Shown here piece by piece: positions 1 to 50,572 of a DNA stretch of 50,572 bases. The position numbers and the translations under genes are program-made. How positions within the stretch are numbered: the stretch's first letter is position 1; every line of letters starts with the position of its first letter. Below the pieces are notes generated by a model, which had not been told where the DNA came from, ran no database searches, and was given only the letters and a program-made list of their open reading frames with translations. Origin of the DNA: Arcticibacter eurypsychrophilus (GTDB taxonomy: Bacteria > Bacteroidota > Bacteroidia > Sphingobacteriales > Sphingobacteriaceae); the NCBI RefSeq assembly GCF_001730525.1, contig NZ_MDFN01000037.1, positions 1-50,572 of the forward strand. Direction: 5' to 3'.

Positions 1-9
1 ACCTTTTTT

Positions 10-37
10 CTTTTACCGGACAACAGTAAAAGTTTTT
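10..37 (+). terminator. Hairpin with T-tract at the left edge
   Basis: A perfect 7-bp stem (CTTTTAC at 10-16, GTAAAAG at 26-32) encloses a 9-nt loop and is followed by TTTTT at 33-37. The T-tract lies on the + side, so it would end a rightward transcript from outside the window. The leftward GH43 gene that stops at 56 gets no T-tract from it. Called by eye only. Confidence 0.4.
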
Positions 38-55
38 AGCAAGAAAGGTTAATTC

Positions 56-1804
56 TTATAGCTGGATGTCGTTTGCTGAAGTTGCATACAAACCGATCAG
101 ACTTCCTGTAAAACCACCCGCAACATTTGTTGAAAGGATATCTCCTGATACCGTTCCTCCTAAATTCTTAAATTCATTCTGATCTACTGCATAGTTGAAC
201 TTGTATTCAGCACCCTGTGCTTCTACCTGCAATCGAATAGGTTTGCGAACATCTACTTTTTCACTTGCAATGTTCGTGGTTTTACCGTCTTCCGTTCTTG
301 CTAATACAAGATAGAAGTCATTTCCTTTCTTTGTTATTCCAAATACGTAATGAAAGGTTTCTTTCTGGTAGCAAACCAGACCTGCCATGTCTTTCTCTGA
401 TCCAGGAGTATATTTTATGTTCACGGTTGCATCAAATGTGCTATGTTGTTGCCTGTAAAATAGGGTAGAGGTGGGTGTTGTAGCATTTAGGCTCTTTTGA
501 AATGGATTAATTGTCAATCCATTCTTTGTTGTGCTGATAAAGTTTTCGCGAGGGCCTCTTATTCCTATCCATCTGAAATCAAGGTTCTTTGATGTGAAAT
601 TATCCTTGAAAGTAAAGTTTCCGTTTGGTAGAAAACCATTCTGTCCGGTTTGATTCTTTACTCCAGCAGGCATTTTTGACTTCGGTTTTAATGGTACAAG
701 TCCATTTTCGAATACCGGGTACTTGCCGGTCCAGTCCACAGGTAATATAAAGGTTTCGCGTCCAATGTTGACCTGACCTTTTTCGTTTGGACGAATAGCC
801 AGGAATACACCGTAGTATTTACCATCCGGACCTTCAACTAAATCTGCATGACCAGCCCAATCTACTTTATTAGTCCTGTTCGCAGGAAAGTATCTTTGGG
901 TAAGAATAGGATTATTGTTAGCCGGTACATAGGGCCCTTTGGGACTATCGCTTACAAAAATCACTTCACTATGCCAACCACCTGTGCCTCCTTCTGCACA
1001 CATCAAATAATAGAGTCCATTTTTTTTATATAAATGAGGTCCTTCAATCCAGATTGGCTTTTGAGAGATGTCTGTACCACCATCCACAATAATTTTATCC
1101 GTTCCCGGAATAATTTTATCATTTTGAAGATCGTAATCCCACATTTTGATCACGCGATGGCCCTGATATAGTTCTTTTCCCTTCGCTGGAGCATCATTAT
1201 GAAGAATAAAAGCCTTGCCATCATCATCGATGAAAATAGAAGGATCTATTCCGTCAAAAAGGAGCTTAATTGGGTCGCTCCAGCCTTTGGCGGGGTCTTT
1301 TGTTTTTACTACCATATTGCCAATGCCACCGGCAATTTGAGTGGTTATCATATAAAAGGTGTCATTATATGCACTGTATTTGATGTCTGGCGCATAAATT
1401 CCGGCAGATATTCCTGAATTCTCTACTTTCAATTGCGAAGTTCTGTCCAGGACATGTCCTATCTGTTTCCAGTTTACCAAATCGTTTGAATGAAAAATAG
1501 GTACTCCGGGGAACATAGAAAATGAGGAATTCACCAGGTAATAATCGTTTCCTTTGCGGGTGATACTTGGGTCTGGGTAACATCCTTGTAATATGGGGTT
1601 ATAAAACTCATCGGTTTGCAGCGGATTTTCTTTATAGATACGATCATCTCCCCGATAGGTAAATTGATTAAAAAGCGGCGCATTTTTGGGAACCTTGTTT
1701 TTTTCCTGCGATGACGCATAAGAGAAGAGTAACATTGAAATTAATAACATCACTATCTGTTTTCTTGGAGTTATAATACACTTTATTTTATTTTCTTTCA
1801 TCAT
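56..1804 (-). CDS. GH43 beta-xylosidase/alpha-L-arabinofuranosidase, two-domain
   Basis: Predicted exported glycoside hydrolase removing xylose or arabinose from xylan chains or oligosaccharides. The N-terminus (about 1-32) has a basic region and a hydrophobic stretch ending in SYASSQ, a signal peptide. The five-bladed propeller covers about 66-385. The expected GH43 triad is visible: base D78 in YPDPS, pKa modulator D187 in GIDPS, acid E254 in IEGPHLY. Residues about 400-582 form a second beta-sandwich module (aromatic and Gly-rich, GH43 C-terminal type), giving the long SXA-like architecture. The second codon is also ATG (1801), so the true start may be one residue later. It faces away from the CE6/GH43 group across a 506-bp gap and is not in an operon inside the window. 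Family assignment is firm. The choice between xylosidase and arabinofuranosidase cannot be made from sequence alone. Confidence 0.88.
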   Translation of the reverse strand: MMKENKIKCIITPRKQIVMLLISMLLFSYASSQEKNKVPKNAPLFNQFTYRGDDRIYKENPLQTDEFYNPILQGCYPDPSITRKGNDYYLVNSSFSMFPGVPIFHSNDLVNWKQIGHVLDRTSQLKVENSGISAGIYAPDIKYSAYNDTFYMITTQIAGGIGNMVVKTKDPAKGWSDPIKLLFDGIDPSIFIDDDGKAFILHNDAPAKGKELYQGHRVIKMWDYDLQNDKIIPGTDKIIVDGGTDISQKPIWIEGPHLYKKNGLYYLMCAEGGTGGWHSEVIFVSDSPKGPYVPANNNPILTQRYFPANRTNKVDWAGHADLVEGPDGKYYGVFLAIRPNEKGQVNIGRETFILPVDWTGKYPVFENGLVPLKPKSKMPAGVKNQTGQNGFLPNGNFTFKDNFTSKNLDFRWIGIRGPRENFISTTKNGLTINPFQKSLNATTPTSTLFYRQQHSTFDATVNIKYTPGSEKDMAGLVCYQKETFHYVFGITKKGNDFYLVLARTEDGKTTNIASEKVDVRKPIRLQVEAQGAEYKFNYAVDQNEFKNLGGTVSGDILSTNVAGGFTGSLIGLYATSANDIQL

Positions 1805-2310
1805 AAGTAATTGTATACCATTTAAGGCTGCTAAGTTTATAGTTGTTTTGAATTTATTGGTTGTATAAAGTAAAATGACAATATATGCGGCTTCAACAAG
1901 AACGACTTTATGTTTAATAATCTGGTTAAATTTCGGTACTAAAAGCTATGAAACAAAAATGGTTCTAAGGTCATTGTATGATGCTTACAAATCGCACTAT
2001 TTATAGCACAAATGTCCAGATTACCGATAAATATTCAGTTGATCGCTTTTGAGATCAAAGTTCATAGCTAATCAGTCAACACGCCAGCTGAACCTGTTTT
2101 AATACTATTTTCCATGTTTTTTAATAAGGTATAAACATTATTTGTATTCATTTGGACAATTGTTCTACTACATGTGCTAAATTCTACTCATTTTTACTGA
2201 CTGCGTATTTAGAACTAACCGCATTCTAACCATTGGTTTTGAGAAAAATTGAATTCTCATGCCGCCTAATATAAATTGTATATGGAACTTAACTGTCAGC
2301 ACGCTTAATC
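1805..2310. other. Divergent intergenic region, GH43 / esterase
   Basis: This 506-bp AT-rich stretch separates two divergently transcribed xylan genes and must contain both promoters. I found no TAnnTTTG -7 element on either strand and no convincing ORF or long dyad; the best small palindrome is ACAATTGT near 2156-2163. Control by the hybrid regulator at 7872-11993 is plausible but not shown. Confidence 0.4.
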
Positions 2311-3162
2311 ATGAAAAAACTAGGCATTATTTTGCTTTATCTGATCTTTCAGGCATTTAATCAAGATGCGTTAGCACAAGATCAAAACTTTTATATATTC
2401 CTCTGTTTTGGGCAATCAAACATGGAGGGGAACGCAAAATTCGAGGCACAGGATACCATTGTAGATAGTCGTTTCCAGGTTTTGGAAGCGGTTAATTGTG
2501 ACAACCTCGGTCGGACAAAAGATAATTGGTACACTGCGGTTCCTCCATTGAGCCGTTGTAATACAGGAATTACACCTGCAGATTATTTTGGTCGTACCCT
2601 TGTTGCAAACCTTCCAAAAAATGTTAAAGTAGGTATCATCAACGTAGCTGTCGGCGGTTGTAAAATCGAGCTGTTCGACAAGAATAATTATGAATCGTAT
2701 GTCACTGCAGCACCTTCCTGGATGACAAAAATGATCAAGGAATACGACGGTAACCCTTATGGACGATTGGTAGAGCTGGCTAAGATTGCCCAAAAAAGCG
2801 GAGTGATCAAGGGTATTTTGTTGCATCAGGGAGAATCAAATACGAATGATGCTGCATGGCCACAGAAAGTGAAAGGTGTTTATGACAATTTGCTATCGGA
2901 TCTTGACCTGAATGCGAAGTCAGTTCCTTTGCTGGCCGGAGAGGTAGTCAATGCGGATCAGGGTGGTATTTGCTCAAGTATGAACACGATCATCGCAAAA
3001 TTGCCTGAAACTATTCCTAATTCATATGTTATCTCTTCTGCGGGATGTCCTGATGCCGCTGATAATTTGCATTTCAACGCCGAAGGGTACCGGATGTTAG
3101 GAACAAGATATGGCCTTGAAATGCTTTCATTACTGGGGTATAAGGCCAACGCATCTAAATAG
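2311..3162 (+). CDS. CE6-like acetyl (xylan) esterase, SASA/SGNH family
   Basis: Probably removes acetyl groups from xylan so that xylanases can reach the backbone. The signal peptide (1-22, ending LAQ) indicates export. GQSNMEG at 34-40 is the block I motif of the sialate-esterase-like SGNH family (PF03629), with nucleophile S36. The closing block DNLHFN supplies D251 and H254, and GVILLHQGESN-type residues (block III) occur mid-protein in a conserved LLHQGESN context. Length (283 aa) fits CE6 single-domain enzymes. It opens a rightward group with two GH43 genes (136 bp to the next). The family also contains sialate O-acetylesterases; the xylan context argues for acetyl-xylan esterase. Confidence 0.85.
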   Translation: MKKLGIILLYLIFQAFNQDALAQDQNFYIFLCFGQSNMEGNAKFEAQDTIVDSRFQVLEAVNCDNLGRTKDNWYTAVPPLSRCNTGITPADYFGRTLVANLPKNVKVGIINVAVGGCKIELFDKNNYESYVTAAPSWMTKMIKEYDGNPYGRLVELAKIAQKSGVIKGILLHQGESNTNDAAWPQKVKGVYDNLLSDLDLNAKSVPLLAGEVVNADQGGICSSMNTIIAKLPETIPNSYVISSAGCPDAADNLHFNAEGYRMLGTRYGLEMLSLLGYKANASK

Positions 3163-3298
3163 CACTTTACTTATTTGAAAACATTTTGCTGTTCGAGGTA
3201 TTGATAGTAATCTATTTGTTTTAGCTTGCTGAGAGCTTAAATTGTGAATAGCGATTGCCGTTTGTTTTAATGCTAACTTTTCTTTTAGAGATCAAATA

Positions 3299-4876
3299 AT
3301 GAAAATGAAATTAATTGACTTGACACTGCTGAGCCTGTTTTTGCTTGTCTGCTCCTTAACTTCTCAAGCGCAGAAGGTAAGTAATCCTATAATTCATGCG
3401 GATGTACCCGACCTTTCCATGATACGGGTTGGAGATACCTATTATATGAGTAGCACAACTATGCATATGAGTCCAGGCCTCCCAATCATGAAATCAAAGG
3501 ATTTAGTCTACTGGCATCTGGTAAGTTATGCCTATGATGTTCTCGATGACGTTGATGCGTTAAATTTAAATAATGGAAAGAATGCTTATGGGCAGGGTTC
3601 ATGGGCAAGCAGTCTTCGTTATCATAATAATACGTATTATGTTTCCACTTTTTCAAGCACCACAGGGAAAACGTACATCTACAGCACCCAGAATATTGAA
3701 AAAGGGCCTTGGAAGAAAAGCTCTTTTAAACCTTCACTGCACGATCATTCTTTGTTTTTTGATGATGACGGACGAGTTTACATGGTTTATGGCGGAGGTA
3801 AACTAAGATTAGCGGAACTGAATAAAGATCTCTCCGGAATCAAAGCAGGGACCACAGATCAGGTGATTATTGAAAATGCGGCATCACCTACAGGTGCAAC
3901 CGCTGGACTGCCAGCAGAAGGGTCGCAGCTTTTTAAAATAAAGGGTAAATACTACCTGTTCAATATCAGTTGGCCGGCTGGTGGGATGCGCACGGTAATC
4001 ATACATCGGGCAGATAAGATTACAGGTCCGTATGAAGGGCGCGTAGCTTTCCAGGATAAAGGTGTTGCACAGGGCGGTCTGATCAGTACACCGAAAGGGG
4101 AATGGTTTGCCTATTTATTCCGGGATTTTGGTGCCGTAGGTCGCATTCCTTATTTTGTGCCTGTTAAATGGGAGAACGAATGGCCCGTGCTTGGCATTGA
4201 TAGAAAAGTACCTGAAACATTAGATTTGCCTGCAAGTAATCATGCTGTTTCAGGAATCGTTGCCTCTGATGAATTCAATCGAGGAAAAAATGATCCTTCT
4301 TTGCCACTGGCATGGCAATGGAACCATAATCCCGATGATCGGTTCTGGTCTTTAAAACAGCACAATGGATATCTCAGACTCCTCACCGGTCGTGTTGACA
4401 CTTCTATTTTATCTGCACGGAATACACTTACTCAACGGGCATTTGGTCCTGAAAGTTCTGCAATTACATCAATTGATATCGCAGATATGAAAGATGGCGA
4501 TCGTGCCGGTCTTCTTCTTTTACAAAAAAAGTATGGATGGGTAGGTATTAAAGTAGATGCTGGATCAAAATCTATTGTGATGATCAATGCCTCATCCGGT
4601 GTTCCGGAAGAGGTTAAAAGTGTTCCTGTCTCTCAGAAAAAAGTTTATTTAAAGGCAGATTGCGATTTTAATGATCGTACGGACAAAGCTTATTTCTATT
4701 ACAGTTTAGATGGTACAACATGGGAACGAATAGGCTCATCCCTGCAGATGTCTTATACTTTGCCTCATTTTATGGGTTATCGGTTTGGCTTATTTAATTA
4801 TGCAACGAAAATCGCAGGGGGTTATGTAGACTTTGATTTCTTCCGTGTAAGTGATAAAATTACAGCTTTGAAATAA
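3299..4876 (+). CDS. GH43 (GH43_12-like) beta-xylosidase/arabinofuranosidase
   Basis: Exported GH43 enzyme of 525 aa. Signal peptide 1-25 (LTSQAQ). The propeller starts with HADVPDLS, base D38, the variant typical of long GH43 enzymes such as subfamily 12. D149 (LHDHS) is the likely pKa modulator and E207 (LPAEGSQ) the general acid. Residues about 320-525 form a C-terminal beta-sandwich (DEFNRG opening, YYSLDGTTWERIG strand pair) usually needed for activity. It sits between the CE6 esterase and another GH43, only 12 bp before the latter, so co-transcription is likely. The substrate is inferred from context: arabinosyl or xylosyl units of arabinoxylan. Confidence 0.87.
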   Translation: MKMKLIDLTLLSLFLLVCSLTSQAQKVSNPIIHADVPDLSMIRVGDTYYMSSTTMHMSPGLPIMKSKDLVYWHLVSYAYDVLDDVDALNLNNGKNAYGQGSWASSLRYHNNTYYVSTFSSTTGKTYIYSTQNIEKGPWKKSSFKPSLHDHSLFFDDDGRVYMVYGGGKLRLAELNKDLSGIKAGTTDQVIIENAASPTGATAGLPAEGSQLFKIKGKYYLFNISWPAGGMRTVIIHRADKITGPYEGRVAFQDKGVAQGGLISTPKGEWFAYLFRDFGAVGRIPYFVPVKWENEWPVLGIDRKVPETLDLPASNHAVSGIVASDEFNRGKNDPSLPLAWQWNHNPDDRFWSLKQHNGYLRLLTGRVDTSILSARNTLTQRAFGPESSAITSIDIADMKDGDRAGLLLLQKKYGWVGIKVDAGSKSIVMINASSGVPEEVKSVPVSQKKVYLKADCDFNDRTDKAYFYYSLDGTTWERIGSSLQMSYTLPHFMGYRFGLFNYATKIAGGYVDFDFFRVSDKITALK

Positions 4877-4888
4877 ATCAACTAACGA

Positions 4889-6247
4889 ATGATGATACAA
4901 CCTTTATTAAAAAAGATTTTATTTGTAATCCTGGTTTTTAGTCTCGCCAGGAGCGGTTACGCTCAAAACCCATTAATCACTAATCAATATACCGCTGATC
5001 CTTCAGCTCGCGTTTTTGGCGATCGGGTATACATATACCCCTCGCACGATATTTTGTGCACGGAAGGAAAAGGCCGTATTGGCTGGTTTTGTATGGAAGA
5101 CTATCATGTTTTCTCCTCGTCAAACCTCACAGACTGGAAAGATCACGGCGTGATAGTAAGTCAGGATAAAGTGCCCTGGGTTGATCCGGCAGGATATAGT
5201 ATGTGGGCTCCGGACTGTATCTCCAGAAATGGAAAATATTATTTCTATTTTCCTTCAAGAGCAAGGGATACCGTAGCTAATGGAAAGGGTTTTTCTATTG
5301 GGGTGGCAGTATCTGATACTCCCATTGGGCCATTTGTTCCTCAATCGGAACCCATCAAGAAGGTTCAGGGTATAGACCCCAATGTGTTTATAGATAAAGA
5401 TGGACAGGCCTATCTTTATTGGTCGCAAGGAAATATTTATGGGGCAAAACTAAAGGAAAATATGCTGGAGCTGGCTTCAGATCCTGTTATACTTCAGGAA
5501 TTACCTAGTGAAGGATTGAAAGAAGGGCCTTATGTGTTTGAGCGAAATGGGAAATATTATATGACTTATCCGCACGTACAAAATAAGATTGAAAGACTGG
5601 AGTATGCTATTGGTGATAATCCATTAGGTCCATTTAGAAAGGCAGGGGTGATTATGGATGAATCTTCAACTGGCTGTTGGACGAATCATCATTCCATTGT
5701 TAATTTTAAAAAACAATGGTATTTGTTTTATCATCATAATGACCTTTCGCCGAACTTCGATAAGAATAGGTCTATTCGGGCAGATAGCTTATTATTTAAT
5801 ACGGATGGAACTATACGTAAAGTAATTCCTACACTTAGGGGGATCGGATTGAGTAGTGCATTGAAGGAAATTCAATTGGACAGATATAGTGATTTGAGTC
5901 GGAATGGTGTAAAAGTTGACTTTTTGGATACCGCCAACCGGATGATGGGTTGGAAAGCAACTTTAGCTCAAAGTGATGCCTGGATTAGATATAATGCGGT
6001 TGATTTTAGTGTAAGTAAGTTAAAAAAGCTACATGTCAGGGCATGGTCTGCACAGGGAGCTGTACTCGAAATCAGAGTGAACAAAATTGACGGTCCATTG
6101 ATAGATAAAGTGAACATTGGTAGTTCGACCGACTGGAAGCTGGTAACGTCATCAAAAGCCAGCGTTTTGCGTGGAGTACATGACCTGTTTGTCGTGTTGA
6201 AAAGTGCTGATCCTGTCTCGGTTGACTGGATTCGGTTTGAAAAATAA
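4889..6247 (+). CDS. GH43 hydrolase with C-terminal CBM6-like domain
   Basis: Exported GH43 arabinofuranosidase or xylosidase of 452 aa. Signal peptide 1-25 (SGYAQ). The triad is base D37 (TADPS), modulator D163 (GIDPN) and acid E212 (KEGPYVF). Residues about 325-452 look like a CBM6 xylan-binding module: the end motif SVDWIRFEK and the paired strands of DAWIRYNAVDF are characteristic. Last gene of the CE6-GH43-GH43 group; its stop lies one base before the terminator hairpin at 6249. The related GH43 at 35156-36112 shares the N-terminal ADPS pattern but lacks the CBM. The subfamily was not assigned. Confidence 0.86.
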   Translation: MMIQPLLKKILFVILVFSLARSGYAQNPLITNQYTADPSARVFGDRVYIYPSHDILCTEGKGRIGWFCMEDYHVFSSSNLTDWKDHGVIVSQDKVPWVDPAGYSMWAPDCISRNGKYYFYFPSRARDTVANGKGFSIGVAVSDTPIGPFVPQSEPIKKVQGIDPNVFIDKDGQAYLYWSQGNIYGAKLKENMLELASDPVILQELPSEGLKEGPYVFERNGKYYMTYPHVQNKIERLEYAIGDNPLGPFRKAGVIMDESSTGCWTNHHSIVNFKKQWYLFYHHNDLSPNFDKNRSIRADSLLFNTDGTIRKVIPTLRGIGLSSALKEIQLDRYSDLSRNGVKVDFLDTANRMMGWKATLAQSDAWIRYNAVDFSVSKLKKLHVRAWSAQGAVLEIRVNKIDGPLIDKVNIGSSTDWKLVTSSKASVLRGVHDLFVVLKSADPVSVDWIRFEK

Positions 6248-6248
6248 A

Positions 6249-6296
6249 AATAAAAGAGTAGAACCAAGTAATTTCCCTTGGTTCTACTCTTTTATT
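6249..6296. terminator. Bidirectional terminator between convergent genes
   Basis: A perfect 20-bp inverted repeat (left arm 6249-6268, right arm 6277-6296) has an 8-nt loop. The outer arms are A-rich and T-rich, so each direction gets its own U-tract. It begins just after the GH43-CBM6 stop and its last bases overlap the stop codon of the converging GH10 gene. Confidence 0.9.
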
Positions 6297-7392
6297 AAAA
6301 CTTTACTACTTCCCAATAAGCCTTTTTAGGTTTTAGATTGGTATCAAATAACAAAGGAAAGTTCTTTCTGCCTCTGCCATCTAACCATGAATACTTGTCG
6401 GAAAGATTCCAGAATGTTACCCCTGTTATTTCTTTAGGGTATTTACGAAACACCTCAAATATCATTTTATATTTTTCCAGTTGTTTTTGTTCCATTTCAG
6501 GGGTAAAAACAGCAGCTTGCATTTGACCTTGTCCCTGGATCATCTGCCCGCCCTGTCTGCCCGTATAAACAGAAATATCAAGTTCAGTAAATTGGATCTG
6601 TAAACCAAGTGATGAGAACAATTGGATCGATTTTTCCAATTCTTCACGTGAAGGTGTATTTATTGACCAATGAGCCTGCAGACCTACGCCATGGATAGGA
6701 ACTCCTTTGGCTAGCAAGTTCTTCAGCATACGGTAAATCTTTTCTCTTTTCGCAGGGATCTCTGTATTGTAATCATTATAAAAGAGTATTGCTTTAGGAT
6801 CGGCCTCATGAGCGTATTCAAATGCTTTCTCAACAAAATCTTCACCGGTAATTTCAGACCATTTTGTTTTACGGAAGTAGGTAGAATCATCAGCAATTAC
6901 TTCGTTAACCACATCCCAGGCATATACTTTTCCCTTATAGCGCGATACAACAGTGTTGATATGACTTTTCAGGCGTTGCAGGAGTACTTTCTTACTAACA
7001 TCTTTTCCTGCTGAATCAACAAATAGCCAGTCAGGAGTCTGGGCATGCCAGCATAATGTATGTCCCCTGACTTTTATTTTATTCTGAACTCCGAAGGCTA
7101 CGATTGAATCTGCATCTCTCCAGAAATAGGTATTTTCCTGGGGATGAATAGGTCCCATCTTCATCGCATTTTCGGGAGTGATACTATTGAATTCACTTAG
7201 AATTAAGGTTCTTTGGTCGTGATTGCTAGGGTCAGTTGGCCTTATTGCAACTCCGATCGAAAAAAATTTACTGTAGTAATCTTTTAGTCCTTTTGCTTTT
7301 TCCTTAATTGGATCGGGTCGTGCTGCAAGTAATACTACTGCAATAAACGAGAGCGCAAGCATAAATTTTGCTGTGTGTCTTTTCATTTTCAA
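6295..7392 (-). CDS. GH10 endo-1,4-beta-xylanase (single domain)
   Basis: Retaining endo-xylanase that cuts the beta-1,4-xylan backbone or imported xylo-oligosaccharides. A 365-aa protein with a hydrophobic N-terminus (about 8-24, FMLALSFIAVVLLAA) that resembles a signal peptide without a clear lipobox, so periplasmic is more likely than surface lipoprotein. GH10 landmarks: RGHTLCWHAQ at 109-118, acid/base E164 in WDVVNEV, nucleophile E270 in FTELDIS, and the C-terminal FWNLSDKYSWL block. Convergent with the CE6-GH43-GH43 group and divergent from the hybrid sensor gene. It complements the surface Xyn10C (23653-25323), which carries an inserted binding module absent here. Confidence 0.92.
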   Translation of the reverse strand: MKMKRHTAKFMLALSFIAVVLLAARPDPIKEKAKGLKDYYSKFFSIGVAIRPTDPSNHDQRTLILSEFNSITPENAMKMGPIHPQENTYFWRDADSIVAFGVQNKIKVRGHTLCWHAQTPDWLFVDSAGKDVSKKVLLQRLKSHINTVVSRYKGKVYAWDVVNEVIADDSTYFRKTKWSEITGEDFVEKAFEYAHEADPKAILFYNDYNTEIPAKREKIYRMLKNLLAKGVPIHGVGLQAHWSINTPSREELEKSIQLFSSLGLQIQFTELDISVYTGRQGGQMIQGQGQMQAAVFTPEMEQKQLEKYKMIFEVFRKYPKEITGVTFWNLSDKYSWLDGRGRKNFPLLFDTNLKPKKAYWEVVKF

Positions 7393-7871
7393 TGAATTTT
7401 AGATTTCACATAAAACTACAGGTACTCCAATTATTAGAATGATTTGTTTGAATATATTAAAGATACTTATGTTTAAAATAGTTTAATTCGTTGAAAGTTT
7501 ACTGTTTTTTTTGCGAAAAATTATTTCGCTTATGTCAATGGGCTCTTCATTTAAATTCGGTTGTTTGTCAATCCAAATGAAATGTTTTGTATTTTAAGCA
7601 GGACATTAATGGCTATTGTCCTTTTGATTTGAACATTTATGCTATAATTTTTACAATTAAAGCAGTTCGGGCATCATGCAGAAAAATTATCTTCGATTTT
7701 AGTTATGAAGATGGATCAAATCACTAGTTTTAACCTAAGTATTTGTTTTGATTTGTATGATCAGATTAAGGGAAGTAGGATTATAGTAATTCTAACATCA
7801 GTTTTAAACCTAAGGGCCTGATAGATTCGCAAGTCAACCGGTTCCTGATTACTTAAGTTAACCAATAAAAG
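7393..7871. other. Divergent intergenic region, GH10 / hybrid sensor
   Basis: This 479-bp AT-rich gap contains the promoters of the leftward xylanase and the rightward sensor. I see no ORF, no TAnnTTTG element and no long dyad. It may include binding sites for the adjacent AraC-type output domain, but none is recognisable by eye. Confidence 0.35.
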
Positions 7872-10800
7872 ATGTTTAAAAAACTACTTAAATATATACC
7901 TGTTATTTTTTTTCTTACTTGTTCAAGCCTGGTTTTCTCTCAGGAAAACGAGCTAAACTTTACAAACCTAAGCAGTCGGGAAGGATTGTCATCCAATATA
8001 ATTACCGCAATTCTTAAAGACAGTTATGGTTATATGTGGTTTGCCACAGATGATGGTTTAAATAAATTTGACGGCAACAAAATCGTGGTATACAGGCATA
8101 GTCCTGGCGACTCTAGCAGTATCCCATCAAATGACGTTCTCGATCTTCACGAAGATAAAAAAGGAAATTTATGGATTGGAACCACTGCAGGCTTAGTACT
8201 CTACAATCGAAAGATGGATTCTTTCGAAAATGTCTATTCCAATTATAAATATTCTGTGCTTTCAATTAGCAGTGATTTATCAGGAAAAATCTGGACGGCT
8301 GGATATGCAGGTGTTTATGTATTTGATCCTAAAACACGTCAGGCAGCCCATATTGAAACACAAAATTCAAAGGATAGGAAGATCGTATCCCAACCGGTGT
8401 TGAAAGTCTTTTCCGATAGTAAAGGCCGTATATGGCTCTCTACCGATAAAGGGTTGTTACTTTATATGCGTAAGAACAAAGCTTTTCGGAATTTCTATCA
8501 TACTAGCAGCACATTTAGTATTGCCAGCAATTCGATCAGTGCAATTGGAGAAGATGATAAAGGGCATATTTGGGTAGGTACCGACAATGGATTAAGTATG
8601 CTTCTGCCGAACGGTCAGGATTTTCAAAATTATCATCACGATCCTGCAAATAGTAAATCACTTAGCAGTAATTTCATCTATTCCATTGATTTTGAGAAGG
8701 GTGGGAATATTTGGGTAGGAACAGAGGAAGGCTTAAATATATTCGACCCATCAAAAAAAGAAGCCTTACGTATTAGCCGTAATCCAAGGAATCTGTACAG
8801 TATGGTCGGTAAAGCGGTGAAAGCAATTTATATCGATAATAATGGAATTTACTGGGTTGCAACATTTAGAGGTGGTGTTAATAAATTTGATAAAAACCTA
8901 GCCTTTTTTAACTTAAAACATAGCAACCCTTACGATGCATTTGGTTTAAATGCAGATGTTGCTACTTCTTTTGCTGAAGTAAAGGGAAAAGGTGTTTATG
9001 TAGGTACTGATGGTGGCGGTATCAGACTATTTAATATTAAAACAGGACTTTTTTCTCCCATTTCACTCAATAAATCTCCAGCTAAAGGTGGGGGCCTTGC
9101 TATCTTAGCCATGGAGAAATGGAATTCTGAAGTATGGATTGGCACTTTTTTAAATGGATTATATATTCTTGATTCTAAGTCTGGAAAGGTTAGGCAAATC
9201 ACAAAAGGCAAAGGACCAAACAGTTTAAGCGGAAATGATATCTTTTGTTTGAAAAAGGACAGTCAGGGTAATATGTGGGTAGGAACAAACGGTCAGGGTG
9301 TCGATTGTTTTGACTCCAAAAAAAAAATTGTAGCACGTTTTAATAAAGCGGCAAAGGGGAGCGAGGAGGTACTGTTAACTGGATACATCCGTGCAATTGA
9401 GGAAGACAGAGACGGAAATATTTGGTTTGGATCAAAGGGAGCAGGTATTGCCGTCTATAATCCGCTTACTGGCAATTCGAAGATGTTGAGAAGTGAAAAC
9501 AGTAAATTGCCCAGCAATAATGTAATGACTATCTGTTCGGCTAAAAACGGTACGGTTTGGGTAGGAACGGGCGGAGAAGGTCTAGCTTATTATGACCCTC
9601 GTAAAGCTGAATTCGTTTCATTTTCGGTGAAAAACGGTCTATCAAATGGAGTTATCTACAAAATACTTGAAGACGCAGCAGGAGTTATTTGGGTAAGTAC
9701 TAATAACGGCCTTTCAAGTTTTAATCCTCGAAACAAGAAGTTTAAAAACTATACCTATTATAACGGATTGCAAAGAAGTCCATTTGTAATAGGCTCAGGA
9801 CTGAAACTCGCAGATGGTCAACTGTTTTTCGGTGGTGTAGATGGATTCAATTATTTTAATCCTAAAAATTTACACACAAATAAAAATGTACCAGAAGTTG
9901 TTTTAACTGAATTAAGGATTTCCAATAAAAGCATTCAACCATCTGAAAGTTCTGAAATTACCGAGCATATTTCTGTTGCCCGAGAAATTACATTAGACTA
10001 TAAACAGAACTTTTCATTAAGTTTTGCTGCTTTGAATTATACCTCACCACAGGAGAATCGATATCATTATAAGTTAGAAAACTTTGATAAGGAGTGGAAT
10101 AATGTGGGTTCAGTTACAACTGCTGTTTACACTAATCTAGATCCTGGTTATTATGTGTTTCGTGTTAAAGCTACTAGCGATGCAGGGGAATGGAGCACGC
10201 CGGTAACATCAATAAAGATCTACGTTCGCCCTCCGTTTTGGCTTACCTATTATGCATACGCACTATACGTCATTTTTGTGTTATCAGTCTTGTGGTATAT
10301 GCGATACAGTGGCATTCGAAAGTTAAGGGCTAAATTCGAACTGGTTCAAGAGCGTTTGCAGGTGCAGCAGTTAATTGAACAGGAACGTCGTGAAGCTGAA
10401 CGCTTGCATGAATTGGATGAACTGAAAATTAAGTTTCTCACCAACCTTAGCCACGAGTTTAGAACACCCATATCGCTGATTGTAGGGCCTGTGGAGCAGT
10501 TATTGCAAGTAGAGACGAGTACAAGTAAGTCAAGCCACTTAAACATGATCCGACGTAATGCGCGCAGATTGTTAAATTTGGTAAACCAGTTGCTTGACTT
10601 TAGAAATCTTGAAGAAAAAGAGCTGCAGTTAAATACTACAGAAGGGGACTTTATTGCTTTTGTACGAGATGTTGCTGAATCTTTTAAAGATCTTTCGGAA
10701 CGAAAGCACATCGATTTTGTATACAGAAGTTCGGTAAAATTCTACTTTACTTATTTCGACCGTGATAAAATTGAAAGAGTGATATTTAACCTCCTTTCAA

Positions 10801-11993
10801 ATGCTTTTAAATTTACTTTGAAAGGTGGACAAGTAAGTCTAATGCTAGATAGAGATAGTGAATCGGAAGGATTAAAAATCACACTCAGTGATACAGGTAT
10901 AGGTATTGAGCCAAGCGAGAAGGATAAAATCTTTGACCGCTTTTTTCAAAGTGAGGTGGGTGATGCGGTTCAGAATAAGGGAACTGGCATAGGTTTATCC
11001 ATTACCAGAGAGTTTGTTAAACTGCATGGAGGCTCAATTCAGGTGGATAGTACAACTGGTGAAGGTTCAGTATTCGTTATTAGGCTTCCATTCAAAGAAA
11101 TAGAAGATATTGATGAAGTTAAATTATATAGTAAAGAAGAAGATATTGTAGAAGAGAGCTCTAGTGAAATTGAGAATGAAAACTCTGCTGTGGCGTCGCA
11201 GTTGCCAGTAATCCTTATAGTGGAAGATAATGAAGATCTAAGGTCTTATTTAAAAGATAATCTAAAAGCGTTTTATAAGATAGTTGAGGCATCTAACGGC
11301 AAAGAGGGGTGGCAAAAAGTTTTATCAGCACATCCTCAGTTAGTGGTCAGCGATATCAGCATGCCCTTGGTAAGCGGTATAGAATTATGCAAAAAGATTA
11401 AGTCAGACAAAAGGTCAAGCCATATTCCCGTTTTACTGCTTACCGCATTAGCAGGAGAAGAAGATCAGGTGCTAGGCTTAGAAACAGGGGCTAATGATTA
11501 CATGACAAAGCCTTTTAATTTTAATATACTTAATATAAAAATCAGGAATTTATTACGGTTAAATCAGCAGTTTAAAAATACGTACAGCAAGCAAATCAAG
11601 ATGTCTGCCCCTGAATTGACAATTGAATCAGATAATGAGAAGCTATTAAGCAAAGCAATTCAATATATTGAATCCAACCTGAATAATTCACAATTATCTG
11701 TTGAAGATTTAAGCAGAAAGATTGGTATGAGCCGGGGATCACTTTATACAAAAATATTGGAGCTTACAGGAGAAAGTCCAGTAGAATTTATACGTTCGGT
11801 GAAATTAGACCGTGCTGCAATATTGTTGGAAAAGAGCGACATGAATATTTCTCAGGTAAGCTACTCTGTAGGTTTTTCCACTCCTAACTATTTTGCACGA
11901 GCATTTAAGACAAGATTTAATATGTTGCCTTCGGAATATGTCCATTTAAAAAGAGGCGACAAGGGGCAGGTAGGGGTTAAACAATCTTTATAA
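7872..11993 (+). CDS. Hybrid two-component system regulator (HTCS) of the xylan locus
   Basis: One-protein signalling system that senses xylo-oligosaccharides in the periplasm and activates locus transcription. Order: signal peptide 1-23; about 14 Reg_prop-type repeats (recurring IWVGT, GLNKFD, NMWVGT units) to roughly residue 690; Y_Y_Y domain about 700-780; membrane helix about 789-811; HisKA with LSHEFRTP (phospho-His about 861); HATPase with DTGIGI (about 1007) and GTGIGLS (about 1037); receiver from about 1112 with acceptor D1161 in VVSDISMP and the conserved K of MTKPF; AraC-type HTH from about 1264 to 1373. All catalytic motifs look intact. It lies directly upstream of the xus operon. 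It is the counterpart of XynR-type regulators by position and architecture; the ligand is inferred. Confidence 0.95.
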   Translation: MFKKLLKYIPVIFFLTCSSLVFSQENELNFTNLSSREGLSSNIITAILKDSYGYMWFATDDGLNKFDGNKIVVYRHSPGDSSSIPSNDVLDLHEDKKGNLWIGTTAGLVLYNRKMDSFENVYSNYKYSVLSISSDLSGKIWTAGYAGVYVFDPKTRQAAHIETQNSKDRKIVSQPVLKVFSDSKGRIWLSTDKGLLLYMRKNKAFRNFYHTSSTFSIASNSISAIGEDDKGHIWVGTDNGLSMLLPNGQDFQNYHHDPANSKSLSSNFIYSIDFEKGGNIWVGTEEGLNIFDPSKKEALRISRNPRNLYSMVGKAVKAIYIDNNGIYWVATFRGGVNKFDKNLAFFNLKHSNPYDAFGLNADVATSFAEVKGKGVYVGTDGGGIRLFNIKTGLFSPISLNKSPAKGGGLAILAMEKWNSEVWIGTFLNGLYILDSKSGKVRQITKGKGPNSLSGNDIFCLKKDSQGNMWVGTNGQGVDCFDSKKKIVARFNKAAKGSEEVLLTGYIRAIEEDRDGNIWFGSKGAGIAVYNPLTGNSKMLRSENSKLPSNNVMTICSAKNGTVWVGTGGEGLAYYDPRKAEFVSFSVKNGLSNGVIYKILEDAAGVIWVSTNNGLSSFNPRNKKFKNYTYYNGLQRSPFVIGSGLKLADGQLFFGGVDGFNYFNPKNLHTNKNVPEVVLTELRISNKSIQPSESSEITEHISVAREITLDYKQNFSLSFAALNYTSPQENRYHYKLENFDKEWNNVGSVTTAVYTNLDPGYYVFRVKATSDAGEWSTPVTSIKIYVRPPFWLTYYAYALYVIFVLSVLWYMRYSGIRKLRAKFELVQERLQVQQLIEQERREAERLHELDELKIKFLTNLSHEFRTPISLIVGPVEQLLQVETSTSKSSHLNMIRRNARRLLNLVNQLLDFRNLEEKELQLNTTEGDFIAFVRDVAESFKDLSERKHIDFVYRSSVKFYFTYFDRDKIERVIFNLLSNAFKFTLKGGQVSLMLDRDSESEGLKITLSDTGIGIEPSEKDKIFDRFFQSEVGDAVQNKGTGIGLSITREFVKLHGGSIQVDSTTGEGSVFVIRLPFKEIEDIDEVKLYSKEEDIVEESSSEIENENSAVASQLPVILIVEDNEDLRSYLKDNLKAFYKIVEASNGKEGWQKVLSAHPQLVVSDISMPLVSGIELCKKIKSDKRSSHIPVLLLTALAGEEDQVLGLETGANDYMTKPFNFNILNIKIRNLLRLNQQFKNTYSKQIKMSAPELTIESDNEKLLSKAIQYIESNLNNSQLSVEDLSRKIGMSRGSLYTKILELTGESPVEFIRSVKLDRAAILLEKSDMNISQVSYSVGFSTPNYFARAFKTRFNMLPSEYVHLKRGDKGQVGVKQSL

Positions 11994-12065
11994 ATCTGCA
12001 CAAGTAATGTATGAAAATCGTTGGATCCCATATCCAGCCTTTATTATCTCTTTATGCCCGCTATT

Positions 12066-12095
12066 CATCTTTACGCCAACCTTGGCATAAAGATG
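12066..12095. terminator. Hairpin after the hybrid sensor gene
   Basis: Arms 12066-12079 and 12082-12095 are complementary over 14 bp with one mismatch (CATCTTTA and GCCAA segments paired with TTGGC and TAAAGATG). TTTTAAAAC follows. It lies 73 bp after the sensor stop and could end that transcript, although the T-tract is short. Confidence 0.5.
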
Positions 12096-12139
12096 TTTTA
12101 AAACTTGCAAATAGCCTTTTAAACTAGCTTTTTTGAACA

Positions 12140-12163
12140 AATTGTACATGAATTTGTACAATT
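12140..12163. promoter_or_regulatory. Inverted repeat AATTGTACA-N6-TGTACAATT
   Basis: Two perfect 9-bp arms are separated by TGAATT. A further dyad, CCCTTTT-TT-AAAAGGG, follows at 12167-12182. Spacing and symmetry fit a protein-binding site for a dimer or a structured leader. It is about 600 bp before xusA, so a role in xus control is only inferred. Confidence 0.4.
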
Positions 12164-12543
12164 GTGCCCTTTTTTAAAAGGGGTCGGCAGTACCTTTATA
12201 TCATAAAACTAATTGATAATTAAGCTAAGAATTAACTTCTGAACTGCTACATGTAAGAGTGAGAAATTTTTAAACCAACGGATATTGATCCTTTAAACGA
12301 TTTTTTACTAATCAACATGAACCGGAACTGAAAGATTAAACCAATTTAAAATTTGCATTCAAGAATATTATTTTATTATAACCAAATTTAAACTATCATG
12401 CTAAAAATTTTACAAAGACGGGTTTATTTCCTGAATGAAAGGATGTGTTCGTTCCTTTCAGCTCTTCATTCTTCTGGTGATTACCGGGCAGAAAAAAATC
12501 TAAAAATGGTTGTGTTGTTCAATGAATAGGATGGGCACCAGAC

Positions 12544-12561
12544 TTGAGCCAATTGGCTCAA
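12544..12561. promoter_or_regulatory. Perfect 18-bp palindrome upstream of xusA
   Basis: TTGAGCCAATTGGCTCAA is identical to its reverse complement over all 18 bases and is unusually GC-containing for this AT-rich leader. It lies 203 bp before the xusA start. A 7-bp stem-loop (TGAAAGG 12436-12442 / CCTTTCA 12454-12460) sits about 85 bp upstream. Candidate operator for the xus operon; the binding factor is unknown. Confidence 0.45.
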
Positions 12562-12764
12562 TCTATTAGATTCTGGCCATGAAAGAGGTCATACCTAATT
12601 ATATAATGCTAACAAACAATCTATATTAACGAAAGAAAATAGTCATTTTCCTTGAAAATAGCTATACACTCTTTTGGGAACAACTAAGCAATTCTGTCCT
12701 CTGGAATACAAAGGATCAAACGAACAAAAAACTAATTTCTATTTCTTTAAACCCTTTTTAAATA

Positions 12765-15700
12765 ATGGAAAATAATACCATAGTGTATGATGACACACCT
12801 TACAGCAATTACGACTGGAGACGTCAGTTAATAAAAATTTGCCTTACTTTAATGATCATTTCCTTGCTGACAAATACTGTAGTGTTTGGTCAGACAAGTC
12901 GTGTCTTGAAGGGGACTGTTGTTGATCAGCAACAGAATACAGTTATTGGAGCAACAGTCTCCATCAAAGGTACCAATGTCCGCCTTTCAACCAATGCCAA
13001 AGGGGAATTTTCGATACAGGTGCCAGCAACAGGGGAGACTCTTGTTGTTTCTTACCTTGGGATGATCAGTCAGGAAACTAACATAAGGGGAAAAACAAGT
13101 GTTAGAGTAATTCTTAGAGATGATGTTGCTAATCTGAAAGAAGTAGTTATTGTAGGATACGGAACACAAAAGAAAGAAAGTGTTGTAGCTGCCATAACAC
13201 AAACTACAGGAAAGGTACTTGAGCGAGCAGGTGGTGTATCAAATATTGGAGCTGCATTAACAGGTAATGTCCCGGGAGTAGTTACTACATCCAGTACAGG
13301 AATGCCAGGTGAAGAAGATCCTCAAATAGTAATAAGAGGGAGAAGTACCTGGAACAATACAGAACCTTTAATTTTAGTTGACGGTATTGAAAGGCCGATG
13401 AGTAGCGTGGATATAAGTTCAGTTGAGACCATATCCGTTCTTAAAGATGCATCCGCTACTGCCGTTTTCGGAGTAAGGGGTGCCAATGGCGTAATACTTA
13501 TAACAACTAAAAGGGGGCGTGATGGCAAAGCTTCTATTAGGGGAACAGTCAATAATACAGTTAAGGTGCCTTCCCAGTTGCCAGGGAAATATGATTCTTA
13601 CGATGCTTTATCCATTCGAAATAAAGTTATCGAATACGAATTGGGAATTAAGCCCGAGAGTTGGAATGACTATCTTCCACAGGCAACGATAGACAAATAT
13701 CGTTTTCCAGCAAATGTGGATGAGTCTGAACGTTATCCAAATGTGGATTGGGATAAAGTTTTATTCAAAGACTATGCAATGTCTCATAATGCTAACTTGA
13801 ATATCGCAGGGGGAACAAAATTAGTCAAATATTTTGCCAGTGCAGATTATTTGAATGAAGGAGATTTGTTCAAGCAATTTACGAATAACCGTGGATATGA
13901 TCCTGGTTATGGTTTTAAGCGTTTGAATGTAAGAAGCAACTTAGATTTTCAATTAACTTCCTCCACGCTTTTCAAAGTAAATTTATCAGGATCTAGTGGT
14001 GTAAAGAAAAATCCATGGGGATCTTCAAGTAATGACTATTCCTATTGGATTTCTGCCTATTCTACAGCACCAGACGTATTTATACCTCAATATGCAGATG
14101 GTACATGGGGTTATCATGCGCCAAATGTACAGCGTGGTTTAAATTCAGCGCAAATATTAGCGCTTAGTGGAGTTGAGTTTACTACAACGAATCGAATAAC
14201 AACCGATTTTACGTTAGATCAGGATTTAAGTAAGCTGGTCAAAGGACTTAATTTTAGGGGAACCATTGCACTCGATAATACATTTGTAGAAGGCGATAGA
14301 GGGGTGAATGATTTATATAATAACTCTCAAAGTAAATGGATAGACCCTGAGACTGGTCTGGTAACCTATCAACAGGCTTTCGATGCCACGAATAGGTTTG
14401 ATTTTCAAGAAGGTATTAACTGGACAACCAGCCCTGGAGCAATACAAAATAATTTAACTCAACGTAAGCTTTTCTACCAGGCGCAATTGAACTACTCAAA
14501 AACCTTGGGTGATAAGCATAATCTTACAGCTATGGGACTCTTTAATCGTAATGAAAATGCGATAGGAAGTGAGATTCCAAGTTATCGTGAGGACTGGGTT
14601 TTCCGTACTACATACAATTATGCTAATAAATACATGATTGAATACAATGGAGCTTATAACGGCTCTGAGAAATTTGGTCCTGCAAACCGTTTTGCATTTT
14701 TCTCTTCAGGTGGTATCGGATGGATGGTCACAGAAGAAAAGTTTATGAAGTCCCTCCCTTTTATTGATATGTTGAAACTTAGAGCATCCTACGGAGCTAT
14801 TGGTGATGATAATGTTTATGGAAGATGGCTTTACCTAACCCAATGGGTATATGGAGGACAAACTCCATTAGGTGTAACAGGAGAAGGTTCGGAAACAAGT
14901 CCTTATATATGGTATAAGGAAAATGTGTTAGGAAACCCCAACGTGCGTTGGGAAAAGGTAAAAAAGACTAACTACGGTATAGATTTTAGCTTTTTTAAAG
15001 GCTTGGTTTCCGGTAAAGTTGATATCTTCAAAGACAGTAGAACAGATGTTCTTATTACGGGCGCTAACAGGGCAATCCCTTCCTATTTTGGTGTTGACGC
15101 TCCCGTTGCAAACTTAGGAGCTGTTGAAAACCAAGGATATGAGTTAGAGTTGGCATTTACCAAACAGCTTAATACAAATTCAAGGCTTTGGGCAAACTTC
15201 AATTATACGCAAGCTAAAGACAAAGTAATTGAGGCTGATAGTCCTGATTTATTTCCTGAATATCAGCAACCAGAAGGTAAGCAGATTAGTCAAAACTACT
15301 CATATGTGGGTGCCGGTTATTATAATACCTGGGACGAATTGTATGCTAGTACGATTCATGACGCTGGAGATGATCAAAAGCTTCCAGGAAATTACAACAT
15401 TATCGACTATAATGGTGATGGTGTAATTGATACGAAAGATAATATACCTTATGCTTATCCATCAGTACCGCAGCATACCTTTAATGCAACTTTAGGTTAT
15501 GACTGGAAAGGTTTTAGTGCGTTTGTTCAGATATATGGGGTAAATAATGTTACTCGTCAGGTTGTATTCGGAAGTTTATCCAGCCAAAGTCATTTAGTAT
15601 ATGATGAAGGCTCATACTGGTCTAAAACGAATACAAATGGTGATGTACCTCTGCCTCGTTGGTTATCTACACCAAGTGGCTACACTGCTGGTAACAGATT

Positions 15701-15947
15701 TATGTATGATGGTTCTTATCTAAGATTAAAAAATGCAGAAATAGCCTACACCTTTACTACGAATTCAAAATTTATTAAATCGATTGGTCTTGCTAGTATG
15801 AGGATCTACTTGAATGGTAACAATCTTCTTGTTTGGTCCAAAATGCCAGACGACAGGGAATCTAACTTTGCTGGTACAGGATGGGCTTCTCAAGGAGCAT
15901 ATCCAACAGTAAAGCGGTATAATTTAGGTGCTAACATTACTTTTTAA
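12765..15947 (+). CDS. xusA: SusC-like TonB-dependent xylan transporter 1 (XusA)
   Basis: Outer-membrane barrel importing xylan oligosaccharides with energy from TonB. After a 20-residue polar extension (MENNTIVYDD...) comes a signal peptide ending VVFGQ at about residue 43. A carboxypeptidase-regulatory-like domain (VLKGTVVD to about residue 115) follows, then the EVVIVGYGTQKKE segment that precedes the plug (about 140-245, RGRSTWNN, VLKDASATAVFGVRGANGVI), and a barrel ending in the aromatic residue F1060. Length 1060 aa is normal. First gene of the operon; xusB begins 10 bp after its stop. Calling it XusA rests on operon order (two SusC/D pairs, then XusE and a GH10 with an insertion). An alternative start closer to the signal peptide is possible. 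Confidence 0.93.
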   Translation: MENNTIVYDDTPYSNYDWRRQLIKICLTLMIISLLTNTVVFGQTSRVLKGTVVDQQQNTVIGATVSIKGTNVRLSTNAKGEFSIQVPATGETLVVSYLGMISQETNIRGKTSVRVILRDDVANLKEVVIVGYGTQKKESVVAAITQTTGKVLERAGGVSNIGAALTGNVPGVVTTSSTGMPGEEDPQIVIRGRSTWNNTEPLILVDGIERPMSSVDISSVETISVLKDASATAVFGVRGANGVILITTKRGRDGKASIRGTVNNTVKVPSQLPGKYDSYDALSIRNKVIEYELGIKPESWNDYLPQATIDKYRFPANVDESERYPNVDWDKVLFKDYAMSHNANLNIAGGTKLVKYFASADYLNEGDLFKQFTNNRGYDPGYGFKRLNVRSNLDFQLTSSTLFKVNLSGSSGVKKNPWGSSSNDYSYWISAYSTAPDVFIPQYADGTWGYHAPNVQRGLNSAQILALSGVEFTTTNRITTDFTLDQDLSKLVKGLNFRGTIALDNTFVEGDRGVNDLYNNSQSKWIDPETGLVTYQQAFDATNRFDFQEGINWTTSPGAIQNNLTQRKLFYQAQLNYSKTLGDKHNLTAMGLFNRNENAIGSEIPSYREDWVFRTTYNYANKYMIEYNGAYNGSEKFGPANRFAFFSSGGIGWMVTEEKFMKSLPFIDMLKLRASYGAIGDDNVYGRWLYLTQWVYGGQTPLGVTGEGSETSPYIWYKENVLGNPNVRWEKVKKTNYGIDFSFFKGLVSGKVDIFKDSRTDVLITGANRAIPSYFGVDAPVANLGAVENQGYELELAFTKQLNTNSRLWANFNYTQAKDKVIEADSPDLFPEYQQPEGKQISQNYSYVGAGYYNTWDELYASTIHDAGDDQKLPGNYNIIDYNGDGVIDTKDNIPYAYPSVPQHTFNATLGYDWKGFSAFVQIYGVNNVTRQVVFGSLSSQSHLVYDEGSYWSKTNTNGDVPLPRWLSTPSGYTAGNRFMYDGSYLRLKNAEIAYTFTTNSKFIKSIGLASMRIYLNGNNLLVWSKMPDDRESNFAGTGWASQGAYPTVKRYNLGANITF

Positions 15948-15957
15948 CGCTATTCTT

Positions 15958-17850
15958 ATGAAAAAATATATCAAATTCATTGTATGTTTCAACATTTTTT
16001 GGGCATGCTTTAGCTTAACTTCCTGTGAAAAATATCTGGATAAAGCAGATGATTCTATAATATCAGAAAAAGAAGCTTTTAAAAACTTTGTTAATTTTCA
16101 GGGATATAACGAAGAGTTATACAACTGCATTGTCAACTTTAGTAATAATTATTGGACTAACTCCTTTAATTGGGGAGAAGATGAAATACCTTCTACAGCT
16201 GGTACTTTTCATTTTGTAAATAAGATCGATGATGGCAACTTTTGGGGTTGGCAGTCACAGTCTGATGGTTGGGGAGCAGGATGGATGGATCAGCCCGATT
16301 TTACAACCGGCACATCTGGCGACAGGGCCTACAGAGACTTATGGAATGCTTCATGGTACGGTTTGCGTAAAGTTAACATTGGCTTAGCTAATATGAATTT
16401 AATGACCGACGCAACTGACGAAGAAAGGAATCTGATAAAAGGGCAACTGTTGTTTTTCAGAGGTTGGTTTCATCATCGCCTCATGGAATATTTTGGAGGA
16501 TTGCCTTATATTGAAACAGTTCTGCCTAGTGCTGAACCGTTAAGATTGCCTCGGCTTAGTTATCATGAATGTGCAGATAAAGCAGCTGCAGATTTTAGAG
16601 CTGCTGCTGATCTTCTTCCTGTTAATTGGGACAATACTGTAGCAGGTAGAAGGACCCTGGGAAAAAATCAGTTAAGGATTAACAAAATCATGGCACTGGC
16701 TTATTTAGGCAAAAATTACCTTTGGGCTGGAAGTCCTTTAATGAATGAGGAGTCAACTGGTAGTGCCACATACAATGTTGAGTATTGCAAAAAAGCTGCA
16801 ACGGCTTTTGCTGAGTTGTTAAAACTAACAGAAAGCGGTGAGACTCCTTACAAATTAGTTGATTTTAAGGATTATCATTTGAATTTTTATACCACAGGAC
16901 AAAACTGGGCTTTACCTGGAAGTACTGAGGCGATATTCCGAGGTCCCTACATGAGCGCAAATAGTTCGAATTGGGGTACAAGTAAACAGTATACACCTGT
17001 TATTATTTCTGAAGGTGATCTTAAGTTTGTTCCAACTGCCAATTATGTAGATAATTATGGAATGGCTAATGGGCTACCTATTACAGATCCAACTAAAGCT
17101 GATGCCGAGTCGTCTTATGACCCTGAATATCCATGGAAAAATCGTGACCCTCGTTTTTATAACGATATCGTTTATGATGGTGTGAAATTCGTTCAGGGAA
17201 GTATTCCAGATCCAAAAGAGGAAACTAACCGTTATTCAAACTTATTTACAGGAGGCAGTTATAGGAATGTATCCTCTGGTAGTCGTACAGGTTATGTGCT
17301 TCGTAAGTTTATTCCAATTACTGCTAATAAATATGATAACGGATACAGCTACGGTAATAACTTACATATTTATGTTCCTTATATGCGATTATCAGATGTC
17401 TATTTGATGTATGCGGAATCAGCACTAATGGGATATAATTCAGCTCTTGGAAAGGATCCTACTTTTGCAAAAACAGCTGCGGATGCAGTTAATGTTATTC
17501 GCGCCAGAGCTGGTGTAAGTCCTGTGGCCACTAAGTTTCTCGGTTCAACGAATTTATTTTTAGGTGAACTGAGAAGAGAAAGAGCTGTAGAACTAGCTTT
17601 TGAGGGACTTCGTTTTAACGATCTGAGACGGTGGCTTTTATTAACAGAGAGCCCTTATACCCTAAAAAAATCTATTGAGTTTAATAGAGCAGGTACATTT
17701 AACACTACTGATCCCACATTGAACAGGGTAGTCAATTTAAGGGAGGTAACTATACTGGAACGTAGATTCACCAAAAAACATTACTGGTTGCCGTTAAAAA
17801 ATGCCGATGTAAATATGTATCTGGAGTTTCCTCAAAATCCTGGTTGGTAA
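15958..17850 (+). CDS. xusB: SusD-like surface glycan-binding lipoprotein 1 (XusB)
   Basis: Surface lipoprotein that caps the XusA barrel and captures xylan chains. I use the ATG at 15958 rather than an in-frame ATG at 15928, because the later start puts the lipobox LTSC at residue 23 directly after the hydrophobic core and avoids overlap with xusA. After C23 comes EKYLDKADD, an acidic stretch that suits surface export. SusD/RagB landmarks are present: alpha-helical TPR-like core, and near the C-terminus the RRERAVELAFEGLRFNDL segment followed by RRW. Length 630 aa is typical. It is sandwiched between the two SusC genes. Very sure of family. Confidence 0.93.
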   Translation: MKKYIKFIVCFNIFWACFSLTSCEKYLDKADDSIISEKEAFKNFVNFQGYNEELYNCIVNFSNNYWTNSFNWGEDEIPSTAGTFHFVNKIDDGNFWGWQSQSDGWGAGWMDQPDFTTGTSGDRAYRDLWNASWYGLRKVNIGLANMNLMTDATDEERNLIKGQLLFFRGWFHHRLMEYFGGLPYIETVLPSAEPLRLPRLSYHECADKAAADFRAAADLLPVNWDNTVAGRRTLGKNQLRINKIMALAYLGKNYLWAGSPLMNEESTGSATYNVEYCKKAATAFAELLKLTESGETPYKLVDFKDYHLNFYTTGQNWALPGSTEAIFRGPYMSANSSNWGTSKQYTPVIISEGDLKFVPTANYVDNYGMANGLPITDPTKADAESSYDPEYPWKNRDPRFYNDIVYDGVKFVQGSIPDPKEETNRYSNLFTGGSYRNVSSGSRTGYVLRKFIPITANKYDNGYSYGNNLHIYVPYMRLSDVYLMYAESALMGYNSALGKDPTFAKTAADAVNVIRARAGVSPVATKFLGSTNLFLGELRRERAVELAFEGLRFNDLRRWLLLTESPYTLKKSIEFNRAGTFNTTDPTLNRVVNLREVTILERRFTKKHYWLPLKNADVNMYLEFPQNPGW

Positions 17851-17881
17851 CAGGTAGTTAAACTAATGTAAATCGAAAATA

Positions 17882-20806
17882 ATGAAGCAAATAAAAATAG
17901 GAATAGTATTCTGCTTAACCTTAATGGGGATACCTGCAATCAGTTCGGCAAAATTAGCTATTAAAGTAAATGTATATAGCAATACTGGAAGCATTCGCAC
18001 GATTAATCCTGGTATTGATAAAAAAGTACCCAATTCTAGAAAATTGGTTCCGGATTCTACTCAAAAATCAGATGAATCATTGCAAATGGATGATTCGGCA
18101 TTGGTTCAAGTGGCGTTCAGAAAAATTAACAAACAGGATATCTTGGGCGGAGTTTCTGTACTGAATTTTTCAGAACTGATGGAGAGAAACTATGCCACAA
18201 GTAGTCTGGAGAATCTGGAAGCATTGGCTCCAGGTTTCAACGGAAATATTTGGGGTATGAGTAGTTATTTAGTTTTGGTAGATGGTGTTCCTCGAGATGC
18301 CAATACTGTGATGCCTACAGAAATTGATCAAATTACAGTGTTAAAGGGAGTTGCAGCAGTGGCTCTTTACGGAAGCAGGGCCGCTAAGGGGGTAATTTAT
18401 ATTACCACTAAAAGAGGAACTAGTTCTACACAAACTGTTAATATTCGCGCTAACGCGGGAGTAAATACACCTAAAGCGTATCCGAAATTTTTAGGGTCAG
18501 CAGAATATATGACACTATATAACGAAGCCAGGCAAAATGACGGTTTGCCAGCTCTTTATAGTGGAGAAACAATATATAATCACGCTTCCGGCTTAAATCC
18601 ATATCGGTATCCAAATGTGGATTATTACTCTTCTGAATATTTAAATGATAGTTATAACCGTTACGATCTTACTGCCGAAATTTCAGGAGGTAATGAAAAA
18701 GCACGCTATTATACCAATTTAGGTTATTGGTCAGCAGGTTCATTATTGAATTTTGGTGAGGCAGTTGATAATAGTGGATCTAACAGGTTTAATGTCAGAG
18801 GTAATATTGATGTTAATTTAAATAAGATCATTTCCTTAAATGTAGATGCTTCAGTTAGTTTCTACACAGGTAAGGGTGTAAATACTGATTATTGGGCTAG
18901 TGCTGCTAGCATTCGTCCTTATAGATTCTCTCCTTTGGTGCCCATTGATATGATTGAAGGTACTGATGAGTCGTCTTTGACCTATGTGAATAATAGTAGT
19001 AATTTAATTGACGGAAAATATCTGTTGGGTGGAAGTCAATTAGACCAAACGAACTCCTTTGCAAATATTTATGCGGGTGGGTATAACAAGACCATTAACC
19101 GTCAGTTTCAGTTTAATACCGGCATTAACTTTGATTTGAATAGTTTTATAGACGGATTAACATTTAAGACTATGATGGCTGTGGATTATTCCACTTCCTT
19201 TCTTCAAACATACAATAACAGGTATGCGGTCTATCAGGCGTCTTGGAATGACTATTCAGGCATAGATCAGATTAGTAATTTAACAAAATACGGTGAGGAT
19301 GCCACATCTGGTGTTCAAAATATTAGCGGAAGTACTTATCGTAGGACGGTAGCGTTTTCAGGGCAGCTTAATTATATTAAATCATTCAATCAAAAGCATA
19401 ATATTTCTGCCATGCTGATTGCAAACGGATTTCAATTGGGTGAAGCTCAGTTATATCATAACACAAGTAACGCTAATTTAGGTTTACAACTTGGATATAA
19501 TTTATCTAACAAATATTATGTTGATTTCAGTGGTGCTGCAGTTCATTCTGCTAAACTGCCAGCCAAAAATCGTATGGGCATTTCTCCAACATTATCTTTA
19601 GGCTGGAGAGTTAGTAAGGAGGGTTTCATGTCTAAAATATCAGCTATTGATGATTTGAAATTTACTGTTTCAGCGGGAATCTTAAATACCGATCTGGATA
19701 TTAATAATTACTATTTATATCAGGGTTATTACACCTACAATGATGCCGCATGGTACAGCTGGCGTGATGGTAGTTTGGTGCACACTTTTGATCGTAGACG
19801 TGGGGACAATCCAGACCTTAATTATCCGCAAAGAAAAGAAATTAACGCTGGGGTGGACGGGTCCTTGTTTAAGAATCTCCTTTCTTTTAGTGGTTCAGTT
19901 TTCTATAATAAAACCACTGGAAATGTAGTGCAGCCTACAACGGTTACCTATCCAAATTACTTTACTACTGGGTTTCCCGTGTATTCTGATATTCCTTTCA
20001 TCAATTACAATGATGATGAAAGAAAAGGTTTGGACTTTAGTGTGAACTTGAATAAAAAGTCAGGAAATCTATTCTGGTCTCTAGGGGTTACAGGTACATA
20101 TTTTGAAGCAACCGCATCTAAACGAGCAGAGTTTTACGAGTTTGGATATCAAAATAGAGCTGGCCAGTCTCTGGATGCAATTTGGGGCTTACAAAATGAA
20201 GGGTTTTTTATGGATCAAGCAGACATTGCTAACTCTCCTACGCAATCATTCGGTGATGTCATGCCTGGTGATATTAAATACAAAGATCAAAACGCCGATG
20301 GTGTAATTGATACCAGGGATGAAGTTAATCTAGGAAGAGGGTCAAGTGCTCCGATGACATTAGGTATCAATTTTACTGCAAAATGGAAGAGCCTGACTCT
20401 TTTTGCTCTAGGAACTGGCCGTTTTGGTGGTAACGCAATCAAGAACAACTCTTATTTCTGGATCGATGGCGAAGATAAATATTCTATTGAGGTACGTGAT
20501 CGTTGGACAGAAGAAACTAAAAATACGGCTACTTATCCAAGATTGACCACCTCTAATAGTGACAATAATTTTCGGACTTCTGATTTTTGGATATATAGCA
20601 GTAACCGCTTTGATCTTGCGAAAGTGCAATTATCTTATCAATTCCCTACCCGTATTTTGGGAAAAGGTTTTGTTCGGGAACTTGGAACTTACGTCAACGG
20701 ATTCAATTTGCTGACCTTTTCTAAAGAAAGAGAGACAATGGAGTTAAATGTAAATCAGGCTCCCCAAACCCGCTTTTTTAACCTAGGTGTTAAAGCATTG
20801 TTTTAA
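17882..20806 (+). CDS. xusC: SusC-like TonB-dependent transporter 2 (XusC), no regulatory domain
   Basis: Second outer-membrane transporter of the operon, 974 aa. Signal peptide about 1-23 (ISSAK). Unlike XusA it lacks the N-terminal carboxypeptidase-regulatory-like domain. After about 60 polar residues it goes straight to a plug (LENLEALAPGF, VLVDGVPRD, ITVLKGVAAVALYGSRAAKGVI) and then the barrel, ending in FNLGVKALF. The usual VGYGTQKK motif before the plug is missing; DDSALVQVAFRKINKQD takes its place and may carry the TonB contact. Starts 31 bp after xusB and is followed 31 bp later by xusD. Paired transporter for different chain lengths or decorations is an inference. Confidence 0.92.
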   Translation: MKQIKIGIVFCLTLMGIPAISSAKLAIKVNVYSNTGSIRTINPGIDKKVPNSRKLVPDSTQKSDESLQMDDSALVQVAFRKINKQDILGGVSVLNFSELMERNYATSSLENLEALAPGFNGNIWGMSSYLVLVDGVPRDANTVMPTEIDQITVLKGVAAVALYGSRAAKGVIYITTKRGTSSTQTVNIRANAGVNTPKAYPKFLGSAEYMTLYNEARQNDGLPALYSGETIYNHASGLNPYRYPNVDYYSSEYLNDSYNRYDLTAEISGGNEKARYYTNLGYWSAGSLLNFGEAVDNSGSNRFNVRGNIDVNLNKIISLNVDASVSFYTGKGVNTDYWASAASIRPYRFSPLVPIDMIEGTDESSLTYVNNSSNLIDGKYLLGGSQLDQTNSFANIYAGGYNKTINRQFQFNTGINFDLNSFIDGLTFKTMMAVDYSTSFLQTYNNRYAVYQASWNDYSGIDQISNLTKYGEDATSGVQNISGSTYRRTVAFSGQLNYIKSFNQKHNISAMLIANGFQLGEAQLYHNTSNANLGLQLGYNLSNKYYVDFSGAAVHSAKLPAKNRMGISPTLSLGWRVSKEGFMSKISAIDDLKFTVSAGILNTDLDINNYYLYQGYYTYNDAAWYSWRDGSLVHTFDRRRGDNPDLNYPQRKEINAGVDGSLFKNLLSFSGSVFYNKTTGNVVQPTTVTYPNYFTTGFPVYSDIPFINYNDDERKGLDFSVNLNKKSGNLFWSLGVTGTYFEATASKRAEFYEFGYQNRAGQSLDAIWGLQNEGFFMDQADIANSPTQSFGDVMPGDIKYKDQNADGVIDTRDEVNLGRGSSAPMTLGINFTAKWKSLTLFALGTGRFGGNAIKNNSYFWIDGEDKYSIEVRDRWTEETKNTATYPRLTTSNSDNNFRTSDFWIYSSNRFDLAKVQLSYQFPTRILGKGFVRELGTYVNGFNLLTFSKERETMELNVNQAPQTRFFNLGVKALF

Positions 20807-20837
20807 CAGGTTTCTTAGCTCAATTAAAATTTAGAAC

Positions 20838-22598
20838 ATGAAAAAAATTATATTAACATGCTTATCCATCGCACTCTTTTTCGCAGCTTGTGAAAAGGAT
20901 ATGTTTGATCCGGCAATTGAAAATAATCTTGAACTAGAAAATGCCTATAGCAATGCTTCTTATGCGCAAGGTTTATTGCTTAATGGGTATGCACGAATTC
21001 CGTCAAACAACTGGTCATTTAATGATGTAGCAACAGATGATGCTGTTACCAATGATAGAACAAGTCAGTTCTTGAAAATATCTACAGGTCAATGGACTGC
21101 TATCAATAACCCTCTTGATCGTTGGACTGGTGGGAGATCTGCAATTCAGTATCTTAACTTGTTTCTTTCTGTTTCGGATAGTGTAGAATGGGCAATTGAT
21201 CCCAAAATAAGCAGGCTGTTCAGTGACAGAATGAAGGGTGAAGCATATGGTCTTAGAGCACTTCATATGTATTACTTACTCCAGGCACATGCAGGAAAAT
21301 CTCCTAGCGGTGAATTGCTAGGTATTCCTTTGTTACTGAAGCCGGAAACTGTTACATCGGATTTTAATATACCAAGAGCTACTTTTCAAGAATGTATCGA
21401 GCAAGTTTATAAAGATCTGGATTCAGCAGAGGAACTTTTATCTTTAGATTTCGAAGATATAGCCAGCGACGCTCAGGTACCTTCTAAATACACTGGCGTT
21501 AATAAGGACGATTACAATCGTGTATTTGGTTTTTATTTTAGAGGACGATTAACATCACGTATTGCTAAAGGAATACGTACCAAAGCAGCTTTGTTAGCGG
21601 CAAGTCCAGCCTTTAATGCTGGAAATGCTACTGCTTGGGCAGATGCAGCGAATGATGCAGCTGAAGTTATAGATCTTAAGGGCGGAGTAAACGGTTTAGC
21701 AGCAAATGGCAGAACCTGGTATCTTGGAACTGAAGTTGATGGGTTAGCATCAGGTATTAATCCATCTGAAATTTTATGGAGAACTGATATAGGAACTAAT
21801 AACGATCTTGAACGCACTCACTTTCCTCCAACATTATATGGTAGCGGTCGTTTGAATCCTTCGCAGAACTTAGTTAATGCTTTCCCTATGGCCAACGGAT
21901 ACCCTATTTCCGATTTAGCGAACAGCGGGTATAATTCTGCAAGTCCTTATGCCGCCCGTGATCCTCGTTTTCAATTGTATATTATGGTAAACGGAAGTAC
22001 CGCAGGTACAAGTTCTACAGTAATTAATACTTCAGCTGATAGTCCTACTAATGATGGTTTAAATAAAGTAGAGACATCAACACGTACAGGTTATTATATG
22101 CGTAAATTGTTAAGACAAGATGTGAATCTAAATCCTTCTACTACGAGTACTCAAAAACATTATGTTCCTAGAATAAGATATACCGAGATCTATCTGGCTT
22201 ATGCGGAAGCTGCCAATGAAGCCTGGGGCCCAACAGCAACCGGAGGTCATGCTTATTCTGCCTATGATGTGATTAAAGCTATCCGTACAAGAGCAGGTGT
22301 TGGAACTACAAATGGTGATGCTTATTTAGAGTCCGTTAAGAACAATAAAGATCAAATGAGAGTGCTGATCAGAAACGAGCGAAGATTAGAACTATGTTTT
22401 GAAGGCTTTCGTTTTTGGGACTTGCGTAGATGGAATGCAAACTTAAATGAAACCGCACAAGGGGTAAGTATTACAAACGGAGGTTTCTCCATAATTAATG
22501 TTGAAAACCGCTCTTATCAAAGCTTCATGAATTATGGCCCGATTCCTTATAGCGAAACTCTTAAATATAATAATCTGACTCAAAATTCCGGTTGGTAA
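20838..22598 (+). CDS. xusD: SusD-like surface glycan-binding lipoprotein 2 (XusD)
   Basis: Partner lipoprotein of XusC. Signal peptide with lipobox FAAC, lipid cysteine C18, followed by the acidic stretch EKDMFDPAIE. The C-terminal SusD signature is clear: RNERRLELCFEGFRFWDLRR, preceded by IRYTEIYLAYAEAANEAWG, the conserved helix of this family. Length 586 aa is normal. Operon neighbours are xusC upstream (31 bp) and xusE downstream (42 bp). It is clearly diverged from XusB in length and central loops, so the two pairs probably bind different xylan structures. Confidence 0.93.
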   Translation: MKKIILTCLSIALFFAACEKDMFDPAIENNLELENAYSNASYAQGLLLNGYARIPSNNWSFNDVATDDAVTNDRTSQFLKISTGQWTAINNPLDRWTGGRSAIQYLNLFLSVSDSVEWAIDPKISRLFSDRMKGEAYGLRALHMYYLLQAHAGKSPSGELLGIPLLLKPETVTSDFNIPRATFQECIEQVYKDLDSAEELLSLDFEDIASDAQVPSKYTGVNKDDYNRVFGFYFRGRLTSRIAKGIRTKAALLAASPAFNAGNATAWADAANDAAEVIDLKGGVNGLAANGRTWYLGTEVDGLASGINPSEILWRTDIGTNNDLERTHFPPTLYGSGRLNPSQNLVNAFPMANGYPISDLANSGYNSASPYAARDPRFQLYIMVNGSTAGTSSTVINTSADSPTNDGLNKVETSTRTGYYMRKLLRQDVNLNPSTTSTQKHYVPRIRYTEIYLAYAEAANEAWGPTATGGHAYSAYDVIKAIRTRAGVGTTNGDAYLESVKNNKDQMRVLIRNERRLELCFEGFRFWDLRRWNANLNETAQGVSITNGGFSIINVENRSYQSFMNYGPIPYSETLKYNNLTQNSGW

Positions 22599-22640
22599 AG
22601 GATTAAAACAAACTATTCACGTTCGTTTAACTAGATTGAA

Positions 22641-23627
22641 ATGAAAATAAATTTAAAAATAAAACAAGTAGTCCTACTATCACTGGTAGTTTCGTCAATA
22701 TTTACTTCCTGCAAAAATCAAGAATGGGAATTTGCAGATTATCCTTATCAGACCGTTTATTTCGCTTATCAAGGTCCAGTACGTACAATCACATTAGGTG
22801 AAGATATTTTTGATACCTCATTGGATAATGATTATAAATGTCAAATTATGGCCACTACAGGAGGTGTATATACCACCAAAGGTGACGTAACTATTGGTAT
22901 TGCAGTAGATAATTCGCTGAGTACAGGAAAGGCGTTTAGTACAGGGGGCGATATAATTACTATGCCGGCTAATTATTATACACTGGCCTCAGATAAGATT
23001 GTAATCACGAAAGGAAATATTACTGGAGGTGTTGAGGTTCAGTTAACTGATGCATTCTTTGCCGATCCCTTAGCTATCAAAAATACATATGTTATTCCCT
23101 TAAGGATGACGAGTGTAGTGAATGCCGATTCCCTGTTAGCAGCTAAAGATTATGTGCTTTATGCTATTAAATATATTAATCCTTGGCATGGTAATTATTT
23201 GCGCAGGGGCAAAGATGTAATTACTGGCAAGAATGGAAACACAGCTCTTAATCAAACGATTGTAAGGCATAAAGCATTTGTAGAAAAGGATGATATCTCA
23301 ACTTTATCTACTCAATCATTGAGTGGAACACGTTTTCCTATTGTATTCAAAGGGTCTGGTGGACAAAATATAACCCGCACCTTGTTGCTTACTATTAATA
23401 ATGCAGGAGACTGTACCGTATCGGCCGCTACAACTGATTTTACAGCTACCGGTAGTGGTAAGTTTGTGAAAAAAGGGGAGAAAAATAGTTGGGGTAATCA
23501 AGACCGTGATGCCTTGTACCTGAATTATGAGGTAGATATGAATGAAATGCATGTTTCTTCTACAGATACACTAGTTATAAGAGATAGGGGCGTTAAAATG
23601 GAAACATTCAATGCAGTAACGAAATAG
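22641..23627 (+). CDS. xusE: Surface glycan-binding lipoprotein, DUF1735/DUF5627 type (XusE)
   Basis: Lipoprotein of 328 aa with lipobox FTSC (C24). The N-terminal half (about 30-175) is beta-rich with the DUF1735 (BT_3987-like) pattern: YPYQTVYFAYQ, MPANYYTLASDKIVITKG, NTYVIPLRMTSV. The C-terminal half (about 180-328) resembles DUF5627, with the NPWHGNYLRRG opening. Members at this position are thought to bind xylan at the cell surface; no catalytic residues are evident. It lies between xusD and xyn10C, with only 25 bp to the latter's start. The name follows the conserved operon order; the binding role is from family knowledge, not from visible residues. Confidence 0.85.
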   Translation: MKINLKIKQVVLLSLVVSSIFTSCKNQEWEFADYPYQTVYFAYQGPVRTITLGEDIFDTSLDNDYKCQIMATTGGVYTTKGDVTIGIAVDNSLSTGKAFSTGGDIITMPANYYTLASDKIVITKGNITGGVEVQLTDAFFADPLAIKNTYVIPLRMTSVVNADSLLAAKDYVLYAIKYINPWHGNYLRRGKDVITGKNGNTALNQTIVRHKAFVEKDDISTLSTQSLSGTRFPIVFKGSGGQNITRTLLLTINNAGDCTVSAATTDFTATGSGKFVKKGEKNSWGNQDRDALYLNYEVDMNEMHVSSTDTLVIRDRGVKMETFNAVTK

Positions 23628-23652
23628 TTTGGTTTATAATAAAACAAATGGT

Positions 23653-25323
23653 ATGAAAAATATTTATAAAATAGCAGTAGTCCTTTCGTTTTCGGCGATA
23701 ATGGCTTCTTGTACCAAGCATGAAAGTCTTGATTTTCATGTAGATGAACCTGCCAGTTTTTTAGCGCAGAAGGAAATTGATAGCTATAGTGCTTTAAAAT
23801 CCTACATCAAAAGAGATGCTCAACCTAATTTTAAACTTGGTGCTGCGATATCATTGTCTGACTATATTAACAAAGGAGTTATGTATAGATTGGTCAACAG
23901 TAATTTTGATGAAATAACCATTGGTTATGAAATGAAGCATGGAGCGGTGGTAAAAGCGGATGGTACTCTGGATTTGAATAATGTGAAGAACTTGCTAAAA
24001 GCAGCATCCGGAGCGGGTATTTCTGTATACGGGCATACACTTTGCTGGCATGCTAACCAGAATGCGACATATCTCAATAGCCTAATTGCTCCAACAGTCA
24101 TTCCTGGTAATGGCCCAGCCTTGGAAGCTAATTTAATCCCCAATAGTAACTTTGAGTTAGGAAATTCAAACGGTTGGGGTGGATGGGGTAACGGTTCAAC
24201 AAGAGGGATTAGTGCAAATGGACAAGGATTAGGGGGGGCTGGATATTCACTTTACATGACAAATCCAAAAGTAGTTAACTCTTGGGAAGCACAAACTCCG
24301 TATGATTTTAGTGCTTATTTCCAAAACGGATCAGTTTATAAGTTGAGTTTCTATGTCAAAGGATCTATAGCTGGATCCGCCTCTGTCGCTTTACAAGAGA
24401 CGGTTACCTATGGAGCAGATGATTTCGGATCATTCCCTGTAACTACAGAATGGAAACTTGTCGAGCTTGAAAAGACGGTAACGAAAGCGGACAGGAAACG
24501 CTTTCTATTTAGCTTTGGAGCTTATGCTGGAACACTTAATTTTGACAATATCTCCCTTCGCCGTTTAAATCCAAATTCAGGGGAGCAGGCTATTGCAAAA
24601 ACAGCTACTGAAAAGAAAGTTATTATTGACCAGGCACTTAATCGATTTATATCTGGTATGGTAGACACTTGCAAATCTTATGTTAAGGTATGGGATGTTG
24701 TAAATGAACCGATGGATGATGCTAATCCATATGAACTTAAATCAGGTATTGGAAAAACGCTTAAGGCAGACGAGTTTTACTGGCAAGATTATATGGGTAA
24801 AGATTATGCGGTTAGAGCTTTTCAATTAGCCAGAGCCCATGGTAATACTGGCGATTTGCACTTTATAAACGATTACAACCTGGAATATAGTCTTGATAAA
24901 TGTAAGGGACTGATTGATTATGTTAAATATATTGAAAGTAAAGGTGCGAAGGTTGATGGAATAGGTACTCAAATGCACATTGATGCCACATCAGACAAGG
25001 GTAAGATTGACGAGATGTTTAGATTGCTGGCTGCGACAGGTAAGATAATTAAAGTATCTGAATTAGACATGGGGGTAGGTGCACAAACAACTGTTGCTAC
25101 AGCAGAACAGTATGCCGCGCAAGCTGCAATGTATAAATATGTAATAGCCAAATATTTTGAGCTTATTCCTGCCGCACAACGTTACGGAATTACAATATGG
25201 AGCCCACTTGATAGTCCAAAAAGTTCGAGCTGGAGAGCAGGTGAACCAATTGGTTTATGGACTGAGGGTTTTGTGCGTAAACCATCATATGTTGGTGTTG
25301 CAGATGGCTTAGCCGGAAAATAA
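23653..25323 (+). CDS. xyn10C: Surface GH10 endo-xylanase with inserted carbohydrate-binding module (Xyn10C)
   Basis: Outer-surface endo-1,4-beta-xylanase that makes importable oligosaccharides. I start at ATG 23653; an upstream in-frame TTG at 23629 would add eight residues before the signal peptide. Lipobox MASC, C20. The GH10 barrel is split: N-terminal part to GHTLCWHANQN (128-137), then a CBM4/CBM22-type beta-sandwich at about 160-307 (LIPNSNFELG start, NFDNISLRRL end), then the rest with acid/base E352 (WDVVNEP) and nucleophile E470 (KVSELDM). This insertion after strand 3 is the hallmark of Bacteroidota Xyn10C-type enzymes. Last gene of the xus operon, 52 bp before a strong terminator. 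Confidence 0.95.
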   Translation: MKNIYKIAVVLSFSAIMASCTKHESLDFHVDEPASFLAQKEIDSYSALKSYIKRDAQPNFKLGAAISLSDYINKGVMYRLVNSNFDEITIGYEMKHGAVVKADGTLDLNNVKNLLKAASGAGISVYGHTLCWHANQNATYLNSLIAPTVIPGNGPALEANLIPNSNFELGNSNGWGGWGNGSTRGISANGQGLGGAGYSLYMTNPKVVNSWEAQTPYDFSAYFQNGSVYKLSFYVKGSIAGSASVALQETVTYGADDFGSFPVTTEWKLVELEKTVTKADRKRFLFSFGAYAGTLNFDNISLRRLNPNSGEQAIAKTATEKKVIIDQALNRFISGMVDTCKSYVKVWDVVNEPMDDANPYELKSGIGKTLKADEFYWQDYMGKDYAVRAFQLARAHGNTGDLHFINDYNLEYSLDKCKGLIDYVKYIESKGAKVDGIGTQMHIDATSDKGKIDEMFRLLAATGKIIKVSELDMGVGAQTTVATAEQYAAQAAMYKYVIAKYFELIPAAQRYGITIWSPLDSPKSSSWRAGEPIGLWTEGFVRKPSYVGVADGLAGK

Positions 25324-25375
25324 TTTGATCTGATCAGATTGAATAGTCATATTTGTGACTATGTTGCTATGCTAG

Positions 25376-25418
25376 TTTTAAGGTACAAGATGTTTATTTT
25401 ACATCTTGTACCTTAAAA
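25376..25418. terminator. Strong terminator after the xus operon
   Basis: A perfect 18-bp inverted repeat (25376-25393 and 25401-25418) has a 7-nt loop; the right arm ends AAAA and runs into TTTTTG. It closes the six-gene xus operon and isolates the GH95 gene. Confidence 0.9.
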
Positions 25419-25576
25419 TTTTTGAAGTATATAAACCTTATTCCATTAAAGAACTCAAAGAGAGGTGAAGCAAAAATTATGCAAAATTCCTGATAGAGAA
25501 ACGGCCTTATAAATACCTGGAAATTGACGGATCCATTATTTGAGTAAATGGAAAAAATAAATTGATAAGTTATAAG

Positions 25577-28036
25577 ATGAAACAAACTTTATTAATTTTT
25601 TTGATTTTATTAAATTTCTTGTGTTTTTCGCAGGATAATGTACTGAAGTTATGGTATACTAATCCTTCAGGCAAAATTTGGGAAAATGCATTACCCGTTG
25701 GAAATGGTAGGTTAGGTGCCATGGTATATGGCAATGTTGCTTTAGAAACCATTCAATTAAATGAACATACTCTTTGGAGTGGGGGCCCAAACCGTAATGA
25801 TAATCCTTTATCATTAGATTCACTGACAAAAATTCGAAATCTCCTATTTGAAGGGAAACAAAAGCGGGCAGAAGTTGTGGCCAATAAATCGATTGTCAGC
25901 AAGATATCTCATGGTCAGATGTTTGAGCCTTTAGGCGATTTTAACCTTTCGTTTAAAGGCCATGAAAATTACAGCAACTACTACAGAGAATTGGATATTG
26001 AAAAGGCAGTAGCAAAAACTTCCTATGATGTTGACGGTGTATCCTATACAAGAGAAGTGATTGCCTCATTTCCGGACCGTGTGATCGTAATGCATTTAAC
26101 TGCCAGTAGACCCAAAAGTATTTCTTTTAATGCCTCTTTTGCTGCAGCTATGCCTAAAGCATCTATCCACACTTCCAATAATAACCAGATATCAGTATCG
26201 GGTACTACTATTGATCATGAAGGAGTGAAAGGCATGATCAAATATAAAGGCATTGCACAGTTGAAAACAAAAGGAGGGAGTATTACCTCGACAGATTCAT
26301 CTCTAATTGTGAATAATGCGGATGAAGTAACCATTTATATTTCAATAGCTACCAACTTTAATTCGTATCAAGATTTAAATGGAAATCAAGATGAAAGAGC
26401 TTCTAACTACTTAAAGCGTGCAGTAACCAAGTCTTTTCCAGATATTTTAAAATTACATGTTGCTGCCTATCAGAAATTTTTTAAGAGAGTAGAATTAGAT
26501 TTGGGCTCATCTGAGGCAACAAAACTTCCAACAGATCAGCGGCTTAAAAATTTCCACTTGAACAATGATCCGCAGTTTGTCACATTATACTACCAATTTG
26601 GGCGATATCTTTTAATTTCTTCATCACAGCCAGGCGGTCAACCTGCTAATTTGCAAGGCATCTGGAACAAGAATGTGAATCCGCCATGGGATAGTAAATA
26701 TACCATCAATATCAATACTGAAATGAATTACTGGCCCGCAGAAAAGACAAATCTGGCGGAACTGCATGAACCTCTGTTGAAAATGGTTCAGGAACTATCT
26801 GCAACAGGCCAAAAAACGGCAAAGGATATGTACAATGCAAGAGGTTGGATGGCCCATCACAATACAGACATTTGGCGGGTTACAGGTTCTGTGGATGGTG
26901 CATTTTGGGGTGCCTGGAGTAATGGTGGCGGCTGGTTGAGTCAACACCTTTGGGAGCATTATCTTTATAGTGGAGATAAGACATTCCTGGCATCAATTTA
27001 CCCTGTATTGAAAGGTGCTGCGCTATTTTATTCTGATTACTTAATCGAACATCCTAACTATCATTGGCTAGTCGTTAATCCGGATGAATCGCCTGAAAAT
27101 GCACCAAGTGCACATCAGGGTTCTTCTCTCGATGTTGGCGTAACAATGACTAATCAGATCGTATTCGATGTTTTTTCTACAGCCATTAGAGCAGCTGGTA
27201 TATTAGGTAAAGACAAGGACTACGCCGATACATTGTTAATGAAAAGAAGTCGCCTGGCACCCATGCAAATTGGCCAACATGGGCAGTTGCAGGAATGGCT
27301 TGATGACATAGATGATCCAAGAGATAATCATCGTCATATTTCTCATCTATACGGTCTTTTTCCCTCAAATCAGATCTCTCCCTATCTTACGCCAGAACTT
27401 TACAGTGCGGCAAAGAATACGTTGATTCAGCGAGGTGATGTGTCAACAGGTTGGAGCATGGGATGGAAGGTGAACTGGTGGGCAAATATGCTTGATGGTA
27501 ATCATGCTTATTCACTTATTAAGGATCAACTTACACCCGTGGGTACTAACGTTGCGGGAGGGGGTACCTATAACAACCTTTTTGACGCACACCCACCATT
27601 TCAGATTGATGGTAACTTTGGTTGCACTTCGGGGATTACCGAAATGTTATTGCAAAGTTCACATGGTGAAATACAACTCCTTCCTGCGATTCCCGACCTC
27701 TGGAAAGAAAGGGGAAGCGTCGGGGGGCTAAGGGCAAGAGGAGGGTTTGACTTAGTGAGTATGGAATGGAAAGATGGCAAAGTAGTTAAACTTATTATTA
27801 GATCAAGGTTAGGAGGAAATCTTCGTTTAAGGGTTCAAAGTGGGCTTAAATTAACGAGCGAAGGGAAATTGAAAGAAGCTAAAGGTGTAAATTCTAATAG
27901 ATTTTATCAGATAGAACCGATAAAAACTCCACTGATTTCAAAAAAGGCAACTGTGATAAAACCTCGGTTTAAACCCACAAAACTGTATGATATTGAAACT
28001 AGAACTGGAGGTCTGTATACATTTGTTTCAGTCTGA
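25577..28036 (+). CDS. GH95 glycosidase, probably alpha-L-galactosidase type
   Basis: Exported inverting glycosidase of 819 aa. ATG 25577 places the signal peptide (1-18, FLCFSQ) at the very N-terminus; an in-frame ATG at 25562 gives five extra residues. GH95 is recognised by [36 protein letters not shown] and [20 protein letters not shown]378 and N380 match the catalytic asparagine pair and E507 (DESPE) is the likely general acid. The residue two before the first Asn is T376. Fucosidases of this family have His there, and the one xylan-locus GH95 reported as an alpha-L-galactosidase has Thr. L-galactose caps occur in corn-type xylan. Followed 60 bp later by the CE1-CE1 gene. Confidence 0.9.
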
Positions 28037-28087
28037 TGAATGGAGCAAACAGCAATTTTATCATAGAATAAAAAACTTTATTTATAA

Positions 28088-30028
<1,941 letters not shown>

Positions 30029-30429
30029 GATACGCTATAATTACATGAAGAAAGCTTTGAATATTTTAAATTTTCTTCAATTTTTGCTATTATACTGTTT
30101 TAAACAAGTAAAAATAATCTTTAAAGATCATTTGATGTCTTTTTGAACAAAAATGATAGTATCATAAGAGATTGTGTTAATGGAAAAATAATAATCAGTC
30201 TACATTAGACTGATTATTAAGGCCTACCTTTTTACATTGAGTAGAGGATATATAGAATGGAAAGATGACCAATTATTAAGGAGAATCATGATACTAATCA
30301 ACTCAATCAAAAAAGAAATAAGTATACTAGTTTGTCCAGCAAAGAAGCGTTTTTGCCGCATTTTAATTTATAACATCTTCAGAACAAAAGGTAGCTGATC
30401 ATACAGCTTCACCTCTTTTTTTATATAAA
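30029..30429. other. Intergenic region before the GH97-GH31-GH43 group
   Basis: This 401-bp gap carries the 14-bp-arm hairpin at 30189-30219 and presumably the promoter of the GH97 group. No TAnnTTTG element and no coding sequence was recognised. Confidence 0.4.
30189..30219. terminator. Hairpin between CE1-CE1 and GH97 genes
   Basis: Perfect 14-bp arms (30189-30202 and 30206-30219) enclose the trinucleotide CAT. The stem is AT-rich and no long T-tract follows directly, so termination is likely but could be weak; an RNA-processing or regulatory role is possible. Confidence 0.55.
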
Positions 30430-32364
30430 ATGAAAAAATTAAATATTATCCTTATTCTTTCGGTAATCAACATATTTCCTGTTTTCTCACAGAAAAATAT
30501 AGTGCGATCTCCCAATCAAAAGATTAGTGTAGAGTTGATTTCTCAACATAATAATACTAACATGGGTGAATGGTATTTAAAAGCTTCTTCCACCAGTGAA
30601 GGTAAAAATGTAGTAATTATTCCACGTATTGATTTAGGGTTGATAAGAAGTGACCAGAAGTTCTCTGATAAATTAAAATTTCTAAAAGCCTCTAAGCAAA
30701 AATTTATAACTGATCGATATACCAGTATTCATGGAAAACGAGCGATCTGCAGTAATTCGGCCAATGAGGTAATTGTTTCATTTGAAAACCCTAATAAATC
30801 AAAATTAAATATTATTCTACGGGCATATAATGATGGCATCATTTTTAGATATGAATTTCCGGAGAAGAAAGGTTCGTTTGTAATAAAGGATGAGCTTACC
30901 TCTTATATCATACCGCGTGAAACAAAACGTTGGATGGAAAAATGGAATACAGCCAATGAAGGTCTTTATTCCGTTATGAGCAAAGATAAAGTTCAAAAAC
31001 AAGAATGGGGTTATCCTGCACTATTTCAGCAAGGGGATTCTTCATACTGGTACCTGCTACATGAAGCAGATTTAAATCAAAGCTATTGTGGTACAAAACT
31101 AAGCAACAAAGAAGACAGTGCCCGGTATAAACTTACCTTTCCTAATCCAAGGGATGGAAGAGGAATAGGTTCATCAACCCCTACCATCGCTCTACCATGG
31201 AAATCACCATGGCGTGTAATTATCATAGGTAGTCTGTCGGATATTGTTGGGTCAACATTAGTTGATGATGTTTCAGAGCCTTCAAAGATTAAAAATCCCA
31301 AATGGATAAAGCCTGGTGTGGTATCATGGAATTACTGGTCAAGTAACCACGGCACAAAAGACTATAAAATTGTTACTGATTTTGCAGATCTGGCAGCTGA
31401 AATGAACTGGCCTTATACTTTGCTGGATTGGGAATGGGACGCTATGACCAATGGTGGTAATGTTGAAGATGCAACAAAATATATTTTATCCAAAGGAGTT
31501 AAGCCCTTGATTTGGTACAACTCAGGTGGAAACCATACTTGGGTTTCTTCCACACCTAAGGATAGGATGCTTACACATCAAAATAGGGTGGAAGAGTTTT
31601 CTAAGCTGCGAAAAATGGGATTTGTAGGAGTGAAAATAGATTTTTTCGAAAGTGAAAAGCAGGATATGATTAAGTATTATATTGATATTCTGGAAGATGC
31701 AGCAAAGTTTGAAATGATGGTTTATTTTCATGGATGCCTTGTTCCCAGGGGTTGGGCTAGAACTTATCCAAATTTAATGACTTATGAGGGTGTCAGAGGC
31801 GCTGAATGGTATAATAATGGTCCGGAATTTACGCTTGAAGCTTCTGAGCACAATACAATTCTTCCTTTTACACGTAACGTGGTAGGGGCAATGGATTATA
31901 CTCCTACTACCTTTACTAACTCCCAGTTCCCGCATTTAACGTCCTATGGCCATGAATTGGCTTTGAGTATTGTATTTGAATCTGGTTTACAACACTTTGC
32001 TGACCGTCCTGATGGTTATTTAATGTTGCCCGATGTTGTAAAATCTTTTCTTAAATCAGTTCCAAATGCTTGGGACGATACCCGGTTAATTGATGGTTAC
32101 CCTGGTGAAGATGCAGTGATTGCACGTCGGAAAGGGACTTCCTGGTATATTGGAGGTATTAATGCAGAAATAAAGGAAAAGCAACAAAATGTAAAGTTTC
32201 CGTTTCTGCAAAATGGAATCAAGTATAAATGTACGCTAATAGCCGATGGAAAGCATGATAAAGACTTCGAAGTCAGATATTATGAAGTGGATATGTCAAG
32301 CGCTATTGATGTCAAATTGCTTCGTCGCGGAGGTTTTGTGATGACTTTAGTGCCAACTAATTAA
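30430..32364 (+). CDS. GH97 glycosidase, retaining (alpha-galactosidase-like) branch
   Basis: Exported 644-aa GH97 enzyme (signal peptide 1-20, VFSQ). The barrel has DWEWDAMTNGG, LIWYNSGGNHTW and GVKIDFFESEKQ. D404 (KIDFF) sits where the retaining GH97 enzymes carry their nucleophile; SusB-type inverting alpha-glucosidases do not have it. E459 in RGAEW lies 55 residues further on, the same spacing as nucleophile and acid/base in the characterised retaining alpha-galactosidase BtGal97b (D415/E470, from memory). So alpha-galactosidase or beta-L-arabinopyranosidase activity is favoured over alpha-glucosidase. It starts a group with GH31 28 bp downstream. In xylan it would remove galactose caps from arabinosyl side chains. 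Confidence 0.9.
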   Translation: MKKLNIILILSVINIFPVFSQKNIVRSPNQKISVELISQHNNTNMGEWYLKASSTSEGKNVVIIPRIDLGLIRSDQKFSDKLKFLKASKQKFITDRYTSIHGKRAICSNSANEVIVSFENPNKSKLNIILRAYNDGIIFRYEFPEKKGSFVIKDELTSYIIPRETKRWMEKWNTANEGLYSVMSKDKVQKQEWGYPALFQQGDSSYWYLLHEADLNQSYCGTKLSNKEDSARYKLTFPNPRDGRGIGSSTPTIALPWKSPWRVIIIGSLSDIVGSTLVDDVSEPSKIKNPKWIKPGVVSWNYWSSNHGTKDYKIVTDFADLAAEMNWPYTLLDWEWDAMTNGGNVEDATKYILSKGVKPLIWYNSGGNHTWVSSTPKDRMLTHQNRVEEFSKLRKMGFVGVKIDFFESEKQDMIKYYIDILEDAAKFEMMVYFHGCLVPRGWARTYPNLMTYEGVRGAEWYNNGPEFTLEASEHNTILPFTRNVVGAMDYTPTTFTNSQFPHLTSYGHELALSIVFESGLQHFADRPDGYLMLPDVVKSFLKSVPNAWDDTRLIDGYPGEDAVIARRKGTSWYIGGINAEIKEKQQNVKFPFLQNGIKYKCTLIADGKHDKDFEVRYYEVDMSSAIDVKLLRRGGFVMTLVPTN

Positions 32365-32392
32365 TGTATAAATAACCATTTGGAGTAATCTT

Positions 32393-35005
32393 ATGAGGGC
32401 TATATATCTCTTCCTGATCTTTCTTTTACCCTCCATTGTACTTGGGCAGACTTACAAGAAACACACATTACGACCAGATAGGCTTTCAATTGAGCTTTCT
32501 GAAGGTGTTTTGAATTTGATTCCATTAACTGATAAAACGATCAGGGTGCAATGGGAAAAAGATGGTTTAAAAGAGAGGCAGGAACTCATTTTGATAAACA
32601 AAGTTCCTGCTCCACGATTTAAATTCTCAGAAACGCCGTTACAATTGAAGTTAAGCACTGACTCGGTTGCAGTAGTTTTTGACAAACGAAGTAGTGTTCT
32701 TGAGTTTATGGACCATAGAGATATCGTGTTTTTAACTGAAGCGGCGGGAAGTAGAAAATTGAAATTGGATTCCATATTAGGAGAAAAGTGTTTTGTGGCA
32801 GAGCAAAGCTTTTTCTCTCCTAAAGATGAATATCTGTTCGGATTAGGACAGTTTCAAGATGGTAATTTCAACCTCCGTAACGTAAGTCGAAAGTTAACTC
32901 AGGTTAATACTCAAATATCTATACCCTTTCTTTACTCTAGTCGGGGTTATGGGATTTTATGGCATCAGTATGGTTTAACCTATTTTAATCCTGCTGATAA
33001 TTTAATTGCACTTGCTAAAAGAGATTCATCAGGCAATGAACAGCGAGATGTTGAAGTAACAACAACTGCTGGTACACAGAAAGTTTCTCAGCAGCAATCA
33101 GTATATACTGGCAACTTTAATGTGGAAAAAGATGGTGACTATTCCATTATGCTCGATTTGGGTAACATGGATAATCGCCATCTGGTAGTAATTGACGGTT
33201 TTACACATATTGATCAATCTAATTTATGGCTTCCACCTGCAGTTGGTAAACTTGTGAACCTCAAAAAGGGAGCGCATACTGTCCAGGTGGTTTGTAAAGC
33301 TACCAATACTCCTAAACTATCATGGAAGCTTGCAGAGGATGCTACTACTTTTCGTTCCCCTAATGCAAAATCATTGGATTATGTAGTATTCTACGGAAGT
33401 AATGCAGATGAAGTAATTAAGGACTATCGAAACTTGTCGGGTGATGTTCCAATGCTGCCTTTATGGGCGTATGGATTCTGGCAATGTCGTGAACGGTATA
33501 CTTCCGGAAATCATTTGGTTGTAACAGTTAAGGAATTTAGAAAAAGAAATCTTCCCATGGACGTAATTGTTCAGGATTGGCAGTACTGGGGTAAGTATGG
33601 ATGGGGTGTCCCTAAGTTTGATGAGGCCCATTACCCTGAACCTGAAAAGTTTATAAAACAGCTTCACGATCTTAATGCGCATTTCTCAATCTCCGTATGG
33701 GAGAACCTTGACAAGAAATCAGATGTCGCTAAGGAGTATGTTACAAAGAACCTTTATATTCCAAACAGCCCATGGATAGACATATTTAATCCTGAAACAC
33801 AAAAAATACACTGGCAGGCCTTAAATCAAAATCTGTTTAAATATGGTGTTGATTCATGGTGGATGGACGCTACCGAACCTGAGAATGATGCGTTAACTGG
33901 TAAGCAAACTTATTTGGGGTCAGGCGATTTTTACCGATTGACGTATCCTTTGTTTGTTAGTAAGGCAATTTACGAAGGTCAGCGGAATACCGACCCTCAA
34001 AAAAGGGTGACTATTCTAACCCGATCTGCCTTCGCCGGACAGCAGCGTTATGGAACTATTAACTGGTCCGGGGATATAGGCTGGAACTGGGATGCTTTCA
34101 AAAGACAGATTGTCGCCGGTTTGAATTTCAACATGACAGGAATGCCATACTGGACAACTGATATAGGAGGTTTTTTTCGCCCTGGACCTACCCAGTATAC
34201 AGATCAGAAATACCATGAGCTGCTAACCCGCTGGTTTCAATGGGGAGCATTTAATCCAATATTCAGAACCCATGGTTATCAATCGGAAACTGAACCCTGG
34301 AAATACGGGGAAAAAGTAGAAGCAAATATGAGAGGAATGCTTAATCTTCGGTACCAGTTAATGCCATATATTTATTCCACAGCATGGCAGGTTTCAAAAA
34401 ATGGTTCGACAATGATGCGCCCCCTCGTCATGGATTTTAGTGAGGATGAATCAGCAGTTCAACAAAAGTTCGAATACATGTTTGGAAAGTCACTGTTGGT
34501 TGCTCCCATAACAGAAGCAGGTGTTCGTAAATGGGATGTATATTTGCCCAAATCGACCTCTTGGTATGACTTATGGACGGGTGGATATTATGCCGGAGGA
34601 CGAGTAGTGAAAATCGATGCAGCTCCAGATAAAATACCTGTGTTTGTTAAAAGTGGCTCCATTATTCCGGTAGGGAAAGTAATGCAGTATACAAGACAGC
34701 AGGCAGCCGATACACTTGAAATACGAGTATATAGGGGAGCGAATGGCAAATTTGAGCTTTATGAAGATGAGGGTGATAACTATAATTATGAAGAAGGAGC
34801 ATACACTCTTATTGCATTCCATTGGAATGAAAAAGCAACGACTCTAACCATTGACAATTTAAAGGGTTCTTATGCAAATTACTTAAAGAGAAGAATATTC
34901 AATATCGTTTTTATATCAGAAGGAAAAGAAATCGGAATAACAAAAAGTTCTGCAGCAAAACAAATTGTTTACAATGGGAAAAGCACTGTAACTAAGATAG
35001 AATAG
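32393..35005 (+). CDS. GH31 alpha-xylosidase/alpha-glucosidase with PA14 insert
   Basis: Exported retaining GH31 enzyme of 870 aa (signal peptide 1-18, IVLGQ). The barrel is preceded by the N-terminal GH31 sandwich, and an insertion at about 210-325 (QSVYTGNFNVEKDGDYSIML, HLVVIDG) fits a PA14 module, as in CjXyl31A-like alpha-xylosidases. Nucleophile D492 (WWMDATEPE) and acid/base D561 (WSGDIG) are present. The SVWENLDKKSD and QDWQYWGKYGWG segments resemble the alpha-xylosidase group more than starch-type enzymes. In the middle of GH97-GH31-GH43; 150 bp to the next gene. In a xylan locus it may release alpha-linked xylose or glucose-like decorations. Exact substrate unproven. Confidence 0.9.
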   Translation: MRAIYLFLIFLLPSIVLGQTYKKHTLRPDRLSIELSEGVLNLIPLTDKTIRVQWEKDGLKERQELILINKVPAPRFKFSETPLQLKLSTDSVAVVFDKRSSVLEFMDHRDIVFLTEAAGSRKLKLDSILGEKCFVAEQSFFSPKDEYLFGLGQFQDGNFNLRNVSRKLTQVNTQISIPFLYSSRGYGILWHQYGLTYFNPADNLIALAKRDSSGNEQRDVEVTTTAGTQKVSQQQSVYTGNFNVEKDGDYSIMLDLGNMDNRHLVVIDGFTHIDQSNLWLPPAVGKLVNLKKGAHTVQVVCKATNTPKLSWKLAEDATTFRSPNAKSLDYVVFYGSNADEVIKDYRNLSGDVPMLPLWAYGFWQCRERYTSGNHLVVTVKEFRKRNLPMDVIVQDWQYWGKYGWGVPKFDEAHYPEPEKFIKQLHDLNAHFSISVWENLDKKSDVAKEYVTKNLYIPNSPWIDIFNPETQKIHWQALNQNLFKYGVDSWWMDATEPENDALTGKQTYLGSGDFYRLTYPLFVSKAIYEGQRNTDPQKRVTILTRSAFAGQQRYGTINWSGDIGWNWDAFKRQIVAGLNFNMTGMPYWTTDIGGFFRPGPTQYTDQKYHELLTRWFQWGAFNPIFRTHGYQSETEPWKYGEKVEANMRGMLNLRYQLMPYIYSTAWQVSKNGSTMMRPLVMDFSEDESAVQQKFEYMFGKSLLVAPITEAGVRKWDVYLPKSTSWYDLWTGGYYAGGRVVKIDAAPDKIPVFVKSGSIIPVGKVMQYTRQQAADTLEIRVYRGANGKFELYEDEGDNYNYEEGAYTLIAFHWNEKATTLTIDNLKGSYANYLKRRIFNIVFISEGKEIGITKSSAAKQIVYNGKSTVTKIE

Positions 35006-35155
35006 CTAGAACTTGTTGTTGCCAAAATTTGGGTCTATGGCTGACATTAGAAACCGAGTTGCTCTCAGATATAGATTTACTGTAGCCAACATTGTTATAG
35101 GGGACTTAAAATTATTACCAATTGAAAACATATACATCAATAAATTAATCAAGAA

Positions 35156-36112
35156 ATGAAAAGGAAATTATTAACTAGCGCACTTGTTTTTTTTGCTGTA
35201 ATAAATTTACAGGCACAAAATCCTATTATTAAACACATTTTTACTGCAGATCCATCACCAATTGTTTATAAAGACACCGTATTCTTATATACAGGGCATG
35301 ATACGGCATCTGTAACTGCTACTAATTACAAGATGCCGGACTGGCATGTATTTTCATCTACAGATATGGTTAACTGGAAAGATTATGGTGCTTTGCTTTC
35401 ACCTAGTACATTTTCATGGGCAACAGGTGATGCATATGCAGCACAATGTATATTTCGTAATGGTAAGTTTTATTGGTTTGTATCCACCTTCCATAAAAAC
35501 GACGAAAATAGCAAAGGTGGAGCCGCTATCGGTGTGGCTGTTTCCGACAGCCCTACTGGTCCATTTAAGGATGCCATTGGTAAGGCGCTTGTAATAAACG
35601 AGATGACAAAAGATAAACCTCATGCCTGGGACGATATTGATCCCACTGTGTTTGTAGATGATGATAATCAGGGCTACTTATTTTGGGGCAATGGGAGTTG
35701 CAAATGGGTAAAGCTGAAAGAAAATATGATTGAACTTGATGGTCCTATTACCGTATTAAATCCACTTCACTATATTGAAGGACCATGGGTCTACAAAAGG
35801 AAGGACCTTTATTATTTAGTATATGCAAGCGCTGGTACCAAACCTGAGATGATTGAATATTGTACTGCGACAAAACCTACCGGACCATGGACATATAGAG
35901 GAATTATTCAAGATAACGTACCAAATAGTTTTACTACACATCCTGGAATAGTTGATTATAAAGGGAAGTCCTATTTCTTTTACCACAACGGTGTTTTGCC
36001 TACCGGGGGGAGTTATAGACGCTCTATTTGTGTGGATTATATGTATTACAATGCAGATGGTACAATTAAAAAGATAGTTCAAACTACTAAGGGAGTGGCT
36101 GCTGTTAAATGA
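35156..36112 (+). CDS. GH43 hydrolase, single domain (subfamily 1-like)
   Basis: Compact exported GH43 of 318 aa, probably beta-xylosidase or arabinofuranosidase. Signal peptide 1-20 (INLQAQ). Triad: base D32 (TADPS), modulator D162 (DIDPTVF), acid E208 (YIEGPW). No C-terminal CBM, unlike the 4889-6247 paralogue. It ends at TGA 36110-36112, and translation of the same frame beyond this stop gives a second, homologous GH43 C-terminus (see remnant at 36113-36220). This suggests that the gene once had a tandem neighbour, since deleted. Last intact gene of the xylan region. Confidence 0.88.
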   Translation: MKRKLLTSALVFFAVINLQAQNPIIKHIFTADPSPIVYKDTVFLYTGHDTASVTATNYKMPDWHVFSSTDMVNWKDYGALLSPSTFSWATGDAYAAQCIFRNGKFYWFVSTFHKNDENSKGGAAIGVAVSDSPTGPFKDAIGKALVINEMTKDKPHAWDDIDPTVFVDDDNQGYLFWGNGSCKWVKLKENMIELDGPITVLNPLHYIEGPWVYKRKDLYYLVYASAGTKPEMIEYCTATKPTGPWTYRGIIQDNVPNSFTTHPGIVDYKGKSYFFYHNGVLPTGGSYRRSICVDYMYYNADGTIKKIVQTTKGVAAVK

Positions 36113-36220
36113 TTAACTACTCGTCATTCCGTAGGTATCGAGCACCTTTATTTCAACCCTAATGGGACAATAAAACCTATAACCCTTACTACTGAAGGAA
36201 TTAGTGTTAAACCGAATTAA
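36113..36220 (+). pseudogene. GH43 C-terminal remnant
   Basis: Directly after the TGA of the intact GH43 the same frame reads RHSVGIEHLYFNPNGTIK and ends TTEGISVKPN before TAA at 36218-36220. This parallels the true C-terminus of the intact gene (RRSICVDYMYYNADGTIK, then TTKGVAAVK). It is the tail of another GH43 whose body is missing, most simply left by a deletion within a tandem GH43 pair. No start codon or signal peptide belongs to it. Confidence 0.75.
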
Positions 36221-36228
36221 TGATAATA

Positions 36229-36463
36229 TGATAATGATGAAAATTTCAAAATTGTATTTTAATGACGATTAGGAATGATAAGCAGGCGTATATTTGGGTA
36301 ACAATTCGAGGAAGCTCCATGGGTTTTTAAGTGAAATAGCACCTATTACATGCTTTATGCGGCACATATTCCCGAAGCTATTCATTATTCTACCAGCAGC
36401 TTTCCTCTTGGTCCTTGGGAATACGGTGGAGTGGTAATAAAGGCTTTTAATCCCAAGCTATAA
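36229..36463 (+). pseudogene. Internal GH43 remnant with nonsense codon and deletions
   Basis: Reading from 36302: QFEEAPWVFK, then TGA at 36332-36334, then NSTYYMLYAAHIPEAIHYS and PLGPWEYGGVVI, ending NPKL-TAA at 36463. This matches the acid-residue region of GH43 (EGPWVYKRK-LYYLVYAS in the intact neighbour). The TGA sits where Arg is expected, as from CGA. Just upstream another frame gives NDKQAYIW, the DDDxQGYLFW segment, so a deletion and frameshift have joined the pieces. ATG at 36229 followed by KISKLYF may be the old signal-peptide start. It lies after, not before, a C-terminal piece, so the two remnants are from different gene copies or a rearrangement. Confidence 0.75.
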
Positions 36464-36501
36464 AAATGATAAGTTTTTCTGTATTCTTATTGGCAGTATA
36501 A

Positions 36502-38190
36502 TTATAAATCTGTCCTTAGAACGGCTCCCTGGCTTGCATTAGTTACTAATGCCCTATATTGACTAAGCCACCTTGATTTCAAAATCTTCTTAACCGGCAT
36601 GAATTCTGCTTTTCTTCTTATGATTTCGTCGTCGTTCAAATCGACAGACAAGATGTATTTATCGACATCGATATGGATTTCATCACCATTTTTGAGTAAA
36701 CCGATCATACCGCCTTCGGCTGCTTCAGGTGAGACATGACCGATTGATGCACCTCTTGTTGCACCGCTAAATCTCCCATCTGTAATTAGCGCAACAGAAC
36801 TTCCTAATCCCATACCCATGATCAAACTTGTAGGCGTTAACATCTCCTGCATACCCGGACCACCCTTGGGTCCTTCATACCTGATCACCACAACATCACC
36901 AGCCTTTACTTCTCCTAAAAGAATTCCTGCAACGGCTTCTGCCTGGCCGTCGTAACATACGGCTTTACCAGTGAAAACTCTGGCGCCGGTAAGACCTGCT
37001 GTTTTAATTACAGCACCCTGCTCAGCCAGATTCCCGTAAAGGATAGCCAATCCACCGACTTGGCTGTATGGATTATCTATGGTACGGATAATGTTTTTAT
37101 CCTTGATTTGTGCATCTGCAATCTTCTCCAACAAGGTTTCTCCGCTGATCGTCAGATTATCTATCAATACGTTAGGCCCTCTTTTAGTCATCTCCTTCAT
37201 CACGGCATTTACACCACCAGCACTATTTATATCTTCCATATGAACCGTTGACAGACTCGGAGATATTTTAGCGATATGTGAAACGTTTTTAGAGATCTCA
37301 TTGATGTCTTTAAGTTCAAAATTAACGTCAGCTTCATTTGCGATGGCCAGCATATGTAAAACGGTATTGGAGCTTCCGCCCATTGCCATATCAACGGCAA
37401 ATGCATTTCTTACTGCATTTTCATTCAGTATGTTTTTTAACTTGAATTTTTCACTTGCAGTTTGATCTAATGCTATTTCACAAATTCGTTTGGCAGCTCT
37501 TCTGTAAAGTGCTTCACGTTCGATGGTTTGGGCCAGTATCGTTCCATTCCCTGGCAACGCAATTCCCATAGCTTCCATCAGGGTGTTCATGGAGTTCGCG
37601 GTAAACATACCTGCACAGCTTCCTCCGCTTGGACAGGCATTACATTCAATCTCCAGAAGTTCTTCATCGCTCATGTTTCCGGCTTCATGTTTCCCCACAG
37701 CTTCAAACGCAGTAGCCAGATCTATCGGTGTTCCATCTTTTTTATGCCCTTTTGCCATAGGTCCGCCACTAACAAAAATTGTGGGTACATTAACCCTAAG
37801 TGCACCCATAATCATGCCTGGAACTATTTTATCACAGTTAGGTATCGCGATCATTGCATCAAGTTTGTGCGCGTTCATTACGGTTTCTATTGAACTTGCA
37901 ATAAGTTCTCTGCTTGGCAAGGAGTAAAGCATTCCATCATGTCCCATTGCAATGCCGTCATCAACGCCAATAGTATTAAATTCAAATGGAACGCATCCAT
38001 TTGCCCGGATCTCATCTTTTATGATCTCAGCTACTTTATTCAAAAAAAAGTGTCCTGGAATGATCTCTATAAATGAATTTGCTACACCGATAAAAGGTTT
38101 TTCAAAATCTTCGTCTTTCAATCCGGTAGCTCTGAATAATGATCTGTGTGGTGTTCTTTGATGTCCTTTTTTTACTTCGTCACTTCTCAT
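36502..38190 (-). CDS. ilvD: Dihydroxy-acid dehydratase IlvD
   Basis: Iron-sulfur enzyme of branched-chain amino acid synthesis: converts 2,3-dihydroxy-isovalerate/3-methylvalerate to the 2-keto acids, cytoplasmic. Length 562 aa, typical. Visible landmarks: [18 protein letters not shown]119 in [10 protein letters not shown]192 in [41 protein letters not shown]. The position that is Cys in [2Fe-2S]-type enzymes (PCN) is PGH here, as in the E. coli enzyme with a labile cluster. It lies 42 bp downstream of, and on the same strand as, the crp/fnr-type gene, so both are probably one transcript. No other ilv genes are nearby, which is unusual and may tie this copy to NO-stress repair; that link is inferred. 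Confidence 0.95.
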
Positions 38191-38232
38191 GTTAGTATTT
38201 TGTTCTATCTCTATAAATTTCTTGGTGAATCA

Positions 38233-38802
38233 TTATACCTGCGACTTTAATCTACTCAGCGTTTCTGGCGATATGTTGAGGTAGGCTGCTAGATTAGCGT
38301 TAGATAATCTTTGAATAAGTTCGGGGTTGTTTTTGAGCAAGTCGCGATAGCGTTCAGTGGCATTTTGTGTGAGCAGGCTACTAAGTCTGGAAGTGATCAC
38401 TGTCAATCCATATTCCAGAATGTAGATATACATTTTATCCCATGAAGGAATAGTGCCCCGTAAATTAAAGAAGTCGTGATGAGAAATTACTAATAATTCT
38501 GATTTTTCGACTGTTTGAATATATTCTTTTGAGGGCTCTCTGGAAATGAAACTTACTATTGACGTTAAGAATGTATATTCAAATGCCATGAACCGGGTAG
38601 CTGTACTGTGCTCTTCAGTGTCATAGTATAATCTGAGGCATCCCTTATTGATAAAGAACAGCCGGTCGGCTATTACGCCGGGTTCCAATAGAATCTCATG
38701 CTTTTTTACCGCTAATGGTTTAAAGCAGGAAATAACAGCCACTAACTGCTCCTCATCGAGGTCCGTTATTTTTAGTATTAAATCTGCAAGCACCGCTGTC
38801 AT
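38233..38802 (-). CDS. Crp/Fnr-family transcriptional regulator
   Basis: Cytoplasmic one-component regulator of 189 aa. The cNMP-binding-like jelly roll spans about 10-115 (EILLEPGVIADRLFFINKGCLRLYY), with a dimer helix about 120-150. A short C-terminal HTH ends LAAYLNISPETLSRLKSQV, the compact Bacteroidota version of the Crp HTH. No N-terminal Fnr-type cysteine cluster exists, so it does not carry a classic [4Fe-4S] sensor. It precedes ilvD in the same direction. A perfect TTGAC-N4-GTCAA box lies 55 bp before its start, a good candidate for its own binding site. Ligand unknown. Confidence 0.85.
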   Translation of the reverse strand: MTAVLADLILKITDLDEEQLVAVISCFKPLAVKKHEILLEPGVIADRLFFINKGCLRLYYDTEEHSTATRFMAFEYTFLTSIVSFISREPSKEYIQTVEKSELLVISHHDFFNLRGTIPSWDKMYIYILEYGLTVITSRLSSLLTQNATERYRDLLKNNPELIQRLSNANLAAYLNISPETLSRLKSQV

Positions 38803-38856
38803 TATCTCTATTGCCTAACTGAAATTCAAAGTTGCATCAAAAACACGTAAAAAACA

Positions 38857-38870
38857 TTGACGAACGTCAA
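38857..38870. promoter_or_regulatory. Fnr/Crp-like box TTGAC-GAAC-GTCAA
   Basis: Perfect 5-bp half-sites with a 4-nt spacer, the same geometry as the Fnr box (TTGAT-N4-ATCAA). It lies 55 bp upstream of the crp/fnr-type start on the leftward promoter side, and 298 bp from the rightward membrane-protein gene. Likely autoregulation; it could also serve the divergent genes. Confidence 0.55.
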
Positions 38871-39022
38871 AATCGAACCTCTCTAACAAAATAAAATTTC
38901 CAGATCTTTTTGTTTAATACTGAAATTGCCTTATATGTATTATTAGTTATAACCTCAGTAGGAAACCATTGCTGTTATCAAGTATTATATCATATAAGAG
39001 ACATTGTACCACAGAAGCTCCC

Positions 39023-39055
39023 CCAATCACTAGAATGAAATGTGATTGGTTTTTT
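39023..39055 (+). terminator. Orphan intrinsic-terminator hairpin
   Basis: Perfect 8-bp stem (CCAATCAC 39023-39030, GTGATTGG 39042-39049) with an 11-nt loop, followed by TTTTTT at 39050-39055. It points rightward but only intergenic DNA lies upstream of it on this strand. Confidence 0.55.
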
Positions 39056-39096
39056 AATATAATCAGATAGAAGTACTTTATTACTTTTATTAAAGC

Positions 39097-39104
39097 TATA
39101 TTTG
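39097..39104 (+). promoter_or_regulatory. Bacteroidota -7 element TATATTTG
   Basis: Exact TAnnTTTG match 65 bp before the small membrane-protein gene at 39169. No clear -33 TTG at the usual distance, so moderate support only. Confidence 0.4.
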
Positions 39105-39168
39105 GCAATCATTATGTAAATACGCTCCTCTTAAACGAAATACATTTATCTCTAAGACAAAATAATTC

Positions 39169-39579
39169 ATGATCATAGAAGAAAAAATCATACGACCCAT
39201 TAGTTTAAAAGTATCAGCAATTTTTATTGCTCATATCGGCTTACTTACATTATTTTTAACCACTTCCATATTGTTTGATTTGTTTGGAATCAGAGCTTAC
39301 GAAGGTAATTATATTGCGTTTGTGGTCTGGGCAAATTTCGCATGCGGCTTCATTTACCTTTTTGCTGCATATGGTTTTATTATGAAGAGAAAGTGGACTG
39401 CAGCCATTTTAGGTTTGTCTGCCTTAATCTTAATTGTGGCATTTATAGGATTATACCTGCATATTAATTCAGGTGGCAGGTATGAAACTAAAACAATAAG
39501 TGCAATGCTATTCAGGATTACAGTAACACTTGTTTTTGCAATCCTTGCCTATTTTACGATTACAAAAAAGAAAATATGA
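39169..39579 (+). CDS. Small four-helix membrane protein, unknown function
   Basis: 136-aa inner-membrane protein with about four hydrophobic helices (about 15-37, 46-68, 74-96, 108-130) and a basic tail ending TKKKI. I do not recognise a family and see no conserved His or Cys motif for haem or copper. Its stop overlaps the start of the next gene by 4 bp (ATGA at 39576-39579), so the two are translated together and probably act together. The next genes are a histidine-rich lipoprotein and the nitric oxide reductase, suggesting a role in NO or respiratory stress; this is guilt by association only. Confidence 0.75.
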   Translation: MIIEEKIIRPISLKVSAIFIAHIGLLTLFLTTSILFDLFGIRAYEGNYIAFVVWANFACGFIYLFAAYGFIMKRKWTAAILGLSALILIVAFIGLYLHINSGGRYETKTISAMLFRITVTLVFAILAYFTITKKKI

Positions 39580-40034
39580 AAATTCAACTGATACCAATTT
39601 TACTGATTGGTTTATTTTTAACTGGCTGCAGTTCTTCTTCAGACATAAAATCAAAGGGCCAAACACATGTGATAGAGGAAAACCATAATCATGGTGATAG
39701 TTCTCATTTAGTGGCACTAAAAAATGGCAATAAATGGATTGTCAACAAAGAAATGTTGTCACCCATAGATCATACCCATACGATTATTCATGATTTTGTC
39801 AACCAGGAGAAAAAGGATTATAAGCTGTTAGCAGCAAATCTACTCAGTGATGCTAATTTAATTATTTCAAGCTGTACGATGAAAGGCGAATCACATGATG
39901 AACTGCATAAATGGTTAATGCCCTATATGGCCGAGGTAAACGAACTTTCAAAGGCAGAAGACAATGCTGCAGCTGCACAGAAATTTGAAAACATTCAATC
40001 CGCATGGGACACCTTTAATCAGTATTTCCAATAA
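39576..40034 (+). CDS. Histidine-rich lipoprotein, unknown function
   Basis: 152-aa lipoprotein; lipobox LTGC with lipid cysteine C18, then a serine run. Residues about 32-43 carry a His cluster (HVIEENHNHGDSSH) that could bind metal or haem. The rest is helical and contains further His residues (DHTHTIIHDF, GESHDELHKW) spaced as in four-helix metal or haem binders, and one Cys (SSCTMKG). The last feature resembles small periplasmic heme- or metal-sensing helices, but no family is recognised. Translationally coupled to the upstream membrane protein and 216 bp before norZ. An accessory or metal-delivery role for the reductase is a guess. Confidence 0.75.
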   Translation: MKIQLIPILLIGLFLTGCSSSSDIKSKGQTHVIEENHNHGDSSHLVALKNGNKWIVNKEMLSPIDHTHTIIHDFVNQEKKDYKLLAANLLSDANLIISSCTMKGESHDELHKWLMPYMAEVNELSKAEDNAAAAQKFENIQSAWDTFNQYFQ

Positions 40035-40221
40035 GAGAAAACGACAGGGATGTCTAAAAATAACAGTTAGTGCAACTCCCTTTTTAATAGTGAATAGATG
40101 ATTAATCGGAACTCTCAATTTGCAAGGTAACAAACAAAAGAATTGAATACTACTCACTAGGTGTTGAAATTTTATATATTATTCATTTCCAATTAATTGT
40201 ATCCTGTAGGGTATAATTAAA

Positions 40222-40229
40222 TAACTTTA
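40222..40229 (+). promoter_or_regulatory. Possible norZ -7 element TAACTTTA
   Basis: It differs by one base from the TAACTTTG element before ccoN and lies 22 bp upstream of the norZ ATG, nearly the same distance (23 bp) as in the ccoN promoter. A TTG at 40197-40199 could be the -33 box, though the 22-nt spacing is long. Confidence 0.4.
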
Positions 40230-40250
40230 TAATACACAATAATTTTAAAT

Positions 40251-42521
40251 ATGAAAACAGTCAATAAACTCTGGATCGCCTTCGGGTTAGTCGTTGGTTT
40301 ATCTTTCTCTGTATTGATTTATTACGGATTTGAGATTTATCAGAAAGCTCCACCAGTTCCTCTTAAAGTAGTGAACACGAGTGGGCAGGAGCTCTTCCTT
40401 GGCCAGGATATTAAGGATGGACAAAATGTATGGCAAAGCATGGGTGGACAAGAAGTTGGATCAATTTGGGGGCATGGTGCTTATGTTGCTCCGGACTGGA
40501 CGGCAGATTGGCTACATCGTGAAGCTCTTTTTATTTTAGACTATTGGGCCCAACAAGAGTACCAAACCTCATATAAAAAGCTTAGTGGAGAGTTGAAAGC
40601 GGGATTAGAAGTGCGTTTGCAAAAAGAATTACGCACCAACACCTATAATCCGGAAACAAAAATATTAACGATATCTCCCATCCGGGCAATGGCTTTTGAA
40701 CATCTTCGGCAGTACTACTCATCCCTATTTACCGATGATCCTGCATTCGATGAACTACGGGATAATTATGCTATATCGAAAAATGCAATAAAGGATGCCG
40801 GGAGATTAAGGCAAATGAATACTTTCTTTTTCTGGGCAAGCTGGGCTTGTGTAACCGTACGTCCGGGTGAGAACGTATCCTATACACATAACTGGCCACC
40901 TGATAAATTAATTGGAAACGTAGCCTCTGGGGATTTAGTGATATGGACAGGCTTTAGTGTCATCATCTTACTTTTGGGAATAGGGATACTAGCTATGTAT
41001 AACTCCAGGGCACATGAAGATGAACATGCAGAGGAAATTCCAGCCGCGGACCCTTTAATGAATAATTCTTCAACACCTTCTATGCGTGCTACGCTGAAAT
41101 ACTTTTGGATAGTAACGCTATTAATGCTGATCCAGGTGGTAGTGGGTGTTATTACAGCGCATTTTGGTGTTGAAGGTGGAAGCTTTTATGGCATCCCTCT
41201 TGATGAAGTCCTGCCTTATTCTTTAAGCCGGACCTGGCATGTCCAGTTAGGAATATTCTGGATTGCAACTTCATGGCTGGCCACCGGCTTGTATATTGCT
41301 CCGGCTGTATCTGAATATGAACCAAAATATCAAAAGCTCGGAGTAAATATCTTATTTGTTGCTTTATTAATTGTTGTTGCAGGATCGATGATCGGTCAGT
41401 GGTACGCAATTATGCAACGCCTTGGTCTGGTTGAAAACTTTTGGTTTGGTCATCAGGGTTATGAATACGTAGACCTTGGTAGATTCTGGCAGATATTACT
41501 TCTTGTTGGTCTGTTTTTATGGCTTTTGCTGATGGTACGGGCGTTACTACCTGCTCTAAGGAAAAAGGAAGGAAACCGGCATTTGCTTATCATGTTCCTT
41601 ATTGCTTCAGCTGCGATTGCTTTATTTTATTCAGCTGGATTAATGTGGGGCAGACAAACCAATCTTGCCATTGCCGAATACTGGAGATGGTGGGTAGTTC
41701 ACCTTTGGGTAGAAGGGTTTTTTGAAGTGTTTGCTACTGTTGTTGCTGCTTTCTTATTCGTACGGATGAAATTGCTAAATGAGAAATCGGCTACCCTCAA
41801 TGTAATTTTTGCAACCATCATTTTTCTTTCAGGTGGTATTCTTGGAACATTCCATCACTTATATTTTTCAGGAACACCTAAAATTATTATGGCACTAGGA
41901 GCAAGCTTCAGTGCACTGGAAGTAGTTCCTTTGGTATTAATTGGTTACGAAGCGTATCATAACTACCGGCTTAGCGGCAAAAAGGGATGGATTAGTGGTT
42001 ATAAATGGCCTATCTATTGTTTAATAGCGGTTACCTTTTGGAATTTCCTGGGCGCTGGTATATTTGGTTTTGTCATCAATCCTCCAATTGCTTTATACTA
42101 CATGCAAGGATTGAATACCACACCACTTCATAGTCACCTGGCCTTATTTGGTGTATATGGTGTGTTAGGAATTGGCCTAATGTTATTCGTGCTGAAAGGG
42201 ATCTACCGGAAAAACGTCTGGAAGAATGGATTAATCGGTTTTGCATTTTGGTCCATCAATATCGGATTGATGCTTATGGCGATTTTAAGTCTGCTCCCTA
42301 TGGGTATGCTTCAGGCAGTTGCCAGTGTGAATGAAGGAATGTGGTATGCCCGTTCTGCAGAGTTCATGCAGCAGCCCATGATGGAAACATTCCGATGGTT
42401 AAGAGCGATAGGCGACACCATATTTGCAATCGGTATGATTGCATTGGCTTTATTCGTAGCAGGATTAAAGTTTGGATGGAGTTACCATAAAGATGAATTT
42501 GATATTCCTTCTAAAAAATAA
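40251..42521 (+). CDS. norZ: Quinol-dependent nitric oxide reductase (qNor)
   Basis: Single-subunit NO reductase, 756 aa, reducing 2 NO to N2O with quinol electrons in the inner membrane. First helix about 7-28, then a periplasmic domain to about 225 (KDGQNVWQSMGGQEVGSIWG is the qNor signature), then about 13 helices. Metal ligands visible: H330 (SRTWHVQ) for low-spin haem; H484 in VVHLWVEG and H535/H536 in GTFHHL for FeB; E488 in the same helix, the catalytic glutamate of NORs; H627 and H629 (LHSHL) for the haems. No c-type haem motif, so it is not the cytochrome-dependent type. It stands alone, with a terminator directly after it and an Rrf2 gene converging. Confidence 0.96.
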   Translation: MKTVNKLWIAFGLVVGLSFSVLIYYGFEIYQKAPPVPLKVVNTSGQELFLGQDIKDGQNVWQSMGGQEVGSIWGHGAYVAPDWTADWLHREALFILDYWAQQEYQTSYKKLSGELKAGLEVRLQKELRTNTYNPETKILTISPIRAMAFEHLRQYYSSLFTDDPAFDELRDNYAISKNAIKDAGRLRQMNTFFFWASWACVTVRPGENVSYTHNWPPDKLIGNVASGDLVIWTGFSVIILLLGIGILAMYNSRAHEDEHAEEIPAADPLMNNSSTPSMRATLKYFWIVTLLMLIQVVVGVITAHFGVEGGSFYGIPLDEVLPYSLSRTWHVQLGIFWIATSWLATGLYIAPAVSEYEPKYQKLGVNILFVALLIVVAGSMIGQWYAIMQRLGLVENFWFGHQGYEYVDLGRFWQILLLVGLFLWLLLMVRALLPALRKKEGNRHLLIMFLIASAAIALFYSAGLMWGRQTNLAIAEYWRWWVVHLWVEGFFEVFATVVAAFLFVRMKLLNEKSATLNVIFATIIFLSGGILGTFHHLYFSGTPKIIMALGASFSALEVVPLVLIGYEAYHNYRLSGKKGWISGYKWPIYCLIAVTFWNFLGAGIFGFVINPPIALYYMQGLNTTPLHSHLALFGVYGVLGIGLMLFVLKGIYRKNVWKNGLIGFAFWSINIGLMLMAILSLLPMGMLQAVASVNEGMWYARSAEFMQQPMMETFRWLRAIGDTIFAIGMIALALFVAGLKFGWSYHKDEFDIPSKK

Positions 42522-42567
42522 AAATAAAGGGCTGTCTTGTTTTTAATAAGACAGCCCTTTATTTTTT
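42522..42567. terminator. Bidirectional terminator between norZ and Rrf2 gene
   Basis: Perfect 17-bp arms (42522-42538, 42548-42564) and a 9-nt loop, GC-rich core GGGCTGTCTT, T-tract on the right and A-tract on the left. It starts one base after the norZ stop codon and serves both convergent transcripts. Confidence 0.92.
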
Positions 42568-42613
42568 GACTAATTAAGCAATGGATTTATTCACTTTCGG
42601 GCCATTGCTTAAA

Positions 42614-43045
42614 TTATCCAATTAAATAAGTCAGCCCACTGCTAACTGGGCCACAAAGGTCCTTGATTTTTCTATTGTGGAATAAAGATTCAATTAAATC
42701 TCTTGCTACTTTATACTCGTCATGAATAGGGCAGGGGTGCAAAGCAGAGCACTTACTTAAACCCAAACCACATTCTTTAAATACATCTTTACCTTCTATC
42801 GTGTCAATAATGACACTGATGGATTGATCTTGTTGCTCAGTGGTTATAAAGAATCCACCTGTTGGCCCTTTTAAACTATTAATTATTCCATGCTTGGCTA
42901 AAGTCTGTAATATTTTACCCACAGTATGTTCACTGGCATTGATATGTTCAGCGGTTTCTTTTATTCCGGCTCTATCTCCAAGCGAACTTTTTGAGGCTAG
43001 ATAAATTACTGCTTTAATGGCTGTTTTACAGGTATAACTTAACAT
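42614..43045 (-). CDS. Rrf2-family iron-sulfur regulator (NsrR-like)
   Basis: 143-aa DNA-binding regulator. Winged helix at about 1-70 (ETAEHINASEHTVGKILQTL, GPTGGFF wing). Three cysteines C92, C99 and C105 in ECGLGLSKCSALHPC are spaced as in Rrf2 proteins that hold a [2Fe-2S] or [4Fe-4S] cluster (NsrR, IscR, RsrR). In NsrR the cluster is destroyed by NO, releasing repression. Convergent with norZ, so NO control of norZ is the leading hypothesis. It is preceded on its transcript by a 38-codon ORF overlapping its start, and by a promoter with a palindrome. A second very similar copy lies at 50119. It could alternatively sense oxygen or redox state. Confidence 0.88.
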   Translation of the reverse strand: MLSYTCKTAIKAVIYLASKSSLGDRAGIKETAEHINASEHTVGKILQTLAKHGIINSLKGPTGGFFITTEQQDQSISVIIDTIEGKDVFKECGLGLSKCSALHPCPIHDEYKVARDLIESLFHNRKIKDLCGPVSSGLTYLIG

Positions 43046-43155
43046 GCTTCAGAATCTGAATTTCCTAAGGTAAAAATTGAAAAACCAGGAATAGCATAAG
43101 GTATTCGTATGTCTTGTTCCTTAGGTCGGTTAACTGTTAATAACTTATTTGACAT
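43039..43155 (-). CDS. 38-codon leader ORF upstream of Rrf2 gene
   Basis: Begins ATG at 43155 (MSNKLLTVNRPKEQDIR), continues IPYAIPGFSIFTLGNSDSE and ends AC-stop. The stop TAA at 43041-43039 overlaps the Rrf2 ATG (43045), the ATGTTAA arrangement expected for translational coupling. A -7 element TATCTTTG (43188-43181) lies 25 bp before its ATG, so it would be the first translated unit of the mRNA, and a purine-rich stretch (AAAAAAAAGA) precedes it. No homology recognised. It could be a leader peptide that controls Rrf2 translation, or a real small protein. Confidence is limited because 38 codons can occur by chance. Confidence 0.5.
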   Translation of the reverse strand: MSNKLLTVNRPKEQDIRIPYAIPGFSIFTLGNSDSEAC

Positions 43156-43180
43156 GGTCTTTTTTTTACTGAATTATAAT

Positions 43181-43188
43181 CAAAGATA
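43181..43188 (-). promoter_or_regulatory. -7 element TATCTTTG of the leader-ORF/Rrf2 transcript
   Basis: Exact TAnnTTTG match on the minus strand. Predicted transcription start near 43174, about 20 nt before the leader ATG. No TTG at -33, which is compatible with a regulated promoter. Confidence 0.6.
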
Positions 43189-43207
43189 AGAGTATTCGAA
43201 TACTTTT
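43188..43207. promoter_or_regulatory. Operator-like palindrome AGTATTCGAATACT
   Basis: Perfect 14-bp palindrome at 43191-43204, extendable to 20 bp with one G:T pair (AAG...TTT). It lies immediately upstream of the -7 element of the Rrf2 promoter, in the spacer where a bound dimer would block polymerase. Most likely the Rrf2 autoregulation site. A weaker TATTCGTAT copy is at 43102-43110, inside the leader ORF. Confidence 0.6.
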
Positions 43208-43688
43208 ATGCTTGGTGAATGTAAAATGTGCTATTTTTCGTTCCGAAAACACATGCAGCATTTTAGTACTTGGCAGCATCAAGGTAAGAAAAGAACAAGA
43301 AAGGGTATTTGAAAATTATTGGAGAGGTTCTTTTTTATCAAAATTGAAACACACAATGGAATGAATGTTAACTGGATACATAAAATCCTTTTAACGGATT
43401 TGGGTACACTTAAATGGTCAGCACACCTCCTCAATTTGTAACTAAGAAACATTAATGAAAAAGATTATTAACCCATTTAGCATGTTCTACTTTAAAAAGA
43501 CACAGGTAATTTAAATATCCTACAACTTTAATAGATTATTAATATGTTTGTACACATATTTAAATATCTCCGGTAACTTTAAAATACCTGCGTTTTAAAA
43601 CAATGCTCTTTAATATAGTACTCATCTATTTTTTGTTTTAGCTTATTAATAAGCGCCAGAGGTTTCTCCATTGTATAAATAATTCTTC
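43208..43688. other. Intergenic region before the PLP enzyme
   Basis: This 481-bp AT-rich stretch contains a -7-like TATGTTTG (43543-43550) and a perfect 14-bp palindrome GCTTATTAATAAGC (43641-43654) in the probable leader of the PLP enzyme. No ORF of note and no recognisable SAM-II-type riboswitch. Confidence 0.4.
43641..43654. promoter_or_regulatory. Perfect palindrome GCTTATTAATAAGC in PLP-enzyme leader
   Basis: 14-bp self-complementary sequence 34 bp before the ATG. Could be an operator or a small hairpin occluding translation; no factor known. Confidence 0.35.
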
Positions 43689-44864
43689 ATGAAATATATT
43701 GAAACAAGTCTGATTCATACCGGTAAAGAATTTAATACCACATCTTCAGTTACTCCTCCAATTTATCAAACGTCTACCTATTATGCTCCGGAAAATCCCG
43801 AAGAATACCTGGAAATGGCAGGGGAGATAAGTCCTTCTCATTTTTATCATCGTCATGGAAACCCTGTAAACAATCAGGCTGCCGCTGTTATTGCTTCGCT
43901 CGAAGGAAAAGAGGCTGCACTTATGACTTCATCAGGAATGGGGGCCATCAGTACGGCTGTATTATCAATCATTGAAAAAGGGGATCACATCATAGCCCAA
44001 AATGCCCATTACTCTTCGGTAAGTATGTTGTTCAGGGAGTTTTTACCGTCACTAGGCGTGGAGGTTAGCTTCGTTGATCAGGCAGATAATGAAGCGTTTC
44101 AAGAGGTAATAAGGCCTAATACTCGCTTGATTTATCTGGAAACACCTTCTAATCCTATTTTGACTATTACTGATTTGTCTTTCGTGGGGAAACTGGCTAA
44201 GGAACATGGAATAGTGACCATGTGCGACAATACTTTTGCCAGTCCGATCAATCAAAGACCTGGTGATTTTGGGATTGATGTGGTTGTGCATAGTGCCACA
44301 AAATACTTGGGGGGGCATAGTGACCTAACTGCTGGGGTAATTTGTGCAGACAAGGAATTTATAGCAAAGGCATGGAAGAGGATGATCATTTTAGGCACAT
44401 CGCTGAGTTCTTTTGATTCATGGCTTTTGTTGAAGGGGCTTCGTACACTATCCTTGCGCATGGAGCGGATCAATAGTAATGCGCTTCAACTGGCTTCCTG
44501 GATGTCTGAACATAAAGCGATCAAGCAGGTACTTTATTGTGGTTTGCCCTCTCACCCGCAATATGAACTTGCGCGAAAACAAATGAAGGGATTTACCGGA
44601 ATGATTTGCATTGATGTAGCCGGAGATGATGAAGATGCCCAATTTAAACATGCGCAGACTATTTTAAATAAGCTGGTGCTATTTACAAATGCAGCAAGTT
44701 TGGGAGGTGTAGAATCTTTGATCGTTCATCCTGCCAGTATGTGGGGTAAACATCATACTAAAGAACAGAAATTAAAGGCCGGGATTAGTAACGGTTTATT
44801 GCGAATCTCAGTTGGCATTGAACATATTAATGATCTGATTGCTGACTTCGACCAAGCACTATAA
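43689..44864 (+). CDS. PLP-dependent trans-sulfuration enzyme (Cys/Met metabolism family)
   Basis: 391-aa cytoplasmic enzyme of the cystathionine gamma-synthase/gamma-lyase family (PF01053). K205 in HSATKYLGGHSD is the PLP-binding lysine. YHRHGNPVNNQ, MTSSGMGAIS, YLETPSNP and CDNTFASP are family blocks. The Cys that marks methionine gamma-lyase near the active site (position about 116 in P. putida) is not present in the corresponding QNAHYSSVSMLF segment. C-terminal EHINDLIADFDQAL is normal. Cystathionine gamma-synthase, gamma-lyase or O-acetylhomoserine sulfhydrylase are all possible. It stands alone between the Rrf2 and DGC genes. Confidence 0.88.
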   Translation: MKYIETSLIHTGKEFNTTSSVTPPIYQTSTYYAPENPEEYLEMAGEISPSHFYHRHGNPVNNQAAAVIASLEGKEAALMTSSGMGAISTAVLSIIEKGDHIIAQNAHYSSVSMLFREFLPSLGVEVSFVDQADNEAFQEVIRPNTRLIYLETPSNPILTITDLSFVGKLAKEHGIVTMCDNTFASPINQRPGDFGIDVVVHSATKYLGGHSDLTAGVICADKEFIAKAWKRMIILGTSLSSFDSWLLLKGLRTLSLRMERINSNALQLASWMSEHKAIKQVLYCGLPSHPQYELARKQMKGFTGMICIDVAGDDEDAQFKHAQTILNKLVLFTNAASLGGVESLIVHPASMWGKHHTKEQKLKAGISNGLLRISVGIEHINDLIADFDQAL

Positions 44865-45452
44865 TGATTTTTTTATACGTTATAAGGTAGTTGAAATGAT
44901 TTGTTTAAATAAAAATGCTCTTCTGCTTTTTCGTTCATAAATAAACCTGTTTGCCGGATTTTCAACTGAATCCATGTAGGAGGAAGGCCATTATCATTAT
45001 AAATGATTCTAATAAGAATGCGATAAGATTCTGGTATGAGTCCGACTCTAGCTAGTTTAAGTTGGACTTTTACTGGATTCTTACTAGTTTATATGCAGTT
45101 TCAATTACTTGATTATAGCGATTCGTTTAGTTGTTCTATTGCAATTTAATATCCACAGATTCGGCTAAAGAGTGAATTAAACTTAATTATACGACTCGAA
45201 AATACAATGCATATAATTTACAATTAATCAATATCACGATACAATGGCAAAAAAAGAAACATAAGTGGCTAAGTTTGATTTAACGTTTTTTTTCTTTTAG
45301 GAACTATCCGTTTGGTTTTGGAGAAGTCTTGATGAAAAGAAGGTTCAAAATAAGGGAATCGGGCGTGGTTAAATCAAATGTGCATACTAGATCAGATATT
45401 CGTATTACAGGATAACAATAAATAGTTTTTGGAAAAAAGAGACAAATTTAAG
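44865..45452. other. Intergenic region with structured inverted repeats
   Basis: 588 bp without a recognisable gene. It contains a long imperfect hairpin (45025-45082) and a small one (ATTCT-AATA-AGAAT, 45006-45019). A TATTCGTAT motif (about 45396-45404) is shared with the Rrf2 leader at 43102-43110. Could hold a non-coding RNA or the scar of a small mobile element. Confidence 0.4.
45025..45082. repeat. Imperfect 22-nt inverted repeat
   Basis: Arms 45025-45046 and 45061-45082; 16 of 22 positions are Watson-Crick and 19 of 22 pair if G:U is counted on the + strand RNA. A 14-nt loop TCTAGCTAGTTTAA is itself partly palindromic (CTAGCTAG). G:U tolerance suggests an RNA structure rather than a DNA element. 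Confidence 0.45.
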
Positions 45453-45809
45453 ATGGAAGATGACATACAACCTATTGTTTACTCTTGTTCAGGATGTTCA
45501 AGTGCGGCTCAAATGGCAAATTATCTGGCATTGCAATTAGACCGGGCAAAGGTAGCCGAAATGTCTTGTATTGCGGGTTTGGGAGGAGATGTGAAAAAGA
45601 TGGTTAATACTGCAAAAAAAGCTACAAAAATAATAGCTATTGATGGATGTCCACTAGCCTGTGCGAAAGCAACCTTGAAGCGGCATGGTTTGGAGCCAGC
45701 TATTTATTACCAGCTTGCTGATAAGGGAGTAAGAAAAGTACAACATGAAGATTTTGACAAAGCAGAAGCTAATCTTCTTCTGAATCAAATTATTAGTGAT
45801 TTAAAATAA
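45453..45809 (+). CDS. DGC-domain cysteine protein (putative zinc-binding)
   Basis: 118-aa cytoplasmic protein with the DGC signature IDGCPLAC (C66, C70) plus CSGC (C12, C15) and C39 in SCIAGLGGD, all family cysteines. Family members (PF08859) are small and their function is not established; zinc or iron-sulfur binding is suggested by the cysteine pattern. ATG 45453 is preferred; an upstream in-frame TTG at 45429 adds eight residues (MEKRDKFK) and has a similar purine context. Neighbours are a PLP sulfur enzyme upstream and convergent DUF488. DGC genes often sit near respiratory or metal-homeostasis genes, in line with the cbb3 operon nearby. Confidence 0.85.
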   Translation: MEDDIQPIVYSCSGCSSAAQMANYLALQLDRAKVAEMSCIAGLGGDVKKMVNTAKKATKIIAIDGCPLACAKATLKRHGLEPAIYYQLADKGVRKVQHEDFDKAEANLLLNQIISDLK

Positions 45810-45815
45810 AAAATT

Positions 45816-45842
45816 TCGTAATCTGATTGGTGGGTATTACGA
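45816..45842. terminator. Weak hairpin between DGC and DUF488 genes
   Basis: 7-bp stem TCGTAAT (45816-45822) / ATTACGA (45836-45842) between the two convergent stop codons, 13-nt loop, no T-tract. Possible shared terminator. Confidence 0.35.
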
Positions 45843-45864
45843 GCTAAATCGTTGTTAAGGTAAA

Positions 45865-46224
45865 TTATTGTTTAGTGGATTCCTCTAAAAATAGTGCCAA
45901 TACCAGTGCATGGTTATGTTTCTCATCTTTAGCGCCATAAATTAGCGTAACTGATTTATGTATGTTTATCAGTCTAAGAAGATGGTCGATTGCTTCATTC
46001 TGTTCCAGTTCTGTTGTATATCGTTTAAAAAATGCTTCCCATTTTTGTGGATCATGATCAAACCATTTGCGTAAAGCAACAGATGGGGCTATTTCTTTCA
46101 TCCACTCATCTAATTGTGCATCCTCTTTTTTTATGCCTCGTGGCCATAAACGGTCCACTAAAATTCGGAAACCATCGCTTTTTTCAGCAGGTTTATATGC
46201 CCGTTTTATGTTAATTACAGTCAT
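45865..46224 (-). CDS. DUF488 family protein
   Basis: 119-aa cytoplasmic protein of the DUF488 (YeaO-like) family: NIKRAYKP start, RILVDRLWPRGIKKEDA signature, KWFDHDPQKWEAFFKRYTTEL, and the end LIYGAKDEKHNHALVL. The family is widespread with no settled biochemical role. Convergent with the DGC gene and divergent from the cbb3 operon (179 bp gap), so it could share regulation with the latter. Start chosen at the only ATG that keeps the NIKRAY block. Nothing unusual in sequence. Confidence 0.9.
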   Translation of the reverse strand: MTVINIKRAYKPAEKSDGFRILVDRLWPRGIKKEDAQLDEWMKEIAPSVALRKWFDHDPQKWEAFFKRYTTELEQNEAIDHLLRLINIHKSVTLIYGAKDEKHNHALVLALFLEESTKQ

Positions 46225-46372
46225 AACGTTCGTGGTGATGTGTATTTATCTTAATTATATGCGATTTTTCTGATAGACCGATTAGTGGTGTAATTAATTG
46301 TACTAATCATCGTGTATACTTCAAAAATAATGAATCCATTTGGGATAAAAATGTCCTTTATGGATTTTATTG

Positions 46373-46380
46373 TAACTTTG
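46373..46380 (+). promoter_or_regulatory. -7 element TAACTTTG before ccoN
   Basis: Exact TAnnTTTG match 23 bp upstream of the ccoN ATG; predicted transcription start near 46387, leaving a leader of about 17 nt. No clear -33 TTG. Best promoter candidate for the cbb3 operon. Confidence 0.6.
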
Positions 46381-46403
46381 CTTATATTAGAAAGATATAA
46401 TAG

Positions 46404-48293
46404 ATGAAGATACCAATCCCCCAAAAGTCTACTACAAACCATAGAAAGAAATTATTGATATCAGTTTTAACTTTAATTTTTGGTTTTAGTCCATTTCTTT
46501 TATTTGGCCAAACTGTCAATTCTAATACTGGCATATTCTCTCAACCGGGAGTTATCATTACAATCGTATTGTTACTCATTCCTTTGTTGTCAGCTTTAGC
46601 ATTAGTGGTTATTAAAATAGAAAGGATCAGAAAAAACTTACGCTATAAAAAGGATATTGATGAAGCGGGTCGTTTTTCAAATTACCTTAAGAGTCTGAGT
46701 AGCGAACAGATCAATGAATTGAATAAACGCCAGGAAAGTTTAGATTACAAACTTACCAACATCGAGCTTACCGGTTCTTTACCTGCTAAAGACGATAAAG
46801 GTTTATTAAGCAATGTAAATGAAAATGCCAATATCCGGTTTATAACTGAAAAAAAAAGGGGGCTGAATAGACCGGGAATTGATCCTGCTCATTCAAAACT
46901 CATTATATGGTACATGATCACTGCTACCTTTTGGCTGCTATTTGGAACCTCAGTAGGCGAATATGTAGGCATAAAATTCGTTGCCCCTGATATAGATCAT
47001 TACAGCTGGTTAAGTTTTGGAAGGCTTCGTCCGGTTCATACCAACGCGGTATTCTGGGGATGGTCATCATTAGGCATGCTAGGGTTGGCTTATTATGTAG
47101 TTCCCCGTGTTAGTAATGTCCCTCTTGCAAGTTTAAAAATTGGATGGTGGAGTTTATGGCTTATTAATGCATCTGTTGTACTGGGCAGCCTGGCTCTGAT
47201 GGCAGGTATCAATAATGGGGGAGGTGAATACCGTGAATATATTTGGCCGATACAGCTTTTGTTTGCTATTGCCTTGATTATCACACTGATTAATTTTATT
47301 AAAACAGTAGCCAGGCGTAATACAAAAGAAATATATGTTTCTAACTGGTATATCATTGCATCTATCATTTTTACCATCACGATTACTGTTGTTGCCTATG
47401 TACCTGCCTGGCAAAACGGAATGGGCGAAACTATTGTTCAAGGGTATTATATGCATCAGGGAGTGGGCATGTGGTTTATGCTATTGACACTGGGTTTGGT
47501 TTATTATTTCTTACCCCAGCAACTCAATAAACCTATTTATTCTTACAGTTTAGGTATTCTTGCTTTCTGGTCGCAGATATTTTTCTATACCCTAATCGGA
47601 ACGCACCACTTTGTGTTTAGTGCTATCCCCTGGTCATTACAAACGGTAGCCATTGTAGGAAGTGCCGGTATGATCATTCCAGTTGTATCGGGGACTACAA
47701 ACTTTGTCATGACGTTTAAAGGCTCCTGGAACAAAGTATCAGGGAGTTACACTCTTCCTTTCTTTATTGTAGGTATCATTTTTTACTTCACTGGTTCTTT
47801 ACAGGGCACTGCTGAGGCGTTTCGCTATACCAACTTGGTGTGGCATTTCACTGATTTCACCACAGCCCATTCTCATATAACCATGTATGGTATTATTGCC
47901 TTTTTCCTTTGGGGAGGAATATATGCAGTATTACCCAGACTTACTGGTCAAGAGCCTCCGCAGGTAGCTGTAGGTATTCATTTTTGGATGGCATTTATCG
48001 GGTTGATGTTTTATTCAATCCCATTAATGATCGGTGGAACTTTAAAAGGAATGATGTGGATGGATGGACAACCGTTTATAGACAGTGTCGTGTTAATGGC
48101 TCCATATTGGTTGTGGCGTGCGATAGGAGGTACATTAATGTGGGCATCGCATCTCTTTTTTGCTTATAATATGTATAAAATGATTGTATCCCGAGATGTA
48201 ATCAATATTAATGCATCAGCAATTGAAAAATTAAGTATAGGGGATTCTGAATTAGTTAATCTGCAGGATGACGGTAAACAGGAGCCGCAATAA
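46404..48293 (+). CDS. ccoN: cbb3-type cytochrome oxidase catalytic subunit with N-terminal extension
   Basis: Haem-copper oxygen reductase, inner membrane, reducing O2 to water under low oxygen. Catalytic core: haem b ligand H212 (LRPVHTNAVFWG); CuB ligands H351, H401, H402; cross-link Tyr Y395 in YTLIGTHH; haem ligands H489 and H491 (TAHSHITMYG). H351-Y395 (44) and H351-H489 (138) spacings equal those of H207, Y251 and H345 in P. stutzeri CcoN, so it is an oxygen reductase, not a NO reductase (no FeB glutamate motif). Length is 629 aa versus about 475 in classic CcoN. The first about 144 residues are extra: a signal-like helix (16-36), a membrane helix (about 48-71) and a charged, possibly coiled-coil segment. 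First gene of a four-gene operon. Confidence 0.9.
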   Translation: MKIPIPQKSTTNHRKKLLISVLTLIFGFSPFLLFGQTVNSNTGIFSQPGVIITIVLLLIPLLSALALVVIKIERIRKNLRYKKDIDEAGRFSNYLKSLSSEQINELNKRQESLDYKLTNIELTGSLPAKDDKGLLSNVNENANIRFITEKKRGLNRPGIDPAHSKLIIWYMITATFWLLFGTSVGEYVGIKFVAPDIDHYSWLSFGRLRPVHTNAVFWGWSSLGMLGLAYYVVPRVSNVPLASLKIGWWSLWLINASVVLGSLALMAGINNGGGEYREYIWPIQLLFAIALIITLINFIKTVARRNTKEIYVSNWYIIASIIFTITITVVAYVPAWQNGMGETIVQGYYMHQGVGMWFMLLTLGLVYYFLPQQLNKPIYSYSLGILAFWSQIFFYTLIGTHHFVFSAIPWSLQTVAIVGSAGMIIPVVSGTTNFVMTFKGSWNKVSGSYTLPFFIVGIIFYFTGSLQGTAEAFRYTNLVWHFTDFTTAHSHITMYGIIAFFLWGGIYAVLPRLTGQEPPQVAVGIHFWMAFIGLMFYSIPLMIGGTLKGMMWMDGQPFIDSVVLMAPYWLWRAIGGTLMWASHLFFAYNMYKMIVSRDVININASAIEKLSIGDSELVNLQDDGKQEPQ

Positions 48294-48370
48294 TTAGCGT
48301 TTGGTTATACGCTTTCTTATTTATTCTAAACCAGGTTATTCCAATCTAATTTTAACATACAATAGATACG

Positions 48371-49369
48371 ATGGATTTCATCAACGATCATAAAAAATTA
48401 TTTTTAACAGCATTTGCACTGTTTGCTTTCTTAACGATAATGGTGGCTATTATTCCTGCTATTCAAAATCAAAACAATAACAGCACCTTACCCGGTGCCG
48501 AGTCACTAAGCGAAGATGCCTTGGCGGGTAAAGCCGTTTATTTATCTAATGGTTGCGTTGCTTGCCATACACAACAGGTTAGAAATGTAGCGATGGACGA
48601 AGTATGGGGATCACGACCTAGTTTGGCGGCAGATTATGCTGGAAATAAACGTACTGATTTCTGGCGCAATACCGCTACCTTAATGGGAACAGAGCGTACA
48701 GGTCCCGATTTAACAAATATTGGAAACCGTCAACCTAGTGTAGATTGGCATTTACTTCATCTGTATCAGCCCCGGTCGGTAGTAGCGCAATCTATTATGC
48801 CAGCCTATCCATGGTTATTTGAAACAAAGAGTAAACTGGAAAAGGGTGATGTAGAAATTAAAGTTCCGGAAGGCTTTAGTGATAGTGATGGCAATAAGAT
48901 CGTCGCAACTAAAGAAGCTCTTCAGCTGGTTGCTTACTTGAAGGCGCTAAAACAAGCAAAATTATATGATGAAAATCTTGCTCCGGATTTTTTATATAGA
49001 AAGGAGCCAGAGTTAAGTGATGCCTCCTCGGGAGAGAAAAAAGACAAAGCTCTTAATGGTAAGGCTTTATATTCAATGCAGTGCCAAACTTGTCATCAGT
49101 TGAATGGCGAAGGGTTAAAAGGTGCATTCCCCCCATTAAAGGGAAGTCCTGTTGTTTTGGATGATAATCCGGAAAAGCTAATTGATATTATCATGAATGG
49201 ATATGATGCCCGGGAAGAATATGGGGTTATGCCTGCTGTAGGTAAAAATGGTAATTTAAAACCGGAAGAAATTTCAGCTATCATTAATCATGAAAGAAGC
49301 AGCTGGGGTAATAACGCCAGAAAAGTTTCTCCCGAAGAAGTGAAAAAGATAATTGAGTCTTTAAAATAA
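48371..49369 (+). CDS. ccoO: Di-haem CcoO-like cytochrome c subunit
   Basis: 332-aa membrane-anchored c-type cytochrome passing electrons to CcoN. N-terminal anchor about 10-30 (LFLTAFALFAFLTIMVAII). First haem domain is CcoO-like: C62-V-A-C65-H66, TGPDLTNIG, and axial M143 in MPAYPWLF. A second haem domain (about 225-315) has C238-Q-T-C241-H242 and axial M287 in GVMPAVG, as in class I cytochrome c or CcoP. So one protein combines CcoO with a CcoP-like domain, and no separate CcoP is seen. 77 bp after ccoN, 8 bp before the next gene. Confidence 0.9.
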   Translation: MDFINDHKKLFLTAFALFAFLTIMVAIIPAIQNQNNNSTLPGAESLSEDALAGKAVYLSNGCVACHTQQVRNVAMDEVWGSRPSLAADYAGNKRTDFWRNTATLMGTERTGPDLTNIGNRQPSVDWHLLHLYQPRSVVAQSIMPAYPWLFETKSKLEKGDVEIKVPEGFSDSDGNKIVATKEALQLVAYLKALKQAKLYDENLAPDFLYRKEPELSDASSGEKKDKALNGKALYSMQCQTCHQLNGEGLKGAFPPLKGSPVVLDDNPEKLIDIIMNGYDAREEYGVMPAVGKNGNLKPEEISAIINHERSSWGNNARKVSPEEVKKIIESLK

Positions 49370-49377
49370 AATGGTCT

Positions 49378-49632
49378 ATGAAGAAATTATCATGCATTAT
49401 TATATTACTATTTCTCCAATCTGTGGCATTTGCTTGTCCGGTTTGTGAAAAAAATCAGCCCAAGTTTCTGAAGGGTATTTCTCATGGAACAGGGCCACAA
49501 AGCAACTGGGACTATGTTATTGTTTGGGCAACGGTAATTGTGGTTTTAATTACCCTGTTTTATACTATTAAATGGTTGATCAAACCAGGAGAAAAAGACG
49601 AAACGCACATCAAAAGAATGGTCATTAATTAA
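49378..49632 (+). CDS. Small CPVC membrane protein of the cbb3 operon
   Basis: 84-aa protein starting with a signal-like helix (1-18) ending SVAFA, followed at once by CPVC (C20, C23), a short periplasmic loop and one membrane helix (about 45-67), then a charged tail (KPGEKDETHIKR). I recognise no named family. The CPVC pair could bind copper or act as a thioredoxin-like couple, e.g. in delivering CuB or haem to the oxidase, but this is a guess. Its place, 8 bp after ccoO and 7 bp before the next gene, says it is part of the oxidase transcription unit. Confidence 0.7.
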   Translation: MKKLSCIIILLFLQSVAFACPVCEKNQPKFLKGISHGTGPQSNWDYVIVWATVIVVLITLFYTIKWLIKPGEKDETHIKRMVIN

Positions 49633-49639
49633 TCAACCA

Positions 49640-50044
49640 ATGGAAGAGAAAAGCGCTATACTGATTTTTATAGATGACGAGCAACAGCCAGTAGCGTCAT
49701 TTAAATCGCCTATTAATTTTGAATTAGATACCCGGAAATTGGTAGATGGCGACCATTTTTTACGTATTGTGAGTAAAGATCCGTCAGGCAGGGAAGGTGT
49801 TAGGAAAATACCATTTATTGTAAGAAACGGACCGGATATTTCGATAGTAGGACTAAGCGAAAATGATGTTGTTGATGGTGTTCTTCCTATCATGATCAGT
49901 GCATACGGGAAAGGCGATCAAAAGCTGTTTTTGATAGATGGGAGTGAAACTCCCCGAAGTGTGCCTAGTTGGGTTTGGCTAATCCATATCATATTTGGCG
50001 GATGGGCTATGTACTATTTGATAACTAATTTGTTTTTAAATTAA
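49640..50044 (+). CDS. Tail-anchored Ig-like protein of the cbb3 operon, unknown
   Basis: 134-aa protein. Residues about 1-105 are beta-rich: first half with FELDTRKLVDGDHFLRIVSKD, then GPDISIVGLSENDVVDGVL, the two resembling bacterial Ig-like (cadherin-type) strands. One membrane helix at the C-terminus (about 109-131, VWLIHIIFGGWAMYYLI) with no signal peptide, which would leave the beta domain in the cytoplasm unless exported otherwise. No haem or metal motif. Fourth gene of the oxidase operon, 74 bp before the second Rrf2 gene. Possibly an assembly or stabilising subunit; function unknown. Confidence 0.65.
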   Translation: MEEKSAILIFIDDEQQPVASFKSPINFELDTRKLVDGDHFLRIVSKDPSGREGVRKIPFIVRNGPDISIVGLSENDVVDGVLPIMISAYGKGDQKLFLIDGSETPRSVPSWVWLIHIIFGGWAMYYLITNLFLN

Positions 50045-50118
50045 TTATCATGAATAAAAAACCCGATATATGTGGATTAGGAAAATTTCAACCTTAATAG
50101 ATGAAATTATACTGAAAT

Positions 50119-50572
50119 ATGATCTCAAAAGCATGTAAATACGGAATTAGGGCTACAGTTTTTGTGGCTTCTAAGGCTGAAACGGGTATTAAACTAAATG
50201 TAAAAGAAATAGCTAAAGAAGTGGATGCCCCTGAAGCATTTACCGCTAAAATTTTACAGGTTTTAAATAAGCACAGAATAATTACTTCGATGAAAGGACC
50301 ATACGGAGGATTTTTTATTGAAGACTTTCAACTTGAGCAACCAGTAATAAACGTGATAAATGCGATAGATGGAATTTCTATATTTAAAGAATGTGGAATG
50401 GGCTTGAAACAGTGTTCTGAAAAACATCCTTGTCCATTACATTGCCGCTATGCGGAAATAAGAGAAACGCTATTAGAAACATTTCAGAACACTACTATTG
50501 GACAACTTGGATTAGAAGTGAATGGCGGAGCAACGTTTATTAATAATCACTGCTGTCCGATAAAAATTAAAC
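50119..50572 (+). CDS. Second Rrf2-family iron-sulfur regulator, cut by window end
   Basis: Starts MISKACKYGIRATVFV and runs open to the end of the window (151 codons read). Same layout as the regulator at 42614-43045: winged helix with IAKEVDAPEAFTAKILQVL, wing GPYGGFF, and cysteines C92, C99 and C105 in ECGMGLKQCSEKHPC, with identical spacing; HPCP also shared. Its C-terminal part differs and has an extra CC pair (C145, C146). It follows the cbb3 operon by 74 bp on the same strand and may be its last gene. It probably senses redox state or NO for the oxidase, while the first copy serves norZ; that split is inferred. Confidence 0.88.
   Translation, partial: MISKACKYGIRATVFVASKAETGIKLNVKEIAKEVDAPEAFTAKILQVLNKHRIITSMKGPYGGFFIEDFQLEQPVINVINAIDGISIFKECGMGLKQCSEKHPCPLHCRYAEIRETLLETFQNTTIGQLGLEVNGGATFINNHCCPIKIK

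Follow-up and report, generated by a model that had tools for sequence, protein, structure and literature searches.

The window, a 50,572-nucleotide stretch of Arcticibacter eurypsychrophilus DNA analysed at its full length, contains an Rrf2-type regulator gene that converges with the gene for a nitric oxide reductase. An earlier note on this DNA had described the short region preceding rrf2 as a self-contained unit, in which a perfect palindrome abuts a −7 element and a coupled 38-codon open reading frame (ORF) acts as a leader peptide that adjusts Rrf2 synthesis or encodes a small partner of the regulator. This arrangement raises the question of which element, the palindrome or the ORF, carries the regulation. 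The reading that we consider probable is that the Rrf2 protein encoded downstream uses the palindrome as its operator and would be a nitric oxide-type regulator of itself, of norB and of Fe–S repair operons of the ric/scdA type, and that the ORF is at most a leader that delivers ribosomes.

A 24-bp inverted repeat at the rrf2 promoter has the palindrome at its core

The rrf2 gene (42614–43045, minus strand) encodes a protein of 143 amino acids that matches PF02082 with 72.4 bits, against a cut-off of 30. The palindrome reported upstream of it, AGTATTCGAATACT, is indeed present at 43191–43204, and this copy is the only exact one in the 4,686,437-base assembly. The window contains five gapless perfect 14-bp palindromes, compared with a mean of 4.95 in 20 shuffles, so symmetry by itself is no evidence of function. 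Nor does the genome contain an excess of near matches to the 14-mer on its own: 21 were counted, and 22 with the reversed control.

The palindrome forms the inner part of a 24-bp inverted repeat at 43186–43209, ATAAAAGTA-N6-TACTTTTAT, which is recognized by a motif shared with relatives (17 of 18 specified bases) and by matches in its own genome. With at most one mismatch, this 24-bp sequence has four matches in the A. eurypsychrophilus genome, well above the 0.0565 expected by chance; with up to three mismatches, there was no excess (23 matches versus 26 for the control).

Read along the minus strand, the elements follow one another as ATAAAAGTATTCGAATACTCTTAT (43209–43186), the −7 element TATCTTTG (43188–43181), the ORF ATG at 43155, 38 codons and a TAA at 43041–43039, with the rrf2 ATG at 43045. 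The first three bases of the −7 element lie within the 24-bp repeat, hereafter the operator. The palindrome proper and the −7 element are 2 nt apart, so the abutment described earlier is nearly, but not exactly, correct. Transcription of rrf2 would start near 43174, placing the ORF ATG about 19 nt downstream, in agreement with the distance of about 20 nt given in the earlier note.

The operator recurs upstream of rrf2 in relatives

To define the motif, exact inverted repeats were sought in the intergenic DNA of 83 loci, comprising 80 orthologue loci and three more; the 80 loci carry relatives of the window Rrf2, drawn from 147 confirmed relatives, and counts over 81 refer to these 80 and the window. 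AAAGTA-N6-TACTTT was the standout repeat, found at 27 of the 83 loci, with the runner-up motif at 5, and in the orthologue loci it extends to the full operator. Conservation upstream of Rrf2 orthologues, which the earlier note had raised for the palindrome, was found for the 24-bp repeat: a site matching at least 16 of the 18 specified bases lies upstream of rrf2 in 38 of the 81 loci, the window counted. At least one of the 38 sites (L121) resembles coding sequence, as judged by eye. The remaining 43 loci have no such site upstream of rrf2; many loci extend over no more than 4 kb, which is about the length of the operon.

The sites also have a consistent orientation relative to a promoter element. 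TAnnTTTG occurs within 45 nt of the operator on the gene side at 25 of the 38 sites and on the opposite side at none, against a background rate of 5% in 2,094 intergenic 52-mers. The window site is not among the 25, its −7 element beginning inside the operator. The window is also the only one of the 81 loci in which the operator lies less than 400 nt from rrf2.

rrf2 stands alone in A. eurypsychrophilus

The usual surroundings of rrf2 are best seen at locus L052, in which the order is operator, ric-type gene, cupin, DUF1858/DUF2249 protein, a membrane protein with weak likeness to COX1, a PF01883 Fe–S assembly protein and rrf2; this is the only locus in which the gene preceding rrf2 was named by profile. 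In 65 of the 80 relatives, rrf2 is preceded by an ORF of 80 codons or more that ends 0–6 nt short of it (107 codons long in 40 of these 65); in nine more the distance is 7–24 nt, which leaves six relatives, and the window, with none in range. In most relatives examined, rrf2 would be part of a ric operon, 0–6 nt behind another gene (that of the Fe–S assembly protein in L052). In A. eurypsychrophilus, it stands alone behind its own operator, with the 38-codon ORF occupying the new leader.

The closest PF01883 relatives in the A. eurypsychrophilus genome are encoded on other contigs and share 43% and 31% identity with the L052 protein. Descent of the 38-codon ORF from a PF01883 gene was considered and rejected, as no similarity was found among the tblastn matches listed for the loci or by eye. 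Possible remnants of the end of a PF01883 gene were seen by eye at L083 and L112.

The 38-codon ORF is specific to one species and may be translated

The ATG-initiated ORF (43155–43039, minus strand) exists as described, its TAA overlapping the rrf2 ATG by 7 nt and its last codon specifying Cys. The earlier note had built on both the overlap and the terminal Cys; they are present, but they are forced by the start of rrf2, which encodes a conserved Met-Leu-Ser. This start is invariant in the Rrf2 proteins of the clade (16 of 16), and an ATG followed by TTA, TTG, CTA or CTG and then A yields Cys-stop in the next frame; a stop is found there in 60 of the 81 loci. Three relatives, L066, L082 and L108, have ORFs of 31–32 codons that share this +7 end; in each of them a longer gene, too, terminates at rrf2.

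The ORF is not conserved. A search of 301 family genomes at an E value of 0.001 recovered it in its own genome only, and 400 order genomes searched at E 0.1 gave, besides its own, three weak matches of 15–17 bits that we regard as chance. When the ORF was compared with the loci by tblastn, the orthologue loci scored E 0.29 or worse among the matches listed, in which values of 0.004–0.024 were reached only at the three loci of the weak order-genome matches. The orthologue locus from the same genus (L004/L053) has no such ORF.

A substantial possibility is that the operator functions as proposed above and that the leader is untranslated, the ORF in it having stayed open by chance and rrf2 using its own start. 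The lack of conservation and the forced stop and Cys are consistent with this reading, as are comparisons in which 636 genes, predicted in 850 kb of the same genome, served as the reference for coding and start scores. The codon usage of the ORF is uninformative, at the 22nd percentile of genes and the 81st percentile of 1,770 spurious ORFs that overlap genes. Moreover, a stand-alone ORF of 30–99 codons ends at the gene start in 12 of the 636 genes, a number that includes rrf2, and some of the 12 ORFs may be real small genes; the layout is thus uncommon, though not unique. By contrast, an ATG-initiated ORF that had 38 codons or more and ended between −10 and +25 of rrf2 arose in only 1.1% of 20,000 shuffled leaders; the first ATG was open through to rrf2 in 15%. 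The start context of the ORF also argues against a chance frame: among 631 gene starts it falls at the 61st percentile, and it is better than that of 96% of 30,622 other ATGs, whereas the rrf2 start context is poor, at the 6th percentile of gene starts.

The gene-like start of the ORF, the poor start of rrf2 and the longer upstream gene in 65 of the 80 relatives suggest that the ORF may be translated as a coupling leader specific to this species. Its sole plausible role would be the delivery of ribosomes to the weak rrf2 start. In a fuller version, which we put forward tentatively and consider rather unlikely, rrf2 left the ric operon and the gene to which it was coupled, and a new, non-conserved 38-codon cistron restored translation from a start that works well only by coupling; the position of the cistron would then matter and its sequence would not. 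Counter to coupling, the rrf2 start at L053 is weak too (−3.64), and no such ORF is found there.

Elsewhere in the window, a stand-alone 40-codon ORF precedes the gene starting near 35156 (plus strand), its stop overlapping that start by 4 nt.

The operator is tied to one group of Rrf2 orthologues

Close orthologues of the window Rrf2, defined by an E value below 1e-45, were present in 18 of 399 family genomes, A. eurypsychrophilus counted; those outside its genome are 54–75% identical to the window protein. The same 399 genomes were searched with a strict form of the motif, TAAAAGTA-N6-TACTTTTA, which was found in 17. Of these, 12 are among the 18 genomes that have a close orthologue, and 5 are among the 381 that lack one (Fisher p = 4e-15). 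A reversed control pattern matched 13 of the 399 genomes but none of the 18, and the five positives without an orthologue are about as many as this control predicts. Among the six orthologue genomes without the strict motif, five have a site of 16–17 of 18 bases upstream of rrf2 (L060, L062, L090, L100 and L123), and the sixth provides only a 3.2-kb contig for its rrf2. In all 11 of the 11 positive genomes other than that of the window, the strict site lies 2.6–5 kb from rrf2, on its 5′ side and on the same contig. The operator is thus tied to this Rrf2 orthologue group.

This association makes it quite unlikely that the operator belongs to a different Rrf2 protein that would control the 42614–43045 gene. 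A candidate for such a protein is encoded within the window (50119–50541), 43% identical to the first, and the genome has a third match at an E value below 1e-20. Nevertheless, the motif follows the orthologues of the 42614–43045 gene, in the proportions given above, and the strict motif is absent from three genomes (G077, G103 and G123) that have relatives like the 50119–50541 gene (45–48% identical to the query, starting with MISKAC) and no close orthologue. The 50119–50541 gene itself, at the window end on the plus strand, matches PF02082 and begins with MISKAC, resembling the genes of these three genomes.

The predicted regulon comprises rrf2, the norB operon and ric-like genes

The four own-genome operators with at most one mismatch lie before two ric-like gene starts, the norB operon and rrf2. 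The copy upstream of the norB operon (39067–39090) matches 17 of the 18 bases and is followed by a −7 element, TATATTTG, at 39097–39104 on the plus strand. Between this operator and norB are two ORFs on the same strand, one of 136 amino acids (39169–39579) with no Pfam match and one of 152 amino acids (39576–40034) with none above the cut-off. norB (40251–42521, plus strand; PF22085 and PF00115) encodes a quinol-type nitric oxide reductase of 756 amino acids. The connection that the earlier note had drawn between the palindrome, the −7 element, the cysteine-bearing Rrf2 and nitric oxide reductase is stronger than was claimed, since the norB operon, too, is preceded by this operator. norB was sought in 17 of the 18 orthologue genomes (G023 left out) and three other members of the genus, and was found in 9 of these 20; none of five other norB genes (74–84% identical), one of them partly masked, has a norB-side site of at least 15 of 18 bases.

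The other two operators are exact; contigs C4 and C10 each carry one, roughly 200 bases from the contig end, before a gene beginning METLETNYINVPLIEPKLKHPTIFKVFDSL (frame assigned by eye). This gene is similar to the one that opens the L052 operon and encodes a DUF2249/ScdA_N/Hemerythrin protein; the contigs stop before the rest. The two contig ends (L146 and L147) carry near-identical ric-like gene starts, each with its exact operator, which suggests that they represent a repeated ric operon that the assembly failed to resolve.

Distant norB genes at L189, L190 and L191 are preceded by a palindrome of the type ATTAAAGATAAATTTATCTTTAAT, which is unlike the operator, and a similar palindrome precedes the Rrf2 gene at L031, which belongs to another clade; this type is possibly the operator of the L031-type Rrf2 clade. 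Between the convergent norB and rrf2 genes, at 42520–42570, AAAGGGCTGTCTT...AAGACAGCCCTTT forms an inverted repeat that is bordered by runs of A and of T and looks by eye like a two-way terminator; the terminator scan gave no entry for it.

Proposed model

What the sequence analysis shows is the operator with its conservation, its association with one orthologue group, its four own-genome copies and its overlap with the −7 element, together with the absence of the ORF elsewhere. These observations are consistent with a model in which, without nitric oxide, an Fe–S-containing dimer of Rrf2 would bind ATAAAAGTA-N6-TACTTTTAT over the −7 box and repress rrf2 itself as well as the norB and ric/scdA-type operons. 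Nitric oxide would damage the Fe–S cluster and thereby release repression. Four residues of the protein, C92, C99, C105 and H108, are invariant in 16 of 16 aligned orthologues, and we infer that the three cysteines bind the cluster. Binding of the protein to DNA, sensing of nitric oxide, action as a repressor rather than an activator and translation of the ORF are likewise predictions of the model.

An RNA attenuator in the rrf2 leader was rejected: the leader RNA folds with no more structure than shuffles (z = −0.40), and no terminator-like site was found within it. That the ORF encodes a functional peptide, as a condition-sensing regulatory leader or a small Rrf2 partner, is highly improbable, for although the frame is open, lies directly behind the promoter and has a gene-like start context, relatives retain rrf2 and the operator without the reading frame, the peptide has no match in Pfam, NCBIfam or PHROGs and no more than the weak matches listed above, its terminal Cys is accounted for by the frame, and the leader RNA shows no excess of structure. 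The self-contained unit proposed in the earlier note is not supported in this respect, the loss of the frame in relatives being an outcome that the note itself had named as refuting it.

Comparison with known systems

The operator is of an ordinary kind and well supported, and its sequence is, as far as we know, new for this clade. In a search of part of the literature, no account was found for Bacteroidota of this operator, of another nitric oxide-linked Rrf2 operator or of a small ORF leading into rrf2, which is weak evidence of absence. For an Rrf2 clade of Sphingobacteriaceae, Chitinophagaceae and other Bacteroidota, our results provide an operator that can be tested, together with a small regulon. 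They also indicate that the start codons of a gene can dictate both the stop/start overlap and the final residue of a small ORF upstream.

The ORF resembles cbrX of Pseudomonas putida, which, in the available part of its description (PMC6591292), is a small ORF before and near the start of a regulatory gene, cbrA. cbrX is translationally coupled, whereas the ORF described here was found in one species only and its coupling is putative.

Among solved structures, five match the Rrf2 profile, the best being 6y45 and 6hsd (Rrf2 family regulators), followed by 3lwf, 2y75 (CymR) and 4cic; none of these is a structure of NsrR, whose cluster in Streptomyces has Asp8 as a fourth ligand. The protein narrowly misses the NCBIfam rrf2_super family (66.4 versus 73.3) and, at 27.1 bits, falls far below the cut-off of 182 for the NCBIfam NsrR equivalog, NF008240. 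The NsrR operator consensus given in the part of PMC1274295 that was available, gATGyAT-N5-ATrCATc, is not matched by the half-site AAAGTA and 6-base spacer found here, and the phylum and the operon also differ. We do not class the window Rrf2 as NsrR. It is apparently NsrR-like in its targets, its conserved cysteines and its self-control, a likeness drawn from sequence only. As far as the accessible portions of PMC1274295 and PMC9338935 describe them, NsrR regulons likewise have an Rrf2-family protein with three conserved cysteines that controls its own gene through a palindromic operator covering the promoter, and their targets include norB and repair genes of the dnrN/ytfE type.
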